From: Adhaeribacter arboris
GTDB taxonomy: Bacteria; Bacteroidota; Bacteroidia; Cytophagales; Hymenobacteraceae
Length of the DNA stretch: 64,000 bases
Reading direction: 5' to 3'
NCBI RefSeq assembly: GCF_003023845.1
Contig: NZ_PYFT01000001.1
Span: forward strand, 4,526,001-4,590,000
The translations under genes were made by a program, and so were the position numbers. Numbering within the stretch: position 1 is the stretch's first letter; each line of letters opens with the position of its first letter. Positions 1 to 64,000 of the stretch are shown one piece after another. The notes beneath the pieces were generated by a model, which worked only from the letters and a program-made list of their open reading frames with translations, was not told the origin of the DNA and searched no databases.

Positions 1-659
1 ATGGATAAATATCTAGGGCATCTCTCTAACGTAAATATTCAGATCTTCGAACCAAATGATGCTGTGAAAGAAATACTACAAAAGGAAGAAGTAAAAAAGA
101 AATTGGTCTTACAGCTGCAAGAGCAATGTTGCTTTATGCTCTTTATAAATATGAAAGATTAGGAGAAATGGCCACTATTTTTGCTGCAAATAAGCTTGCT
201 TACTTTCTTCAAAAAAGCGGTGAACCAATGCGATTACAATTTGTACCATATAAATATGGTCCCTATGCACAAGCAATTGAAAAAGTTTTATATGCCTTAA
301 ATGGAAAATATTTAAAAGGAATTGAGCAAATGCAAGCAAGAGCATTTGAACCTTTACAATTAAATTATGAAATGTATGATGAGGTAGAAAAATATGTAAA
401 TACAAGTTTAAGTTCTGACCAGAAGCAAAGATTAGAAAGTGTTTTCAAAATCATTGACGGATTTGAAACAACACTTTCATTAGAAATTCTTTCTTCTACT
501 CATTTTTTAATCAGTGAAAATCCTAAGATAACAGAAGATGAGCTTTTTGAAAAAATTCAAGATTGGAATGAAAGGAAGAAAACCATTGTCACAAAAGAAT
601 ATATTCATATTGCCATAGAGCACTTACGGGCATATGGAGCGCAACTAAATTTTGCATAA
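1..659 (+). CDS. darG: DarG antitoxin, C-terminal part, frameshifted and cut by window edge
   Basis: DarG is the macrodomain antitoxin that removes ADP-ribose placed on DNA by the toxin DarT. Its C-terminal domain, the part seen here, binds the toxin. The stretch from about position 105 reads GLTAARAMLLYALYKYE, then FAANKLAYFLQKSGEPMRLQF and YGPYA, which are hallmarks of the DarG C-terminal domain. Positions 1-92 in frame 1 (DKYLGHLSNVNIQIFEPND) look like the end of the macrodomain, so the catalytic part and darT lie outside the window. Frames 1 and 3 join across the A-run at 93-98: one extra A would give a continuous protein. The C-terminal frame alone has an ATG at 126. The gene is AT-rich compared with the region after 1034, consistent with transfer. 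Family assignment is fairly sure; whether the frameshift is real is open. Confidence 0.72.
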
Positions 660-1033
660 TTCAAAAATGTTTAGAATTAGAAATACTTAAGAAATACTTA
701 AGAAATGCTACACATTCCCTAAGTACGTTACTCTGCCAGTCAGGTAGACTGAAAATTAGCCATTAATCACGCGTATTTTTTTAAGCAGTCTGGAAAGCTT
801 CTAGTAAAATTAATCTTTAAGTGTTTATTCCAATAACAATAGAGATTGCCAGAAAGCTACAGCATTTTACCCTGCTTAACTTTAGAATGGTTTTCCCTGC
901 TTTGCTTATGATACCGGCAGAATTTCTACCTGAGCTAAATAGTAAGGCTACTTTAATAGAATCACGTTTAATTGCCATATTATTTGGATAAAGGAGTTGA
1001 GATACTTCCGGCAACTATCCGTCCTTTTTACTT
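660..1033. other. intergenic, no gene seen
   Basis: This 374-base stretch separates the DarG remnant from the isomerase gene. A 65-codon minus-strand reading frame at 817-1014 has no recognisable motif and no convincing ribosome-binding site. The direct repeat agaaatacttaagaaatact sits around 679-704. Nothing else stands out. Confidence 0.5.
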
Positions 1034-2542
1034 TCAAACCTGAACCACCTCCATATTTAACAAGGCACCCAGTTTTTTAATTTTGCTCGCAATATGACCA
1101 ATGCCTACAGCACAATGATGCGCGGGACCGTAGCTATTCCAGGTTTGCACAAATTTTCGGGCTCCTAAAGAGAAGCGGTAGCGGCTATTGGTATTGCCTA
1201 TTTCCAGGATGGGGCCGGGTACCGATTCGGCTTCGGCTACCAGCAGGAGCAGTTTGCCATCCATTTTTTCTACTACCGACAACAGCGTAACCGGGCCATT
1301 TTTTACCGACATTTCTACGGATAACCCTTTTCCTACTTTACCGTGGTAGACTTGCAAGGGCCGCACTTTAATCTTTCCTTCGGCAATAGCCATGTGTCCG
1401 GGTCCATCGTGCCCCATTAGCACCACATCAGCGTTATAATCCATCGCGTAATATTCCGTGAACGACCCACCGGCGTTAAAACTATCCATGATTTTCATGG
1501 CCTGGGCATTCTTAATTTCGTATTCACCGGCTACCGGCACGCCGTGGGCCGTCAGTAAAGAATTACCCAGAATAATGGAACTGATGGTGTCTTCGTTGTC
1601 AAAATTTCCGGTGCCCTTGTAGTAATAAGCCAGGGAACCCAGTTGGTATTTGGCCACTAATCTATCCAGGGCAATTGAAGTGCGGGCGGCTCGTTGCAGC
1701 TCCTCTACCGAACAATCCGGTTGTACTGCAAAAGCTTCGTAAAAAAGTTCCACCCGGGTTTGAATTTCCGTATCCGTGACTTTTTTCCGGAAAGTGGCGA
1801 GTTCCTCTACTTCAATCATCTCCATATGTCCGCCAAAGTGCGCGTATTGCTGAGTCAGGTCGGTGTAGATATCGAGCATGCCGCTGTAATAATGCCCCAT
1901 GCAGCCCAAACGATTATGAAACATAATATGAGCTACTTTTGCCGCTTCCACCCACTCGCTTACTTCGGTCCAGCATTCCTCGTCTTGGTGCAGCAGGCCC
2001 GTTATTTGGTGAAATTGAATGCCGGTCCGGCTAAAAACATTGGCTATCTCGGGCACCGGGCAAGTCGAACAAAAAGCTAGCCATTCCCCCGTCATTTTAA
2101 CCCGGTTGCTCATTTGATTAAAAGCTGCGTAATCAATGGCCGCTTCCGGCGACAGGTTCAGAATAATGACCGGTACTTTGGCTCTTTGCACTACCGGCAA
2201 AATGGTAGACGATAACGCATAAGTAGTTACGTACAAAAAAATTAAATCTACATCTCCTTGCCGGAATGTGTGACCGGCCGCAAAAGCTTTATCCGGCGTA
2301 TCAATCAACCCCAGGTTTACTACCTGCGGATGCAATGCCCGCAATTTATTTTCTACTTCCGATACGTATCCTTCCAGCCGTTCTTTTAACCCTTCAAACT
2401 GCTCCCAATACGCTTCTAAGCCCACCCCGAACAAACCTATTTTAAGCGACGAATAAGCCTCCGTTTTTATATTTCTCTCCTTCATTTGTTCTTGGTATAT
2501 ATCTAGAGCAGTGAGCTTCGGTGGAGCTGATGATGGTAGCAT
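1034..2542 (-). CDS. L-arabinose/L-fucose isomerase family protein
   Basis: A 502-residue protein of the AraA/FucI-like ketol-isomerase fold, close in length to AraA (about 500). Such enzymes interconvert aldoses and ketoses in the cytoplasm using a divalent metal. Visible features are an N-terminal Rossmann-like half (LKIGLFGVGLEAYW; DVDLIFLYVTTYALSSTILP) and a C-terminal half with GHDGPGHMAIAEGK, VYHGKVGKGLSVEMSVKNGP and a late HH pair in GPAHHCAVGIG. It lies downstream of a GH78 rhamnosidase on the same strand, separated by about 620 bases full of repeats, and an AraC regulator lies beyond the rhamnosidase. This suggests use of a deoxy-sugar or pentose released from plant polymers. The true substrate (arabinose, fucose or rhamnose) cannot be read from sequence. 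The first ATG at 2542 gives MLPSSAPPKL; a later start is possible. Confidence 0.72.
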   Translation of the reverse strand: MLPSSAPPKLTALDIYQEQMKERNIKTEAYSSLKIGLFGVGLEAYWEQFEGLKERLEGYVSEVENKLRALHPQVVNLGLIDTPDKAFAAGHTFRQGDVDLIFLYVTTYALSSTILPVVQRAKVPVIILNLSPEAAIDYAAFNQMSNRVKMTGEWLAFCSTCPVPEIANVFSRTGIQFHQITGLLHQDEECWTEVSEWVEAAKVAHIMFHNRLGCMGHYYSGMLDIYTDLTQQYAHFGGHMEMIEVEELATFRKKVTDTEIQTRVELFYEAFAVQPDCSVEELQRAARTSIALDRLVAKYQLGSLAYYYKGTGNFDNEDTISSIILGNSLLTAHGVPVAGEYEIKNAQAMKIMDSFNAGGSFTEYYAMDYNADVVLMGHDGPGHMAIAEGKIKVRPLQVYHGKVGKGLSVEMSVKNGPVTLLSVVEKMDGKLLLLVAEAESVPGPILEIGNTNSRYRFSLGARKFVQTWNSYGPAHHCAVGIGHIASKIKKLGALLNMEVVQV

Positions 2543-2632
2543 AATGCGTGTTATTTAATTTAAGGACTGTAACGTTTTACTGATAAAATAGGTAAATCTG
2601 GTCTGGAATTATATGTAATTAAATGGCGATTA

Positions 2633-2667
2633 ACTAGTGCTAGTTTTTTGCATTAACTAGCACTAGT
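2633..2667. promoter_or_regulatory. 13-bp inverted repeat upstream of the isomerase gene
   Basis: Arms ACTAGTGCTAGTT (2633-2645) and AACTAGCACTAGT (2655-2667) pair perfectly around a 9-base loop, about 90 bases upstream of the isomerase start at 2542. There is no T-run on the gene's strand, so a terminator is unlikely. An operator for a dimeric regulator is the simplest reading, but the protein that binds it is unknown. Confidence 0.45.
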
Positions 2668-2846
2668 GTTAAGCAAAGCGTTACTGGTGCTTCATGGACA
2701 AAAACGCAGTCTCCGGACTGACGTATTCCTAATGATAATAATCCGCCAGTCCGGAGACTGACTCTTGTTACTTAGGCACCAGTCCCGCTGCGCTAAGACT
2801 TGCGCCAGTCGAGTCTGAAGCCAGTTTACAACCGTTCTATCTGGTG

Positions 2847-2879
2847 AAACCCGGCAGGTTTTCAAAACCTGCCGGGTTT
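2847..2879. repeat. 33-bp near-perfect palindrome (16-bp arms, 1-base centre)
   Basis: AAACCCGGCAGGTTTT (2847-2862) is followed by one C and then its exact reverse complement (2864-2879). It lies between the rhamnosidase and isomerase genes, just beside a second, larger hairpin repeat. It has the form of a REP-type intergenic palindrome and no sequence that looks coding. Confidence 0.6.
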
Positions 2880-2940
2880 GCATCCTCAACCAGCATTGAA
2901 ACGGACCAAGACTATTACGTTCGCTAAAAATATAGCTGGC

Positions 2941-3076
2941 GCGAGCGTCTACGCCCGTGGCTACTATCCGGGAGGCCTCTGGCCGGGCGAACGGATAGAC
3001 AATCTTTCAAAGCAATCTCGTTAAATTCCAACCGGCCAGAGGCCGGACAATACGCCTCACGAGCGAGGACGCTCGC
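2941..3076. repeat. 136-bp hairpin repeat, family R2, copy 1
   Basis: The two ends, GCGAGCGTCTACGCCCGTGG (from 2941) and the reverse complement of GAGCGAGGACGCTCGC (ending 3076), form a long imperfect inverted repeat. The inner GGCCTCTGGCCGG pairs with CCGGCCAGAGGCC, leaving a short AT-rich centre. A second copy in the opposite orientation lies at 48410-48543. The form is that of a MITE or REP-like non-autonomous element; no transposase is nearby. Confidence 0.62.
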
Positions 3077-3165
3077 GATAGTACCATTATTGTTCGGACA
3101 AAACAACCTTTATCTTCCAAAGGGAACTTACTTGTAATCTACTTACGGTATCTATTACCTCTCCA

Positions 3166-5946
3166 CTACATCTCCACCGCAAAGGCATACGTTCCGGAAC
3201 CAACTTCCAAAACGGCTCTACTGTTTTGGTATCTTATATTTTTAATTTCTTTATTATTTTTTACCGGTTTACCGCTTTCCGTAATCACCGTCGAAGCGGA
3301 TGGCGCGGGCAGGTAAATGGTAGCAGTGGTGTTGGCCGGAATTTGCACCGTTAAATTAAACTTACCGTTACTTTTCTGCCAATCGCTGGAAATTAAACCG
3401 TAGGGCGAGTAGTGACTGGCCTTCACAAAGGTAACATCGCCCACCAACTCCGGCCGGATATCAATATTTTTAAAGGCAACTGCTTTTTCGTTGGGCCGGA
3501 TACCGCCTAAACCGCTGTAAAACCATTCCAGAATATGCCCTAACATAAAATGATTGTTCGACACAAAACCGTAAGCCTGCCACGATTCGGTGAGGGAGGT
3601 AGCGCCGTGAGCCAATTGGTAGCCATAACCCGGCACATCGGAGCGGCTGTTCATATCAAAAATAACGTCCGACCGGTTTTCATTATCGAGTACCCGGAGC
3701 AGATACCGGAAACCAATATCACCGGCAGTAAGGCTGTTGTTGCGGTGGCGAATGTCTTTCACAATATTGGCGACTACAGCGTCTTTGTTTTGCGGCTCTA
3801 CCAGGTTCATGAATACGGCCATGGCATTGGCGGTTTGGCTGCCGGTGGCGTATTGCTTAGTTTGATTATTAAAAAATGTTTTATTAAAAGCTTGTTTTAC
3901 CTGGGTAGCCAGTTGGTTATACCGGGTTACGTCATCGGGTTTATTTAATAAAGCAGCTATTTTGCTCATTAACGTGAGGTCGTAATAATAAATAGCGGTA
4001 GCCGAAACGCCGCGGGGCGTTAACTGCGATTCGCCGGGATGTTTCGGGCCGATATCGTACCAGTCGCCGAGACCGTGGGTGAGTAGGTGGTTGTTCGATT
4101 TTTTTTCTAAATACGCCACATAGCGCTGCATCATGGGGTAACTATCCGCCAGCACTTGTTGGTCGCCGTACCATTGATACACGTACCAGGGCATGATAAT
4201 GCCGTTGCTGCCCCACTCCGGCGAATCGCGAAAGCCACCGGCAAACTCGACGAACTCGGGCGCAATATCCGGAATCAGTCCTTCGGCAGTTTGGGCCACC
4301 TGCATGTCGCGGATAACTTTTTTACTTAAGCGGGCAATATCGTAATGGTAGCGAATGGACGAACCTACCAGGTGCGCTTCCTCGAGCCAGCCTAGCTTTT
4401 CGCGGTGCGGACAGTCGGTTAAGACACTCGCCATGTTGCTCCGGATGGCCCAGTCAATCAGCTTTTCGGTTTGGTTAAATAACTCGTTCGAACTGGTAAA
4501 TTGCCCTACCCGCGGGGCAGCGTTGCGGGTATGTAATCCTATTGCGCCCACTATAACCGGTAAGTTCTGCGGATTAGGTTCGCCTTCGGGCACGCCGCCT
4601 TCTATTTGCAGGTAGCGGAAACCATAGTAAGTAAACTGCGGGTGCCAGGTTTCGGTGCCATTTCCTTTTAAGGTATATTGGTAAAAATGCGGGCCGCCGG
4701 AGGCTTGCTGCGTTACCAAATTTTTATCCAGGAGTTCGCCGGGGGTAATTTTTACGGTGGCACCTTTTTTTCCTTTCACTGAAAGTTGCGGAATTCCGGA
4801 AGCATTCTGGCCTAAATCGTAAATCCAGACGCCCGGTTGGGGTTGCGTAATTTTTTTCGGGGAAAAATTTTCAAAAATCCGGAGCGGGTCGGCTTGTTGC
4901 GAATTAAGCTGCGGTGGTCCCTCCACCAGGACTACGGGTTTCCACGGGCTATTTTCTTTAAAATTAGTCGTGTTCCAGCCGGGTTGTTCGCGGGTGGCGT
5001 CGTAATCTTCGCCGCCGTAGATACCGGTAAAGGTAACGGGCCCCGGGGCGGTTTTCCAGGAAGCATCGCTCACTAAATTTTCCTGAGTGCCGTCGGTATA
5101 TTCCACGAGAAGCCGGCAAATCATTTTGGGGTAACCAAAGGTGCCGGTAATTTTGCGGTAGCGCTCGCCCGGAACGTGATAAAAGCCATTTCCCAGCATA
5201 ACACCTACGGCGTTGGCTCCCGGTTTAATTTGGTTGGCGACATCGAAAGTAACATACAAGGCTTGTTCGCTGTAATCCGTCCAGCCGGGGTCCAGAAAGT
5301 GATCGCCTACTTTTTTCCCGTTTAGACTCATCTCAAAATGCCCCAATCCGGAAATATACATGGTGGCTCTTTTTACCGGATTTTTAACAGTAAACTCTTT
5401 GCGCAATAATGGCAAAATGTTCTTGTTTGGAAGTCGCTGCGGGTCGCCCATTTCGGGTAAGGCCGGCACAATTCGCTCCGATGGCGGTAATTCTTCGTAG
5501 GCAATCCAGCGGGCTCCGGCCCAGTCCTGTTGCGAAAGCAGTCCCATTTGAAACGTAGCCGGTTCGCTCCAGTTTGATTCATTTCCTTGGTTATCCTGTA
5601 TTTTTATTTTCCAGAAATAAAGCTTGGTGGGTAGTAATTCTTTACCCGCATATTCTACCTGGATAGATTTGTCGGAACTGACTTTACCGCTATCCCAGAT
5701 AGTACCGGTATTTTTATTCAGCGCTTCGGCGTTATCGGCTACTAAAAGGTGGTAAGTTGTTTGCAAAACGCCGCGCTGATTGGATTGGATTTCCCAGCTA
5801 AACCGTGGCGCGGTAGCTTCTACGCCTATTGGATTAGCCTGGTATTCGCATTTTAAACTAACTAATCGGAGGCTACTCCCTTTTTGCGACAAACTTTGGC
5901 ACGAGAAAGCTAAGAGCAGTAAAATGGGAAGAAGGAATTTTATCAT
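3166..5946 (-). CDS. alpha-L-rhamnosidase, glycoside hydrolase family 78
   Basis: A 926-residue exported GH78 enzyme expected to remove terminal alpha-L-rhamnose from plant glycans or glycosides. A hydrophobic N-terminal signal (IKFLLPILLLLAFSC) ends in a weak lipobox, so it may be a lipoprotein. An N-terminal fibronectin-like domain (LRLVSLKCEYQANPIGVEA) is followed by beta-sandwich domains (MYISGLGHFEMSLNGKKVGD; LGNGFYH) and an alpha/alpha barrel. The barrel carries the family acidic cluster DCPHREKLGWLEEAHL near residues 511-526, with further motifs at SPEWGSNGIIMPW and GDWYDIG. A C-terminal beta domain closes the protein. Length and domain order match complete GH78 enzymes. It is divergent from the AraC regulator at 6701 and upstream of the isomerase, forming a likely rhamnose/arabinose-type catabolic locus. 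Confidence 0.9.
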   Translation of the reverse strand: MIKFLLPILLLLAFSCQSLSQKGSSLRLVSLKCEYQANPIGVEATAPRFSWEIQSNQRGVLQTTYHLLVADNAEALNKNTGTIWDSGKVSSDKSIQVEYAGKELLPTKLYFWKIKIQDNQGNESNWSEPATFQMGLLSQQDWAGARWIAYEELPPSERIVPALPEMGDPQRLPNKNILPLLRKEFTVKNPVKRATMYISGLGHFEMSLNGKKVGDHFLDPGWTDYSEQALYVTFDVANQIKPGANAVGVMLGNGFYHVPGERYRKITGTFGYPKMICRLLVEYTDGTQENLVSDASWKTAPGPVTFTGIYGGEDYDATREQPGWNTTNFKENSPWKPVVLVEGPPQLNSQQADPLRIFENFSPKKITQPQPGVWIYDLGQNASGIPQLSVKGKKGATVKITPGELLDKNLVTQQASGGPHFYQYTLKGNGTETWHPQFTYYGFRYLQIEGGVPEGEPNPQNLPVIVGAIGLHTRNAAPRVGQFTSSNELFNQTEKLIDWAIRSNMASVLTDCPHREKLGWLEEAHLVGSSIRYHYDIARLSKKVIRDMQVAQTAEGLIPDIAPEFVEFAGGFRDSPEWGSNGIIMPWYVYQWYGDQQVLADSYPMMQRYVAYLEKKSNNHLLTHGLGDWYDIGPKHPGESQLTPRGVSATAIYYYDLTLMSKIAALLNKPDDVTRYNQLATQVKQAFNKTFFNNQTKQYATGSQTANAMAVFMNLVEPQNKDAVVANIVKDIRHRNNSLTAGDIGFRYLLRVLDNENRSDVIFDMNSRSDVPGYGYQLAHGATSLTESWQAYGFVSNNHFMLGHILEWFYSGLGGIRPNEKAVAFKNIDIRPELVGDVTFVKASHYSPYGLISSDWQKSNGKFNLTVQIPANTTATIYLPAPSASTVITESGKPVKNNKEIKNIRYQNSRAVLEVGSGTYAFAVEM

Positions 5947-6700
5947 TAATTTTTAAATTTCTGCTGATGTTTAATTTTAAATGAACGTGAAAAGACGCAA
6001 TAATACTGGTATCACCTGCTTGTTTTTGGAGCCTTTTCAAGTCTCCAGGCTGCGGTGCTAACGCGAAAGAACCGTAACCTGTTTGCTGGCACCGGCGGGC
6101 CCCGTTTGGCTCTTCCGGTCTGTCTAAGCTTCCTTTCTTCCTATCGTCGGAATTCCGACAGGTGTCGGGGCCGGAACCTTCGAAGGCTCTTCACAGCCAA
6201 ACTGATGTTGTTTTCTTCTAGCTTCAGCATTTCAGTTTATAACCTTTTAAAAATAACTAAGTCTTTTCGTTCTGTTGGTTTTAAATCGGTTTAAATGGAT
6301 GAATTGGCTGTGTGTTGTTTAAAATTAACCTAGTTGTAAATGTCTAAAAAAATGTGTTCCGGATTAATAATTTGTTTTCATAGACAATGTACCGAAAACA
6401 TTATGCTGCAAATTCCCTTTCCTGGAGGAGAGGGTTAGGGTGAGGTCTTTTAACTTTTCCGGATTAAAAAAAGGATATCAAATAGATAAAATTTTGTAGG
6501 GATAAATTTAATTTTTCTGGCCTGAGTGGTTAATATGTATTTATAAATCAGAATAAAAGAAAAAATAAAAGGACGTAGAAATTGGAAACACAAATACTTA
6601 TTTGACAAATGTATTTTAGTACCTTGCCCTTATAAATAGAGGATCTGATAGAAAGTATATACTTTTTGATAAAGAAAGAGCAATTGGTTTATTCTCTTAA
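5947..6700. other. divergent intergenic region between rhamnosidase and AraC regulator
   Basis: This 754-base region holds repeat R1 copy A (6026-6208), a short GC-rich tract at 6418-6452 (ggaggagagggttagggtga) that resembles one at 18905-18930, and AT-rich DNA up to the AraC gene. A possible Bacteroidota-type promoter for the AraC gene (TTTG at 6601, TACCTTGC at 6620-6627) has a shorter spacer than usual and is only weakly supported. Confidence 0.45.
6026..6208 (+). repeat. dispersed structured element R1, copy A
   Basis: The first copy of a roughly 200-bp family found seven times in the window. It starts TTGGAGCC with a small stem (GGAG/CTCC) and has a right half bounded by CGTTTGGCTCTTCCGG and CCGGAACCTTCGAAGGC...GCCAAAC. 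The innermost stem is GTCGG (6146-6150) with CCGAC (6155-6159). Short open frames inside it are artefacts of its GC-rich content. No target duplication or transposase was seen. Confidence 0.7.
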
Positions 6701-7636
6701 ATGATCAATTATTATAAATATTTACCCGTAAGTGCCGAAGACGAAAACTGGGGCTTAGTTGTATTAAATGCCGGTTGCACCCACATTGAACCGGGCACCC
6801 CGTACCCATATCAAGAACATCCTTCGCACCACTATTTTAATTGGGCGAATGGCCGGGTATTGCACGAATACCAAATTATATACATTACCAAAGGCGAAGG
6901 AATTTTTGAATCGGAGCGGGCGGGTGAACACCTGATTGAAGCCGGTTCGGTGATATTGTTGTACCCGGAAGAAAGACACCGGTATAAACCAAAAGAAGAA
7001 ACCGGATGGGACGAATACTGGATTGGTTTTAGAAGCAGCATTTTTACCAACCAATTAGAAAAAGGCTTTTTCGACCCTAAATTTCCGGTTATAAAAGCCG
7101 GCTTTCAGGAAAATTTATTAAACTTGTTTCAGGAAATTATAGCCATAACCAAAGAAGAAAAAGCCGGGTATCAATCGCTTACTTCCGGCGCCGCCCTGCA
7201 TATCATCGGGCATTTGTACACGATTTTAAAGCAAAGCCAATTTGCAGGACAAGCGGTTGACCAATTGGTAAATAAAGCTCGTTGTATTTTCCGGTCGAAT
7301 ATTGAAAAAAACATTTCGCCGCAAGAAGTAGCCGACGAATTACAGGTAGGTTACTCGTGGTTCCGGAAAGCTTTTAAAGCCTATACCGGCTTAGCTCCGG
7401 GCCAATATTTAATTCAATTAAAAATTCAGAAAGCAAAAGAACTGTTGCAAAATCCTACCAAAAGTATTAAGGAAATTACCTACGAGTTAAATTTTGAATC
7501 GCGTTTTTATTTTTCCAAAATTTTTAAAGAAAAAACGGGGCTTACGCCGGTTCAGTACCGATCGCACATAGCCGGCGAAGAAAACGGGAATTTTAATAGG
7601 CAGAATAAAACCTACAAAGCTATTTTTAGGGCATAG
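6701..7636 (+). CDS. AraC-family transcriptional regulator with cupin sensor domain
   Basis: A 311-residue cytoplasmic regulator. Residues about 1-150 form a cupin-like ligand-binding domain (EYQIIYITKGEGIFESE; AGSVILLYPEERHRYKP). The C-terminal 100 residues hold two helix-turn-helix motifs (EVADELQVGYSWFRKAFKAY; IKEITYELNFESRFYFSKIF, then KEKTGLTPVQYR), standard for AraC/XylS proteins. It is transcribed away from the GH78 rhamnosidase, so it probably senses a sugar and controls that enzyme and the isomerase. This is inferred from position, since ligand residues cannot be assigned. The C-terminal tail after the HTH is slightly longer than usual. Confidence 0.88.
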   Translation: MINYYKYLPVSAEDENWGLVVLNAGCTHIEPGTPYPYQEHPSHHYFNWANGRVLHEYQIIYITKGEGIFESERAGEHLIEAGSVILLYPEERHRYKPKEETGWDEYWIGFRSSIFTNQLEKGFFDPKFPVIKAGFQENLLNLFQEIIAITKEEKAGYQSLTSGAALHIIGHLYTILKQSQFAGQAVDQLVNKARCIFRSNIEKNISPQEVADELQVGYSWFRKAFKAYTGLAPGQYLIQLKIQKAKELLQNPTKSIKEITYELNFESRFYFSKIFKEKTGLTPVQYRSHIAGEENGNFNRQNKTYKAIFRA

Positions 7637-7753
7637 ATCATTGATTTTTAATAGTAGCCTTCAAAATCTCGAACTTGCCCAAGTCCTTTTTTAATAGCTT
7701 CTTTTACCTTTCCGAATCAGAGCATAAGTAATTACTAAAAAGATGGATTAGTT

Positions 7754-7996
7754 ATGGTAGTTGCCATTGACAAAGCGGTTTATTTGGGCGGTTATAGAAT
7801 AAAATTCGATTTTTCGGAGAGGGTTAGCCAAACTATTGAGGCTGAAAACTTCTTAAAATCAGCCAAAAATTCAATGACAAAGATGTACTTAGACAAAAAT
7901 ATATTCCAAGGCTTCCGCATTGAATACGGGGATATTGTCTGGAATGATTATGAGATGTGCTTTCCTATATGGGACTTGCATGAAGGAAAAATATAA
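7754..7996 (+). CDS. DUF2442 domain protein
   Basis: An 80-residue protein with the DUF2442 pattern: a short beta-rich start (GGYRIKFDFSERVSQTIE), a middle AENFLKSAK, and the end FRIEYGDIVWNDYEMCFPI corresponding to the family's G-x-I-x-W segment. DUF2442 genes usually pair with DUF4160 genes in small toxin-antitoxin-like modules, but no DUF4160 partner is visible upstream. Low GC and a degenerate attC-like sequence immediately downstream (8005-8066) suggest acquired DNA. Function is unknown. Confidence 0.65.
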   Translation: MVVAIDKAVYLGGYRIKFDFSERVSQTIEAENFLKSAKNSMTKMYLDKNIFQGFRIEYGDIVWNDYEMCFPIWDLHEGKI

Positions 7997-8004
7997 AAAT
8001 ATTC

Positions 8005-8066
8005 GCTAACGGGTAGTATATACAAAACCCTTGCTCCGCTACGGGCAATGGATTTACTATACATAC
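8005..8066. other. possible degenerate attC-like or cassette-end sequence
   Basis: Eight bases after the DUF2442 gene, GCTAAC is followed by ACAAAACCCTTGCTCCGCTA CGGGCAATGG. The same block, ACAAAACC-TTGCT-C-CTACGGGC, occurs at 53280-53303 inside an attC-like site downstream of a toxin gene. No GTTRRRY right-hand box is present, so this is at best a remnant. Confidence 0.3.
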
Positions 8067-8076
8067 CTATAAACTA

Positions 8077-10491
8077 CTACTCATTTCGCAAGGCCTCGAC
8101 TGGGTTGGCAATGGCGGCTTTTATGGCCTGAAAACTTACCGTGAGCACAGCAATAACTACCGCCAGCAGCGTTGCCAACCCAAACGTAGACCACGATAAT
8201 GGCGTGCGATAAGCAAAATCCTGCAGCCAGCGGTGCATGCCGTACCAGGCAATAGGCCAAGCCAGCAGGTTGGCCAACAACACTAGTTTTAAAAAATCTT
8301 TCGAGAGCAAAGCTACAATGCTGCCAATGGAAGCGCCCAGAACTTTGCGGATGCCAATTTCTTTCGTGCGTTGTTCGGTGGCAAACGTGGCTAACCCAAA
8401 CAAACCTAAACAAGCAATTAAAATAGCCATGCCGGCAAACAGCGTAAATAATAATCCCTGGCGCTGTTCCGCTGCATAGAGCCGGCCAAATTTCTGGTCC
8501 AGGAAAGCGTACTCAAAGGGGTAATCCGGTAGAAACTGTTTCCAAGTTTTTTCCAGTTGCGCCATTCCGGATTTTAAGTCTGCCCCCGCCAGCTTCACCG
8601 ATAAGTAGCGGAAATCGGATGATGCCGGAATCATAAACAACAAAGGCTTGATTTTCTGGTGCATCGATTCGAAGTGGAAGTCTGACAATACGCCTACTAC
8701 TTTAGCCTGCCGGTCGCCGTAATCAATGGTACTGCCCAGGGCTTGTTGGGGCGATTTAAAACCCAATGCTTTTACCCCGGATTCGTTCAGCAGAAAAGCT
8801 TTGGTACTATCCGTGGGATAAGCTTCGGAAAAGTTGCGGCCGGCTAGAATTTTAATTTTATAAGTTGGTACGAAAGAAGGGTCGATGCCCAAAAATTCAA
8901 ACGATACAGAGGCTTCCTTGTACGTTCCCCCGGATGCAATGCCCATTTCGCCCCATGAATTTAGTAAGCGCTCGGAAGGAGCTTCAATGGAACGGGCCAC
9001 CTGCGTAACGGTATTGTTGGCTAATAATTCGTTCCGGAAAGCCTGGTAACGCGCGGATAACGACGGTACGTAAGGCAGCGTAACAATATAATCTTTATTT
9101 AAACCTAAAGTTTTATCCTGGAGATAGCTTAATTGTTTGTACACCACCGCGGTGCTCACCACTAATACCACCGAAATAGCGAATTGCAGCACCACCAAGG
9201 CTTTGCGCAACGATACGGAACGGTTTAGAGGAACTATCTTCCCTTTTAAAACTTTCACCGGCTGAAACGACGATAAATACAAGGCCGGATACGAACCCGC
9301 CACCAAACCAACCAGCAGGGCTAAACCTAGTACTACCCCAGCGGCCAGCCAGCCATTTTCGGGGTTAAAGTATAGTTCTTTGCCGGTTAATTTATTCATG
9401 AGCGGCAGGGCTGCGTTCGTGAGTACTACGGCCAGCAGCACCGCAATAAATACAAACAGCAGCGATTCGCTTAAAAACTGCACCATAAGTTTGCCCTGGC
9501 TAGCGCCCATTACTTTACGTACCCCTATTTCTTTGGCGCGCAACGACGAACGGGCCGTAGATAAATTCATGAAATTAATGCAGGCAATAAGTAAAATAAA
9601 CAAAGCAATCACCCCGAATAAATACACTTGCTGGCTGTCGCCATTGGGTTCTAGTTCCGTATCGAGGTGGGAATGTAAATGAATATCGGTAAGCTTTTGC
9701 AGAAACAAATTGTTGTACGACGAAGGCCGGGTATTCTGGTATTCAATGTGCCGGTCGAGGAAAGCCGGTAGTTGCGCGCTGATGGGAGCTACGTTGTATT
9801 GGGGGGGAACCAACAAGTAAGTGGTAAACCGGTTGATGCTAAAGTTCGCCAAGTTTTCCCGGCCAAAAAGCGTGCTATCCTGCAAGGTGCTAAACGAAAC
9901 CAGAAAATTCGGGTGAAAATGGGAGTTTACCGGAAAATCTTTAAATACGCCGGTAACTTTTAAAGTAACTTTATTATCTAAGCGTACAAATTGGCCAATC
10001 GGGTTTTGTTTCGGAAAATACTTGGCAACTAATTTTTCGGTGAGTAAAATGGTATTCGGTTCGCTTAAGGCCGTTTGAGGAGTACCACTGCGGAGCAACA
10101 CGGTGAAAATTTTAAAAAAAGAAGGCTCCGCAAAAAAAACATTCTCTTCGGTAAAAAATTTCTGCGGACTAACGGCTATTACGGCCTTATGCTGTAACAA
10201 ACGGGTGGCTTCTTCTACGGCCGGAAAATCGTTTTTAAGCAAAGGACCAAAGGGCGGGGCAATATTCGCTAATTGCAAACTGGGTACATCGTCGCCGTTA
10301 AAGGAGCGGCCTACCCGGTAGATACGGTTGGCGTTGGCATGGTACGTATCGTAGCTTAACTCCTGAAAAATAAACAAGGCAATCAGCAGGCAACACGCCA
10401 GCCCCACGGCCAACCCAAAAATGTTAATGAACGAAAACAACTTGTGCCGCAACAAATTCCGGAGCGCAATTTTAAAGTAGTTAAGTAGCAT
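8077..10491 (-). CDS. ABC transporter permease, FtsX/MacB-type, paralog 1
   Basis: An 804-residue inner-membrane protein with two tandem MacB-periplasmic/FtsX units. There is an N-terminal membrane helix (FGLAVGLACCLLIALFIF), a periplasmic core domain, and a first FtsX block with ARSSLRAKEIGVRKVMGASQ near residues 320-340. A second periplasmic domain follows, then a final FtsX block with EQRTKEIGIRKVLGASIGS and three last helices, ending in NPVEALRNE. No ATPase gene adjoins it, which is usual for this Bacteroidota family. Its partner and cargo are unknown; MacB-type relatives export or extract molecules without a channel. It has its own sigma-54-like promoter (10528-10542) and upstream paired sites (10605-10644). 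Confidence 0.88.
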   Translation of the reverse strand: MLLNYFKIALRNLLRHKLFSFINIFGLAVGLACCLLIALFIFQELSYDTYHANANRIYRVGRSFNGDDVPSLQLANIAPPFGPLLKNDFPAVEEATRLLQHKAVIAVSPQKFFTEENVFFAEPSFFKIFTVLLRSGTPQTALSEPNTILLTEKLVAKYFPKQNPIGQFVRLDNKVTLKVTGVFKDFPVNSHFHPNFLVSFSTLQDSTLFGRENLANFSINRFTTYLLVPPQYNVAPISAQLPAFLDRHIEYQNTRPSSYNNLFLQKLTDIHLHSHLDTELEPNGDSQQVYLFGVIALFILLIACINFMNLSTARSSLRAKEIGVRKVMGASQGKLMVQFLSESLLFVFIAVLLAVVLTNAALPLMNKLTGKELYFNPENGWLAAGVVLGLALLVGLVAGSYPALYLSSFQPVKVLKGKIVPLNRSVSLRKALVVLQFAISVVLVVSTAVVYKQLSYLQDKTLGLNKDYIVTLPYVPSLSARYQAFRNELLANNTVTQVARSIEAPSERLLNSWGEMGIASGGTYKEASVSFEFLGIDPSFVPTYKIKILAGRNFSEAYPTDSTKAFLLNESGVKALGFKSPQQALGSTIDYGDRQAKVVGVLSDFHFESMHQKIKPLLFMIPASSDFRYLSVKLAGADLKSGMAQLEKTWKQFLPDYPFEYAFLDQKFGRLYAAEQRQGLLFTLFAGMAILIACLGLFGLATFATEQRTKEIGIRKVLGASIGSIVALLSKDFLKLVLLANLLAWPIAWYGMHRWLQDFAYRTPLSWSTFGLATLLAVVIAVLTVSFQAIKAAIANPVEALRNE

Positions 10492-10527
10492 AGCCGAGGG
10501 GATTTAAATTACGGTACTATTTACCGC

Positions 10528-10542
10528 GTAAGAAAAATGCCA
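10528..10542 (-). promoter_or_regulatory. sigma-54-like promoter of permease paralog 1
   Basis: On the minus strand the sequence reads TGGCATTTTTCTTAC, matching the sigma-54 layout TGGCA-N6-TT at -24/-12, although the -12 GC is TAC here. The start codon lies 37 bases downstream, leaving a short leader. Nearly the same sequence precedes two other permease genes at 21619-21633 and 51112-51126, also followed upstream by paired 17-bp sites. Confidence 0.6.
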
Positions 10543-10604
10543 CGTTTTTAAGTGGTTAAAATACAGTAGTTTAAGTGGGTAAATCCTTGAGATAGGTTCA
10601 AATA

Positions 10605-10644
10605 TGTCCGGTTTTGATACAATAAATTGTCCGGTTCTGTAACA
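10605..10644. promoter_or_regulatory. tandem 17-bp activator sites upstream of permease paralog 1
   Basis: TGTCCGGTTTTGATACA (10605-10621) and TGTCCGGTTCTGTAACA (10628-10644) are direct repeats separated by 6 bases, a 23-bp period. They lie about 63 bases upstream of the sigma-54-like promoter, where enhancer-binding proteins usually sit. Each has TGT/ACA ends, giving partial dyad symmetry. The same pair with the same spacing occurs at 21697 and 51190. Confidence 0.62.
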
Positions 10645-10830
10645 GCGGGAGGAGTTGATTTGAGTGGGTGTTTTTTAGGTGTTGAGAAGAAACTACTATT
10701 AAACCACCGCGCAAGCCACCTTGCTCTTCTTATTTTGTTTCGTGATGCGCTCCGGCCATCTGTTGCAGTTATTCCGGATTGCTTTTTCAGGATAAATTCT
10801 GCAAACCGACTTGACTGAGTATATTGCAAC

Positions 10831-11835
10831 ATGAGTGAGTTGATTAACAGGAAATCAGATTTTTTTTACAGGATTGCTAAACTCTTAAAGCAAGCCAGGA
10901 ATTCAGTGGTACAGTCCATTAACCGAACAATGGTTCATACTTATTATGAAATCGGCAGACAAATTCTGGAAGAAGAGCAATACGGAAGGGAAAGAGCTGA
11001 ATATGGACAACAACTTATTAAAGACTTATCCGCGAGGCTTTTAAAAGAGTTTGGTAAAGGATTTTCTCCTACCAACCTCAAACAAATGCGTTCTTTTTAT
11101 CTCATATATTCAAAAGGTCAGACACTGTCTGACGAATTTAAACTTAGCTGGTCTCATTATTTAAAACTAATGAGAATTGACGATGAAAAAGAAAGGAAGT
11201 TTTATGAGATAGAATCAATTAAAAATAATTGGAGTCTAAGAGAATTGCAGCGTCAATACGACAGTGCGCTTTACGCAAGGTTAGCATTAAGCAGGGATAA
11301 AGATAAAGTAGTAGAACTCTCCCAAAAAGGATTAATTATTGAAAATTCCAAGGATGTAGTTAAAGATCCGTACGTTTTAGAATTTATTGGCTTACCGGAA
11401 CACTCAACTTATTCAGAAAGCCAATTAGAACAGAAACTAATTGATAAATTAGAGCACTTTTTACTGGAATTAGGGACTGGTTTTACATTTGTTGCAAGGC
11501 AGAAAAGAATCACGTTTGATGAAAAGCACTTTCGCGTTGACTTAGTATTTTATAATAGAATATTAAAAAGCTTTGTGTTAATTGACCTGAAGATAGGAGA
11601 ATTAACCCATCAGGATTTAGGTCAGATGCAGATGTATGTCAATTACTACGACCGCGAAATGAGATTGCCGGATGAGAACAAAACAATTGGAATAATCCTT
11701 TGCCAGGATAAAAGTCAGGCAGTTGTAGAATATACCTTACCAGAAAATAATGAACAAATTTTTGCAAGTAAATATCAAACCATTTTACCAAGTAAAGAAG
11801 ATTTGAAACACCTAATTGAAAGTAAAGGAGCTTGA
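10831..11835 (+). CDS. YhcG-family PD-(D/E)XK nuclease (DUF1016)
   Basis: A 334-residue protein of the DUF1016/YhcG family. The helical N-terminal domain contains VVQSINRTMVHTYYEIGRQI, YGQQLIKDLSARL, GFSPTNLKQMRSFYL and the family WSHYLKLMRI and NNWSLRELQRQYDSALYARL motifs. The C-terminal nuclease-like domain has FRVDLVFYNRILKSFVLIDL followed by K, giving the D...D-x-K active-site pattern. Members sit in defence islands or beside restriction genes; the exact role is unproven. The gene is AT-rich compared with the permeases on either side and starts an island (10831-13636) that interrupts the permease cluster. Confidence 0.85.
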   Translation: MSELINRKSDFFYRIAKLLKQARNSVVQSINRTMVHTYYEIGRQILEEEQYGRERAEYGQQLIKDLSARLLKEFGKGFSPTNLKQMRSFYLIYSKGQTLSDEFKLSWSHYLKLMRIDDEKERKFYEIESIKNNWSLRELQRQYDSALYARLALSRDKDKVVELSQKGLIIENSKDVVKDPYVLEFIGLPEHSTYSESQLEQKLIDKLEHFLLELGTGFTFVARQKRITFDEKHFRVDLVFYNRILKSFVLIDLKIGELTHQDLGQMQMYVNYYDREMRLPDENKTIGIILCQDKSQAVVEYTLPENNEQIFASKYQTILPSKEDLKHLIESKGA

Positions 11836-11885
11836 ATTTCTACTAATTTGCGTATATCCCTAAGTGTAAGCCATTATTAAAAGCT

Positions 11886-12945
11886 ATGCCATTAGAAACC
11901 TTAACATCAGAACAACGAAATCAAGAACTATTTCATCACATAGATCCAGGTTTTATTAATCATAGGCTATGTCATAGTTCATTTCCACCGGACTATCTGG
12001 GGAGATTTAATGAAATTCGTATAAAAGAAAATGATCACTAAGCAAAACTTACAAATGATCATTATTTGGTTGATATAGTTTTAACACTATGTAAAAATAG
12101 TGGTGTTAAAACACTTGGTGAAACTTTATTAGATAATCTCATAGTTGGTCAAGTTTTTTGTAGTACAGAAACCTTCAAAGGAGCAGGAAATAAAGCTTAT
12201 GACAAAAATATACGTATTCGCAATCAAATTTTATTAACATTTAAATATAATAAAAAGGTATATGCTGACTTTTCTGCATTACATTTTGTTGCCGACACTG
12301 GAAGGTTGGAACAATCCAGAAAATCGATATGCCAGTTATTGGCGTAATTAGGGAAATTAAAGATAACGAAATAATTATTTATCCATTTATTATTGGTGCA
12401 CCTTCATTTGATCATCTATTTAACCAAGGTAAAGGTATTGATTCCACTACTTTAATGTGGGAAGGTTGGGATTTTATGAAATAGTGCCTTCTGACATTGA
12501 TGAGTTTACGAACATTAAATCAATAGAAGTCGAAGATGAAGAATGGCAAGAATATATGTCGAAAATCAGCGAATCTGATGTAAAAGGTAAGTTATGTGAA
12601 ATTTTGAAAGAAATTCCCTCCAAGGATTGGGGAGGAGAATCAAATGATTTATTTGCTACACAAATCCATCAATCAGGAAGAAGAACAACTGCAGCTTTTG
12701 TGCTTAAAGGACCATCTAAATTTGGTGAAATGAAATTGACTCATTTAGATAAAAATGCAGATCAGATTTTTCGGCTAGCTCAGTCGCCAGCAAAATTGTT
12801 GATTGTTCAGCACTCACATAATATTGGTGAAGCTGTAGGAGCAACTCTAAGAGCTTTTGCAGTTTCTCCACATAATCCAAGACACTATTGTCTTATTGAT
12901 GGAAGGGATACTTACAAAATTTTAAAAGCTTACGATAAATTATAA
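11886..12945 (+). pseudogene. broken gene of unknown family, possibly nuclease-like
   Basis: Three reading frames join into one protein of about 350 residues. 11886-12038 begins MPLETLTSEQRNQELFHHID. A TAA at 12039-12041 interrupts it, and the same frame continues to 12347. The frame then shifts near 12310-12320 into PVIGVIREIKDNEIIIYPF, and shifts again near 12470 into GFYEIVPSDIDEF, ending at 12945. The C-terminal part contains DWGGESNDLFATQIH, AAFVLKGPSKFGEMKLTHLD, LLIVQHSHNIGEAV and HYCLIDGRDTYKILKAY. The GES-x-D and F-x-L-K-G pattern is loosely like a PD-(D/E)XK restriction fold, but I do not recognise the family. AT-rich island content and a position next to a YhcG nuclease and an MNT/HEPN remnant fit a decayed defence gene. 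Intact frames alone would be 12066-12347 and 12457-12945. Confidence 0.6.
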
Positions 12946-13151
12946 TAGCTTATAACAGTTGTTAAAATGAAGCTGCTGTTTTTTAGTAATTTGAGTCTCT
13001 TTTCTTTAACTTATTGCCCATTTGGCAGAGACGGATCTCTTAAATCGCCACGATTTCGCCAAGCTATTGAATGGTAATACCATGTATAGAATAAAAACAG
13101 GTTAATAAGAAAATTATAATCTTAATTAGGATACAAGCGATTAGCAACTAG

Positions 13152-13425
13152 AAGGAGCAAATAAAAAGTCTTTGTGAGCAGCACTGTGTCAGAAGCCTTT
13201 TTGCATTTGGCTCCGTTACCAACGACAGGTTTAAAGTCGACAGCGATATTGATTTAGTGATAGATATTGATGCTCCTGACCCCCTTAGAATATACCGATT
13301 ATTACTTTGAATTGAAATTTCAATTAGAGCAAATCTTGCAATTAGAAATTGATTTACTAGAGCAAAAAGCTATTCGGAATCCTTTTCTCAAACAAGAAAT
13401 TAACCGGACTAAAGTACTTGTTTAA
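13152..13425 (+). pseudogene. MNT-type nucleotidyltransferase (antitoxin) remnant
   Basis: This reads CEQHCVRSLFAFGSVTNDRF then KVDSDIDLVIDIDAPDP, the GSx10DxD motif of minimal nucleotidyltransferases (MntA type). An extra base near 13287 shifts the frame, after which LEYTDYYFELKFQLEQIL and LLEQKAIRNPFLKQEINRTK complete the usual protein. The 5' end also carries a stop (TAG at 13149-13151) and no clear start, so the gene is dead as read. MNT proteins neutralise HEPN toxins by AMPylation; a HEPN start overlaps its 3' end. Confidence 0.7.
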
Positions 13426-13636
13426 GGAAAGTGATATTCCATTATGGTTAGCCGACATAAAAAGATCTATACTAGAAATTTGTGATTTCTTGCCAGCAGA
13501 AAAGGACTTTACTTTATTTCATTTACTCAAGAGAAAATCTGCCCAATCAACTATCCGGGTAAGCCTAAAAACCTGTAAAATGCTGGTTGCCATTACTTAT
13601 TCCGTCACTCGCGGCGCAAGGCGTTTACCGGATTAA
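13418..13636 (+). pseudogene. HEPN toxin remnant, truncated
   Basis: It begins in overlap with the MNT remnant and reads ESDIPLWLADIKRSILEICD then FLPAEKDFTLFHLLKRKSAQ, like the first helices of HEPN RNase toxins. Similarity stops near 13550, before the RxxxxH catalytic motif, and the frame runs into the 3' end of the permease at 13605. It is a truncated half of an MNT/HEPN module. Confidence 0.5.
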
Positions 13637-16004
13637 TCAGGGCGGCTTTCATAACCTGGATGCCGACCGTAAGCAAGGCGAGGAGTAAAACCGGTACTAC
13701 GGCGGCGGCGAACATCCACCACGCAAGGTTTATGCGGTAGGCAAAATCCTGCAGCCAGTAATGCAGAATATACCCCGCTAGGGGCAAGGCCAGGAAACAG
13801 GCAAACACCACCAGTTTTAAAAATTCTTTCGATAAAAGCACCGCAATGCCATTTAAGGTAGCTCCCAATACTTTCCGGATTCCAATTTCTTTGGTTTTCT
13901 GAGAGATAGAATAGGAAATAAGGCCATAAAGCCCTAAGCAGGCAATTACCAACGACAATACCGAGAAGTATACAATTATTTTAGAGAAACGTTCTTCCGC
14001 CTGGTATTGCGCTTCCAGTTGCTTATCTAAAAAACCATAATCAAACAAAGCATTCGGGAAATGCTTGGCCCATACTTTTTCGATGAACGCTTTGCTTTGG
14101 CTTATTTTTCGGCGATCTAACTTTATGGTAATCCTCGAAAACCGCTCCGCCTGCGGGTGAATAGCTAATGGTTCTATCGGTCGTTGTAATACGTCGAAGT
14201 GAAAATCATGAACTACCCCTACAATAGTTCCGGGCTGGCCATCGGTGGTAAAAGGTTTACCAATAGCCTTTTCCGGCGTGTGCCAGTTAAATCTTTTCAC
14301 CGCGCTTTCGTTCACGAGAATTGGCCGGATACTATCCCCCGTTACCTGGCGCGTAAAATTAGTTCCGGCAATTAATTCTATTCCGTATACTTTTAGGTAG
14401 TCGGTGTCTACCCCAAGTAGCGCCGTATTTACCCGGAAAGGCTTGCCCCGGGCGTCCGTGGTTTGGGAACCAGCTTTATCTAATCCCCCCATGATTAAGG
14501 AATTGGAAGTGGCCACCCCCGAAACAAGCGGACTAACGGTTAATTCATTTTTAAAGGCCGGATATCCCTTTATAACATCGGTGTTTCCGCTTACGCGTAA
14601 GAAAAGCAGCGCCTCTTTATTGTACCCTAAATCCTTGTGTTTTATATACGTCATTTGCGAGTAAATAACCACCACGCTGGTTATTAATATTAGGGTTATA
14701 ACAAATTGAACTATTACCAGCGATTGCCGCAACAACACCCCTTTGGGCCCGGATTTAAAAGCCCCTTTTAAAATGCTGGCCGGCTTAAAAGCCGAAAGAA
14801 TAAAGGCAGGATAAATACCCGAAAGAATACCTAAAAAAATAGTAACTCCTGTTAGAAAAATTAATAGTTGAGGGGTTGAAAACAGAGAAATATCTTTAGC
14901 GGTAATCTGGTAGAAAAAAGGCTGAATAAAAAATGAAATCAACAAGGCTAACACTAGGGCCAAAAGAGCCATCAACACCGATTCTAATAAATATTGGAAT
15001 ATAAGCTGCGTTTTATCGGCGCCGATTACTTTTTTAATACTTACTTCTTTGGCTCTATTTACGGTGCGGGCCGTAGCCAAATTGGTATAATTAATACCGG
15101 CCAGCAGTAAGATAAAAACACCGATAGTAGAAAAAATATAAACGTGGCTTTGGTTGCCGCCGGCAGTTTCCTCATCGGCTACGTGCGTTGAAAGGTGAAT
15201 GGCCCGCAAGGGTTGCAGTTTATAAGAATAGGTAACGTTAAACCGGTGGGCTAAATTTTTGGTGTAAAGGGAAGTGATTTTTTGGGAAAAAGTTTTGTAA
15301 TCCGCACCGGGTTTTAACAAAAGATAGGTATAAAATTTATCATTATCGGGATCGTTGCCCGTTAGTACCTCCGGGTTGGCCACCTCCACCGTTCTAAAAG
15401 AAGCCAGCATGCTAAATGTAAAATGTGAATTCTGGGGAGGGTCAGGGGTGATGCCGGTTACTTTATAGCTTTTCCCCATCTCAACGCCGTCGTATAGGTA
15501 AATCTTGAGGGTTTCCCCAATCGGATCTGTTTCCCCAAAATATTTCCGGGCCGTTGATTCGGTAAGAATAACCGAGTAAGGCTCGCTAATGGCCGTAGCC
15601 GCATTGCCTCTAATTAGATTGTAACTGAAAATGTGAAAGAAGGAAGGATCCGTCAGAATAATACGTTCTTGCAGGAGCTTATCTTTATACTGCACCACTT
15701 CTTCCCGCATATCCATCCGTACGGTATTTTCTACTTCCGGATAATCCTGCTGAAGAACTGCTGCTATTGTAGCTCCGGACCGGGCCGATTCGGAAAGGTT
15801 GGTTTCTGTTTTTATTAATTTATTTACCCGAACAATCCGGTCATAATTCTGATTAAAGGCGTCGTAGTTTAACTCGCTATTTATCCAAAGCGCAATAAAG
15901 GCAAAGCAAGTTAGTCCGGCGGATAGCCCAACAATATTCAAGAAAGAGTACATTTTGTCTCTTACCATTCTTCTCCCGAATTGTCTTATATAATTTTTTA
16001 GCAT
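13605..16004 (-). CDS. ABC transporter permease, FtsX/MacB-type, paralog 2
   Basis: A 799-residue two-unit permease: N-terminal helix GLSAGLTCFAFIALWI, periplasmic domain, and a first FtsX block with ARTVNRAKEVSIKKVIGADK. This block is slightly diverged from the usual KEVGIRKV. The second FtsX block is SQKTKEIGIRKVLGATLNGI, and the C-terminus is NPVNALRRE. It lies 82 bases downstream of paralog 3 on the same strand with no promoter recognised between them, so the two are probably co-transcribed and may act as a pair. Its 3' end meets the HEPN remnant, suggesting that the island inserted just after this gene. Confidence 0.88.
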   Translation of the reverse strand: MLKNYIRQFGRRMVRDKMYSFLNIVGLSAGLTCFAFIALWINSELNYDAFNQNYDRIVRVNKLIKTETNLSESARSGATIAAVLQQDYPEVENTVRMDMREEVVQYKDKLLQERIILTDPSFFHIFSYNLIRGNAATAISEPYSVILTESTARKYFGETDPIGETLKIYLYDGVEMGKSYKVTGITPDPPQNSHFTFSMLASFRTVEVANPEVLTGNDPDNDKFYTYLLLKPGADYKTFSQKITSLYTKNLAHRFNVTYSYKLQPLRAIHLSTHVADEETAGGNQSHVYIFSTIGVFILLLAGINYTNLATARTVNRAKEVSIKKVIGADKTQLIFQYLLESVLMALLALVLALLISFFIQPFFYQITAKDISLFSTPQLLIFLTGVTIFLGILSGIYPAFILSAFKPASILKGAFKSGPKGVLLRQSLVIVQFVITLILITSVVVIYSQMTYIKHKDLGYNKEALLFLRVSGNTDVIKGYPAFKNELTVSPLVSGVATSNSLIMGGLDKAGSQTTDARGKPFRVNTALLGVDTDYLKVYGIELIAGTNFTRQVTGDSIRPILVNESAVKRFNWHTPEKAIGKPFTTDGQPGTIVGVVHDFHFDVLQRPIEPLAIHPQAERFSRITIKLDRRKISQSKAFIEKVWAKHFPNALFDYGFLDKQLEAQYQAEERFSKIIVYFSVLSLVIACLGLYGLISYSISQKTKEIGIRKVLGATLNGIAVLLSKEFLKLVVFACFLALPLAGYILHYWLQDFAYRINLAWWMFAAAVVPVLLLALLTVGIQVMKAALINPVNALRRE

Positions 16005-16086
16005 AGAAGAGAAGATTATTACTGGGCTGGTTTATTATTTAATTTTCATCCGGACAGGTAGAGGATTATTACTTAATTCTTATACC

Positions 16087-18483
16087 TCACTCATCGCGCA
16101 GCGCATTTACCGGGTTAGCCACCGCTACTTTTAATGCCTGGAAGCTTACCGTTACAATAGCAATGAGCAAGGCTATAATCCCGGCTACTACAAAAATAAG
16201 GGCATTAAGTTCTACGCGGTACGTAAAATCTTGCAGCCATTTGTGCATGGCCCACCAGGCAAGCGGCCAGGCTAAGATATTCGCCAGCAATACCAATTTC
16301 AGAAAATCTTGGGAGAGCAAGGCTACCACGTTCCCGACCGAAGCACCTAATACTTTGCGGATGCCAATTTCTTTGCGGCGCTGCTGGGTGGTGTAAGAGG
16401 CTAATCCTAACAAACCCAGGCAGGCAATGAAAATAGCCAACACAGAAAATACCGCCAATATTTGCGCTTGCTTTTGCTCGCTCTTATACAATTGGTCGAA
16501 AGACTCATCGAGGAAAGTATACTGAAACGGATATTTGGGAGCGGTTTGCTTGTACACCTCTTCGATGGCGGCCAAAGCAGCTTTGGGGTTGCCCGAAGCC
16601 AGCCGGATAGCGACTAAGCGCTGATCGCGGCGCATGGTTATTATTAAAGGCTCAATGGCTTCTTTCAACGAAGAGAAATGATAGTCTTGCACCACGCCAA
16701 TTACTTTTCGCCGGTGGGGTACCGGTTGTTCGGCCCACATGGTAGGGTCTGTAAATTCTTTCCCGAGAGCTTCCTGGGGAGTCCAGCCTAAGTTTTTTAC
16801 CGCGGTTTCGTTCAGCAAAATGGCCGCTACCGAATCCGTAGGAAAAGACTTAGAGAAATTACGGCCCGCTACTAATTTAATTCCCAGCGTGGGTAAATAA
16901 TTTGCATCGGAAAAGGCGGTCCGGAAATTCCAGGTTTCGTTGGGTTTATCGATTACTTTAAATACATAATTATCGTGAAAGCCGCCCGGCTCCCCCGACA
17001 TGACCGAAACCGATTGTACGCCCGGCAGTTGCTGTACCCGCCCCATAAAAGCCCGGTTACGGCTGTAAATATTCTCGTTATCCAGCGGAATTTTAATAAC
17101 GTGCTCCTTACGGAAGCCTAAATTTTTATGTTGTACGTAATCCATTTGCCGGAAAATAACCACGGTGCCAATCATCAGAAAAATAGAAAGGCTGAATTGG
17201 GATACCACCAAGGCTTTCCGCAACAACGGATGACCGGCGTTGGAAGCGAGCCGGCCTTTTAAAACTTTTACCGGCTCAAAAGACGATAAGAAAAAGGCCG
17301 GGTAACTACCGGCGAGCAATCCGACTACTAAGCCAATCCCCGCTAAGAACACGTACAGCCAAGGATTACCAAAAGGTATGGCCAAATGCTTTTCGGCAAA
17401 AGCATTAAAATAAGGCAGAATTAAAATGATTAATCCCAGCGATAAAACTACCGCAACGAACGTGAGCAAGGTAGATTCGCTTAAGAACTGGCTGATTAAA
17501 TGTTGTTTATAAGCACCCAGTACTTTGCGCACGCCTACTTCTTTGGCCCGACCAGCCGAACGCGCCGAGGCCAGGTTCATAAAATTAATGCAGGCTATTA
17601 ACAGAATAAAAATGGCAATGGCCGAAAAAATGTACACGTTGCTTTTATTTCCCTGCTCCGCAAAATCAAATTGCGTGTTGGTATCCAGGTGAATGGCACG
17701 GAGAGGTTGTAAATCCAGGGTCATATTCTGCCCTTCTTTTTTAGCTTCCGCACCCTGGTGTTTCTCCATAAAAGCGGGGAATTGCGCCGCGAGGGTCTCG
17801 GGTTTGGTTTGCTCTTCCAGCAGTACGTAGGTAAACATCGAGTTATTATTCCACCGCTGGAACCACTCCTGCTCTTCGAAATCTTTAATGGAAAAAACAA
17901 AATCAAATTTCAGGTGCGAATTGTCCGGCACGTTGGCCATCACACCAGAAACTTTACACGTTTGGTTTTTATCAAAGGTCAGCAGCTTGCCCATCGGGTT
18001 TTCGGAACCGAAGTATTTTTTGGCCATGGCTTCACTTATCACCACATTATCCGGGTCGGCCAGGACCTGGCGCGGATCGCCCTGCAACAGCGGAAAAGTA
18101 AATAATTCGAGAAAGTTAGGATCGGTTATAAATACCCGGTCTTCTTTAAAAGTTTTATCCTGGTAAGAAAACAAAGCATTCGTGGACATTATTCGTACGG
18201 CCGCTTTAATATCGCTGGGAAAATCGTTGAGCAGCGCCGGCGCGTACGGTCCCGAAACATACGGTATCTTCGCCTTATCGCCATTAACGCCACCTACCCG
18301 CATTACCCGGTAAATTCTGTCTCCTTGCGCGTGGAAACGGTCGTAACTTAGCTCATTCTGCACAAATAAAAAGATGAGCAAACAGCAGGTAATACCCAAT
18401 GTGAGCCCCACTATGTTGATAGCGGTATAAAATTTCTGCCGCAATAGGTTGCGAATGGCGAGTTTGAGGTAATTGGCAAGCAT
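16087..18483 (-). CDS. ABC transporter permease, FtsX/MacB-type, paralog 3
   Basis: A 798-residue membrane protein with the family start (YLKLAIRNLLRQKFYTAINI), a first FtsX block (ARSAGRAKEVGVRKVLGAYK), a second block (QQRRKEIGIRKVLGASVGNV) and NPVNALRDE at the end. It is the first gene of a likely two-gene operon with paralog 2. Unlike paralogs 1, 4 and 6, no TGGCA-N6-TTAY promoter or paired 17-bp sites are visible upstream. Instead the R1 element copy B begins about 75 bases before the start, so the element may have displaced or replaced the promoter. Confidence 0.88.
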   Translation of the reverse strand: MLANYLKLAIRNLLRQKFYTAINIVGLTLGITCCLLIFLFVQNELSYDRFHAQGDRIYRVMRVGGVNGDKAKIPYVSGPYAPALLNDFPSDIKAAVRIMSTNALFSYQDKTFKEDRVFITDPNFLELFTFPLLQGDPRQVLADPDNVVISEAMAKKYFGSENPMGKLLTFDKNQTCKVSGVMANVPDNSHLKFDFVFSIKDFEEQEWFQRWNNNSMFTYVLLEEQTKPETLAAQFPAFMEKHQGAEAKKEGQNMTLDLQPLRAIHLDTNTQFDFAEQGNKSNVYIFSAIAIFILLIACINFMNLASARSAGRAKEVGVRKVLGAYKQHLISQFLSESTLLTFVAVVLSLGLIILILPYFNAFAEKHLAIPFGNPWLYVFLAGIGLVVGLLAGSYPAFFLSSFEPVKVLKGRLASNAGHPLLRKALVVSQFSLSIFLMIGTVVIFRQMDYVQHKNLGFRKEHVIKIPLDNENIYSRNRAFMGRVQQLPGVQSVSVMSGEPGGFHDNYVFKVIDKPNETWNFRTAFSDANYLPTLGIKLVAGRNFSKSFPTDSVAAILLNETAVKNLGWTPQEALGKEFTDPTMWAEQPVPHRRKVIGVVQDYHFSSLKEAIEPLIITMRRDQRLVAIRLASGNPKAALAAIEEVYKQTAPKYPFQYTFLDESFDQLYKSEQKQAQILAVFSVLAIFIACLGLLGLASYTTQQRRKEIGIRKVLGASVGNVVALLSQDFLKLVLLANILAWPLAWWAMHKWLQDFTYRVELNALIFVVAGIIALLIAIVTVSFQALKVAVANPVNALRDE

Positions 18484-19173
18484 ATTTTTTAAGTTTTTAG
18501 TCGATAGTTGATGGACGACGGTAATTTTTTGGTTAGTAACAATATTCTTTCTTTATCCGTGGAGCCGGTTCCCGTCTCCAGGCATTAGTGCTATCTAGTT
18601 TGAGCAGTACCCTGTTTGCCTCGTGGCCGGCGGGCCTCGTTTGGCTCTTCCGGGCGGGTCTAAGCTTCCTTTCCTCGACTCCGTCTGCGGAATTCTCTAC
18701 GCAGAACCGGAACCTTAGAAGGCCCTCCACCGCCAAACGGGTGTCAGTTGCTACTATCTAATTATTCGTTTCCTTCTTTTTCTAAATAGGTTTCTCAAAG
18801 TTGAAGGCAGTGTTTAGCGTAGCGCCAATGTTACCTTTCAACAATCTGTTGCTCTGGAGAGCAGTTCATTTAGTCAATCCAATCAGGTACAGAAAGTCTC
18901 CCTTTGGAGGGGGTAGGGGGAGGGTTAACAGTATCTGATTAAAATAATCAAAAGCGATTATTCTTCCTCTGATCACTATGCCTTTCTCCTGGGGGATTGT
19001 TGTTATACTATGCTTTTGCCTGACAGCACTAGTTTCGCTTTATCCAGAACGGTACTTGTTCCGATTTTCTTTATTTTACATCCAGTTGGATTTAGTAGAA
19101 AAATTAAACCTGATTAAATGCCGCCATCCTCTTACTCATTCACTCATTCAAAATTCACGCATTCAAAATTCTC
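18484..19173. other. intergenic region with R1 copy B
   Basis: The 690 bases between paralogs 3 and 4 contain R1 copy B (18559-18745), a GC-rich tract gggggtagggggagggtta at 18909-18927, and AT-rich DNA. Plus-strand reading frames at 18978-19241 and 19118-19606 run into the antisense of paralog 4 and show no protein motif. Confidence 0.5.
18559..18745 (+). repeat. dispersed structured element R1, copy B
   Basis: The 5' stem is GGAG/CTCC around CCGGTTCCCGT. The right half is bounded by CGTTTGGCTCTTCCGG and GCCAAACG (18732-18739). The inner stem is TCTGCG (18684-18689) with CGCAGA (18700-18705), different in sequence from copy A but at the same place. Copy G at 63051 shares its CCGGTTCCCG variant. 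Confidence 0.7.
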
Positions 19174-21525
19174 TCACTCACTGCGCAGGGAGTTTACCGG
19201 GTTGGCTATGGCGCTGCGCACCGCCTGGAAACTTACCGTAAGTAGCGCAATAAACAGAGTGGCTATTCCAGCTAAAGCGAAAATCCATAATCCTAAATCG
19301 GCCCGGAAAGCAAAGTTTTGCAGCCATTGGTGCATGGCCCACCAGGCGAGCGGCCAGGCAATAACATTGGCTAGTAATACCAGTTTCAAAAAGTCTTTGG
19401 AGAGTAAAGCGACAATATTGACTACCGAAGCGCCCAGCACTTTGCGAACCCCAATTTCTTTGGTGCGTTGCTCGGCGGTGAAAAGGGCTAAGCCAAATAA
19501 ACCTAAACAAGAAATAAAAATAGCCAGGCCGGCAAAACAATTAATTAGCTTACCAATGGTCATTTCGCTTTTGTATTGCTCTTCAAAAATCTCGTCCAGG
19601 AAGTGATATTCAAAAGGGTAGCCCGGGTTATACTTACGAGTGGCTTTTTCCAGGCTGGCTAAGGCTTCTTTGGTTTTACCGGGTTCGGTGCGTACCAATA
19701 CAACGCTGGCGTTGCGCGGTTCCAACAATACTATCAGCGGCTTAATAGGCTCGTGCAGCGATTGAGAATGAAAATTTTTAGCTACCCCAATGATTTTTCC
19801 TTTGCCTTTCCAGAAAGATACTGTTTGCCCCACCGGGTTTTTCATTCCCATCATCTCGACGGCAGCCTCATTTACAATGTAGGCGCTGCTATCGGTAGCA
19901 AAGTCGCGGGAGAAAGAGCGGCCTTCTTTCATCCGGATGTTCATGGTTTCGAAGTAATCGTAATCGACAAAAACTCCGGAAATAGAAGACGCCTCTTTCT
20001 CCGATTTGCCGGGCCATTGTAAATCTGCCGACGAATTGTAAATAGACATGGGATGATCGCTGGTGGTAGTTACCCATTTAATACCGGGCGTTTGCAGTAC
20101 TTCATTTTTAAAGGCTTTTATATTTTTACTCAGGTCGCTTTCCAAACCAATAGAAATAACATTTTCCCGGTCGAAGCCCAAGTTACGGTTTTGAATAAAA
20201 TTGATTTGCCGGTAAATTACTACCGTGCCCACCATTAAAATAAGCGATAAGGTAAATTGAAAAACTACCAGACCTTTGCGGAACAACAGCGATTTAAACC
20301 CGAATTTAGGATGGCCTTTTAATACCTTTACCGGTTTCAAAGACGATAAAAACAAAGCCGGATAACTACCCGCAATAAAGCCGGTAAGCACGGTAATAGC
20401 TGCTAACGATAGTAGAAATGCCGGATGCGTGTAATTGATGGTAATGGCTTTGCCGGTAAGCTGGTTAAAAGTAGGCAGTAGCAGCGTTACTAATACCAAG
20501 GAAAAGAACACGGCCAGTAAAGCCGTAAGCAGCGCTTCGCCCATAAATTGCCCGAACAATAACGAGCGGGCGGCCCCAATAACTTTTCGGATTCCTACTT
20601 CTTTCGAGCGTTTTGCCGAGCGGGCGGTAGCCAGGTTCATGAAGTTAATGCAGGCAATGAGTAAAATAAATACGGCTACCAGGGTAAACAAGCGCACGTA
20701 CACAATGCGGCCGCCAGCGGGTTTACCGGCTTTGTAGGCGTGCAAATGCATTTCGGAAACCGGTTGTAAGAAAAAATCCGCGTTCTGTTCCGGGTGATTT
20801 TTGGGCATATACTTCCGGATTTGCGCATTTACCTTGGTAAAATCTGCATCGGGCCGCAGTTGCAAAAAGGTAGTTAAACTAAAGTTGCCCCAGGTTTTTA
20901 CCCAATCATTCTTCTTCACGAATACCTGCATGGGTAAGACAAAATCAAACTGCAAAGAAGAATTCTTAGGAATATCCTGCATCACGCCCATTATCCGAAA
21001 ATCCCCGGCATCTTTAAGGTTAATGGTTTGGCCTAATGCGTTCTCGGTCCCAAAATACTTGCGCGCTAAAGATTGGGAAAGCACAATAGCATCCGGCGAA
21101 GCCAAAGCCGTTTTAGGATTGCCCTGCAGTAAGGGAAAGGAAAACAACTGCAATAATTCGGGGCTCGCGTAACGGCCTTTGGTTTCTTTATTGGTCTTAC
21201 CGTTAGCTTTAAACAAACTACCGAAATCCCAATTAGTCATGTTTACAATATGCGTAATTTCGGGAATTTCTTTGCGAAGGGCTTCGGCTAAAGGCTGCGG
21301 CGTATTTTCGCCGGTCTGGGTTTCGCCCCAGTTTAAATTAGCCATTATGCGGTAGAGCTGCGGCCCATTTTTATGAAACTGGTTAAAACTTAGCTCATCC
21401 TGCACCCAGAGCATAATTAAAATGCTACAGGTCATCCCCAGAGCTAACCCTGAAATATTAATAAAAGAAAAGGCTTTGTGCCGGAGTAAATTACGAAGGG
21501 CAATTTTCAAGTAATTGGTGAGCAT
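19174..21525 (-). CDS. ABC transporter permease, FtsX/MacB-type, paralog 4
   Basis: A 783-residue permease. The start YLKIALRNLLRHKAFSFINI and first helix GMTCSILIMLWVQDE are almost the same as in paralog 6 (48658-51015), making these two the closest pair in the window. FtsX blocks: ARSAKRSKEVGIRKVIGAAR and EQRTKEIGVRKVLGASVVNI. Ends NPVNSLRSE. It has a sigma-54-like promoter at 21619-21633 and paired 17-bp sites at 21697-21736. No ATPase gene is nearby. Confidence 0.88.
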   Translation of the reverse strand: MLTNYLKIALRNLLRHKAFSFINISGLALGMTCSILIMLWVQDELSFNQFHKNGPQLYRIMANLNWGETQTGENTPQPLAEALRKEIPEITHIVNMTNWDFGSLFKANGKTNKETKGRYASPELLQLFSFPLLQGNPKTALASPDAIVLSQSLARKYFGTENALGQTINLKDAGDFRIMGVMQDIPKNSSLQFDFVLPMQVFVKKNDWVKTWGNFSLTTFLQLRPDADFTKVNAQIRKYMPKNHPEQNADFFLQPVSEMHLHAYKAGKPAGGRIVYVRLFTLVAVFILLIACINFMNLATARSAKRSKEVGIRKVIGAARSLLFGQFMGEALLTALLAVFFSLVLVTLLLPTFNQLTGKAITINYTHPAFLLSLAAITVLTGFIAGSYPALFLSSLKPVKVLKGHPKFGFKSLLFRKGLVVFQFTLSLILMVGTVVIYRQINFIQNRNLGFDRENVISIGLESDLSKNIKAFKNEVLQTPGIKWVTTTSDHPMSIYNSSADLQWPGKSEKEASSISGVFVDYDYFETMNIRMKEGRSFSRDFATDSSAYIVNEAAVEMMGMKNPVGQTVSFWKGKGKIIGVAKNFHSQSLHEPIKPLIVLLEPRNASVVLVRTEPGKTKEALASLEKATRKYNPGYPFEYHFLDEIFEEQYKSEMTIGKLINCFAGLAIFISCLGLFGLALFTAEQRTKEIGVRKVLGASVVNIVALLSKDFLKLVLLANVIAWPLAWWAMHQWLQNFAFRADLGLWIFALAGIATLFIALLTVSFQAVRSAIANPVNSLRSE

Positions 21526-21618
21526 GGTCGCAAACTTTTATAACTTACTAAAAGGTATGGAACAACCTATTATATAACAGATTACTCCATTGCTGGTAAA
21601 GAGGCCCCTATACCCAGA

Positions 21619-21633
21619 ATAAGAAAGATGCCA
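21619..21633 (-). promoter_or_regulatory. sigma-54-like promoter of permease paralog 4
   Basis: The minus strand reads TGGCATCTTTCTTAT, identical over 15 bases to the promoter of paralog 6. It lies about 95 bases upstream of the start codon, giving a leader of about 80 bases. Confidence 0.6.
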
Positions 21634-21696
21634 TAATCCTATATAATTGTAAATTAACAGTTTACATTACTAAAAAGAACTACAGCCCAGAATACT

Positions 21697-21736
21697 TGTC
21701 CGGTTTTGATACAGTTTTTTGTTCGCTTTTGTAACA
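21697..21736. promoter_or_regulatory. tandem 17-bp activator sites upstream of permease paralog 4
   Basis: TGTCCGGTTTTGATACA (21697-21713), spacer GTTTTT, and TGTTCGCTTTTGTAACA (21720-21736). The period is 23 bp as at 10605 and 51190, and the pair lies 64 bases upstream of the sigma-54-like promoter. Confidence 0.62.
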
Positions 21737-21984
21737 GGAATTAATAAGTTTAAAGAAAGACGTATAACCCGGTGAAAAAAGCACCTCTGGCAGAGAGAGG
21801 CAAGCCATCAGTTACTGGTATTTTCTTAAAATGTGTTCGATCAAAGTCAATATTACTGGTCGAAAATTTACTGTTATTTTCATTAAAGTTGTTTCGGCAT
21901 TTACTATTAGATATTTTAAACTGCCTTAAGGCGAAGCCCGTGGAATACGTGTTATCGTTATAAGCAAAATTAAATTAGTTACCC

Positions 21985-22734
21985 ATGCGAAATCTTACCC
22001 TGCTGCCCTTATTTCTACTGGTAATTAGCTGCCATAACCGGACAGACACATTAACAAATAAAAAAACAGAAGAAAATCCGGCAAAAACCAGTATTACTGA
22101 TAAAACCAACGAAAAACCGGTTAAAACGGAGCGGTACACCTTGGAGCCTGCTACCAAAGCCGCGTTTGACCAGGCCGCTACCCGGCAACCGGTAAGTTTT
22201 AAAATGGGCCCCGAGGAAGCCCGTAAAGAGAACGGGGTATTGGTTCTTAAGATTAACCAGAAATGGACTCCTCTTGAAGCGTTTCGGGATACCCTGCTGA
22301 ATACCGACGACCCGGAAATTAGGGAATACCGGTACCTGGGGCAAAACCAAGCGCTTCATCAATACTTAGTGGCTGGTAGTTTCTACGAAGGTTTTGAGAC
22401 TTACCTGGTAGACAAAACAACGGGCAAAATTACGCCCACCTGGGCGGAGCCATCCGTTTCGCCGGACCACAAGTATTTAGCCAATGTGTCGCGGGCAACA
22501 GTTATGGAAGGGGAACCCAATGGCGTTCAGGTGTGGAAAGTAGCGGGACCAAATAATTCTTCGGCCATAGCGCAGCACCTGGAGATTGAACCGCAAGATT
22601 GGGAACCCTTTGAATTGCAATGGGAATCGCCGGAGTCCATAATTATTAAAATGATGCCAACGGAGAAATACGAGCAATTGCAAGCCGAACCCAAAGAAGA
22701 AGATTTTTCTTACTTAAGATTGAGAGTAAAATAA
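21985..22734 (+). CDS. putative lipoprotein of unknown function
   Basis: A 249-residue protein. The N-terminus LTLLPLFLLVISC is a signal with a lipobox ending at Cys16, so it is probably lipid-anchored. A charged Lys/Thr/Glu-rich linker follows to about residue 50. The rest has repeated beta-like segments such as HQYLVAGSFYEGFETYLVDK, VSPDHKYLANVSRATVMEGE and IIIKMMPTEKYEQLQ. I do not recognise the family. It is divergent from paralog 4; the paired activator sites lie between the two genes, but the sigma-54-like promoter points away from this gene. Confidence 0.7.
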   Translation: MRNLTLLPLFLLVISCHNRTDTLTNKKTEENPAKTSITDKTNEKPVKTERYTLEPATKAAFDQAATRQPVSFKMGPEEARKENGVLVLKINQKWTPLEAFRDTLLNTDDPEIREYRYLGQNQALHQYLVAGSFYEGFETYLVDKTTGKITPTWAEPSVSPDHKYLANVSRATVMEGEPNGVQVWKVAGPNNSSAIAQHLEIEPQDWEPFELQWESPESIIIKMMPTEKYEQLQAEPKEEDFSYLRLRVK

Positions 22735-22920
22735 ATTTGGCTTATGAAAAGGCTATTTCCCGCTTATTATTATAGTTAAAGTATCTCTATTAAGATGTAA
22801 ACCTCATTTTCAAAGAATAAAATCTTTCTCATTTGTCTCGTAGCAGTTACTCTATTGACTGGTTGAATTTAACGGGTCAAAATGGGCACAAACTGCTACC
22901 ATTTTATTGAAAATAAAGAT

Positions 22921-22965
22921 GGCCAGAACGGCAAAATGGTTTAACCATTTGCCGCTGGCCATTTT
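22921..22965. terminator. hairpin between convergent genes
   Basis: GGCCAGAACGGCAAAATGGT and AACCATTTGCCGCTGGCC form an imperfect stem of about 18 bp, followed on the plus strand by attttgtttt. It sits between the lipoprotein (ends 22734) and the convergent methyltransferase (ends 23043), so it could stop transcription from both sides. It is 187 bases past the lipoprotein stop, which is rather far. Confidence 0.5.
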
Positions 22966-23042
22966 GTTTTGATAAATGGGATTCTATCAGATTAAAATAT
23001 CGTTGATTACAAAACAACTACTCTTATTCAAAAAGTTTGAAT

Positions 23043-23771
23043 TTACTTGGTGAAAGGGATAAGCATAGGCACCTCTTTCTTGTAGGCGGTATATTTTTGG
23101 CCAATGCTTTTTTCCAAATCCCGTTCTTCTAAAAATTTAATGGCCACCAAAATATAAATAGTAGTAACAGTAGAAAAAATTAAATGGCCTAAAGTCATTA
23201 ACGGAGTAGCCCAGAAAGCGATCAAAAATCCCAACATTAGCGGATGGCGAACAATACGATAAAGCCAATTTGTTTTAAATTCGGGATCATCGTGTGGTTT
23301 GTTTTTGAAGTAATAAAAAACTTGTTTCAAGCCGAACAAATCAAAATGGTTGATCATGAAGGTGGAGAGTAAAACAATGATCCAACCGGTAAAATATAAA
23401 ATTGTTAAAGTTCCTTGAACTACTGGATTATCTGCCTTCCATATTATTTCATTAAAGCAACGCCACTGCCAGAATAATAAAATAAGCGCCAGACTAGCTA
23501 ACAATACGTAGGTGCTGCGTTCTATTTCGGGAACAATAATTTTTGTCCACCACTTCTTAAAAGCGGGTCGGGCCATAATAGAATGCTGCAGAGCAAAAAT
23601 GGTAAGCAACAATACATCAATAAACACCCCACTCATGCCTTTGCCAGGCAAACCATTGTCAATTGTTTTAGGTACCAATAAATTACCTACAAAACCAATC
23701 GCGTAAAGAAAGGTCTCTAAGAAAACACCATAACATATGATGCCATAAATAAATGCCAGTGACTTTTTCAT
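23043..23771 (-). CDS. mddA: membrane methyltransferase, MddA-like (methanethiol S-methyltransferase / NnrU-ICMT superfamily)
   Basis: A 242-residue integral membrane protein with about six hydrophobic segments. The segments FLYAIGFVGNLLVPKTID, FALQHSIMARPAFKKWW and IERSTYVLLASLALILLFWQ resemble MddA, the enzyme that makes dimethyl sulphide from methanethiol using S-adenosylmethionine. The C-terminal LYRIVRHPLMLGFLIAFWAT plus the EERDLEKSIGQKYTAYKKEV end is the cofactor-binding signature of the isoprenylcysteine methyltransferase/NnrU superfamily. The superfamily is certain; the MddA activity is inferred from the N-terminal motifs. It stands alone, with no operon partners. Confidence 0.72.
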   Translation of the reverse strand: MKKSLAFIYGIICYGVFLETFLYAIGFVGNLLVPKTIDNGLPGKGMSGVFIDVLLLTIFALQHSIMARPAFKKWWTKIIVPEIERSTYVLLASLALILLFWQWRCFNEIIWKADNPVVQGTLTILYFTGWIIVLLSTFMINHFDLFGLKQVFYYFKNKPHDDPEFKTNWLYRIVRHPLMLGFLIAFWATPLMTLGHLIFSTVTTIYILVAIKFLEERDLEKSIGQKYTAYKKEVPMLIPFTK

Positions 23772-24224
23772 GCTTTTTTTTAAGTTTTGATTAATTTTTA
23801 CTTAAAAATAAAGCAGAATGGAAGAGGTAAAAAATTAATCAAAGTGAGTCGTATAAGGATTAAAATGAAGTGTAGAAAATTTAGATTAAAGCATTTGGTG
23901 TAAGCAGTAAGATGTATAAATTAATAGCTTATCTTAGAGCTAACTCAAACTTATTTCTACTGTCCTCCTTATGGCTACGATTAGAGTTTTTATTGTTTTA
24001 AGGCATCGTTCTGTGGGGCCTTTTCAAGTCATCCGGCATTGTTGCTGATGCGACTTGAACCATAACCTGTATGCCTCTGACCCGACTGCTGTCTCTTATT
24101 CTTAGCTACTGCTTTTCTGGCTTTTGCGTTATTAGAAATAGATTAGCGGCTAAAAGCTAATTTGGAGCTAGATTTAAGATGAATATTGGATGTAGTATTT
24201 AGAAAACGTATACCTTTTATAAGT
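23772..24224. other. intergenic region with R1 copy C
   Basis: The 453 bases between the methyltransferase start and the LytTR regulator end contain a shortened R1 element (24013-24124) and otherwise AT-rich sequence with no gene seen. Confidence 0.45.
24013..24124 (+). repeat. dispersed structured element R1, copy C (internally deleted)
   Basis: It has the left end TGGGGCCTTTTCAAGTCATC and CATAACCTGTATGCCTCTGA, then jumps to CTGCTGTCTCTTATTCTTAG CTACTGCTTTTCTGG, the far-right tail that copy D also has. The hairpin domain is missing, so this is a deletion derivative. Confidence 0.6.
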
Positions 24225-24992
24225 TTACCGGTCGAGCCATTTTTTAAAAGCGGGCGCTTTTTCGCGGCTGATATCTACCTCAAATTTTAAGGGAGATTTT
24301 AAGGTAGCGGTAAGTTTAAAATTTTCGTGAGGTTGTACACTCTTGATTGAATCGATGTGAATAATATATTGTCGGTTAGCCCGGTAGAATTTGTTAGGGT
24401 CCAACAGTTTTTCTACTTCGTCCAACGTGGCAAAATCCAGAATATACTTCTCTCCGCTAAACGTAAAAAGGTAATTTAAATAATCCCGCATAAAACAAGC
24501 TATTTCCGAAGTATTTACCGGAATCCAGGTATTTCGTACATTAACGATAAACTTTTCTTTGTACGCCGAAGCCGCATTACCATCTTTCAAACTTTTTATA
24601 AGTTGCTGAATATCGAAAGTAGTTGAAATTTTATTTTGGATGATACCTTGGCACTTTTCAATGGCTTTTTTCAGCTCTTCTTCGTCAATGGGCTTTACTA
24701 AATAATCAATGCAGTTTACTTTAAAAGCCCGCAAAGCAAACTCGTCGTAAGCAGTAGTAAAAATAACCGGGCAGCTTAATTTATAAATATCAAAAAGCTC
24801 GAAACTTACGCCATCACTTAATTGAATATCCATGAAAATAAGGTCGGGTTCGGCGTTTTCCATAAACCAGCGCTTAGCCGTCTTTAAACTGGGCAATACT
24901 TCCATAACATCTATATCGCGGGTAATAGCTTGTATTTTTGTATTCAGCTCTTTTGCCACAAGAGGCTCGTCTTCTATTATTAAGGCTTTCAT
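24225..24992 (-). CDS. LytTR-family response regulator
   Basis: A 255-residue regulator. Residues 1-120 are a receiver domain with acidic pair ED at 7-8, phosphoacceptor Asp55 in DLIFMDIQL, a TTAYDEFALRAF segment and K-P at LVKPID. Residues 150-255 are a LytTR DNA-binding domain (IPVNTSEIACFMRDYLNYLF; DEVEKLLDPNKFYRANRQYI). It lies 28 bases after the stop of the histidine kinase at 25021-28143 and in the same direction, so the two form one operon and almost certainly one signalling pair. The signal is unknown. Confidence 0.92.
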   Translation of the reverse strand: MKALIIEDEPLVAKELNTKIQAITRDIDVMEVLPSLKTAKRWFMENAEPDLIFMDIQLSDGVSFELFDIYKLSCPVIFTTAYDEFALRAFKVNCIDYLVKPIDEEELKKAIEKCQGIIQNKISTTFDIQQLIKSLKDGNAASAYKEKFIVNVRNTWIPVNTSEIACFMRDYLNYLFTFSGEKYILDFATLDEVEKLLDPNKFYRANRQYIIHIDSIKSVQPHENFKLTATLKSPLKFEVDISREKAPAFKKWLDR

Positions 24993-25020
24993 AAAAACAG
25001 ATAGGATAAAAGAGTAAAAT

Positions 25021-28000
25021 TTATAGTAAAGGAATTTTTACAAAGAAGAACTGGCCGGTTTCGGTAATAATTAAGGGTTTATCGCTTAAGTAATGATACA
25101 AGGATTGTAAGCTGGCTAACCCTTGTTTATTGCTGGTTTCCACAAAATTCTTTTTTTGCAAATTGTTGCGCACTATCAGATAAGAATTCTCCGGATATAT
25201 ATCAATAATTAAGGGCGAATCGGCATCTATAATATTATGTTTGATTGCGTTTTCGATTAAATTCTGCAGAGTTACCGGGGCTATTTTGGTATAAGCATAT
25301 TCATCGGCTATGTTTATATTTACTAATAAACCTTGATCAAAGCGGGTTTGCTGCAGGTTAATAAAGGTTTGCACAAATTTTAGCTCTTCGCACAAAGCTA
25401 CCGTTTCGGTATCGCTGCTTTTTAAAATGTAGCGGTACATTTTTGACAAGCCATCCAAGAAAACACCCGCCTTTTTCTGATCGTAGCGGATAAGACTGCT
25501 GAGCGAGGTAAGGGAATTAAAGAGAAAATGAGGGTTTAACTGCTGTTTTAAACTTTCGTATAGCACCAACACTTTTTCCTTTTCCAAAATATGGGCTTTG
25601 GTTTCCAGCGCCAGAATTTCCTGTTGCTTCACCAATTTATAAGTAAAAAACACGTAGACAGAAGCTGCCAGAATTAAAGCAACCGCCAATAAAAACCAGG
25701 TCGTTTTGTAAAATGGCTCCTCCATCCGAATGGGAATGGAAACTACGGGGGTATTCCAATTATCGGGAGTATTGGTCGCTTTTACTTGAAACACATAATT
25801 GCCCCGGGGTATGTTGGCGTAGCTGGTATACCGCCGCTGACCGGCTTTTACCCAATCTTTATCGAAACCGACGAGCCGGTAAGCATATTGTTGTTTATCA
25901 GGCCGATCAAAATCCAGGGCGGCATATTCAAAAGAAATAACATTTGCCTTGGCAGGTACTGCTATTCTTTGGCGACTTGCTATTGCTTTCTCAAAAAGTT
26001 GTTCTTCTTCATCCATCTTAAAGGAAGTAACCGCCAGCGGCACAACTGTTTTTTTTACGATAATAGAGGCTGGCTCAAAAACATAATAGCCGCCACTCGA
26101 AAGCAGAGCCATTTTATTGTCTTGGAAGAGAAAAAAGCCGAACAGGGAATTAATCTGATAATAGAGCGAATTTAATTTATTAATACCATCTAATTTTCCG
26201 AAAGTGGTAATATTTCCGGTTTGCCGGCTTATTCTACAAACCGCCGAATTGGTAATGCACCAGATATCTCCTTTTATATCTTCCTGCACCTGCGCCACAA
26301 TCTCTCCCCGTAAACCAGTAGCAACATTATAATTCTTTTTAAGTACCGGCACTATTTGGTTGGCATCATAATGATATAAGCCGGCATCGGTGCCCGCCCA
26401 TATATCCCCGTTTTTATCGGCATACAAGGTGTACACGCGGTTATCATAGTTAGACGCCGACGGTTTACCGTATTGATCCAGATTTATGAAATCTTTTCCG
26501 GAATCATCAAAATAGCCAAAACAACCCCGGCCCCCTACCCAAATCCGGCCTTTTTTATCCAGGGCCATACCGCTGATAACATTGGAACGGAGCAGTTTTT
26601 TGTTTCCGGGGGTACTGTAAAAATGCTGGTAGGTTTTGGTTTGCGGCTCATAACAAAAAACGCCGTTCCGGCCCGAGGCAATCCAGATATTCCCTTTTTT
26701 ATCTTCTCGCAGTACCGTAAAAGCATTCGACCTTTGGTTATTTATGTAACCTGGGGGCTGCGGCAAAGAAATGAGTTGGCGTGTTACTAGGTCGTATTGG
26801 TATACATAATCCCGGGTAAGTACCCAAATAATTCCTTTACTATCCTGCACCATATCATTTACCATCAGAATGCTTTCTTCATTTGGCTTTACCGGAAAAG
26901 ATAGAATCTGAGTTTTACCGGTATGTTTATCCACCACATGTAAACCATCGGCAAAAGAAGTACCGATAAAAAAGTATTGGCCGGCTTTGTCTTCCAGCAT
27001 CGAGGAAATTTCGTAGAAGGGCCCATTATCGCTGCGGTTTACTTTAACCGGTACATAAGTAAACTTTTTTTCGGTTTGCTTTACCTTAGACAAACCGTTG
27101 GTATGAGAGAGCCAAATATTGTTTTGTTTATCCAGCATTAAACCCAAACAAAATTTCCCCGGAAGAGTAGCGTTGGTATTGGCGTCGTTACTAAAAAAAG
27201 TAAACTGGTGGGTTAGCTTGTTAAAGGATCCAAAACCCCGGTCGCTGCTGGCAAGCCACAATTCATTTTCATTTTTAGGTTTTATATCCAATATGATGTT
27301 AATGGTAGCTACATTGGTGCGCCGTAAATCGTATTTATAGGTGTTCCATTGTTTCGTTTCCAAATCGTAATAACTGAGTCCGCCGCCCCAGGAGCCCAGC
27401 CATAAGCCGTGTTTATCGTCGGCAATAGACGTGAATAAATCATCCCGGGAAATATTTTTTTGTAAAGGTTTGGCTCTGACGGGTTGCATGTCGCCGGTAG
27501 TGCTGTTAAACCGGTACAAGCCATCGCGGGTAGCTAACCAGTAAATGCCCTTTTCCTTTTCGTGCATGTCATTTACCAAATTGTTTACTTCTCTAAATTC
27601 TTTGGTATAAAAGGTATTGGTATCGGCAATTACATTGTACTGCGTAAATTTACCGGTTGCTTTATTTAATTGGATTAAACCCTTCTGGTAAAGACCGGCC
27701 CAAACGTTGTTCTCGTTATCTACAAACAGCATGGTAATGGACCGGGTGAGCGGAGCGGTACGATCTATATTTTTGACCGGAAAATTACGATACTCTCCGG
27801 TTGTTGGATCGTAGCAGGTAAGGCCGTCTTTGGTTGTACCCATCCATATTCTGCCGTCCTGATCTTCGGCTAGTTGGGTAACCGCTGTTCCCGCAAAAGC
27901 GTCGTTGGGGCCGGGAGGCTTTTTGAATAATTTAAAAGTATAGCCATCGTACCGGAATAAGCCATCATCGGTCCCCAACCATATATAACCCCGGGAATCC

Positions 28001-28143
28001 TGAATCTTGGCATTGATGGAATTGCTGGGTAAACCGCTGGTTTCGTCGTAATGGGTAACGGTAAATTCCGGCGGTTGACCCCAGGCTTTTGGCGTAAAAA
28101 GTAGCAGGAGCAGCAAAGGAATAATATGTTTACAAGAACCCAT
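25021..28143 (-). CDS. hybrid-type sensor histidine kinase with two-component propeller domain (LytS type)
   Basis: A 1040-residue membrane sensor. Signal peptide at residues 1-22 (HIIPLLLLLLFTPKAWGQ). A long periplasmic region contains about 14 Reg_prop blades with the pattern D-x-x-G-x-I-W-x-G-T (SRGYIWLGTDDGLFRYDGY; DGRIWMGTTKDGL; GDIWAGTDAGLYHYD), forming two beta-propellers. A Y_Y_Y domain (YAYRLVGFDKDWVKAGQRR) follows, then one membrane helix near 811-834. The kinase segment has the His in LKQQLNPHFLFNSLTSLSSL near residue 870 and the ATPase segment NLIENAIKHNI. There is no receiver or DNA-binding domain, so it is not a true HTCS hybrid. It signals to the LytTR regulator downstream. Such sensors often detect sugars, but none is indicated here. 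Confidence 0.92.
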   Translation of the reverse strand: MGSCKHIIPLLLLLLFTPKAWGQPPEFTVTHYDETSGLPSNSINAKIQDSRGYIWLGTDDGLFRYDGYTFKLFKKPPGPNDAFAGTAVTQLAEDQDGRIWMGTTKDGLTCYDPTTGEYRNFPVKNIDRTAPLTRSITMLFVDNENNVWAGLYQKGLIQLNKATGKFTQYNVIADTNTFYTKEFREVNNLVNDMHEKEKGIYWLATRDGLYRFNSTTGDMQPVRAKPLQKNISRDDLFTSIADDKHGLWLGSWGGGLSYYDLETKQWNTYKYDLRRTNVATINIILDIKPKNENELWLASSDRGFGSFNKLTHQFTFFSNDANTNATLPGKFCLGLMLDKQNNIWLSHTNGLSKVKQTEKKFTYVPVKVNRSDNGPFYEISSMLEDKAGQYFFIGTSFADGLHVVDKHTGKTQILSFPVKPNEESILMVNDMVQDSKGIIWVLTRDYVYQYDLVTRQLISLPQPPGYINNQRSNAFTVLREDKKGNIWIASGRNGVFCYEPQTKTYQHFYSTPGNKKLLRSNVISGMALDKKGRIWVGGRGCFGYFDDSGKDFINLDQYGKPSASNYDNRVYTLYADKNGDIWAGTDAGLYHYDANQIVPVLKKNYNVATGLRGEIVAQVQEDIKGDIWCITNSAVCRISRQTGNITTFGKLDGINKLNSLYYQINSLFGFFLFQDNKMALLSSGGYYVFEPASIIVKKTVVPLAVTSFKMDEEEQLFEKAIASRQRIAVPAKANVISFEYAALDFDRPDKQQYAYRLVGFDKDWVKAGQRRYTSYANIPRGNYVFQVKATNTPDNWNTPVVSIPIRMEEPFYKTTWFLLAVALILAASVYVFFTYKLVKQQEILALETKAHILEKEKVLVLYESLKQQLNPHFLFNSLTSLSSLIRYDQKKAGVFLDGLSKMYRYILKSSDTETVALCEELKFVQTFINLQQTRFDQGLLVNINIADEYAYTKIAPVTLQNLIENAIKHNIIDADSPLIIDIYPENSYLIVRNNLQKKNFVETSNKQGLASLQSLYHYLSDKPLIITETGQFFFVKIPLL

Positions 28144-28340
28144 TATAGTAGCGATTGCCCGTTAATTTACTAAAAAGCTGGGGCTGGCGCAATTAGAGTT
28201 AGTAAGGCGTGTAAAAAGTAAAATAAAGCGGTGAAAAAGTTAAATGAACCGGTGAATTGGTTATTTAGCCGCAACGAGTTTGTTTTATATGTCTCTTTGC
28301 TGGTGCTACAATTAAGTGCCTTTTCTAAAAAACTTTATTT

Positions 28341-28551
28341 TGCGGAGCCTTTTCAAGTCTCACGGCAACGGTGCTGATGCAGTTGGAACGGCACCCTGTT
28401 TGCCTCGTGGCCGGCGGGCCTCGTCGGGGCGCTCGGACGGGCTAATTTCTTTTCCTCCTATCGTCGGAATACCTGCGGCACCGGAAAACCAACGCCCGCT
28501 CTCGCTGCCCCGCCTGCTGTCATCTTCTCTTAGCCACTGCTTTTCGGGCTT
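28341..28551 (+). repeat. dispersed structured element R1, copy D
   Basis: It begins GCGGAGCCTTTTCAAGTCTC and continues CCTGTTTGCCTCGTGGCCGG CGGGCCTCG. The distal part is diverged (lacking the GCCAAAC arm), and it ends CTGTCATCTTCTCTTAGCCA CTGC, the same tail as copies C and E. The inner stem is not preserved, so this copy is probably decayed. Confidence 0.62.
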
Positions 28552-28666
28552 CTTCTTTATTTATTTTTGTCCTAACCATAACTCGGCTGGGCAGGAATTT
28601 AAGGTGATTTAATATTAATTTAAAAGAATATAAATGTTTAGCAATTTTATGTTAGATGATGCTAGA

Positions 28667-28868
28667 CAGTAGCTAAGAGAAGATGACACCAGTTTGGCTA
28701 GGGAGGGCCTTCTAAGGTTCCGGTGCTTTAGCATTCCAACGTGTAGGGGCGTGCTGCGCACGTTCCCACCCGCCCGGAAGAGCCAAACGAGGCCCGCCGG
28801 CCAGGAGGCAAACAGGGTACCTTTCAAACAAGATAGCACCGTAATCTGGAGGCTTGAAAAGACTCCAA
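28667..28868 (-). repeat. dispersed structured element R1, copy E
   Basis: Read on the minus strand it starts TTGGAGTCTTTTCAAGCCTC, contains CCTCGTTTGGCTCTTCCGG, then CCGGAACCTTAGAAGGCCCT CC, and ends GCCAAACTGGTGTCATCTTC TCTTAGCTACTG. The inner stem is AACGTG/CACGTT (28738-28743 with 28759-28764), again a new sequence at the conserved position. It is the longest intact copy. Confidence 0.68.
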
Positions 28869-28987
28869 CGACAGGTATTGTTGATTAAAAAAGTATTATA
28901 AGATGCAATCTAGTCTAAGATGAACTTAATGATGATCCACTACTAAGATGTTATAGATAGAAAAGCAGGTTAAAGGATAAGTTACTA

Positions 28988-29416
28988 TTAAGCTTTAGTA
29001 GTTGCCGTTGGCTTTGTAGCTGCCATCATGGTATTGGCGAGCAGGGTATAACAGGCGAGCCAGGCTTCCTTTATGGTATTATTCCATTCGTTGCCCGCAC
29101 CGCGCTCGATGGTCCAGAGCAAGGCGTTACCTACTAAACTGTAATATTCTGCTTTTACCCCATAGCCTTTATGCCGCAAGGCCAAGGCTCTTATATCCGC
29201 CGTGATAACCTCAGGTTGGTCTAACCGGGAAATAATGTAGTGCAGCATGTTTACTAACTTTTTTTGTTGTGGTTGCAAAGCCGCCGGAAATAATTTTTGC
29301 AATTTGGGAGTATCCAGAAACAATTTGGAATAAAACACATCGCCAATCAATTCCGCATCTATCTGGCGAAAACTCTTCCAACTATTCTTTACTAATCTAA
29401 TTTGTTCTTCGGTCAT
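28988..29416 (-). CDS. globin, single-domain
   Basis: A 142-residue globin (from MTEEQIRLVKNSWKSFRQID). The A helix with the conserved Trp, the segment FYSKLFLDTPKLQKLFP with its C-D region, and the proximal histidine in LALRHKGYGVKAEYYSLVG match the neuroglobin/flavohemoglobin-like family (the haemoglobin domain without the reductase). It could bind O2 or NO in the cytoplasm. The frame extends upstream to 29509, but the 31 extra residues do not look like globin, so the internal ATG at 29416 is preferred. It stands alone. Confidence 0.88.
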   Translation of the reverse strand: MTEEQIRLVKNSWKSFRQIDAELIGDVFYSKLFLDTPKLQKLFPAALQPQQKKLVNMLHYIISRLDQPEVITADIRALALRHKGYGVKAEYYSLVGNALLWTIERGAGNEWNNTIKEAWLACYTLLANTMMAATKPTATTKA

Positions 29417-29822
29417 AAGGCTTTGTCGTGTAAATAGCACGTAGCTACTGGAGATAGGTTGCTTCCATAGGAAAGCCCCCTTGATTCTTTTTACAAAAAT
29501 GGCGAGCAATACAGGTGGAAAAAAATTAATCCGGTTGAAGCAGGTAGTATTTACAGCAGAGCGCGGATAATAAGGAATGAAATGTTTTCTGTTAGCTGTG
29601 CGCTACAAGGAGTGTTTTTTTGCTGCGTAACTTTGCCCCATTTTCAGCTTTTGCCTTCTTTTTACTAAAGACGCTTCAATTTTATTCTGCTACGGTTTAT
29701 TAACCGTTTGCCACACTTCGCTTTAACAAATTTTTGCGCTCGTTTCCTTCCCTTCATTTTTGCCGGGCAATCAGGCTATTGCCCACATTTAAACAATATC
29801 CATTCACTTAAAAAATGTTATT
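29417..29822. other. intergenic, no gene seen
   Basis: A 400-base divergent region between the globin and the large secreted protein. It should carry both promoters, but I see no clear Bacteroidota -33/-7 pair. Short frames here have no motif. Confidence 0.4.
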
Positions 29823-32591
29823 ATGAAGTATGCAAACAAAAAATTGCCAACCATTTTATTCAAGCCTGGCAAGCTGCTTTTTTTGCTTTTACTAGTTATT
29901 TCTACTAATCGGATATGGGCAAATTCAGTTGAAAAAACAGGAAAACTTGCGGTTCCTTTTTCAACGGTTACGGCTAACCCTTCCAGCCTATCGTTTGATA
30001 CGGTTGTCGGTGTTGGTACTGTGTCAAGTTCAAAAGAGGTAACCATTACCATTTCCGGGGTTTCTTCCACGGCTAAAACGACTATTATAGCTTCAAACAA
30101 CTACAATTTTGGCCAGTTACCTGCAGAAGACCCTATTTTTAATATACTTACTATTACTGGTAATGCTACTGTAAAGCTACGGGTTCGCTTTTCGGGTGCC
30201 GATGTGGCCGGAACTTACAATGGGTTGCTCACTATATCGGGGAATGAAATAACTACTAAAACAGTACCCTTATCGACTACCCTAGTAGTAAAGCCAACCT
30301 TTAATCCGGCCTTTCTTCTTTTTAATACGGTAGAAAGGGCACTTTCTGATGTGCAGGAGTTTACGTTTGAGGTTAAGGATGTGCCGTTAGGTTCTCAAAC
30401 GTTTGTAACTGCCCCGGATGGATATGCTTTAATGGTATCACCTACAGGAGTAAAGGGTTCTGTATTCACGGTTACCGGAAATGGCTCATTCAAAGTACTT
30501 GTCCAATTTTTAGGCAGCCCCACGGCTGGTGCTTTTTCCTCCCAGCTTAGTATTACTGGCAGCGCGGTGGTTTTGCAAACAGTACCTTTAACCGCCAAAG
30601 TAACTCCCAACCCCAGTTTCTTTCCTTCCTCCCTATCCTTCCTCAGCGTAGCAGGACAACCCTCCGGATTGCATGAACTTTCTATGTCGGTTTCTAACCT
30701 CTCGGCAGGAACCCAAACCATTATTCAGGCGCCAGATGGATTTTCGTTATTTAGCTCGCCTAACGCAACGGCTACTCAAAAATTAAATTTTACCGGAAAC
30801 GGTACTTTTAAGTTTTTTGTGCAATTTGATGGCGGTGAAATTTTATTGGATTTTGTGACTAAGCTTACCGTAACTAATATCGAATTCGGCACTAGAATAG
30901 TATTACTGAAACCAGATATAATAGCCAAACTAACTCCGGTAATTAACCCAGCTACTTTAAGTGGTTTTACGGCGGTGCAAGGGGGTGCTTTGTCAGCTAT
31001 ACAATCTTTTGATGTATCTGTTACTGGTCTGCCGGCGCAAGGGGCGCAACCCATTACCATAACAGCTCCCAAAGGATACCTCGTTAGCTCATCCGGCGTT
31101 ACTGGCTCATTCTTCAATTCCTTTATTTTAACCGTTAGCAACGGCTCGATTAAATCAAAAGTATTTGTGGCGCTTAGTAGTAACAACCCAGTAGGACCAA
31201 TTAGCGGCAATGTTACTATTACCGGCAGCCAGATTAATACTAAAAATGTTCCGGTGAGCGGCACCATTACAGCTAAACCGCAACCTACTCTTACGGTGGA
31301 TAAAACCAGTTTGTCGGGCTTTACCACTTTTACCAACAAAGCATCTACTACGCAATCGTACAATTTAAAGGCCGCGAACCTGGCAACCGGCGTCACCGCA
31401 ACGGTAATAGCGCCTACCGGCTTTGAAGTAAGTTTAAGTAATACTAGCGGCAGTGTTTTCTTTAATCAGCTGACGGTGGCGCAAGCAGCAGGCAACATTA
31501 ATGTTACTGTATTCGTCCGGTTAAAATCCCAAGCAGCTACGGGCACTAAAACGGGCAGTATTCAAAACTCGGTAGTCGGGCTAAGTAAAAGCGTTGCGGT
31601 GAGCGGGATTGTTACCGTGTCGCCTACTCTAAGTGTTACCCCGCCAAGTTTAACGGGCTTTAATACCGTCAAAGACCAAGCTTCGGCTTCGAAAACCTAT
31701 ACCTTTTTAGCCGCTAACCTGGCTGCCGGCGTTACGGCTACAGTGTCGGCCCCGGTAAATTACGAAGTGCGGCTACAAAATACCGGTTCGTTTGCCTCCA
31801 GCCTTACCTTAACGCAAAATAGCACCGGGGCCATTAACCGGGTGGTAGAAGTGCGCTTAAAAGCAACTGGCCTTACCGGTACGGTAACCGGCACGATCCA
31901 AAATGCGGTAGCGGGTATTACCAAAAACGTAAGCGTGAGCGGTACCGTAGCCGCGCCAACTTTATCGCTTAGTTCTACACTTTTAACGGGCTTCAGCACG
32001 GTTCCGAATCAGCCTTCCCCTACTAAGCCGTATACTTTCTCCGCTTCTAACCTGGCTACGGGCGTAACGGCCACCGTAACCGCTCCGGCCGGCTACGAGT
32101 TAAGCCTGTCGGGAACCACTACCTTCGCCAGCAGTCTTACACTCGCGCCAACCAATGGTGCTATTAGTAAAATAATACTCGTGCGATTAAAAGCGCAAAC
32201 CGCCACCGGAACTAAAAGCGGTAATATCACCCATACCGTAGCCGGTTTAAGCAAAACCGTGGCGGTAAGCGGAAACGTAAAAGCGGCGGCTTTTACTGCC
32301 ACTATAGGTGCAGAATCAAAAAATGAAAAAGAAGTAGCTCCCCGGTTGGTTAAAGCTTTTCCCAATCCGTTTCATAGTCAGTTTTTCGTAGAGTTTGAAG
32401 CTCCAGGTAATCAATTCGTGCACTTTCGGCTGTTAGATTTGTCGGGTAACCAATTATTTAAAAAAGAGGTGGTATCAACCGGCGGCATACAACGGATAAA
32501 ACTGCCGGTAGGTCCGCAACGAAAAGGAATTTACCTGTTAGAAGTGGTTACGGAATCAGCTCGCCAAACCATAAAGTTAATAAACCAATGA
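29823..32591 (+). CDS. large secreted repeat protein with T9SS C-terminal sorting domain
   Basis: A 922-residue protein. The signal sequence (LFKPGKLLFLLLLVISTNRI) covers about residues 12-34. Seven tandem repeats of roughly 105-115 residues fill residues about 48-830. Each begins with a motif like LSGFTTFTNKASTTQSYNLK, passes through ANLATGVTATVIAPTGFEVS and ends near V-P-x-S-G-x-I. The last three (from 31270) are much more alike than the first four, suggesting recent duplication. The final 80 residues (AFPNPFHSQFFVEFEAPGNQ; GIYLLEVVTESARQTIKLIN) are a type IX secretion sorting domain, so the protein should be exported and attached to the cell surface or released. The repeats look like Ig-like beta-sandwiches, perhaps adhesive. 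No enzyme motif was found. A terminator follows at 32636. Confidence 0.82.
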   Translation: MKYANKKLPTILFKPGKLLFLLLLVISTNRIWANSVEKTGKLAVPFSTVTANPSSLSFDTVVGVGTVSSSKEVTITISGVSSTAKTTIIASNNYNFGQLPAEDPIFNILTITGNATVKLRVRFSGADVAGTYNGLLTISGNEITTKTVPLSTTLVVKPTFNPAFLLFNTVERALSDVQEFTFEVKDVPLGSQTFVTAPDGYALMVSPTGVKGSVFTVTGNGSFKVLVQFLGSPTAGAFSSQLSITGSAVVLQTVPLTAKVTPNPSFFPSSLSFLSVAGQPSGLHELSMSVSNLSAGTQTIIQAPDGFSLFSSPNATATQKLNFTGNGTFKFFVQFDGGEILLDFVTKLTVTNIEFGTRIVLLKPDIIAKLTPVINPATLSGFTAVQGGALSAIQSFDVSVTGLPAQGAQPITITAPKGYLVSSSGVTGSFFNSFILTVSNGSIKSKVFVALSSNNPVGPISGNVTITGSQINTKNVPVSGTITAKPQPTLTVDKTSLSGFTTFTNKASTTQSYNLKAANLATGVTATVIAPTGFEVSLSNTSGSVFFNQLTVAQAAGNINVTVFVRLKSQAATGTKTGSIQNSVVGLSKSVAVSGIVTVSPTLSVTPPSLTGFNTVKDQASASKTYTFLAANLAAGVTATVSAPVNYEVRLQNTGSFASSLTLTQNSTGAINRVVEVRLKATGLTGTVTGTIQNAVAGITKNVSVSGTVAAPTLSLSSTLLTGFSTVPNQPSPTKPYTFSASNLATGVTATVTAPAGYELSLSGTTTFASSLTLAPTNGAISKIILVRLKAQTATGTKSGNITHTVAGLSKTVAVSGNVKAAAFTATIGAESKNEKEVAPRLVKAFPNPFHSQFFVEFEAPGNQFVHFRLLDLSGNQLFKKEVVSTGGIQRIKLPVGPQRKGIYLLEVVTESARQTIKLINQ

Positions 32592-32868
32592 GCCTTTTAA
32601 TTACCATTTTCTGGGGCATTTATTTGTAAAGGAATAAGGATGCTGAACGCTAATCGGCATCCTTTTTATTTCTAAAAAATTACAACGGGCGATAAATCAA
32701 TTTGTTGCCAGCGAATTGGCACTTTATTTCTATTTATCTACGGTTCGTTAACTATTCTCTACGCTACATAACACTAAGTTTTTAAACTGATTTTTTGCTG
32801 CCCAAATTTGATAAAGTAATCCAGAACACCATCCCAAACCATTAGTCTTATCATTAGAAATCTATTAA
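32592..32868. other. short intergenic region
   Basis: This 277-base gap contains a terminator at 32636-32669 and AT-rich DNA before the first S74-domain gene. Confidence 0.4.
32636..32669 (+). terminator. Rho-independent terminator after the T9SS repeat protein
   Basis: AAGGATGC (32636-32643) pairs with GCATCCTT (32657-32664) around a 13-base loop, and the stem runs into TTTTT. It lies 45 bases after the stop at 32591. Confidence 0.68.
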
Positions 32869-34476
32869 ATGAAAACACTTAAACTCACCTTTGTCGCTGT
32901 GCTAGTAGCTTATGGCCCGTTAGCCTTGGCCCAAACCGGCACCTGGAATAAAGCGGGTAACAGCTTAGCCGGTACCGAAAAACTCGGCAGTACCAATAAC
33001 AAACCGCTTCGGTTATTTACCAATAATACCCAGCGCCTAACCATTGACGGCTCCGGCAAGGTAGGAATTGGCGTTACGGCTGCTAAGGCCCGATTGCACG
33101 TTGCGGATGGCTCTTCCAGCACCGAGCCTCTGCCTAATGCCACCATGGTAACCGAGAGCAGTTCCGACAATTTTCTGAATATACTGGCCCCCGGGAATCA
33201 CAGATCCGGTATTTTGTTTAGTGCGCATTCAAACCCCATAGCCGGCGGTTTTATTTATAATAATGAAGATGCCACCAATAGCCTGCAATTCTTAACCAGT
33301 GGTGCCACCCGCATGGCGCTGACGGCTGCCGGGCTGGGCATTGGAACGGTAGCCCCTAAAACCAACCTGCATGTATTTAAAGGTACTTCCGGAGCCGGAG
33401 CGCCTCATCCGAATGCCTCTTTAATTGTGGAAAGCAGCAAAACTAATTTTATTAATTTGCTTAACCCCAACGCCAGTACCAGCGGGATATTATTTGGTAA
33501 CAGTTTTAGTAATTCCGACGGCGGCATTATATTCAGCGGCGATAGTACGCCTCGAGGTTTGCAGTTTAACACGGGCGGAAACAGTACCCGCATGGTAGTG
33601 GCCAGCAATGGCTTTGTGGGTATCGGTACCAAAAAACCAAAGTCCACGCTTCATATTGTTCATAGTGACAATGGCTCGGATGGTTTGAGACTAGAGAATA
33701 GTACCGCATCAAAAAGCTGGAATTTTATTACGGATACTGATGGCGACCTGCAAAATCGTGCTGATGGTAAGCTTGTTGGTTTTTTTGATCATACAAGCGG
33801 TGCTTATGTAACTCTCTCAGATATGCGCAGCAAAAAAGACATTGAAAAAGCTCCGGATGTGCTGGACAAAGTATTACGGCTTGATGTAATGAAGTATCAT
33901 TTTCTCGAGAGCGCACCTTCCGATAAAAAGCAGTATGGCATGATAGCCCAAAATGTAGAAAAGCTATTCCCGGAAATAGTTTTCCATAAAACAGGCAACG
34001 GTCAAGATCAATACGCGGTCAATTACAGTGCTTACGGTGTCATCGCCATCAAAGCCATCCAAGAGCAGCAACAGAAGATAGCCGAGCAGGAACAAACAAA
34101 CCAGCAGCAACAGCAACTAATCAGTACGTTGGAAGAACGCATTGTCCGGTTAGAGGAAGCTTTAAATAAGAATGCTTCGAAAAGCACCTTTACCAGCAAT
34201 AACCGGGTGAGCAGCGAATCCGGCTCAGCTACGTTAGAGCAAAATCAGCCCAACCCTTTTGGTCAAAGTACTATTATTCGTTACTATTTACCTTCAGGCA
34301 GTACCGGCCAAATTAATCTGTATGATACCAATGGTCTGCTGGTAAAATCTTTAAAGGCAACGGAGAACGGCCAGGCAATCATTAACCGCAACGAGCTAAA
34401 AGCTGGCATTTACACTTATAATTTATCGGTGAATGGTAAAGTAGTAGCCGCTAAAAAATTAGTGGTAACCAACTAA
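32869..34476 (+). CDS. secreted tail-fibre-like protein with S74 chaperone domain and T9SS signal, paralog 1
   Basis: A 535-residue protein. Signal peptide at residues 1-21. Two repeated beta-rich units follow, with the phrase G-I-G-x-x-x-P-K-x-x-L-H (GIGTVAPKTNLHV; GIGTKKPKSTLHI) typical of tail-fibre-like and T9SS adhesin proteins. An intramolecular chaperone domain of peptidase family S74 starts near residue 317 with Ser-Asp-Met-Arg-Ser-Lys (catalytic Ser317/Lys322 in phage homologues). It continues through SDKKQYGMIAQNVEKLFPEI and YGVIAIKAIQEQQQKIAEQE. A Gln-rich coiled coil follows, then a T9SS sorting domain (LEQNQPNPFGQSTIIRYYLP; KAGIYTYNLSVNGKVVAAK) at about 455-535. It is adjacent to a similar gene; both are probably exported to the surface. 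Confidence 0.85.
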   Translation: MKTLKLTFVAVLVAYGPLALAQTGTWNKAGNSLAGTEKLGSTNNKPLRLFTNNTQRLTIDGSGKVGIGVTAAKARLHVADGSSSTEPLPNATMVTESSSDNFLNILAPGNHRSGILFSAHSNPIAGGFIYNNEDATNSLQFLTSGATRMALTAAGLGIGTVAPKTNLHVFKGTSGAGAPHPNASLIVESSKTNFINLLNPNASTSGILFGNSFSNSDGGIIFSGDSTPRGLQFNTGGNSTRMVVASNGFVGIGTKKPKSTLHIVHSDNGSDGLRLENSTASKSWNFITDTDGDLQNRADGKLVGFFDHTSGAYVTLSDMRSKKDIEKAPDVLDKVLRLDVMKYHFLESAPSDKKQYGMIAQNVEKLFPEIVFHKTGNGQDQYAVNYSAYGVIAIKAIQEQQQKIAEQEQTNQQQQQLISTLEERIVRLEEALNKNASKSTFTSNNRVSSESGSATLEQNQPNPFGQSTIIRYYLPSGSTGQINLYDTNGLLVKSLKATENGQAIINRNELKAGIYTYNLSVNGKVVAAKKLVVTN

Positions 34477-34654
34477 TCCTAAGTATTTGGCAGAATGGAA
34501 TTTGAGTTAACAAATCTCCATTTGTTATCACTCATCTTATTTCCCAATAACTACGCTTTGTTAAAATTTCTTTCCCCTGCGAGTGCATCAAATTTTAACC
34601 TTCCTTTCTCTCCGAACTATTTGTTTGTCAAAAAGCAACTTAAAAATTCATAAT

Positions 34655-36256
34655 ATGAAAAATGCAAGAATTTCCCTTACAGTTATTATAAGTATTCTGG
34701 TATGTCAAATTTCTATGGCCCAATCTGGCTCCTGGAATAAAGCCGGCAATAGCTTGAGCGGCACCGAAAAGCTCGGCAGCACCAATAGCAGGCCGGTCCG
34801 ATTTTTTACGAATAACTTGCAACGGATGACACTCGATGCCGAAGGAAAATTAGGGATCGGAGCGCTTGCGCCCAAGGCAAAACTCCACTTATCAAGAGGC
34901 GGTTCGGGAGTCCTAACGCCTTTCTCCGGTTCCACCTTAATTGTAGAAAGCGATCAAAACAATTTTATTTCGCTGCTTAATCCGAGCGGCAAAGGAAGCG
35001 GTATTTTGTTTGGTAATGGGAATAATGCACAGGATGGCGGAATTATTTTTGACAATCCAGTACTACCCAGAAGCTTACAGTTTAAAGTCGGGTCGAGCAT
35101 TACCCAACTAGTAGTCACGCATTTAGGCCAGGTGGGCGTAGGCACATTGGTCCCTAAAGCCAAGCTTCACGTATTAAAAAGTAATACGGGTATAAGCCCC
35201 AATGATAACGCTAATCTGGTGGTAGAATCTACCGGAAGTAACTTTATTAATTTACTCACGCCCAGTACTACCAACAGCGGGATTTTATTCGGGAATAACT
35301 TAAACTCCTCCGACGGGGGTATTATTTACAACAGCGGATCCACCCCCAGGGGTTTGCAGTTTAATACCGGCGGTAACAGTACCCGCATGGTAGTAGCCAG
35401 CAACGGTTTTGTGGGTATCGGTACCAGAACTCCCGCCTCCGAATTACATATTGTGCACAGCAATACCAACAACGCCACCATTGGCTTACGGCTGGAGAAT
35501 GGCCCGGCTAATAAACATTGGGTCTTTTTCACCGGTGCAGGGGGTGGTATGAACTTAAGCGCCAATGGACAATTTAAAGGATTCTTTTCCCCTGACGGCG
35601 GTGATTACTTTGCTACCTCCGATGCACGAGCCAAAAAAGACATCCTAAAAGCACCGGCTGTGCTGGAAAAAGTGTTACAGCTGGAAGTAAAGCAATATCA
35701 TTTCTTAGGAGAACAATCATCGGATAAAAAGCATTACGGCATGCTGGCGCAAGAAGTAGAAAAGTTATTTCCCGAAATGGTGGCGCATAAAACAGACGAT
35801 GGACAAGACCGTTATTTCGTGAACCAAAGTACTTATGGCGTTGTCGCCCTTAAAGCTATCCAGGAACAACAGCAAACCATAGAAAAGCAGCAATTAGAAA
35901 TAGCCGAATTGCGCACTATTGTTCGTGACCTGCAGGCTGCAATAAACCCCAAAGCACCTGCTACTATTTCCCCGAATAAAGTAGAAACTGGCGCCGGCGC
36001 CAGGCTCCTGCAAAATGCCCCTAACCCTTTTCACACAGAAACCAGCATCCGGTATTACCTGCCCGAAATAAAAGGAAGCGCCGCGATTGGCATTTTATCG
36101 TCCGACGGACAAGTAATTAAAACCTACCCAGTAACGCAAAAAGGAAACGGACAAGTAATGATTAAAAGCGGCGAGTTAACCGCCGGAACGTATTATTATA
36201 TTTTAAAACTTAACGGTGAAAAAGTAGACACTAAGCGCATGATAGTAGTAAAGTAA
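34655..36256 (+). CDS. secreted tail-fibre-like protein with S74 chaperone domain and T9SS signal, paralog 2
   Basis: A 533-residue tandem paralog of the preceding protein. The start ATG at 34655 gives signal peptide KNARISLTVIISILVCQISM; an earlier ATG at 34583 adds 24 residues that do not resemble a signal. The beta units and GLQFNTGGNSTRMVVASNGF block match paralog 1 closely. The chaperone motif is Ser322-Asp-Ala-Arg-Ala-Lys327, followed by KKHYGMLAQEVEKLFPEMVA. The protein ends with a coiled coil and a T9SS domain (LLQNAPNPFHTETSIRYYLP; AGTYYYILKLNGEKV). Both catalytic residues of the S74 dyad are kept in both paralogs. Trimer formation is inferred from phage homologues. Confidence 0.83.
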   Translation: MKNARISLTVIISILVCQISMAQSGSWNKAGNSLSGTEKLGSTNSRPVRFFTNNLQRMTLDAEGKLGIGALAPKAKLHLSRGGSGVLTPFSGSTLIVESDQNNFISLLNPSGKGSGILFGNGNNAQDGGIIFDNPVLPRSLQFKVGSSITQLVVTHLGQVGVGTLVPKAKLHVLKSNTGISPNDNANLVVESTGSNFINLLTPSTTNSGILFGNNLNSSDGGIIYNSGSTPRGLQFNTGGNSTRMVVASNGFVGIGTRTPASELHIVHSNTNNATIGLRLENGPANKHWVFFTGAGGGMNLSANGQFKGFFSPDGGDYFATSDARAKKDILKAPAVLEKVLQLEVKQYHFLGEQSSDKKHYGMLAQEVEKLFPEMVAHKTDDGQDRYFVNQSTYGVVALKAIQEQQQTIEKQQLEIAELRTIVRDLQAAINPKAPATISPNKVETGAGARLLQNAPNPFHTETSIRYYLPEIKGSAAIGILSSDGQVIKTYPVTQKGNGQVMIKSGELTAGTYYYILKLNGEKVDTKRMIVVK

Positions 36257-36418
36257 GTACCAGTATTTAGGTTTTCTTACGAAGGGAGTAAACGGCAAAA
36301 GCTTATTCTCTTTATTTTCGCGTAGTACGGCGGAGCGCCCGCAGACTTTTAATATTTTATTAAACTTGGGATGTACCAGCTATAATAGGTAATATCAAAA
36401 GCAAGAATGATTTTATGA
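36257..36418. other. short intergenic region
   Basis: A 162-base AT-rich gap between the S74 paralog 2 and the S66 pseudogene; no clear terminator or promoter. Confidence 0.4.
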
Positions 36419-36993
36419 CAGCCCTTACTTAAACCTAAATTACTAAAACCGGGTGACAAAGTAGCTGCCATTTCTCTGTCCCGGGAAGGCGCCGGCACTT
36501 TGTTGCCCCGATATCAATAAGGAAAAAAACAACTGCCAGAAACTTTTAAATTAGAAGTCGTGGAAAATACCCATACCTTAAGATCGGCGGACTTTATTTC
36601 TAAAAATCCTCAGGCTCAAGCAGACGATTTAATGGAGGCATTTTCTGATAAATTAATGAAAACCATTATTTTTAACATTGGCGGCGAGAGCAGCAGCAGA
36701 ACTTTGCCCTACACCGACTTGGCTGTTATTAAAGTCAATCCCAAAATATTTTTAGGTTTTTCTGGTACCATCATTACGCTCTTTGCTTGTTATAAGGCGA
36801 GTATAACTTCTTTTCATAGCACTTCCTTGTTGGTTGGCTTCGCGAAGAACGGCGGAATGCACTCGTACTAAATCGAGGATACACAACGAGCCTTTTTTCT
36901 GTTAAACCCGTTAGGAAAATTTTACCCAATGAAAGGGGTCGGACTTCCGAACATTTGGCTTGGAATAAGGTAGAACTGCAACAAGTTTTGTAA
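36419..36993 (+). pseudogene. LD-carboxypeptidase / MccF-like (peptidase S66) remnant
   Basis: The sequence reads LLKPKLLKPGDKVAAISLSR, then after a TAA at 36518-36520 EVVENTHTLRSADFISKNPQ, RADDLM-like AQADDLMEAFSDKLMKTIIF, NIGGESSSRTLPYTDL and VNPKIFLGFSGTIITL. These follow the S66 order, in which G-G-x-x-S holds the nucleophile region. A second in-frame stop at 36869 and a frameshift into TSEHLAWNKVELQQVL end the similarity well before the usual C-terminal catalytic Glu/His. The gene is therefore non-functional and truncated. Confidence 0.68.
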
Positions 36994-37028
36994 ATTACTC
37001 CTGATTATCAATCGATAACGCACAGGCA

Positions 37029-37880
37029 ATGCTTACTACTTCGGTTATTCCGCCCCATCCTGCTTTACAGGATATTGTCCATAATTATTCCTGGTGTCAT
37101 TCAGAGGAAGTTTCTATTCAAATGACTTCTGCCTGGGTAGCGCATCATGATACCAGTCTATGCTTTTTTTTAGAGGATGTTCCGCGGCGGCAAAACTATT
37201 TAAATTCAGAAAAGGTGGGAGAAGCTATTCCGCCGGTTTGTCTGTTTGGCTTACTTACCCAGCGCATTGGCGAAATAACGTTTGCCGGAAAATATAAAAC
37301 ATTTCTGATTGAATTTAAACCGAACGGTTTTTACAAGTTGTTCGGCATTCCGGCCAGCGAGATTGCTAATAATTTATTTCCGGCTAATGCGGTGATGGGC
37401 AAGGAGGTAAATCAGCTTTATGAACAATTGCTACACGCTAGTAACGTGGCCGAGATGGTAGCCTACACCGATAATTTTTTAATCAGTGCTTTAAGTCGGC
37501 AAAAAACTCTTTATTGGAACGAAGGCATTACCCGCATTTCGCAGCAATTAGTTACTACTTTTACTAATACCGATATCGTCCAATACGCTTTTCAGGCTAA
37601 TATGAGCCTCCGGAATTTTGAAAGAAGGTTCACCGAGCAAGTGGGCACGTCGCCGAAGTTATTTTGTCGTTTGCTGCGGTTTAACGCGGCCGTCCAAGGC
37701 AAAATAACGCAGCCGCAAAAAAGCTGGACCGATGTGGCCTACGAATGCGGCTACTACGACACGATGCACCTGATTAAAGAATTTAAACAATTTGCCCAAG
37801 CCAGCCCCACGGCTTTTTTCCAAGAGAATGCCTGGATGTTGGCGGAATCTTTTACCACCTTCGAACGGCCGCTCCACTAA
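37029..37880 (+). CDS. AraC-family transcriptional regulator
   Basis: A 283-residue regulator. The N-terminal 150 residues form an unassigned sensor of the DUF6597-like type (VCLFGLLTQRIGEITFAGKY; FLIEFKPNGFYKLFGI). The C-terminal HTH pair is ANMSLRNFERRFTEQVGTSP with KLFCRLLRFNAAV, and SWTDVAYECGYYDTMHLIKE followed by FKQFAQASPTAFF. It lies between the S66 pseudogene and a methyltransferase gene; the target is unknown. It may control the methyltransferase, which is 175 bases downstream on the same strand. Confidence 0.85.
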   Translation: MLTTSVIPPHPALQDIVHNYSWCHSEEVSIQMTSAWVAHHDTSLCFFLEDVPRRQNYLNSEKVGEAIPPVCLFGLLTQRIGEITFAGKYKTFLIEFKPNGFYKLFGIPASEIANNLFPANAVMGKEVNQLYEQLLHASNVAEMVAYTDNFLISALSRQKTLYWNEGITRISQQLVTTFTNTDIVQYAFQANMSLRNFERRFTEQVGTSPKLFCRLLRFNAAVQGKITQPQKSWTDVAYECGYYDTMHLIKEFKQFAQASPTAFFQENAWMLAESFTTFERPLH

Positions 37881-38055
37881 AGGCCAAGTAGTTTCTCTTT
37901 CTGTTTTACGTTACTTGTAATTATTTTGGAAAGAACGAAGGGCGTTCAGCACTGCAGCTAACTTTGGCGATTTTTTACTACGCCGGCTTTATTTCGGGTT
38001 ATTACCTTTGAATGGTTTAAAGGCCGGATGGCTTCACCTTCAAAAGTAAATCAAT

Positions 38056-38829
38056 ATGCTCTCTTCTGTTGCGGATAACTGGTACGAAAATTTTTTCGCG
38101 GGTATTAACTGCGAAATGTGGGAAAAAGCCGTGCCAGAGGAATGGTCGGAGCGGGAAGCCGCTTTTTTGTTAGATGTACTGCAAGTGGCGCCAGGAGCCC
38201 GTATTCTGGATGTTCCCTGCGGTACGGGCCGGTTGGCCCTGCCATTAGCCAGAAAAGGCTTCCGGGTAACCGGTGTAGATATTTCGGTTGATTTTATAAA
38301 GGGTCTTACCCAAAAAGTAAAAGCCGAGAATTTACCTGTGCAAATCATTCAGGGCAATATGCTCACCCTGGAACTTAGTGATTTTTTTGATGGCGCTTAT
38401 TGCCTGGGTAACAGTTTTGGCTATTTCGACTATCCGGGCATGCAGGTATTTGTAAAAAAAGTAGCCGCTCACTTAAAGCCGGGCGGTCGGTTTATCATAA
38501 ACTCCGGCATGGTGGCCGAAAGCATTTTACCCCGGATTCCGGCGGAAAAAACGTACTATCTGGACGGTTTAACGATGCAGGTGAACAACGAATATTTGGT
38601 AAACGATAGCTACTTGGTCAGTCATTTAAAGTACACCAAGAACCAACATTCGGAAGAGCATCGCTTTAAGCATTACGTTTATACCTTAGGCGAAATTAAA
38701 AGATTATTAAGTTTATTTAATTTACATGTCGTGGCCTTGTATAGTACCATCGAAAAAACGCCTTACCAAGTGGGTGATGCCCAGGTATATTTGGTAGCCG
38801 AGAAAGTAACCGCAACAAAACCCAACTAA
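38056..38829 (+). CDS. class I SAM-dependent methyltransferase
   Basis: A 257-residue cytoplasmic protein. Motif I is ILDVPCGTGRLALPLARKGF (about residues 50-69), followed by the acidic residue of GVDISVDFI. Further motifs are VQIIQGNML and DFFDGAYCLGNSFGYFDYPG, then HLKPGGRFIINSGM. The substrate-binding C-terminal part (YTLGEIKRLLSLFNLHVVAL) belongs to the methyltransferase-25/11 group. The substrate cannot be predicted. The gene has no enzyme-pathway neighbours, and the AraC gene upstream may regulate it. Confidence 0.85.
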   Translation: MLSSVADNWYENFFAGINCEMWEKAVPEEWSEREAAFLLDVLQVAPGARILDVPCGTGRLALPLARKGFRVTGVDISVDFIKGLTQKVKAENLPVQIIQGNMLTLELSDFFDGAYCLGNSFGYFDYPGMQVFVKKVAAHLKPGGRFIINSGMVAESILPRIPAEKTYYLDGLTMQVNNEYLVNDSYLVSHLKYTKNQHSEEHRFKHYVYTLGEIKRLLSLFNLHVVALYSTIEKTPYQVGDAQVYLVAEKVTATKPN

Positions 38830-39040
38830 CCTGCTTATCTTTTGCTACCTACTTAAAGTTGGCTCGCAGGTCCGATAAAATGGGCTGATTCTGGAGCCAA
38901 ATTAGTGAGTTTTTAGCTACTGGCACGCAAAGCTCTTTAAGAATAACGCGGCAGGATTGGCTTTTCACCAGGGTAATACACTTCTAGTTTTTAATAAAAG
39001 AAATAATAAAATTTTAAAATAAATTATACCGTACTTGCTC
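38830..39040. other. convergent intergenic region
   Basis: A 210-base gap between the methyltransferase and the LytTR regulator; no strong hairpin with a T-run is visible. Confidence 0.35.
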
Positions 39041-39783
39041 TTACAGCCATCCGAAACGTTCGAGGAGTCGTTCTTTTTGCTGCCGGGCAATAGGAATACT
39101 TACTCCCGTGGAGAGTAGGAGATAAGTACCTTCCCTTTTTTTAATTTTTGCACGTGGGCTATGTTTACCAACGATTGCCGGTGTACGCGCACGAAATTAT
39201 GCGGTTCCAGTACTTCCTGCACATCCCCTAACGTTTTGCAGATGAGGTACTGTTCGCCTTTCTCCAGGTAAAAACGGGTATAATTGCTATCGGCTTCGCA
39301 ATAAACAATTTGTCCTATATCTACAAACACTAAACCGCCCGCGTGGGGAAGGGCTATTCGCTGCGGAGCAATGGGGGTAATTGCCTGCGAGTATTGCCGC
39401 AGGAGTTCCATTTGTTGGGCACTTACTTTCGTCCGGTTTTCTGCCCGGCGTACTGCGGCTACCAAATCAATGGTGTCTACTGGCTTGAGCAAGTAATCTA
39501 AAGCGCTAAAACGAAAGGCCCGCACGGCATACTGGTCGTAAGCCGTTATGAAGATGAGTGCAAAATCAATTTCACCCACTTGCTCCAACAGTTGAAAGCC
39601 GTTCATTACAGGCATTTCAATGTCTAAAAATACGAGGGCCGGCCGCAAGCTCCGGATGGCTTTCAAGCCAGGAGTACTTTCGGTAAAAGCTCCCACTACT
39701 TCCACTTGCGGACAGTGCCGCGCGAGTTGCAAGGATAGCAGCTTTATATTATCTGGTTCGTCGTCAATCAGGATGGCACGCAT
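39041..39783 (-). CDS. LytTR-family response regulator, frameshifted near the 3' end
   Basis: As read, the frame starts at 39783 and stops at 39100 (227 residues). The receiver domain has Asp54 in VFLDIEMPVM, TAYDQYAVRAFRFSALDYLL and KPVD; a LytTR domain (ALPHAGGLVFVDIGQIVYCE) follows. The usual C-terminus is missing. Adding one A in the A-run (plus-strand T-run 39136-39142) restores KREGTYLLLSTGVSIPIARQ QKERLLERFGWL, ending at 39041-39043, which is the normal LytTR end. The frameshift therefore truncates the DNA-binding domain. The partner kinase gene 33 bases upstream is also frameshifted at a homopolymer, so either both are sequence errors or the pair is inactivated. Confidence 0.82.
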
Positions 39784-39816
39784 CGTATTTTGATATTTAT
39801 GGTGAATAGTAAGCCG

Positions 39817-41226
39817 CTAAACCGGTATTTGCAACACGACTTTCGTGCCGCAGGGGTCGCCCCGGGTATCTTCCAAATCCTGAATTTGGGTTTCCGCATG
39901 AATGTTATACAGTTGATTAATAATGCGGATGCGTTCGGCGGTGACCTGCATGCCAAAAGACTTGTGTTTGTTAGCTGACTTACTTTTCAGTTCGGCTGCT
40001 TTTTTGCGCCCCACTCCATCGTCTGAGATTTCAATTAGAAGCAGATGTTCGGCGGGCTGGCACACCGAAATGCACACCAATCCTCCTTCTGTCTTATGCA
40101 TCAATCCGTGCCAGATTGCATTTTCTACAAATGGTTGCAATAGTAAGGGTGGCAGGCGCAGGTATTGCGGATCTACTTCCGGAGAAACCAAAATACTGAA
40201 CCGGACTTTGTGTTTAAAGCGCATCGCTTCCAGTTCTATGTAAAGTTGTAAGGCTTCCAACTCGTTTTTTAGCAAAACCAGGTCTGAACGGGAATTTTCC
40301 AGCACTAAGCGAATTAATCTGGCAAATTTAGTCAGATACTCGGAGGCTTGCTCCGATTCGTTCTGCAAGGTATAGAGCTTAATTGAATTAAGGCAATTGA
40401 AAACAAAATGCGGGTTCATCTGGGCCCGTAAGGCTATCATTTCTGTGTCGGCCAACTTGCGTTCATATTCTGTTTTCAGTTGTTGAATATGTTGTTTTTC
40501 CAGTTGTAAACTTTGCTCTTCAATGGCGTGGGAACGTTCGGTAAGTTGCGCTTCCAGATCCTGCGTATAATGCTCCTGAATCCGACGTTTTTCTACTTCA
40601 ATTAATCGTCCGCGGTAAGCCAGCGCCAGAGCAAAACAAAAAGCTTCCATAAATAAGCCCGCTATTACCCAAAAAAACGGATCATTAAAAAAGTTATAGG
40701 CAATCTGGTTCAGACTAGGAAAATATAAATCCAGCGAGCCGGGTAAAAAGGATATAACCAGCAAACTAACCATCCCGGCTAGTAAGTAAGACCGGATAGC
40801 AGAATTACTGCGAAAAACAGTGCTTAGCAAAACAAGGGTGGCCAGTCCGGCCGGTACCATCGCGAATATGTAGAAGGTGTTGTTACGGAATAAGGGCTTT
40901 TGGTAAATCCATTCGATAAGGGACTGAAGTTCCTGAAAAACTAATATAACCATTAATCCTTGCAAGATTCGCCAGGTGCCCGGAAACTGGGTACGCACAG
41001 GCACAACTTCCGCCACGAACAGCGTGTAGAAAAGAGCAATTAAAGCTACGTGAAAGGGGCCCAAGGCTTCCGACATCCGCACGGGAAACAGCAGAGCAAA
41101 GCTAAACCGGTAGTCGATATGGTGGAGCGTAAAGAGAAAGCAGGTTAGCGCGTACAGCGCGTAGTAGAGGAAAGCCCGGTCGCGGCTAAGAAAAAAAGAA
41201 TAAAACGTGTATACACTCATAAAAAA
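39817..41226 (-). CDS. LytS-type histidine kinase, C-terminal part (7TM and kinase)
   Basis: The C-terminal portion of a 7TMR-DISM sensor kinase, split by a frameshift from the N-terminal part (41217-41813). It carries membrane helices (FYSFFLSRDRAFLYYALYAL; SEALGPFHVALIALFYTLFV; PAGLATLVLLSTVF), a coiled coil near the end of the membrane part, and the LytS kinase core. The core holds the phospho-histidine in LRAQMNPHFVFNCLNSIKLY and the ATPase motif LQPFVENAIWHGL with a D-x-G-x-G-x-x segment (DDGVG). It reads into the LytTR regulator operon 33 bases later. A translation starting within this fragment would lack the sensor domain. Confidence 0.85.
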   Translation of the reverse strand, partial: FFMSVYTFYSFFLSRDRAFLYYALYALTCFLFTLHHIDYRFSFALLFPVRMSEALGPFHVALIALFYTLFVAEVVPVRTQFPGTWRILQGLMVILVFQELQSLIEWIYQKPLFRNNTFYIFAMVPAGLATLVLLSTVFRSNSAIRSYLLAGMVSLLVISFLPGSLDLYFPSLNQIAYNFFNDPFFWVIAGLFMEAFCFALALAYRGRLIEVEKRRIQEHYTQDLEAQLTERSHAIEEQSLQLEKQHIQQLKTEYERKLADTEMIALRAQMNPHFVFNCLNSIKLYTLQNESEQASEYLTKFARLIRLVLENSRSDLVLLKNELEALQLYIELEAMRFKHKVRFSILVSPEVDPQYLRLPPLLLQPFVENAIWHGLMHKTEGGLVCISVCQPAEHLLLIEISDDGVGRKKAAELKSKSANKHKSFGMQVTAERIRIINQLYNIHAETQIQDLEDTRGDPCGTKVVLQIPV

Positions 41227-41813
41227 CAGCCCCCGGCCAGTAAGCCTACCACCGCCAGTTGTACATTCATGTGCCATTGCGATAGATAATCCAATTCATA
41301 GCTGCCTCGGATGGATAGGAGTTTGGAATAAATAACCGATGGACTCCAAATATAGTCTACTACCTGTACGTAGTAGGTGCGTTCGGTGAGAGGAGGCAGG
41401 GATAAGGGCAGGGCAAAACGGCTCACTCGTCGCTGAGGGGGTAAGCTTATACCCGTCTGCCCAAGGCAGGTGTTATTCTCGTAAAGCGTAATCAGGCCAT
41501 GAACAATTGTTTGGTGCAGAACGTGCAGCGTATCCTGGGGATGGGTGTTTCGCAGGGTAAACCGTAGCCAGGTCACCATGATTGATTGCTCGGCAAAAGT
41601 GGCCCGTTCATTCCGTTTTTCTCGGAATGGCCGGAAATCTTTGGTCATAATATCCGACAGGGGGAGAATATCTTCCGAAAGATCTTGATAAAACTCCGTG
41701 TAAGGGCCAATGTCAAACTGGTCAGTAGGCAACTTGCCGGGCAAGCTAAGTGGTGCTTGCGCCAAAGCCAAAGAACTTAGGGAGAACACAGCAACTAAGA
41801 GCAGCAGACGCAT
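41217..41813 (-). CDS. LytS-type histidine kinase, N-terminal part (7TMR-DISM sensor), frameshifted
   Basis: Starts with signal peptide RLLLLVAVFSLSSLALAQA (ATG at 41813; an upstream in-frame ATG at 41876 adds a non-signal stretch). The extracellular 7TMR-DISM_2 domain follows (FREKRNERATFAEQSIMVTW; RFTLRNTHPQDTL; VSRFALPLSLPPLTERTYYV). It runs into a first membrane helix MNVQLAVVGLLAGGCF and then stops. The A-run 41221-41226 on the plus strand needs one more A to join it to FFMSVYTFYSFFL in the other frame. The whole gene would then span 39817-41813, with about 660 residues. Confidence 0.82.
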   Translation of the reverse strand: MRLLLLVAVFSLSSLALAQAPLSLPGKLPTDQFDIGPYTEFYQDLSEDILPLSDIMTKDFRPFREKRNERATFAEQSIMVTWLRFTLRNTHPQDTLHVLHQTIVHGLITLYENNTCLGQTGISLPPQRRVSRFALPLSLPPLTERTYYVQVVDYIWSPSVIYSKLLSIRGSYELDYLSQWHMNVQLAVVGLLAGGCFL

Positions 41814-41876
41814 AGGCGTAGGATGAATAAACAAGGTAAGACAAATGGAGTTAGTAGTCCAGCTTTGCCGGCTCAA

Positions 41877-42327
41877 ACAATTGGTTTATTGCGTGAATGG
41901 TTATTTTTTAAAGGGAAGACCATTTACTGCCTCTTTCTTTAAGCTACTCAAAAAAATTAACGACTTACGCACTGACTCCGGAGGTTTAGCCAAGCCCACT
42001 GGTTATTATTTCGGAGGCTGGTTACCTTTCCTTCAACTAATCGGTCTCAAATAAAACTATTTGCTTTTCGGAATCTTATCAAATACAGTGGATAAAGCAA
42101 TTGCTTACCCTTAAAGTTGGCGAGTTTCTACTACTGCTAATCTTTTTCGATCGATTAATTTTGAATAATTGCTAATAAAGCATGAGTGGCACTACAACAA
42201 GGCATGCTTCTGCTGTTTGCTTTAAAAACTATTCGCTTGTGCCTTTGGCCGGTAAGCGGCAATCCGGGTAATATTTCAAATGCAAAATCTATTTCCGCAG
42301 CCGTCTGCCATTTAAAAACGATTTATC
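41877..42327. other. divergent intergenic region
   Basis: A 450-base stretch between the kinase start and the secreted protein at 42328. A plus-strand frame of 69 codons at 41845-42054 has no motif. Nothing else is supported. Confidence 0.4.
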
Positions 42328-43047
42328 ATGAAAACAAGCATTGATCTTTCCGCCTTCGCTAGGGCCTGGTTTAGCTTAATAGTGGCTTTGTTACTTACCT
42401 TTTCAGCTGCGGCTCAGGAAAAGTTCTACCGCAATCCCGATGATTTGAGTAAAGGCTACTGGAAATTATATACTGAGCCTGCTTCCCGGACAGCTTATAT
42501 AAAGTTTTTTGATGCCAGCGATCGGTTGCTCTATGAAGAAGTAATTCCGGATAAATATATCAAGCTAACCGATCGGAACGTCAACCGCATTAATCAAGTA
42601 TTTGACCAAATTGTTAGTAACCAAATGGTTTTGGCAAAAGTTAAGGCCGAACCACTTCTAGTTGCTCCTACTCGGCCGTTAATAAACAGAAATGAAGTAA
42701 AGAAAACCCTGATTACGAAAAAAAAGGATAGAACAGGTTCTCGGATTCAAATAACCGTTTTTAAGATTCCAGACACTACTAAGTTTTTTCTGGCCTTCCA
42801 AAACCCAAACCGGGAGCGAATGAAAATTTACTTGAAAGATGCTGCAAAGCAGGAATTATATTCAGAAAATATAAATTGTGCTGCTTATACTCAAAAATTC
42901 GATACGGTTGGACTAGATAAAGGAAAGTACTTATTAGAAGTTACCACTGTTAACCAAAAGTACAAATTCGCTAAGCTAATTAAAGTAGGCCCGGACATAC
43001 CCTCCCTGAGAATAGAACAGACGGACTCTCTTTTGGCTTCCCGCTAA
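42328..43047 (+). CDS. secreted protein of unknown function
   Basis: A 239-residue protein. The signal peptide WFSLIVALLLTFSAAAQ ends around residue 30. The middle is a charged Lys/Arg-rich region (KKTLITKKKDRTGSRIQITV). The C-terminal half has a beta pattern (MKIYLKDAAKQELYSENINC; YTQKFDTVGLDKGKYLLEVT) like the T9SS sorting fold, but shorter and without the NPF start, so it is not a typical sorting domain. No family was recognised. It is 160 bases upstream of the TonB-like receptor, which may be in the same transcription unit. Confidence 0.65.
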   Translation: MKTSIDLSAFARAWFSLIVALLLTFSAAAQEKFYRNPDDLSKGYWKLYTEPASRTAYIKFFDASDRLLYEEVIPDKYIKLTDRNVNRINQVFDQIVSNQMVLAKVKAEPLLVAPTRPLINRNEVKKTLITKKKDRTGSRIQITVFKIPDTTKFFLAFQNPNRERMKIYLKDAAKQELYSENINCAAYTQKFDTVGLDKGKYLLEVTTVNQKYKFAKLIKVGPDIPSLRIEQTDSLLASR

Positions 43048-43207
43048 TAAGTAAAATTTAAAGTAATCTGTATTCCTGTCGTGCATAGAATGCGCCGGCC
43101 TTTCAACTGCCTCCTCCCCGCGTTTGCCTTTCTTTTATCCTGGTGTTACGAAAGGCAATGAATACTAGTGGAAAATATATCAATTTCTCTTTAAAGCTTG
43201 CTGTTTT

Positions 43208-45724
43208 ATGAAAAGAATGTATCATATCTTAAATAGTTTTTTTCTTATCCCGTTAATAATAAAGAGAAAATTCACCGAAGTCTTACTGCTTTTTAGTGTT
43301 TCTTTTATCGGGGTTCCATCTGCTTTTTTTGGATTAATATTACTGGCTAATGCGCACCAAGCAATGGGCCAAAGTACTCTCCGAGGATATATCCGGGATC
43401 CGGCGGGCAAAGGCTTACCCTACGTAAGTACCGGACTTTTAATGGCCTCTGATTCTAAATTAGTAAAGGGGGCCTTAACCAACGAAGAAGGCGCTTTTGA
43501 ATTTACGGGTGTCGCCGGGGGACAATACATCATCTCGGCGAATATGGTAGGTTATGCTTCTTTCACCTCTGCGGTTATCGCCGTCGACCAAGTCTTGATT
43601 ACCGTACCCCAAATAACTTTAAACCCATTAATTAAAAATTTAAAAGAAGTTACCGTTACCACCAAAAGGCCTTTTGTAGAACAGAAAATAGACCGGATGG
43701 TAGTGAACGTAGCAAACAGCATTATTAGTAGCGGAAGCACCGCACTGGAAGTACTCGAAAAAGCCCCGGGAGTAACCGTAGACCGGCAAAACGACCAGTT
43801 ACGGCTTCGCGGCAAAGAAGGCGTGATCGTGCAGATGGATGGCCGGCAAACCTACCTTTCCATGGCCGATGTGGTGGCTCTCTTACGAACCATGCCCAGC
43901 GACAATATCGACCGCATTGAGTTAATCACCAACCCATCGGCCAAGTACGATGCCGCCGGCAATTCCGGCATTATCGATATCCGGCTGAAAAAGAATAACG
44001 AGGTAGGCACCAATGGCTCTCTTTCGGTAGGAGCGGGCGCGGGGAAATATGACCGGGAGCAAGGTAGTGGACAATTAAATCACCGCACGCCTAAGTTCAA
44101 TCTTTTTGGGAGCTACAGTGCCAATCGGGGAGGCAACTACTGGGACTTCGACGTGCTGCGGAATCAGGCCGATGGCCAGCAGCGCAATCTGGTTAACAGC
44201 GAATCTTATATCCGGTTTAAAACCCGAGGGCATAATGTTAAAGCAGGATTAGATTATGCCCTTAACCAGAATACGACTTTAGGGTTGGTATGGACCGGCT
44301 TATGGAACAACAACCAAGAAAAGAGCCCGGCAGCAGTATCTTTCCGCCGTCAGGAAGCAGAACCGCCTTACCTGCAAACACTCACCCAAAAAACGTTGTC
44401 GACCATTTCTTCGAATCAAGCCATTAACCTAAACTGGCAGCACCGTTTCCAGAACAAAGGGGGCCAGCTAACCGCGGATATTGACTTGGGGCATTTTGAC
44501 CGGGATTTTACAAACGCGTTAGCAACCGAAACCTTGTTCTCCCAAGATTCTATCCCTGCTCCTAGAGGCTTGTTTACCCAAATGCCCACTTCCATTGACA
44601 TTAAAACCTTTAAGGCCGATTATAATCGTTCCTTGGGGAATGATTGGCAGCTAGAAGTTGGTTTTAAAGGCAGTTATGTTTATTCTAACAATAACCTAAC
44701 CTTGCTGAACGGGGAGTTAAGCAACTTACAGATGGATTCAACTTTATCGAGCCATTTTAAATATACGGAGCGGGTAAAAGCCGTTTATGCCAATTTTACC
44801 GGCAAGTTAGGCGTAAAAACAAACTTGCAGATTGGCTTACGCGGTGAGCAAACCCATTCCGAAGGCCATTCTATAACCCTCAACCAGGTAGTAAAAAGAA
44901 ATTACCTGAATTTATTCCCCAGCGTTTTTCTTTCCCAAACCCTATCTGCCAAACACACGCTGGCCTTTTCTTACAGCTACCGCATTGACCGCCCCAACTA
45001 CCAGAACTTAAATCCGGCCCGTGCTTACCTGGACCCTTACACTTACAGCCAGGGAAGCCCTTACTTGCAACCGCAGTATACGCACTCCCTAGAGCTGAAA
45101 CATGGCTTTGATAACAAGGTATTTACCGCTTTGGGGGCCAGTTACATCCATGACCTGGTTTTCTATGTTCTCCAACCCGTAACCGGCAACACTTCGGAAC
45201 GGGTACCGGAAAATATTGGCAAATCGCAGGCCTATAACGTAACTATTACTTTACCAGTAACCGTACGGCAAGGTTGGACACTGCAAACGACAATGATGGG
45301 AATTTATAGCCAGTTTCAGTACAACTATCAAGACACCCCGTTGCGGGTAAAACAAATATCCGGCAGGCTGAATGGTTCTAATGCCTTTACATTAGGTAAA
45401 GGCTGGACCGCAGAAGTAACCGGCTGGCTGAATACCCCCGCCGTAGATGCCTTGTGGCGCTCTCCGTGGCTGGGTTCCTTTGATACCGGGCTGCAAAAAG
45501 CATTGGGCTCCCGCTGGAAAGCGAAATTAAGCGTACAGGATGTTTTACATACCAATCAAATAAAAGGAAAGATCCGGACGGCTAACTATACGAGTGATAT
45601 TTGCATCCGATTTGACTCCCGCATCGCCATGTTCAACCTAACCTACGCCTTTGGCAATCAACAACTCAAAAGTAATCGCCCGCGCAAAACCAGTTCCGAA
45701 GAAGAGATGCAGCGTACGAATTAA
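43208..45724 (+). CDS. TonB-dependent-receptor-like outer-membrane protein (OMP_b-brl_3)
   Basis: An 838-residue outer-membrane protein. After a long N-terminal segment with a signal-like helix, residues about 60-145 form a carboxypeptidase-regulatory-like domain (TLRGYIRDPAGKGLPYVSTG; LTNEEGAFEFTGVAGGQYII). The plug follows (VEQKIDRMVVNVANSIISSG; LEVLEKAPGVTVDRQNDQLR; IELITNPSAKYDAAGNSGII), and then a beta-barrel with alternating aromatic strands (QAINLNWQHRFQNKGGQLTA; ITLPVTVRQGWTLQTT). It is of the outer-membrane beta-barrel family 3 rather than the SusC family, with no typical TonB box visible. The ligand is unknown. A strong bidirectional hairpin follows at 45738. Confidence 0.88.
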   Translation: MKRMYHILNSFFLIPLIIKRKFTEVLLLFSVSFIGVPSAFFGLILLANAHQAMGQSTLRGYIRDPAGKGLPYVSTGLLMASDSKLVKGALTNEEGAFEFTGVAGGQYIISANMVGYASFTSAVIAVDQVLITVPQITLNPLIKNLKEVTVTTKRPFVEQKIDRMVVNVANSIISSGSTALEVLEKAPGVTVDRQNDQLRLRGKEGVIVQMDGRQTYLSMADVVALLRTMPSDNIDRIELITNPSAKYDAAGNSGIIDIRLKKNNEVGTNGSLSVGAGAGKYDREQGSGQLNHRTPKFNLFGSYSANRGGNYWDFDVLRNQADGQQRNLVNSESYIRFKTRGHNVKAGLDYALNQNTTLGLVWTGLWNNNQEKSPAAVSFRRQEAEPPYLQTLTQKTLSTISSNQAINLNWQHRFQNKGGQLTADIDLGHFDRDFTNALATETLFSQDSIPAPRGLFTQMPTSIDIKTFKADYNRSLGNDWQLEVGFKGSYVYSNNNLTLLNGELSNLQMDSTLSSHFKYTERVKAVYANFTGKLGVKTNLQIGLRGEQTHSEGHSITLNQVVKRNYLNLFPSVFLSQTLSAKHTLAFSYSYRIDRPNYQNLNPARAYLDPYTYSQGSPYLQPQYTHSLELKHGFDNKVFTALGASYIHDLVFYVLQPVTGNTSERVPENIGKSQAYNVTITLPVTVRQGWTLQTTMMGIYSQFQYNYQDTPLRVKQISGRLNGSNAFTLGKGWTAEVTGWLNTPAVDALWRSPWLGSFDTGLQKALGSRWKAKLSVQDVLHTNQIKGKIRTANYTSDICIRFDSRIAMFNLTYAFGNQQLKSNRPRKTSSEEEMQRTN

Positions 45725-45737
45725 TTTTTTAAAAATG

Positions 45738-45779
45738 AGCCAAGCTGCCGCTCACTAAATTAGTAGCGGCAGCTTGGCT
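45738..45779. terminator. bidirectional terminator between convergent genes
   Basis: AGCCAAGCTGCCGCT (45738-45752) pairs perfectly with AGCGGCAGCTTGGCT (45765-45779). The loop contains ACTAA/TTAGT, extending the stem. On the minus strand it is followed by cattttt-aaaaaa-type T-rich DNA, and on the plus strand by a short gttatt. It lies between the TonB-like receptor (ends 45724) and the permease (ends 45813), so it should terminate both. Confidence 0.75.
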
Positions 45780-45812
45780 AGGTGTTATTCTCTCATCTAT
45801 TGCAGAGGCATT

Positions 45813-48248
45813 TTACTCACTCCGGAGGGAGTTTACCGGGTTGGCTAAACTGGCTTTGATGGCTTGCACACTGATGGTAAGCAAAGCAATAAGTATGGCT
45901 AAAGCCCCGGCTACCGCAAAGATAGGCCAGGTAATAGTTATCCGGTATTCAAAATCTTGCAACCAGCGGTGCATACCCCACCAGGCAATGGGCCAGGCCA
46001 GCAAGTTGGCCAGCACCACTAATTTTAAAAAATCCCGCGAGATTAAGCCCAGAATGTTCGCCACCGAAGCGCCCAGCACTTTGCGAATGCCGATTTCTTT
46101 GGTACGCTGCTCCGTGGTAAAAGCTACTAAACCAAACAAACCTAAACAAGCAATAAAAATAGCCAGCGCCGAAGCCACGGTAAATACTTGCCCGTATTGC
46201 TGCTCTTGTTGGTATTGCTCGTTATAGCGTTCGTCTAAAAAGAAAAATTCGAAGGGATTGCCGGGGTAACTGGCCCGGTATAGTTTTTCGAGTTCGGCCA
46301 TTTTGCGGGACATGTTACCGGGGGTAAGTTGCACCGTCAGGTAACCAACCGAACGCCGGGGCAGAAAAATGATAGGGTCAATGGCTTCGCGTAAGCCTTG
46401 GTGGTGGTAATCGCGCATCACTCCTACCACCTGGTAGGCTTGCCCCCAGCTAACCGTTTGGCCCACGGCCGCCGCCGCCGAAGTAAAACCTAATTGCCGG
46501 GCAGCGGTTTCGTTGAGCATTAGTTTGGCGCTTTTCTCCCAGCCTAAACTGGTTTCCTGGTGATTAAAGTTGCGCCCGGCGGCTAAAGCAATGCCGTACG
46601 TTGGCACATAACGATCATCGATAATGCCCATGGAGTAGCCTTTTTTACTATCGTCGGCGGGAGCGCCGGGCCGGGCAATGCCGTTGGCGCCGAAATTATA
46701 AAAGTTACCCGGTACAATGCCGCTCTGGCAGAAATTTTTTACGTAGGGCAACTGACTTAACTGTTGTTCCAGCACGGCGGTACGCGTAGTAATGGCCGCT
46801 TCTTCGCCTACCTGCGGACTTTGAATAACCAAACGCTGGCTAAGTTCAAAGCCTAAATCCTGGTCTTGCATAAACTGTAACTGGCGATACAATACCAGGG
46901 TAGCAATCATTAGCACTACCGAGGCGCTGAACTGCCCTATCACCAAAGATTTACGCAGCCATTGGCCACGACTCATCCGGGGAGTACCTTTTAAAGTTTG
47001 CACCGGCTTAAACGATACCAGCGTAAAAGCCACGTAAATGCCCGAAGCCAGTGCGCCGGCCAGCAATAACCCTAAACCAATCAGCCAGTAATTATCCGCT
47101 TGCAAGACACCAAAGGTTAGTTCTTTTTTTATCAGTTTGTTGAAAGGGCTTTGCAGCAAAACGACTAACCCGAGCGCCAGAGAAAATCCCAGCAGATTTA
47201 TAAATAACGATTCACCTAAAAATTGCCGGATTAATTGGCCGGAACGGGCCCCGATTACTTTCCGGATGCCTACTTCTTTGGCGCGTTTTAATGCGCCGGC
47301 CGTGGATAAGTTTACGTAGTTAAACCAGGCAATAATTAAAATTAACCCGGCAATGCCTTCCAGCAAATACACAAAACCCAAACTGCCACTAACCCGCAGT
47401 GGATCGCTCAGCGACGTTGCCAGGTGCAGGTTACCGGTTGGTTGCAGCCAGAACCGGTCTTCGTTGGCAGGGTTCATTTTTTTAGCCAGCGCATTAAGTT
47501 TAGCGGCGAGCGTCTGGTAATTGGTACCGGGGCTTACCTGAAAAAAAGTAGTTAAAAAAGTACCGTCGAAGCCATCTAAACGGGCCCACCCGTTGCCGTT
47601 TAGGTTCGCCGGGTTGGCCAGCGTAATAAGCGAGAAAATTGCATCGAAACGCAGATCGGAATTCTGCGGCATATCGGCGTACACGGCGGTAACCGTGTAT
47701 AAGGTTTTCCCGAACTGATTGTTAAGGGTTATTACTTGCCCCATGGCCGACTTATTTCCAAAATATTTGCGGGCTTGGGTTTGCGATAAAGCTACCGTAT
47801 TGGGGGCTTGCAGCGCGGTAGCAGCTTGGCCCTGCACCAGCGGGAAAGTGAATAAGGTAAAAAAACTCGCATCGGCGTAGGCTATCTCGTTTTCGCGGAA
47901 CGATTGCGCAACACTTTCTTTTTTAGCACCGGCGAAGGTAACCAAACCATTAGCCGCTTGTTCGGCCACGCGACAGAAAGCCCGAACTTCCGGAAATTGC
48001 TGTTGCACGAGCGGTGCTACGGCGGGAGCGATATTAATGCCAAACTCGCCATCGCGATCTTGCAGCTGCAGTCGGTAGAGGGTAGGCAAATTTGTATGAA
48101 AACGGTTAAAACTGCGTTCAAAACTGACGTACTCCAGTATTAAAATAAAAGCCGTAATGCCTAGCGCTAAGCCCAGAATATTTATCAGCGAGAAAGCTTT
48201 GTGGCGCCATAAAATGCGTTTGGCAATTTTGAGGTAGGTAGTCAGCAT
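45813..48248 (-). CDS. ABC transporter permease, FtsX/MacB-type, paralog 5
   Basis: An 811-residue two-unit permease and the most diverged of the six. Its first unit reads YLKIAKRILWRHKAFSLINI, and its first FtsX block is AGALKRAKEVGIRKVIGARS. The second block EQRTKEIGIRKVLGASVANI is standard; it ends NPVNSLRSE. The first periplasmic domain is longer than in the others. No sigma-54-like promoter or paired sites were seen upstream; the hairpin repeat R2 copy 2 is there instead. A conserved family role in efflux or surface maintenance is only inferred. Confidence 0.87.
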   Translation of the reverse strand: MLTTYLKIAKRILWRHKAFSLINILGLALGITAFILILEYVSFERSFNRFHTNLPTLYRLQLQDRDGEFGINIAPAVAPLVQQQFPEVRAFCRVAEQAANGLVTFAGAKKESVAQSFRENEIAYADASFFTLFTFPLVQGQAATALQAPNTVALSQTQARKYFGNKSAMGQVITLNNQFGKTLYTVTAVYADMPQNSDLRFDAIFSLITLANPANLNGNGWARLDGFDGTFLTTFFQVSPGTNYQTLAAKLNALAKKMNPANEDRFWLQPTGNLHLATSLSDPLRVSGSLGFVYLLEGIAGLILIIAWFNYVNLSTAGALKRAKEVGIRKVIGARSGQLIRQFLGESLFINLLGFSLALGLVVLLQSPFNKLIKKELTFGVLQADNYWLIGLGLLLAGALASGIYVAFTLVSFKPVQTLKGTPRMSRGQWLRKSLVIGQFSASVVLMIATLVLYRQLQFMQDQDLGFELSQRLVIQSPQVGEEAAITTRTAVLEQQLSQLPYVKNFCQSGIVPGNFYNFGANGIARPGAPADDSKKGYSMGIIDDRYVPTYGIALAAGRNFNHQETSLGWEKSAKLMLNETAARQLGFTSAAAAVGQTVSWGQAYQVVGVMRDYHHQGLREAIDPIIFLPRRSVGYLTVQLTPGNMSRKMAELEKLYRASYPGNPFEFFFLDERYNEQYQQEQQYGQVFTVASALAIFIACLGLFGLVAFTTEQRTKEIGIRKVLGASVANILGLISRDFLKLVVLANLLAWPIAWWGMHRWLQDFEYRITITWPIFAVAGALAILIALLTISVQAIKASLANPVNSLRSE

Positions 48249-48657
48249 AGCGTTATTTTGTTGTGAATAGTTGTTAATTATTAGAACACAGTTTCAAGCT
48301 CTAAATGTTTTTGCTTTGTAAAATGTCGGAACCCGGATGTACTTGATTTAAGAATTCACTTGATTTTTTTATGCCGCCTGAGCTTTTATTCAGTACCTGA
48401 TTTTCTCTCGCGAGCGTTCGCGCTCGTGAGGGCTATCGTCCGGACTCTGGCCGGTGAAAACATGCTCGGATGTATTATAAATAGACTTTGGGTTCGCCCG
48501 GCCGGAGGCCTCCTGGATAATCTTCACGAGCGTAGACGCTCGCGAAAGCAGGAATTTATTAGAACGTAACGATCTACCTTCGAAAGGGACTTTTTCTACT
48601 AATTTGTTTAACTTAATTACATTGCGCTCGCGCCAGGTAAATTAATCTTAGTGTCAG
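48249..48657. other. intergenic region with R2 copy 2
   Basis: The 409 bases between permease paralogs 5 and 6 hold the R2 hairpin repeat (48410-48543). No gene is visible. Confidence 0.5.
48410..48543. repeat. 134-bp hairpin repeat, family R2, copy 2
   Basis: The ends GCGAGCGTTCGCGCTCGTGA (from 48410) and CACGAGCGTAGACGCTCGC (to 48543) are complementary imperfect arms, with inner blocks GGACTCTGGCCGG and CCGGCCGGAGGCC. Its reverse complement aligns with copy 1 (2941-3076), so it is inverted relative to that copy. Size is conserved (136 and 134 bp). Confidence 0.62.
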
Positions 48658-51015
48658 CTACTCGCTGCGCAAAGAAGTAACCGGGTTGGTAATGGCCGTC
48701 CGGATAGCATGGTAACTAACAGTAAACAACGCAATGAGTAAAGTGGCCCCACCCGCTAGGGCAAATATCCACCAGGCCAAATCGGTTTTATATTGAAAGT
48801 TTTGCAGCCAGTTATTCATGGCATAAGCGGCCAGCGGCCAGGCGATAATATTGGCCAGTAACACCAACTTCAGGAAGTCTTTGGAGAGCATACCGGTGAT
48901 ATTTAAAACCGAAGCGCCCAGCACCTTACGAATGCCAATTTCCTTGGTGCGTTGCTCGGCGGTAAACAAAGCCAACCCAAACAAACCTAAACACGAAATA
49001 AAAATAGCCAGAAACGCAAAATAATAAGCCAACCGGCCAATTATAGCTTCGCTGCGGTACATTTGTTCAAAATCCTCGTCGAGAAAATGGTATTCAAAAG
49101 GATAACCCGGATTATATTGCTTGGCTAGCTTTTCCAGTTGCGCTAAACCGGCGCTGGTTCTGCCGGCGGCCAGGCGTACAAAAAGATAATCGGCGTATTT
49201 CGGCGCCAAAATCATAATGAGCGGCTGCATGGCATTGTGCAGGGAAGAAGAATGAAAGTCTTTCATAACGCCAACAATATGGCCGTCTACTCCCATTACC
49301 TGTATTTTCTGCCCGAGCGGCTCTGGCAGGTTCATTAGGCGGGCGGCTTCTTCGTTCACCACAAAATTAGAAGTATCGGTGCCAAACTCCCGGGAGAAAT
49401 CGCGCCCGGCTTTAAGTTGAATGCCCATGGTACGCAAATAATCGTATTCGGTAGCCACTACGCTAAACAGCACGTCGGCCTTTGGGGCTTTGCCGGGCCA
49501 TTGTACATTACCCGTGGAAGATCCTATCGTGAGGGGATTTTGATTGGAAATAGTTACTTGTTTTATATCCGGCGATTGCAGCAAATCGGTTTTTAAGGTT
49601 GAGGCATGTTCTTTCAATTCGCCTTCTAGGTACAAATAAGCCACATTCTCGCGGTTTAGGCCTATGTTTTTGCTTCGGATGTATTGCACCTGGCTGTACA
49701 CGACCAAGGCACTCACAATCAGCACCGACGATAAAATAAACTGAAAAACTACTAGTCCTTTCCGGAACCAAACCACGCGGTTACTGAACCGCAGCGTACC
49801 TTTTAAAACCTTTACCGGCTCAAACGACGATAAAAACATAGCCGGATACGAACCCGATAACAAACCCGTAACCAAGGCAATACCCGCCACGGCCAAGATA
49901 AACAACGGACTGCTGTACGGGATAGAAATAAATTTACCGGTTAACTGGTTGAACACCGGCAATAGTAGTTGGGCCAAGGCCAGCGAGAATACAATCGCTA
50001 ATAAAGTAATCAGCATAGATTCGCCGATAAATTGCCCGATGAGTTCGCGCTTACCGGCGCCAATTACTTTACGAACGCCTACTTCTTTGGCCCGCCGCGC
50101 CGACCGGGCCGTTGCCAAATTCATGAAATTAATGCAGGCAATTACTAAAATAAAAATGGCTACTATCGAAAATAAGCGCACGTATTCAATCCGGCCGCCG
50201 GCGGGTACTTTACCGGATTTAAAATTACCGTGCAGGTACATGTCTTTCACCGGCTGCAAAAACAAATCTATATTACTGTCTTTTTGTTTCGTGGTTAAAT
50301 AACGTTCTATTTTTGGGTTTACCTGGGCCAGCGTCGCAGTGGGTTGCAGCAGCACATACGTTTTAGGGCCGTTGTTGCCCCAGTCTTTCACCCAATCGTT
50401 TTCTTTGGCAAAATCCGTAAACGGCATTACCCAATCAAATTGCAGCGATGAGTTTTTGGGTACGTCTTTAAAAACGCCGGTAATTTGGTAAGTTTCTTTA
50501 TTATTTACTTTAATGGTTTTACCCGCCACATTCGTCGTCCGGAAATATTGTTGAGCCATAGTTTGCGAAATAGCTACCGAGCGGGGCTGCATTAAAGCCG
50601 TTTGCGGATTACCCTGAATAAAATGAAAGGAAAACAGCCGGAAAAAATCGGGGCCGGCGTAAGTGCCGTTTTGCTTCAAAGCCTTATTTTCGTGCGTAAA
50701 AAGTAAATTAAAACCCGGATTTATGGTTACGGCCTGCGCTATTTCGGGAATATCTTTGGGCAGGTTTTCGCCTAAAGGTCCGGGCGTAGCATCGAGGGTA
50801 AAATCCTCGTTACCACCGTAATGCTGCACTTCCATTACGCGGTATAGCCGATCGATATTCGTGTGAAATTGGTTAAAGCTGCGTTCGTCCTGTACCCAGA
50901 GCATAATTAAAATGCTACAGGTCATTCCTAAAGCCAAACCCGAAATATTGATAAAAGAAAATACCTTGTGCCGGAGCAGGTTACGTAACGCTATTTTCAG
51001 GTAATTAGTAAGCAT
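48658..51015 (-). CDS. ABC transporter permease, FtsX/MacB-type, paralog 6
   Basis: A 785-residue permease, close to paralog 4 (near-identical first 45 residues, e.g. GMTCSILIMLWVQDE). FtsX blocks: ARSARRAKEVGVRKVIGAGK and EQRTKEIGIRKVLGASVLNI. Ends NPVTSLRSE. Its sigma-54-like promoter (51112-51126) and paired 17-bp sites (51190-51229) are nearly the same as those of paralog 4, with similar distances to the start, so both probably answer to one regulator. The promoter block appears to have been kept together with the gene during duplication. Confidence 0.88.
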   Translation of the reverse strand: MLTNYLKIALRNLLRHKVFSFINISGLALGMTCSILIMLWVQDERSFNQFHTNIDRLYRVMEVQHYGGNEDFTLDATPGPLGENLPKDIPEIAQAVTINPGFNLLFTHENKALKQNGTYAGPDFFRLFSFHFIQGNPQTALMQPRSVAISQTMAQQYFRTTNVAGKTIKVNNKETYQITGVFKDVPKNSSLQFDWVMPFTDFAKENDWVKDWGNNGPKTYVLLQPTATLAQVNPKIERYLTTKQKDSNIDLFLQPVKDMYLHGNFKSGKVPAGGRIEYVRLFSIVAIFILVIACINFMNLATARSARRAKEVGVRKVIGAGKRELIGQFIGESMLITLLAIVFSLALAQLLLPVFNQLTGKFISIPYSSPLFILAVAGIALVTGLLSGSYPAMFLSSFEPVKVLKGTLRFSNRVVWFRKGLVVFQFILSSVLIVSALVVYSQVQYIRSKNIGLNRENVAYLYLEGELKEHASTLKTDLLQSPDIKQVTISNQNPLTIGSSTGNVQWPGKAPKADVLFSVVATEYDYLRTMGIQLKAGRDFSREFGTDTSNFVVNEEAARLMNLPEPLGQKIQVMGVDGHIVGVMKDFHSSSLHNAMQPLIMILAPKYADYLFVRLAAGRTSAGLAQLEKLAKQYNPGYPFEYHFLDEDFEQMYRSEAIIGRLAYYFAFLAIFISCLGLFGLALFTAEQRTKEIGIRKVLGASVLNITGMLSKDFLKLVLLANIIAWPLAAYAMNNWLQNFQYKTDLAWWIFALAGGATLLIALFTVSYHAIRTAITNPVTSLRSE

Positions 51016-51111
51016 ATTTGTCTGAATCAGGATTCGTAAGAGGAAAGGATTACAGGCGTAACATTTTGTAAAAACCGTTATCCGGCAAAAAACTTGCCGG
51101 CATATTAAGGA

Positions 51112-51126
51112 ATAAGAAAGATGCCA
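51112..51126 (-). promoter_or_regulatory. sigma-54-like promoter of permease paralog 6
   Basis: The minus strand reads TGGCATCTTTCTTAT, exactly as in front of paralog 4, with the start codon about 97 bases downstream. Confidence 0.6.
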
Positions 51127-51189
51127 TTGTTATATATAGCTTGTAATTAATAAGTTACGATGTCTTTGCTCTTAACTGCTACCGCGGCC

Positions 51190-51229
51190 TGTCCGGTTTT
51201 GATACAGTTTTTTGTTCGCTTTTAGAACA
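51190..51229. promoter_or_regulatory. tandem 17-bp activator sites upstream of permease paralog 6
   Basis: TGTCCGGTTTTGATACA (51190-51206), spacer GTTTTT, then TGTTCGCTTTTAGAACA (51213-51229). The period is 23 bp, and the sites lie 64 bases upstream of the sigma-54-like promoter. The second site has two changes from the copy at 21720. Confidence 0.62.
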
Positions 51230-51464
51230 GCCATTTCGCTGGCGTAAAACGAAAGATTGTAATTGTATATTTACCAGTCAGCAAAAGCCTACTTGCCGTA
51301 AGGGTAAAGCAAAATTTCTATATATTTAGGGGATAGAAGAGGTATTTATTGGATTGGATATAGAAGAAAACAAGATAATCAGGTTTAGCCGCAGCTTTAC
51401 CCACTATACCCATAACCGAAACTACACCGTATATTCAACCAATACAGGAGGATAACTGAAATAA

Positions 51465-51487
51465 CTCCGTATATCTACGAGTTGGCG
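51465..51487. repeat. shared motif, possible cassette boundary
   Basis: ACTCCGTATATCTACGAGTT with following GGCGG lies about 30 bases before the GTG start of the nuclease-like gene at 51518. The same motif, ATTCCGTATATCTGCTGGTT followed by AG, lies immediately before the gene at 57106. A looser match of the preceding 40 bases (CTTTACCCA...) also holds. It may be the right half of a recombination site. Confidence 0.35.
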
Positions 51488-51517
51488 GCAAGGTAAAACA
51501 ACGACACAGTAAGAAAA

Positions 51518-52525
51518 GTGAATAATATCGACACGACAATAGAAAAACTTAAAGAAAGTCCTTTATTTTATCTTTTCCTTTCTTCGAGAGAATTATTCCA
51601 CTCTAATTTTTGGTATTGGTTATCAACTTTGAATAAAATCGAAACAGCAAAACTTTTTAGCGACAAAACATTAAACAACGACATTACTTTCAAAAGAGAA
51701 CACAATCAAAGCAGTGGAGAATTCAAAGCTAGTGTTGACTTGTATGTGTTGGACAAAATTGCAATAGAAAACAAGGTCAAAGACTTTCCAACATCAGCAC
51801 AGCTTGAACGAATTAAACTTTCATTTGGAAAAACTGATATTGAGTTTGTGCTTACAACTTTATTTTGGACAAATGACTTGTCTTTTGAGGGTTGGACAGT
51901 CAAAACATATAGAACCATTTCTGATTCTATAGAACCAAACAAATTCACGAACGATACTTACTATCAAAGCTTAATATTGGACTACAAACAGTTTGCATTT
52001 AATTTATCCGAATTATCCGAACAGTTGGAAATAAAGCAGGAATACGATTTCCCCATTTCATTAAACAAAGTTTTATACGGCAAACTAAACGAAATAAAAC
52101 TTTGGGAAGGTTATCAGAAATTAAGAGCAAGTCACTTGCTAATCCATTTCAGCAAATCAAACAGACATAACTTAACGACAGCATACAGCATCAACAATCA
52201 AAAAGCAACTACCGACTTTGTTCTTGACTTGCAAGACGGTTATAAAATAGGTGTTCAGATTGAAGATATACAATACAGAAAATTTGTAATTGGAAGAAAA
52301 GCAGGAAAATTCGCAGAAAATTTAATTGGCAGCAACTTGTTTCTCAACAATACACTTTCAGGGAGAGGAAAAAAGCCTTACCTAAACTATGGCGACACTT
52401 TTAAATACCAATATGAAAAACTTAAAAGGTTAACTTTTAATGACTTGTTTGAAAAAATAAACAATGACTTTCAAAACATTAATAACGAAATTGACAATAT
52501 AAAAGAACAAATACCCAGCAGCTAA
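51518..52525 (+). CDS. PD-(D/E)XK nuclease-like protein
   Basis: A 335-residue protein beginning with GTG. The opening ESPLFYLFLSSRELFHSNFW is typical of a PD-(D/E)XK-nuclease-superfamily group found in accessory DNA. The likely core is VDLYVLDKIAIENKVKDFPT, with Asp followed by Glu-x-Lys. The C-terminal part is charged and may bind DNA (YRKFVIGRKAGKFAENLIGS). It is strongly AT-rich compared with the permease before it. Its stop codon lies inside the left box of an attC-like site (52521), as in integron cassettes. Superfamily assignment is moderate; function is unknown. Confidence 0.6.
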   Translation: MNNIDTTIEKLKESPLFYLFLSSRELFHSNFWYWLSTLNKIETAKLFSDKTLNNDITFKREHNQSSGEFKASVDLYVLDKIAIENKVKDFPTSAQLERIKLSFGKTDIEFVLTTLFWTNDLSFEGWTVKTYRTISDSIEPNKFTNDTYYQSLILDYKQFAFNLSELSEQLEIKQEYDFPISLNKVLYGKLNEIKLWEGYQKLRASHLLIHFSKSNRHNLTTAYSINNQKATTDFVLDLQDGYKIGVQIEDIQYRKFVIGRKAGKFAENLIGSNLFLNNTLSGRGKKPYLNYGDTFKYQYEKLKRLTFNDLFEKINNDFQNINNEIDNIKEQIPSS

Positions 52526-52653
52526 CAGCGGTTTGGCGTAATGGCGGGTTCAGTACTTCGTATGACAGTTTTACGGTAGATTCAAGTGCCGTTCTTCGAT
52601 TGAGCTTTTATGCTAAAAATCCGCCACAACGCCAATCCGCAAAACGTTAGGCA
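52521..52653. other. attC-like site 1
   Basis: Left part GCTAACAGCGGTTTGGCGTA and right part AACGCCAATCCGCAAAACGT TAGGC form an imperfect inverted repeat over 133 bp (GCTAAC...GTTAGGC boxes at 52521 and 52646). The GTTAGGC right box is a consensus attC R' sequence. The nuclease gene's stop codon falls in the left box, and the next gene starts 48 bases beyond the right end. These are the marks of an integron gene cassette. Confidence 0.6.
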
Positions 52654-52700
52654 CAAGCTAAAGAATTAGCATATTTTGTAAAAATCGTATAATTAGCATT

Positions 52701-52943
52701 ATGACAAATATCAAAGACTACATCAACATTGACCAAGAAATTTTAGGCGGACAACCTGTTTTCAAAGGAACCCGCGTTCCAATTGAGACGCTATTCTTAC
52801 ATTTAGAAAAAGGCGTTTCCTTGGACGAATTTTTAGAAGATTTTCCCACTGTAAGCAAAGAACAAGCGATTAGCGTGTTAGGGATTGCTGAAAAAATAAT
52901 GACTTCTAAAAATATAGAAAAGTTATATGAGGCTGCTGCTTGA
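52701..52943 (+). CDS. DUF433 antitoxin-like protein
   Basis: An 80-residue DUF433 protein (helix-turn-helix-like). The motif ILGGQPVFKGTRVPIETLFL followed by SLDEFLEDFPTVSKEQAISV is the family signature. DUF433 proteins are found next to DUF5615 (PIN-like) proteins in VapBC-type toxin-antitoxin modules, and the next gene is such a partner. It overlaps the partner by 17 bases, supporting co-translation. It is probably both the antitoxin and the repressor. Confidence 0.85.
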   Translation: MTNIKDYINIDQEILGGQPVFKGTRVPIETLFLHLEKGVSLDEFLEDFPTVSKEQAISVLGIAEKIMTSKNIEKLYEAAA

Positions 52944-53251
52944 CGAAAACTTACCTAAGCGGCTTAAACTTGACTTTCCTGACCATGAGATCTATACCAT
53001 TAACGACAAAGGCTGGAACGGAAAGAAGAATGGAGAACTAACGAAGTTGTTAATAGCAGAGAACTTTGAGGCTTTAATTTACCTTCGACAAAAATTTACA
53101 ATACCAACAGAATTTCAAAAAATACGCTATTCCAGTTTTAGTGCTTAACGCAACAGATAATACTTATTTGACCTTGAGCAAACTAGTTCCTAAAATTAAA
53201 GAAGTTCTCAGCAAACAATTAATGCCTGGGCCGACAATCCTAAATGAATAA
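52927..53251 (+). CDS. DUF5615 PIN-like toxin, frameshifted
   Basis: It begins MRLLLDENLPKRLKLDFPDH with the acidic residue pattern of the PIN-like DUF5615 family (D6 and E7) and YTINDKGWNGKKNGEL. As read it stops at 53148 after 73 residues. Removing one T from the TTT at 53078-53080 continues it as ALITFDKNLQYQQNFKKYAI, then PVLVLNATDNTYLTLSKLVP, and ends at 53251. The restored frame has the usual family end and about 107 residues. It is probably an RNase-like toxin paired with the DUF433 gene. The frameshift is either an error or a silencing mutation. Confidence 0.72.
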
Positions 53252-53263
53252 AAGAAAGCTTGT

Positions 53264-53330
53264 GCCTAACCCTGCATAGACAAAACCTTTGCTTCCCTAC
53301 GGGCTTGGCATACGCGCGGTCCGTTAGCGG
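53264..53330. other. attC-like site 2 (weak)
   Basis: GCCTAAC (53264-53270) lies 12 bases after the restored toxin stop. The centre contains CCCTACGGG as a small hairpin, and the right end is GTTAGCGG (53323-53330). Pairing of the outer parts is poor. The block ACAAAACC-TTGCT-C-CTACGGGC also occurs at 8005-8066. It is a plausible degenerate attC, not certain. Confidence 0.4.
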
Positions 53331-53352
53331 TAATGCAAAAAACAGCACCATT

Positions 53353-54105
53353 ATGATTTATCATATTTTAAACGGCGACGCTCTGGCTTACAGTTTTCCG
53401 GACGCTAAAATTGGAGGAGATCTCATTGTCGTTCGAGAAGGTCTGATAGAGGGAAATCTAGCGGGCCACCATTTGCCAGACTTTTGGCAAGCCAGAGCCA
53501 GGTATCTGGGAGTAACCGAAACGGAATACCAGAGCCAAGTGGTAAACGAATTCGAAAAAATAAGGAATGCTCCGGATGATTCCGAATTTAATCTTTGGTT
53601 CGAGTATGACTTGTTTTGTCAAGTTAATATGTGGTTTGTTCTTTCCATTATCCATCGTTTGCCCATCAAGAAAAAAGTTTTTGCGGTTTATACTACTTAT
53701 TTAGACAAAACCAGTAAACATTTTTGGAATGCCTTTGGACCCGCCAATTCCGCTGAATTACAGGTTTGTTACGCCAATAGAATTTCTTTAAGTGACGCGG
53801 ACCTACAGGTAGGGCAAGACTTGTGGCAAGCTTACAAAAAGGGTAATCTGAAAGAATTGACCGCACTTTCCAAGAATCCATCGGTAGCTTTTCCGTATTT
53901 ACCAGAGGTAGTAAAGGCGCAGGTGGACCGTTTTCCTAAAGATGGCACCAAAGGCAGACCGGAAAGGGTTATGGAAGACATCCTAAAAAATATTTCCACT
54001 GACTTTCCTAAAGTGTTCCAAGAATTTTGGAACCGAGAAAGCATTTATGGTTTCGGGGACACGCAATTAAAAAACCTCTATGACAAAGTAATGCACCACC
54101 GCTAA
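53353..54105 (+). CDS. DUF1835 domain protein
   Basis: A 250-residue protein starting at the ATG in MIYHILNGDALAYSFPDA; an in-frame extension back to 53260 lies in the attC-like DNA. DUF1835 features are the opening LNGDAL, then GGDLIVVREGLIEGNLAG and FWQARARYLGV. The central part reads FEYDLFCQVNMWFVLSIIHR, the C-terminal part SKNPSVAFPYLPEVVKAQVD, and the protein ends DKVMHHR. The function of the family is not established. Its stop codon overlaps the next attC-like site (54101), so it looks like a cassette gene. Confidence 0.75.
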   Translation: MIYHILNGDALAYSFPDAKIGGDLIVVREGLIEGNLAGHHLPDFWQARARYLGVTETEYQSQVVNEFEKIRNAPDDSEFNLWFEYDLFCQVNMWFVLSIIHRLPIKKKVFAVYTTYLDKTSKHFWNAFGPANSAELQVCYANRISLSDADLQVGQDLWQAYKKGNLKELTALSKNPSVAFPYLPEVVKAQVDRFPKDGTKGRPERVMEDILKNISTDFPKVFQEFWNRESIYGFGDTQLKNLYDKVMHHR

Positions 54106-54155
54106 CCACACCTAAACGTCAGCCATTGGCCACCGTTTAGCCAAACCATTAGGCG
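54101..54155. other. attC-like site 3
   Basis: The left part GCTAACCACACCTAAACG and the right part CCGTTTAGCCAAACCATTAG plus GC form an imperfect hairpin of 55 bp. The left box overlaps the stop codon of the DUF1835 gene and the right box is ATTAGGC (54148-54154), one base from consensus. It is short but has the cassette form. Confidence 0.5.
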
Positions 54156-54266
54156 GCATCTCTATATCGCCTTTGGCGTAATTACCCTCTTTTTTGACGC
54201 AATAACACCCTATTTATTCTGTAGGTAAGTAGTATGTTTGGGCACTACAAATCAATTATAATAATT

Positions 54267-54707
54267 ATGGCGCTAATTAACCCGCACATTAACTTCAACG
54301 GAAATGCCGAAGAAGCGTTTACCTTCTACAAATCAGTATTTGGCGGAGAGTTTGCAAAAGTTATTCGTTTCAAAGACCTGGCAGGTCCTGAATTTCCGGT
54401 AGCGGAAAAAGAAGAAAACAAAATTATGCACATTGCTTTGCCGATCGGTAAACATAATATGTTGATGGCAAATGATGTTCCGGAAAGTTTGGGAAAAACA
54501 AACGAAAATGAGAACCGAAGTAAAATTGTAATTAACGCCGAAAGTAAAGAAGAAGCCGACAAATTATTTAATGGGCTTTCCGGAGGAGGACAAATAGAAG
54601 GGCCTATTGGCGATAGCCCCTGGGGCTCTTATTTTGGTTGTTTTAGAGACAAATACGGTATTGAATGGATTGTGGAATTTGACCCGAACTATAACGAAAA
54701 TACATAA
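54267..54707 (+). CDS. VOC-family protein, PhnB-like
   Basis: A 146-residue protein from MALINPHINFNGNAEEAF (an in-frame start at 54234 adds 11 hydrophobic residues that do not match the family). Vicinal-oxygen-chelate folds with the PhnB pattern: FYKSVFGGEFAKVIRFKDL, HIALPIGKHNMLMANDVPES and WGSYFGCFRDKYGIEWIVEF. Metal ligands are not obvious and no substrate can be named. It follows attC-like site 3 by 112 bases, and a further attC-like site begins about 16 bases after its stop. Confidence 0.78.
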   Translation: MALINPHINFNGNAEEAFTFYKSVFGGEFAKVIRFKDLAGPEFPVAEKEENKIMHIALPIGKHNMLMANDVPESLGKTNENENRSKIVINAESKEEADKLFNGLSGGGQIEGPIGDSPWGSYFGCFRDKYGIEWIVEFDPNYNENT

Positions 54708-54722
54708 ACGAAAACAACGAAC

Positions 54723-54853
54723 GCCTAACAAGGAATTTGCAAAAGCCGAGCTATTGGAAGTAATATAATATTTGTATTTCTAGCAACATTTGGGCAAAAC
54801 CGAAGCGGAAGAAGTTCTAATACTCTGCTTTCGCAAATTCCTGAAGCGGTAGC
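54723..54853. other. attC-like site 4 (degenerate)
   Basis: GCCTAAC at 54723-54729 opens an inverted repeat: AGGAATTTGCAAAAGC pairs with GCTTTCGCAAATTCCT at about 54827-54842. The right-hand GTTRRRY box is missing. Size (about 130 bp) is similar to site 1. Confidence 0.4.
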
Positions 54854-54910
54854 CAAAACTGTAAAGAACACAAGTAGAAAGAGAAAGCGCATTATGTAAA
54901 TTAATCAACG

Positions 54911-55273
54911 ATGAATTTTACTAGGCTGGTTCCGAATGTATTTTATATAGATATTAAAGAGGCATTACGGCTATTTGTCGATTGCCTTGAATTTACTATT
55001 GCACATGATGAATTAAAATCAAATAATCCTTTCTGTGTGATCGAAAAGAACGGTTTGCGGATTAATCTTTTTGAAAACAAGGAATTAGCAAAAGAACATA
55101 ATCCTGAATTTAGACTGGTAACTAATAATATTGAGGAAGTATACAAAAAAATATCCTCCACTCATCCTGAGTTTCTGCACCCAAACCTTCGTAAAATTAC
55201 GCTTCGGCCTTGGGGAGCAAAAGAATTTGCGTTAAGGGATAAGCAATTAGGTATTGTTATTCAGCAATGGTAA
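54911..55273 (+). CDS. VOC-family (glyoxalase/bleomycin-resistance-like) protein
   Basis: A 120-residue single-domain VOC protein. It begins FTRLVPNVFYIDIKEALRLF, with CVIEKNGLRINLFENKELAK and WGAKEFALRDKQLGIVIQQW at the end; the final RD...Q-x-G pattern resembles the metal-binding half of glyoxalase-fold proteins. There is no partner enzyme. Its relation to bleomycin resistance is only by fold. Confidence 0.68.
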   Translation: MNFTRLVPNVFYIDIKEALRLFVDCLEFTIAHDELKSNNPFCVIEKNGLRINLFENKELAKEHNPEFRLVTNNIEEVYKKISSTHPEFLHPNLRKITLRPWGAKEFALRDKQLGIVIQQW

Positions 55274-55470
55274 AATTATAAAAACGCGAAAGTAAGTATA
55301 GCAACGAACCACTACCGTGAGGCCAGTAGACCTAAGAAATATTTATATCTGGAAAGCAATAAATTCGTTCATTTAAAGCATAAATCCATCAGTTAAGCTA
55401 CCGCTGAACTACCTATACTAACGTTACTGTAAATCATAAGGCTTGGAAATTTAAATTTTACCCACTTCCG

Positions 55471-55848
55471 TCAGGCTACACAATTCTGACAGTACCCGGT
55501 TAATAAGCAATTCACGTTCTCGACATGGTAGCCGGCGGGTATTTTTACCACTACTTCTTCTTTCAGGCACTCTACTTTCTGGCATTTCCGGCACCGGAAA
55601 TGAAAATGATTGTGGCGGTGCTGCTTTTCTTCGCAGTTATGGCAAAGCGCGAAATAATACTTGCCATCGTCTGACAGAATTTTGTGTACATAGCCGTCTT
55701 CGCAAAACCTATTCAGGATGCGGTATACCGTAACCCGATCCATAGCGCCTTTTACTTGCTGCTCAATGTCCTCCTGGTTAAAGGCTCTTGGGGCAGAATG
55801 CAGGATATTTAAAATAGCCTGTTTAGAGGGAGTGCTTCTTCTTTTCAT
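55471..55848 (-). CDS. Fur-family transcriptional regulator
   Basis: A 125-residue Fur/Zur/PerR-type regulator. The winged-helix part (SKQAILNILHSAPRAFNQED; VTVYRILNRFCEDGYVHKIL) is followed by a metal-binding half. This half has the His cluster HRHNHFHF, the CxxC pairs C-R-K-C and CHNC, and a C-terminal CQNC for structural zinc. It is slightly shorter than E. coli Fur (148). The metal (zinc, iron or manganese) cannot be told from the sequence alone, but the many Cys pairs and a TTGCAA-type box fit a zinc-type regulator. A palindromic operator lies 6 bases before its start, so it likely represses itself. Confidence 0.85.
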   Translation of the reverse strand: MKRRSTPSKQAILNILHSAPRAFNQEDIEQQVKGAMDRVTVYRILNRFCEDGYVHKILSDDGKYYFALCHNCEEKQHRHNHFHFRCRKCQKVECLKEEVVVKIPAGYHVENVNCLLTGYCQNCVA

Positions 55849-55853
55849 TAATT

Positions 55854-55878
55854 ATTATTGCAATTAAGTTGCAATAAT
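55854..55878. promoter_or_regulatory. Fur-family operator (10-bp inverted repeat)
   Basis: ATTATTGCAA (55854-55863), spacer TTAAG, then TTGCAATAAT (55869-55878), a perfect dyad of the size and AT-rich character of Fur/Zur boxes. It lies just upstream of the Fur-family start (55848) and about 126 bases upstream of the divergent flavoprotein (56004), so it may regulate both genes. Confidence 0.72.
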
Positions 55879-56003
55879 AAAAATAAATCCTAGGTTTGCC
55901 AAATCAAAAACCAGGTACTACTCCCGAAAGTTGGAATTAAACCTTTGCGCCAACAATTAAGCGCTTTCTTTTTTTCGGGAGGAACATTTTAAAGATTGAT
56001 TTT

Positions 56004-56912
56004 ATGGTAAATTCTAAAACTTTCGACGTGATTATTGTGGGCGGCAGTTATGCCGGCCTTTCGGCTGCTATGAGTTTAGGCCGGGCTTTACGCCAGGTGT
56101 TAATCATCGACAGTGGCCAACCTTGTAACCGACAAACTCCCCATTCGCACAACTTTATTACCCACGATGGCGAAACTCCCGCCCAGATTTCGGCTTTAGC
56201 CCGAGAGCAGGTGGCTCGTTACAGTACCGTTACCTTTTACAATGGACTCGCCATAAGTGCCGTTAAAACGGAAAAGAGATTTAGCTTAACTACCCAAAGT
56301 GGGAATACTTTTTCAAGTAAAAAACTGGTGTTTGCCACCGGGTTAAAAGACATAATGCCTGACCTGCCCGGGTTTGCCGAATGTTGGGGAATATCCATCT
56401 TGCATTGCCCGTATTGCCACGGGTACGAAGTGAAAAATTTAAAAACCGGGTTATTGGGTAACGGTGATACCGGTTTTGAATTAGTTAAATTAATCTCGAA
56501 CTGGACCAAGGATATAGTACTTTTCACCAACGGAAAATCTACTTTAACGATCGAGCAAACTGCCAAACTTGAAAAACGCAACATTCCCATTATTCAGACC
56601 GAAATTCAAAGTTTCCAGCACGATCAGGGAAAAATTAGAAGTGTGGTTTTAAAGGACCAAACAGAAATTTTAGTAAACGCTATGTATGCGCGCCCTGTAT
56701 TTGTACAGCATTGTCCTATTCCGGTGGAATTAGGTTGCGAAGTAACCGAACCAGGTTTTTTAAAAGTAGACGGGTTCCAGAGAACAACGGTTGCCGGTGT
56801 GTATGCCTGCGGCGATAATTCTATTTTTGGCCGGGCCGTTTCGTTGGCCGTTGCCAGCGGTACCGCAACCGGCGCTTTCGTGAATAAAGATTTGATGGAG
56901 GAAGAGTTTTAA
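56004..56912 (+). CDS. thioredoxin-reductase-like FAD/NAD(P) oxidoreductase
   Basis: A 302-residue two-dinucleotide-domain flavoprotein. The FAD motif is VIIVGGSYAGLSAAMSLGRA (Gly13-Gly14-x-x-x-Gly18). The active-site-like CPYCHGYE lies around Cys135/Cys138, where thioredoxin reductase has CxxC. A second nucleotide motif follows (GLLGNGDTGFELVKLIS), and the C-terminal FAD motif is TTVAGVYACGDNSI. The second motif lacks the standard GxGxxA form, so NADPH use is uncertain. It is divergent from the Fur-family gene with a shared operator region, so it is probably controlled by that regulator. Confidence 0.85.
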   Translation: MVNSKTFDVIIVGGSYAGLSAAMSLGRALRQVLIIDSGQPCNRQTPHSHNFITHDGETPAQISALAREQVARYSTVTFYNGLAISAVKTEKRFSLTTQSGNTFSSKKLVFATGLKDIMPDLPGFAECWGISILHCPYCHGYEVKNLKTGLLGNGDTGFELVKLISNWTKDIVLFTNGKSTLTIEQTAKLEKRNIPIIQTEIQSFQHDQGKIRSVVLKDQTEILVNAMYARPVFVQHCPIPVELGCEVTEPGFLKVDGFQRTTVAGVYACGDNSIFGRAVSLAVASGTATGAFVNKDLMEEEF

Positions 56913-57105
56913 TGGCGTGTATAAGCGGAAATCTGTTATGCTAAAAAGAACGCGGTCAGATAATCAGAATCCTTTTTATATTTAGCAAATTAGTAAAATA
57001 GTAAATCTTTACATTAGAAAGTCGAAGAAATAAAGCAAAAGCTTCAACTTTACCCATGTTTCCGATAACCGGAGTTATTCCGTATATCTGCTGGTTAGAT
57101 GTAAT
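56913..57105. other. AT-rich intergenic region with shared motif
   Basis: This region contains the motif ATTCCGTATATCTGCTGGTT AG at 57077-57099, almost the same as the one at 51465-51487, immediately before the small gene at 57106. Preceding bases (CTTTACCCATGTTTCCGATA) also resemble the region before 51518. No gene is supported. Confidence 0.4.
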
Positions 57106-57411
57106 ATGATTAGAATGAAGTCCGAAGTAGATAACAGCTTAATACTTAGTGGAGTGAGAGCTTTATTGGGAAATGTCCCCATTTCATTAAGGTCTGTATC
57201 AATAGAATTAAGTAATGGAAAGATACTTTGGAAGTGTGTTTTTGATGAAAATGCAACAGAAGAAGATTATGAATTACTTTCTATCGCTGCTGGTGAGGTC
57301 ATAGCAGATTTTCCAAATTACGGATTAAAAGAAATTACAGAAACAATACCCAATTTTAAGAAACCTCAGCATTTTAAGAACTTAATCTTTCAAAGAAAAG
57401 AGAACAATTAA
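57106..57411 (+). CDS. small protein of unknown function
   Basis: A 101-residue protein (ATG at 57106; another in-frame ATG at 57115). Sequence segments: ALLGNVPISLRSVSIELSNG, KILWKCVFDENATEEDYELL, EVIADFPNYGLKEI and a charged tail ending RKENN. There is no signal peptide or membrane helix. The 'E-x-x-I-A-D-F-P' pattern recurs in small accessory-DNA proteins I cannot name; an immunity protein is one possibility. It follows a possible cassette boundary and is AT-rich. Confidence 0.6.
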   Translation: MIRMKSEVDNSLILSGVRALLGNVPISLRSVSIELSNGKILWKCVFDENATEEDYELLSIAAGEVIADFPNYGLKEITETIPNFKKPQHFKNLIFQRKENN

Positions 57412-57529
57412 ATAGAAATCACCAGAAATACAAACATCTGACCACGCCTAAAGCCCACTAAAGCGTGCCATAGCAAAGTACGTTAGTAAATAATTTACCG
57501 AAAGAATTATAATAGCCTAAATCTCCCGT

Positions 57530-58045
57530 ATGAATTATTACTTTAGAAAAGCTAGTGCTGCTGAAATCCCGGCAATATGGGACATTCTGCAACAAGCAAT
57601 ACTACGCAGAAAAGCGGATGGCAGTAACCAATGGCAAGACGGTTATCCCAATCCGGCTGTTATTCAGGATGACATTGAAAAAGGCGTAGGATTTGTCTTG
57701 ACCGAAGGAGAAACTATCGTCGGGTATAGCGCCGTATTAATTAATGACGAACCTGCATACGCCAAAATTGAAGGAAAGTGGTTAACGAATGCGGATTTTG
57801 TGGTTTTCCACCGAGTAGCTATTTCAGAAAAGTATTTGGGCAAAGGTTTAGCCCAAAAGATGTTGAAATTTATAGAAGAGTTTGCCCTAAGTAACCATAT
57901 TTATAGCATTAAAGCAGACACTAATTTTGACAACCTTGCCATGATGAAAACTTTTGAAAAATCAGGCTATACTTACTGCGGGGAGGTGTATTTCAGAGGA
58001 AGCTCAAGAAAAGCGTATGAAAAAGTGTTGGCTAACGCGGCTTAA
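57530..58045 (+). CDS. GNAT-family acetyltransferase
   Basis: A 171-residue GNAT enzyme. It begins YYFRKASAAEIPAIWDILQQ. The acetyl-CoA-binding motif A is in FHRVAISEKYLGKGLAQKML, with the Q/R-x-x-G-x-G/A pattern (G-K-G-L-A). The substrate could be an amino group on a small molecule or protein. No operon partner is visible and the surroundings look acquired. Confidence 0.8.
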   Translation: MNYYFRKASAAEIPAIWDILQQAILRRKADGSNQWQDGYPNPAVIQDDIEKGVGFVLTEGETIVGYSAVLINDEPAYAKIEGKWLTNADFVVFHRVAISEKYLGKGLAQKMLKFIEEFALSNHIYSIKADTNFDNLAMMKTFEKSGYTYCGEVYFRGSSRKAYEKVLANAA

Positions 58046-58130
58046 AGGCAATTAAAAAAGTGATTCCTATTTTCTATTTAAAATAGAGTAAATAAAATAA
58101 CTTTATTCGAAAAATAGGCTAAGCAATTAA

Positions 58131-58601
58131 ATGATAGAAACTACCTTATTCCGTACCAATTCAGATAATCCGGATTTTCAAAAATTAGTAGCCCTGCTGG
58201 ATAAAGATTTAGCTATCAGAGATGGGGAAGAACATGCTTTTTATGCCCAGTATAATAAAATTGATGCGATTAAACACACCGTAGTAGCTTATAAAAACGA
58301 ATTGCCGGTGGGTTGCGGCGCTATAAAACAATACGCGGAACATACCACCGAAGTAAAAAGAATGTTTGTATTACCGGAATTCCGGGGGCAGGGCATTGCC
58401 GAGGAAATCTTGCGGGAGTTAGAACAATGGGCAAAGGAGTTAAATTTTGCCGAGTGCATCTTGGAAACCGGTAAAAAGCAGCCCGAAGCCATCCGTTTAT
58501 ATCAGAAAGCCGGTTATTCTTTAATCCCGAATTATGGACAATATCAGGGAGTAGAAAATAGCGTGTGTATGCTGAAAAAAATAATTCCTGCAGTTTCTTA
58601 A
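58131..58601 (+). CDS. GNAT-family acetyltransferase
   Basis: A 156-residue GNAT enzyme: VGCGAIKQYAEHTTEVKRMF, then VLPEFRGQGIAEEILRELEQ (motif A, R-G-Q-G-I-A) and LETGKKQPEAIRLYQKAGY. The IRLYQKAGY end is typical of the YitI/MnaT-like group. Its 3' end overlaps the N-terminal extension of the next frame, but the real start of that gene is at 58631, 30 bases beyond. Confidence 0.82.
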   Translation: MIETTLFRTNSDNPDFQKLVALLDKDLAIRDGEEHAFYAQYNKIDAIKHTVVAYKNELPVGCGAIKQYAEHTTEVKRMFVLPEFRGQGIAEEILRELEQWAKELNFAECILETGKKQPEAIRLYQKAGYSLIPNYGQYQGVENSVCMLKKIIPAVS

Positions 58602-58630
58602 AAGCAACTCCAATTAAAAAATCTACCGCC

Positions 58631-59116
58631 ATGGCACCTCAACCAACAAAAGAAACCAACCTTATTTTAAGGCATTTACTGGCGACAATTGCGTACCGGT
58701 TAACAAAATGTTTGGCTGATGGGGAGGACGAATTTATGCGGTTCGATTCGGGTAGTGGGGTGCGTAAGCCTTTCGAAATTCTGTATCACATGTCGTCGGT
58801 GCTTAGTTTTTGTTTGGCCGAAATAGAAAAAAGAGACGTAATAAGACCCGTTGCTTTACCGGAAGAGCAAGCAACCACGCAATTTTTTAATCTGCTGCAA
58901 GCCACAGATAATGCCTTAACCGGGAAGGAAGTAGAATTAGATACAGCCCTAAAACTTATTCAAGGTCCGCTGGCCGATATGCTGACCCACGTGGGGCAAT
59001 TGGCATTGTTAAGAAGGTACTATAATAAACCAATACAAGCGGAGAACTTCATGCGGGCCAAAGTTCAAATTGGCGTTATTGCGCCGGAAAAGCAGGAGTT
59101 AGCTACCAGCTTATAA
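58631..59116 (+). CDS. DinB-superfamily-like protein
   Basis: A 161-residue protein from MAPQPTKETNLILRHLLATI (the upstream frame to 58565 overlaps the acetyltransferase). It is helical with DinB-like features: FEILYHMSSVLSFCLAEIEK with a His that could bind metal, and DMLTHVGQLALLRRYYNKPI with the second His. This pattern (about 30 residues N-terminal to His, then H-V-G-Q-L) is typical of DinB/YfiT proteins, which act as thiol- or metal-dependent transferases. The partner is unknown. Confidence 0.65.
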   Translation: MAPQPTKETNLILRHLLATIAYRLTKCLADGEDEFMRFDSGSGVRKPFEILYHMSSVLSFCLAEIEKRDVIRPVALPEEQATTQFFNLLQATDNALTGKEVELDTALKLIQGPLADMLTHVGQLALLRRYYNKPIQAENFMRAKVQIGVIAPEKQELATSL

Positions 59117-59657
59117 GTTGAATACTTACCTGAAAGCCTTTCAATAAAAACGGCCCAACGAATAAAAGCTATATTGCTTCAAATAAACGGGATTTTTTTA
59201 AAGAAAAAGCGCGGCTACTCTCATAAGTAAAATAATTCGCCGACGGGGGCGAGGCAAAATGTACCAGTCATCCGCCCGCTTTATTCGGAGCTTACCCCCG
59301 AAGGAAAGGACCATTGGTCGGTACCAGGACCTGGATCAGCTCCTCCAGCAGTTTTCGGCTTAATGAAAGGTTCTACTTAACTGGAAATCACAGAATAAAA
59401 TTTAATAAAATAAAGAAGATATCCGGAAGATTACCTACCTTATAATAATATTTAGATTATTAATGAGCTTGTTTTAGAATGGCCGAAATGCTGTTCCCGT
59501 ACAATAAACGGGCTGATACGCTCCGGCTTCATTTTATTTCGCTAATATAATTCTTACTGCTCGGTCTTCTTTTGATGAAATACGGATGACGCAATAATTA
59601 ACTTTTAACGGATAAAAAGGAAAAGAAGCCATTAAAGTAAACTAATTAACCGGTTGG
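59117..59657. other. intergenic region, possible small remnant
   Basis: A 541-base gap between the DinB-like protein and corA. A 34-codon frame at 59259-59363 (MYQSSARFIRSLPPKERTIG) has an ordinary amino-acid mix and could be the end of a decayed regulator, but nothing identifies it. No promoter was assigned. Confidence 0.4.
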
Positions 59658-60638
59658 GTGATGAGCGCAGTAATTAATTGTGCCGCCTATTCTGTAGGCC
59701 ATCGCATAGCTAACGTCAAGATCAGTGATATTGGTAAAATACTCCGGCAAACAGATAAATTTGTTTGGATAGGCCTGCATGAACCCGACGAAGACCTGAT
59801 GGCTCAGGCCCAAAAGGAGTTTGGGTTACACCCACTGGCCGTAGAAGATGCGCATCAGGCGCATCAACGCCCCAAAATAGAAACTTTCGGCGATACTCTT
59901 TTTATTGTTTTGCGTACCGCCCAGGTTTCTGGGGAACCGTGCCGGATTGTATTCGGAGAAACTCATTTTTTTGTGGGGGCCAACTTTATTCTTACCATTC
60001 GGCATGGTTCTACGCTGTCTTACGGGGAGGTGCGCTCCCGCTGCGAGAGCACGCCCAACCTGCTCCGGAAAGGCCCCTGTTTTGCCTTATACGCGGTTAT
60101 GGATTCTATCGTCGACCAATATTTCCCGGTGGTAACCCAGTTAGGAGAGGAGTTAGAGATGCTGGAGGCTAGCGTTTTTAGTGGTAAGTCAAGCCGGGAA
60201 ACTATTACGCAAATCTACCAGCTTAAGCGCGATCTGCTGGAAGTAAAACACGCTATTTCGCCCCTAATTGATATTTGTAACCGGCTCATGCGCTTCGATT
60301 CAACTTTAATCCGGGAAGAAACCCGGCCTTATTTCCGCGACATCTATGACCACGCTATTCGCATTAACGAGATGGTAGATAATACCCGGGAGTTGCTCAC
60401 GAGCGTACTGGAAGTAAATTTTTCCCTTATTTCGTTATCGCAGAACGAAGTATCGAAAAAGTTTGCCGGTTGGGCCGCTATTCTAGGTATCCCCACCATG
60501 GTTGCCGGCATTTACGGCATGAACTTCGAATTTATCCCGGAGTTAAGCTGGCATTATGGTTATCCGGTAGTGCTGGGCTTAACTATTTCGTCGTGTGTGT
60601 TTCTCTATTGGTATTTTAAACGGTCGGGCTGGTTTTGA
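59658..60638 (+). CDS. corA: CorA-family magnesium/cobalt transporter
   Basis: A 326-residue inner-membrane transporter for divalent cations. A large N-terminal cytoplasmic domain contains FVWIGLHEPDEDLMAQAQKE and ALYAVMDSIVDQYFPVVTQL, with long helices (RLMRFDSTLIREETRPYFRD) forming the funnel. The C-terminus has two membrane helices (WAAILGIPTMVAGIYG; GYPVVLGLTISSCVFLYWYF) separated by the signature GMN motif near residue 287 (YGMNFEFIPEL). Length is normal for the CorA2/ZntB-like group. GTG at 59658 gives MM at the start; the second codon, ATG at 59661, may be the real start. It has its own unit with no operon partner. Confidence 0.9.
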   Translation: MMSAVINCAAYSVGHRIANVKISDIGKILRQTDKFVWIGLHEPDEDLMAQAQKEFGLHPLAVEDAHQAHQRPKIETFGDTLFIVLRTAQVSGEPCRIVFGETHFFVGANFILTIRHGSTLSYGEVRSRCESTPNLLRKGPCFALYAVMDSIVDQYFPVVTQLGEELEMLEASVFSGKSSRETITQIYQLKRDLLEVKHAISPLIDICNRLMRFDSTLIREETRPYFRDIYDHAIRINEMVDNTRELLTSVLEVNFSLISLSQNEVSKKFAGWAAILGIPTMVAGIYGMNFEFIPELSWHYGYPVVLGLTISSCVFLYWYFKRSGWF

Positions 60639-60667
60639 AAAGTATCTTTTTTCATTAATTGTTTGTC

Positions 60668-60853
60668 TTTGGAGCCTTTTCCAGTCTCCAGGCAGCAGTG
60701 CTAACTAATTTAAACGGACCAAGTTTGCCGCGTGGCCGGCGACCTCGTTTGGCTCTTTCGCACTCGCTATTCTTCCTTTCCTCAACTGCGTCGGCGGAAT
60801 ACTGCTGCGCAGTACCAAAAGCCTAGCAGGTGCTCAACAGCCAAACTGGTGTA
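60668..60853 (+). repeat. dispersed structured element R1, copy F
   Basis: Starts TTTGGAGCCTTTTCCAGTCT CCAGG (GGAG/CTCC stem), contains GTGGCCGGCGACCTCGTTTG GCTC, and ends CAGCCAAACTGGTGT. The inner stem is ACTGCG (60785-60790) with CGCAGT (60808-60813), yet another sequence at the same place as in copies A, B and E. Confidence 0.7.
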
Positions 60854-60859
60854 ATTTAC

Positions 60860-60902
60860 TTACCTCTATTTGTTTAAACAAAGTTTAAACAAATAGAGGT
60901 AA
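60860..60902. repeat. 43-bp perfect inverted repeat (20-bp arms, 3-base loop)
   Basis: TTACCTCTATTTGTTTAAAC (60860-60879), loop AAA, then GTTTAAACAAATAGAGGTAA (60883-60902). No poly-T follows. It is immediately downstream of R1 copy F and 220 bases after corA; it could be a cruciform, a protein-binding site or an end of an inserted element. Confidence 0.6.
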
Positions 60903-61181
60903 TAGAATGAGTAAATAGGTCGCTCTTATTTCTATTTAGTTTAAGTTCCCGGACAAAATAAAGGATGCTTATTTGTATTAGATGATAAGTTTAAGCTCCC
61001 CTCTTAAGTTTATTTAGGAGGGGCAGGAATGGTTGATAGCTTATTTTAGCTTAGTATTTTAATTGCAAGATGCGTTTTTAGGCTGCTGGTAAATTCTGAA
61101 ACAAACATTACCAGAGTTTAGTCTGGTTCTTTTGGAAAAATGATAGGTACCCGGCAGCCTTATTTTGAGGAATATATCGCC

Positions 61182-61871
61182 TTACTTTTGCTGCCGGAAA
61201 TAAACATTATTGTGAATAGTTTCCAAGTCTATAGCCGTACCGCCTCCGTTTACCAAACCACTTATCCGTTGTTCATCTTTTTTACCGGTGAATTTTAAAG
61301 CCAAGTTAGAAAATACATCGCCGTGAACGGTTTTTAAGGTTACATCGGCGCCTTGTTTTGGCGGCCAGTTCATATCCACAAACCCATGAATAGATTTGGC
61401 GTGTACCGGTCCGGTTAAATTTCGCAACTCAATACTGCAATGCACACTTTCTACCGTTACATTCGCGTCGCGGGGTACAAAAACTTCGTAATCAATCTGC
61501 TGGCAAGTAAATGCTTGGACACCATCCTGGTAATAATAATTGTTCCGTTGGTTATCCGGGCAGTCTTCGGCCCGACCGGTTTTTAACAGTTCCCGGTCAA
61601 ATTTTACGTCAATGCGGGCGGTACCGTTTTCAGCGGTAAAAGCAGGTTGCAAAGCATTGTTCAGGCGACCACCATTAATTATATACGTCATTTTTACGGA
61701 AACATCTTTGCGGTCCCAGGTAGTAATTTTAATGTTATTCCCAAAGTCGAATCTTAAATCCACTTTTTTATCGTTCGGCACCGACATAGTTTTTTCTATT
61801 ATTTGGGGCTGAGCCAATGCCTGAAAGGTGAAAAAACAGCCAAGCAAAGCCAAGGTAATACGTATTCTCAT
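61182..61871 (-). CDS. DUF4097-like secreted protein 1
   Basis: A 229-residue protein with signal peptide (IRITLALLGCFFTFQALAQ). The rest is a right-handed-helix-like stack of short beta segments with the repeated pattern V-x-x-V-H-x-x-I/V (VTVESVHCSIELRNLTGPVH; AKSIHGFVDMNWPPKQGADV; TLKTVHGDVFSNLALKFTGK; IDLETIHNNVYFRQQK). This is the DUF4097/DUF4098 putative adhesin fold. It is about 118 bases downstream of a similar gene (61989-62864) and was probably made by duplication. Likely located at the cell envelope. Often these genes lie in an operon with an ECF sigma factor and anti-sigma; the upstream partner is not in the window. Confidence 0.78.
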   Translation of the reverse strand: MRIRITLALLGCFFTFQALAQPQIIEKTMSVPNDKKVDLRFDFGNNIKITTWDRKDVSVKMTYIINGGRLNNALQPAFTAENGTARIDVKFDRELLKTGRAEDCPDNQRNNYYYQDGVQAFTCQQIDYEVFVPRDANVTVESVHCSIELRNLTGPVHAKSIHGFVDMNWPPKQGADVTLKTVHGDVFSNLALKFTGKKDEQRISGLVNGGGTAIDLETIHNNVYFRQQK

Positions 61872-61988
61872 ATTTAAATTAAATAAAAGTAAACAGATGA
61901 ATAAAATCGGATGTATAACAAGCGTAAGTAAAGGCTAATAGCAGAATTTTATAAACGTACCACGTACTACCTAAAACCTACTGCCTTC

Positions 61989-62864
61989 TCATTTTTGCTT
62001 GCGGATAAAAATATTGCTGTGTACGGCCGAAATGCTCATTTCTACGCCGCCATTATTGGTTTTACCTTTAATGGTATTACCACCGGCAATTTTGGCCAGA
62101 CCATTTTTACTGTCGCTGGGGTGGCTAATATCGAAGTCGGTGTAAATTTCGCCGTAGTTGGCTTCCAGTTCCCAATCGGCTTTGGTATTGCCGGGCAGGG
62201 TTATATCAATCGGGCCGTGTACGGATTTAATAGAACTACCTTTCGCCTGGTTCAGTTCGGAAAATGTAATGTCCAGGTGGCCATGAATGGCGTTTGCCTG
62301 TACCGGGCCGGTAATGTTGGTAAGGGTAGCGCTGGCGTGGTGCAAGTCTAAATCTATTTCCCCGGCCGTGTCGGAGAGCTCAAATTTGCCGCCGTGCGGA
62401 CTGGTTTCGTGGTATACAACCGCCACATTTTTCGGTACTTTAATAGTGTACGCACTCCCGCGGCGCGAAGCCTGCAAAATTTTAAGGGTATTTTTTTCTT
62501 TTATTACCGCCAGCCCCAGATTGGTATTATCTTCTACCTCGCTGAATAAAGAATGCAAACCTTCGGCCCGTTCCGGTACCTCATAGTTTTTAGCTTCAAT
62601 AATTACTTCGTCGGAATTATGGCCCACAACCTCCACCGAACTCCGGTACACCTGTATCTGCACCTGGTTGTCTTTGCTGTTGCCCAGTTTGGTTTTGTAA
62701 GTGAGAGGCGCTAGAGCATTAGATTTGTTTTTAGCGTTTGATTTTAGCGGCTTAGCCGTATTTAAGTGGTTGCTGTTGCCAGACTCTAAACTCCGGTGCG
62801 CCGTTACTACGCTCGTAGCCATAATAGTAAAACAAACGAAGGCGAGTATTCCTGATTTTTGCAT
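61989..62864 (-). CDS. DUF4097-like secreted protein 2
   Basis: A 291-residue protein similar in design to its neighbour. The signal is KSGILAFVCFTIMATSVVTA. The beta-helix segments include IDLDLHHASATLTNITGPVQ, ANAIHGHLDITFSELNQAKG, SSIKSVHGPIDITLPGNTKA and VEMSISAVHSNIFIRKQK. The terminal I-x-x-V/I-H-x-N-I/V-x-x-R-x-Q-K matches the neighbour's. The N-terminal region has a low-complexity Asn/Lys linker. The two are probably one operon. Confidence 0.78.
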   Translation of the reverse strand: MQKSGILAFVCFTIMATSVVTAHRSLESGNSNHLNTAKPLKSNAKNKSNALAPLTYKTKLGNSKDNQVQIQVYRSSVEVVGHNSDEVIIEAKNYEVPERAEGLHSLFSEVEDNTNLGLAVIKEKNTLKILQASRRGSAYTIKVPKNVAVVYHETSPHGGKFELSDTAGEIDLDLHHASATLTNITGPVQANAIHGHLDITFSELNQAKGSSIKSVHGPIDITLPGNTKADWELEANYGEIYTDFDISHPSDSKNGLAKIAGGNTIKGKTNNGGVEMSISAVHSNIFIRKQK

Positions 62865-63584
62865 GTTGATGAAAGGTTAGGTAGTAGAATAGTAGAGGAT
62901 TAAAAAGCTTTCACTAACAAAGACGACGAAAGCCGGAATACATTACAATTAACCAGAAAAAAATAGGGAAAGCGGAAGTAATACCAATCTAAAAGGAATA
63001 AGACGTATTAGGTAGACTTTAATTAGCAAATGAATAGGCAGGAGGTAATCAGGCTACGGTTCAAATAAGTTAGCACCGCCAACTGGAGACGGGAACCGGC
63101 TCCAACGACAAACAGCTACTATTACTTTTATTAAATACATCTTATAAGATTCAATATAGTGTAAGAGGAAGAAGCGCAGGAAGCAACCGCTGCTACAATT
63201 ATTGATTTGCATTAACGCCTTTCTTCTCTAACACGATAAACCCCAGGAATTTTTATTAACAGCCGCCAAACGCTTTTATTTCTTATTTGCCAGAGTGTCA
63301 GTCGTAAAGTTTTCGGAAAAAGAAGCTTTTTAAATATTTGACATTTTCAAAGACCTCTGACGGCGAATTAATCGCACAAATATTTGCCCTCGCACGTAAC
63401 TTATTAGAAGGATTTCGGTTAAAATATTATAAAAAAACTAATCCGATTCCTATTTTCTGTAGTGTAATTAGAAAATGTTCAATCAATCCTTTGTTTCTGC
63501 TCCGTTGAAAAATCAGATTTCTTGATTTTTAAATTCTATTAAGCTTACAATTCCTAAAAATTAATCTGTTAAATCTGTTCATTT
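62865..63584. other. divergent intergenic region with partial R1 copy G
   Basis: A 720-base gap between the DUF4097-like gene and a SusC-like gene. It contains partial R1 copy G (63051-63112) and AT-rich DNA in which the promoter of the SusC-like gene should lie, but no clear -33/-7 pair was seen. Confidence 0.45.
63051..63112 (-). repeat. dispersed structured element R1, copy G (5' end only)
   Basis: Read on the minus strand it is TTGGAGCCGGTTCCCGTCTC CAGTTGGCGGTGCTAACTTA, matching the left end of copy B (CCGGTTCCCG variant). The hairpin half is missing, so this is a truncated copy. Confidence 0.6.
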
Positions 63585-64000
63585 ATGAGAAACCCAATAC
63601 CCCCGCTTTTTTTTACTTTGGTTGCTCCTCGTTTAAACTTATACCGGCAGAAGTTGACTGCTTTCCTGCTGGTACTTATCCTTGGGTTAAGTTTATGTTC
63701 CGGCAACCTATACGCTCAGACTGCAGTAACCGGAACGGTTTCCGGCACGGGTGGCGAAGCTTTACCTGGTGTAACGGTTTTATTGAAAGGCACCACTAAC
63801 GGTACAACCACCGATGCCAGCGGCAGTTACAGCATTAGCATCCCTACTGGTCAGGAAAACGGCACCCTCACTTTTTCTTTTATTGGTTATGTTAGCCAGG
63901 ATGTAGCGATTAATAACCGAACTACGGTAAATATAACCTTAGCCGAAGATACCAAAGCCCTGCAGGAAGTAGTCGTAATTGGTTATCAAACCGTCCGGAA
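63585..64000 (+). CDS. SusC/RagA-type TonB-linked outer-membrane protein, N-terminal part
   Basis: The window contains the first 138 residues. A signal-like stretch (KLTAFLLVLILGLSLCSGNL) is followed by a carboxypeptidase-regulatory-like domain (TGTVSGTGGEALPGVTVLLK; GTTTDASGSYSISIPTGQEN; TLTFSFIGYVSQDVAINNRT) and then the TonB-box-like segment ALQEVVVIGYQTVR before the plug. This is the standard order of SusC-type receptors, which import glycans or peptides with a SusD partner. The partner and ligand lie beyond the window edge. Confidence 0.88.
   Translation, partial: MRNPIPPLFFTLVAPRLNLYRQKLTAFLLVLILGLSLCSGNLYAQTAVTGTVSGTGGEALPGVTVLLKGTTNGTTTDASGSYSISIPTGQENGTLTFSFIGYVSQDVAINNRTTVNITLAEDTKALQEVVVIGYQTVR

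Follow-up and report, generated by a model that had tools for sequence, protein, structure and literature searches.

The window, a 64,000-nucleotide stretch of the Adhaeribacter arboris genome (contig NZ_PYFT01000001.1), carries a pair of tandem genes whose products are 52% identical. The domain order read from both ORFs is a Sec signal peptide, a fibre, an S74/ICA domain and a type A sorting domain of the type IX secretion system (T9SS), so that the S74 domain is not C-terminal, being followed by a linker and the sorting domain (Table 1).

Table 1. Positions in the window of the two genes and of the parts predicted in their products.
Feature	Position	Strand	Details
Fibre protein 1	32869..34476	+	535 aa; ORF and domain profile matches
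Sec signal peptide, protein 1	32869..32934	+	residues 1-22, end approximate; read by eye
Fibre region, protein 1	32935..33816	+	residues 23-316; two similar modules of ~95 aa, VGIG-type loops; by eye
S74/ICA domain, protein 1	33817..34176	+	residues 317-436; Pfam, motif, structure model
Predicted cut, protein 1	directly N-terminal of Ser317 (codon 33817-33819)	+	dyad partner Lys322
Long ICA helix (putative trimer coiled coil), protein 1	34024..34176	+	residues 386-436; modelled helix 137-187 of a fragment starting at 250
Poorly ordered linker, protein 1	34186..34221	+	residues 440-451; pLDDT <50
T9SS type A sorting domain, protein 1	34249..34467	+	residues 461-533; TIGR04183 34.7 bits
Fibre protein 2, tandem paralogue	34655..36256	+	533 aa from ATG; alternative GTG start at 34583
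Sec signal peptide, protein 2	34655..34723	+	residues 1-23, end approximate; read from sequence
S74/ICA domain, protein 2	35618..35950	+	residues 322 to ~432; Pfam and motif; end set by comparison with protein 1
Predicted cut, protein 2	directly N-terminal of Ser322	+	dyad partner Lys327
T9SS type A sorting domain, protein 2	36020..36247	+	residues 456-531; borderline score

Both proteins match the Pfam Peptidase_S74 profile (48.9 bits for protein 1 and 55.1 for protein 2, cut-off 22). The Ser-Asp-x-Arg-x-Lys motif reads intact, with the residue numbers of the original prediction, as SDMRSK at 317 and SDARAK at 322, the serine and lysine of the dyad being five residues apart in each case (S317/K322; S322/K327). 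The model of the protein 1 ICA domain (pLDDT 93.2) has as its top four matches in a structural comparison with the PDB four solved ICA domains, MYRF first (7dc3, 3gud, 3gw6, and 4uw8; Z 9.2, 6.8, 6.5, and 5.9). Foldseek pairs it with 7dc3 at E 1.2e-4, and a profile search of the PDB gives phage S16 gp37 and MYRF as best matches. With the full-region model, Foldseek returned no PDB match at E 0.001 (top rows: beta-glucuronidases, query TM-score ~0.2, uninformative), while in the structural comparison most of the listed rows cover the sorting domain, with its common Ig-like folds, and MYRF 7dc3 stands at row 26 (Z 8.5). Within the fibre, residues 45-176 of protein 1 align with chain 8ojn_C from Bdellovibrio (E 9.2e-06).

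It had been proposed that a coiled coil and a sorting domain both follow S74; the latter does, but the former belongs to the ICA domain itself. The single-chain ICA model ends in a long C-terminal helix, and the equivalent helix of MYRF, alpha-4, is described as lying within the ICA domain (PMC8326128). A comparable coiled-coil stretch also occurs in S74 proteins without a sorting domain, and we therefore reject the coil as an added part, taking it for the domain's own C-terminal trimer helix. The median length C-terminal of the serine is 238 aa with a sorting domain and 129 aa without, so that the roughly 110 added residues are linker plus sorting domain.

That sorting domain is clear in protein 1 (TIGR04183 cut-off 23; PF18962 29.8 bits, cut-off 27). 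It is borderline in protein 2, where a full-protein scan gives 22.6 for TIGR04183 (E 7.5e-05) and 20.4 for PF18962, and whose position is absent among the matches listed in a six-frame genome search with TIGR04183; protein 2 shares the invariant sorting-domain columns of a 47-member alignment, A1. Among the structural matches of the modelled sorting domain are the end portions of PorU (6za2) and PorZ (5m11), and the host genome encodes both SprA (2411 bits) and PorU (1386 bits). The same genome holds nine fibre-type S74 proteins, all nine with the dyad and a sorting-domain tail; TIGR04183 matches the tail in eight of them, the ninth being the borderline protein 2. These nine tails seeded the custom profile, later iterated, by which homologues were assigned to the sorting-domain class. 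An artefact of that profile can be rejected: TIGR04183 matches 47 of 47 sampled positives, the protein 2 fragment included, at E 0.01 or better (PF18962 matches 42), whereas for 70 of the 185 class negatives with a complete C-terminus it is not among the best 25 of 28 families, which leaves room for no more than one match among the 70.

How well, then, is the dyad kept where a sorting domain follows it? The homologues came from a first match set (119 of 136 listed matches, the 17 left out being low-scoring), from 100 of 103 listed non-family matches without a locus (at least 103 exist), and from a pattern query yielding 68 loci, 45 of them without S74; this query enriches for sorting-domain proteins, and the dyad is not part of its patterns. 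The resulting 284 rows comprised 69 with a sorting domain (class A), 189 with a fibre and no sorting domain (class B) and 16 short ones (class C). Nine truncated rows were set aside and L155, with its serine at residue 70, was added to class A manually; removal of truncated duplicates took two from class B (187 left) and one from class C (15 left). “Fibre” here is a criterion of length, not of fold: more than 100 (class A) or 60 (class B) residues N-terminal of the serine.

Fibre, S74 and sorting domain form a common combination, seen in 70 domains from 69 proteins, and both serine and lysine are intact in 69 of the 70, the Pfam profile, which begins at the serine, bringing a slight bias toward its retention. 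Loss of the catalytic residues in most homologues of this arrangement had been named beforehand as one half of the result that would speak against the idea, and the opposite was found. Across 69 aligned domains with a sorting domain, whose mean pairwise identity is 29%, serine and lysine are each kept in 68; both are invariant in A1, which was drawn from rows with the serine and so leaves out the sole dead copy, L074. This tandem copy has lost both dyad residues and retains fibre, coil and sorting domain. Among the 187 fibre proteins without a sorting domain, 183 have Ser/Lys and four Cys/Lys, cysteine still being a nucleophile. By contrast, the serine is missing from 10 of the 15 short secreted ICA proteins that have no fibre, or from 10 of 12 once L030 and L222, which differ in layout, and the incomplete L082 are left aside (all three have the serine). 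An ICA-type domain can thus exist without its serine, and since nine of the ten serine-less proteins retain the lysine, conservation of the latter is not purely catalytic. Given the contrast between proteins with and without a fibre, selection probably maintains self-cutting in those that have a fibre. As many Bacteroidota relatives keep dyad and tag together, these proteins probably do make use of the cut, and most likely once they have been exported. A FastTree phylogeny of 257 S74 domains (130 columns, dyad columns excluded) implies at least 19 changes of sorting-domain status, gains and losses counted together. Coming from such a tree, without a comparison against shuffled labels, the figure no more than hints that the tag moves as a module.

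The closest known layout is that of MYRF, which has an internal ICA domain behind a beta-helical stalk, a Ser-Lys dyad, a coiled-coil helix, and, at its C-terminus, a module holding the protein at a membrane until self-cutting frees the N-terminal trimer, as reported (PMC3742443, PMC8326128). The view that S74 comes last holds for phage fibres, but not for MYRF, where a membrane anchor is reported behind it. Unlike the pair, MYRF is a eukaryotic intracellular transcription factor with DNA-binding and transmembrane domains and no export signal. No DNA-binding domain appears among the pair's Pfam matches; the two proteins would work like MYRF without being members of its family, and their layout is that of MYRF moved, by prediction, to the cell surface. 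The Bdellovibrio MAT fibre Bd3182, of the S74 group, is likewise a trimeric fibre at a bacterial surface, with beta-helix similarity (8ojn), but its S74 domain is the C-terminus, with no T9SS sorting domain behind it; it is reported to be cut at Ser782, and changing its serine abolished the location of a fusion with C-terminal mCherry (PMC10769870). A conserved N-terminal domain of ~130 aa is a further mark of the MAT family. Self-cutting is also reported for MYRF, phage S16 gp37 and phage T5 pb1, with the cut N-terminal of the equivalent serine in S16 gp37 and MYRF. The MYRF anchor and the Bd3182-mCherry result suggest that cutting can go ahead despite a C-terminal extension. The S74 fibres and spikes of phages (endosialidase NF, T5 pb1, S16 gp37, GA-1 gp12) have the same dyad in ICA domains related by fold or profile, but there the domain stands at the end of the chain and is removed by the cut, and these are virion parts with no outer-membrane export. 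Type A T9SS cargo such as RemA and the gingipains shares with the pair the signal peptide and the TIGR04183 sorting domain, the machinery being present here as SprA and PorU; in these cargo proteins we know of no self-cutting trimerisation domain directly preceding the sorting domain. A literature search, mostly outside subscription journals and with broader queries judged on the titles and abstract starts of the best matches, found no paper joining S74 or MYRF with type IX secretion.

The original prediction held that a cut at the serine would strip the fibre of its export signal. This paradox stands, but loss of the tag is in itself normal for type A cargo and not special to the S74 cut, since PorU as a rule removes the sorting domain at the surface (PMC10202324); the S74 cut would separate the fibre from whatever the C-terminus left by PorU is attached to. 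A coupling of trimer folding to secretion, likewise proposed, is conjectural. We give about even chances to the reading that the pair encodes secreted, trimeric, adhesin-like fibres with a built-in self-cutting assembly domain, exported uncut and only then trimerising and cutting themselves. Sec would export the chain, the sorting domain would be recognised, and the chain would pass SprA still uncut; PorU would remove the sorting domain, the new C-terminus being linked to surface polysaccharide or the protein released. The ICA coiled coils would then trimerise and the fibre fold on them, correct trimerisation positioning the dyad for the cut, and ICA and coil would remain with the anchor or be shed, freeing the finished fibre trimer. 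The sequences and models establish the domains, a conserved dyad, the folds predicted for ICA and sorting domains, and T9SS genes in the genome, whereas trimerisation, cutting, its place after export, and the target of the fibre are inferred. Should the cut come first and the halves part, the fibre would be left without an export tag; that tag and dyad are nevertheless both kept favours export first. Against this order, uncut chains would have to stay unassembled in the periplasm.

An early cut is favoured by a review according to which T9SS cargo folds in the periplasm prior to export (PMC10202324), and by MYRF processing, which appeared constitutive. The trimer might then cut itself in the periplasm, characterised ICA domains being reported to cut unaided, and fibre and ICA-sorting piece might pass noncovalently joined through SprA, a 36-strand barrel (PMC10202324). 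We consider this unlikely: the T5 pb1 paper argues that the contact between ICA and fibre must not be overly strong, as the chaperone has to leave, and the MYRF domain is said hardly to contact its stalk (PMC8326128). Nor do we think it likely that the domain merely trimerises and keeps its serine and lysine for structure. The lysine of the serine-less short proteins fits this, as does L074, whose intact layout without a dyad counts against cutting. On the other hand, the serine is lost in those short proteins, while fibre proteins with the tag keep it in 69 of 70 cases and those without swap it only for cysteine, and the characterised relatives S16 gp37 and MYRF are reported to cut. It is very improbable that the mature fibre remains periplasmic while T9SS disposes of the spent ICA piece; the 187 fibre proteins of the same phylum without a recognisable sorting domain would fit, but we know of no example of such disposal, which counts against it. 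Related Bdellovibrio MAT fibres were moreover seen at the cell surface (PMC10769870). Prophage tail fibre genes, suggested by S74 and by a weak resemblance of the fibre to those of phage tails (in 97 phage records identity stays below 60% throughout, and none spans 80% of the query), can be dismissed as scarcely credible: the pair has signal peptides and a sorting domain, the ten neighbouring proteins scanned have no phage domain at E 1e-5, with no virion genes nearby, and exact peptide patterns of protein 1, able to detect close relatives only, found no relative in viral contigs.

The ICA domain, which in known relatives cuts only after trimerising, would thus serve here as an internal reporter of the time and place of T9SS cargo folding. 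It could be tested in this way whether chains pass SprA unfolded, as folded monomers or as folded trimers, and the pair would show the use at bacterial surfaces of a self-cutting mechanism that MYRF and phages are known to have. A more tentative possibility is that T9SS exports and anchors the uncut chain and that trimerisation outside triggers the cut, which would restrict release to correctly assembled fibres and amount to a widespread MYRF-like release device at bacterial surfaces. In such a device, L074 could be a permanently anchored or damping subunit.

The two tandem fibre proteins of the window, protein 1 and protein 2, are 52% identical in pairwise comparison and share the same architecture: an N-terminal signal peptide (judged by eye), a fibre region, a Peptidase_S74 domain (48.9 bits in protein 1 and 55.1 in protein 2; Pfam cut-off 22) and a T9SS type A sorting domain that scores 34.7 bits in protein 1 and 22.6 in protein 2 (profile cut-off 23). 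The latter score of protein 2 is borderline, yet the invariant columns common to its relatives are present in the alignment; this domain is absent among the matches listed by a six-frame TIGR04183 search of the genome. Pfam, the sorting-domain profile and the motif agree with the original prediction on domain order and residue numbers, Ser-Asp-x-Arg-x-Lys being intact at position 317 in protein 1 and 322 in protein 2. S74, or ICA, is a self-cutting, trimerising chaperone domain, and a cut just before this serine would part the fibre from its export tag. How can one chain carry both?

Fibre gene pair, modelled elements of protein 1 and other sorting-domain matches in the window
Feature	Position	Strand	Remarks
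Protein 1 gene	32869-34476	+	535 aa ORF
ICA helix, protein 1	residues 386-436		51 residues; model
Poorly ordered linker, protein 1	residues 440-451		model
Protein 2 gene	34655-36256	+	533 aa ORF; GTG extension possible from 34583, signal peptide begins at ATG
Upstream neighbour	29823-32591		repetitive 922 aa protein; further T9SS type A cargo (TIGR04183 36.6 bits)
239 aa ORF	42328-43047		barely significant sorting-domain match, 22.8 bits (23.3 with neighbours); no Pfam match at E 1e-5

In the model of residues 250-535 of protein 1 (mean pLDDT 82.9), stalk strands are followed by the ICA domain, its helix, a linker and a beta-sandwich; the ICA part modelled alone reaches 93.2. Foldseek placed this ICA model closest to MYRF (7dc3, E 1.2e-4), then GA-1 (3gud, 0.029) and K1F (3gw6, 0.84). 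A second structural comparison with the PDB also put MYRF first (Z 9.2, 3.2 A over 116 residues) and alone above Z 8, ahead of 3gud (6.8), 3gw6 (6.5), T5 4uw8 (5.9) and a following row at 4.9. Sequence profiles are concordant, with matches to phage S16 gp37 (6e-22) and MYRF (8e-21). The former is described as cut at S^SDRRIKK after trimerisation (PMC7917993), the latter before Ser587 (PMC8326128). Read by eye off the profile alignment, MYRF Tyr615/Tyr617 and Gln639, which aid cutting, appear to correspond to Tyr343/Phe345 and Gln361 here. The sorting-domain half of the model matched PorU (6za2) and PorZ (5m11) at their C-terminal ends, the CTD of mirolase (8qb1) and many other Ig-like folds, and the fibre region resembles a Bdellovibrio fibre chain (8ojn, E 9.2e-06).

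The coiled coil had been taken for an insert between S74 and the sorting domain, which is wrong: the MYRF ICA domain itself ends in a triple coiled coil, described as driving trimerisation (PMC8326128). A comparable stretch is also found in proteins ending with S74; the median number of residues after the serine is 238 with a sorting domain vs 129 without.

Homologues were collected from a same-family sample (S74 match in 51 of 100 genomes), a phylum sample (69 of 247), with loci taken from the matches listed, and a public-genome scan (S74 in 23 of 68 loci). First duplicate removal left 284 S74 rows, and a recount removed three more. As an outside check, TIGR04183 matched 47/47 sampled sorting-domain positives and was not among the best 25 of 28 families listed for 70 sampled negatives. 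The combination of fibre, S74 and sorting domain spans seven family groups within the genome set, with further examples in records from Saprospiraceae, Lewinellaceae, Kapaibacteriaceae and Ignavibacteriota. Loss of the dyad in most such homologues was the outcome that the original prediction held to speak against cleavage; the opposite was found, Ser and Lys being kept in 69 of 70 domains from 69 proteins (69 rows plus locus L155). Mean pairwise identity within this class is 29% (69 rows), so the dyad has not been kept merely for lack of time. The exception, L074 (genome and contig G044:C111, 28695-31877), carries Gly and Arg at the dyad positions (GDNSLR) and is a natural inactive control; it retains fibre, coil and sorting domain, and intact tandem copies, L029 and L049, adjoin it. 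Fibre proteins with S74 and no sorting domain (n=187) have Ser/Lys in 183 cases and Cys/Lys in four (L288, L291, L293 and L307), which suggests a predicted Cys/Lys variant of the dyad. Two records with an identical C-terminus, L170 and L311, show two consecutive S74 motifs before one sorting domain.

The window's own genome encodes SprA and PorU and has ten S74 matches: one short ICA protein without the serine, and nine fibre-type proteins, all with dyad and sorting-domain tail (9/9 each), eight of which are among the genome's 141 TIGR04183 matches. T9SS type A cargo is described as crossing the inner membrane by Sec, folding in the periplasm, being recognised by its C-terminal domain and passing through SprA; at the end of the route PorU cleaves off the sorting domain, and the cargo is either attached to polysaccharide on the surface or set free, PorU and PorZ being examples that keep theirs (PMC10202324). 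Loss of the sorting domain is thus the usual outcome, S74 or not. An S74 cut would in addition free the fibre of its ICA domain and coil, and of anything that PorU had attached behind them. MYRF has the order of N-terminal trimer, ICA domain and anchor that is predicted here, and its cut is reported to free the trimer from the anchor (PMC3742443).

From sequence, we favour, with about an even chance of being right, an order in which the uncut fibre chain would be exported first and S74 would cut afterwards, since a fibre severed before export would be left behind unless the pieces held together, and since tag and dyad are both kept. Periplasmic cutting followed by non-covalent co-export of the pieces would need just such cohesion, and we consider it unlikely. 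That these proteins are never cut at all is improbable too.

The component parts are already known. An internal ICA domain ahead of a membrane anchor in MYRF is a precedent for the layout, as are described Bdellovibrio fibres for bacterial surface S74 (PMC10769870); no description of S74 ahead of a T9SS sorting domain was found in the literature searched on this combination, mainly open-access. The gene pair is an ordinary member of a group common in the phylum.

A short class (n=15) has the ICA domain near the N-terminus, mostly directly after the signal peptide. The serine position holds Ser in 5/15, Pro in 8/15 and no residue in 2/15, and Lys is present in 9/10 of those without Ser. Serine retention differs from that of the sorting-domain class (6/16 vs 69/70; Fisher's test on pre-recount rows, relatedness ignored, P = 2e-8). 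One of these, L010 (G000:C1, about 2345017-2345460; ORF from base 1390, 148 aa), is a secreted stand-alone ICA domain with relatives L027, L062, L063, L075, L083, L089, L094, L096, L097, L294 and L315. Throughout this group (n=12) the signal peptide, judged by eye, stops a few residues ahead of the serine position, with neither fibre nor sorting domain. Such proteins look like a pre-cut chaperone domain and might act in trans on fibres; Ser is lost in 10/12 (Pro in 8), nine of which retain Lys.
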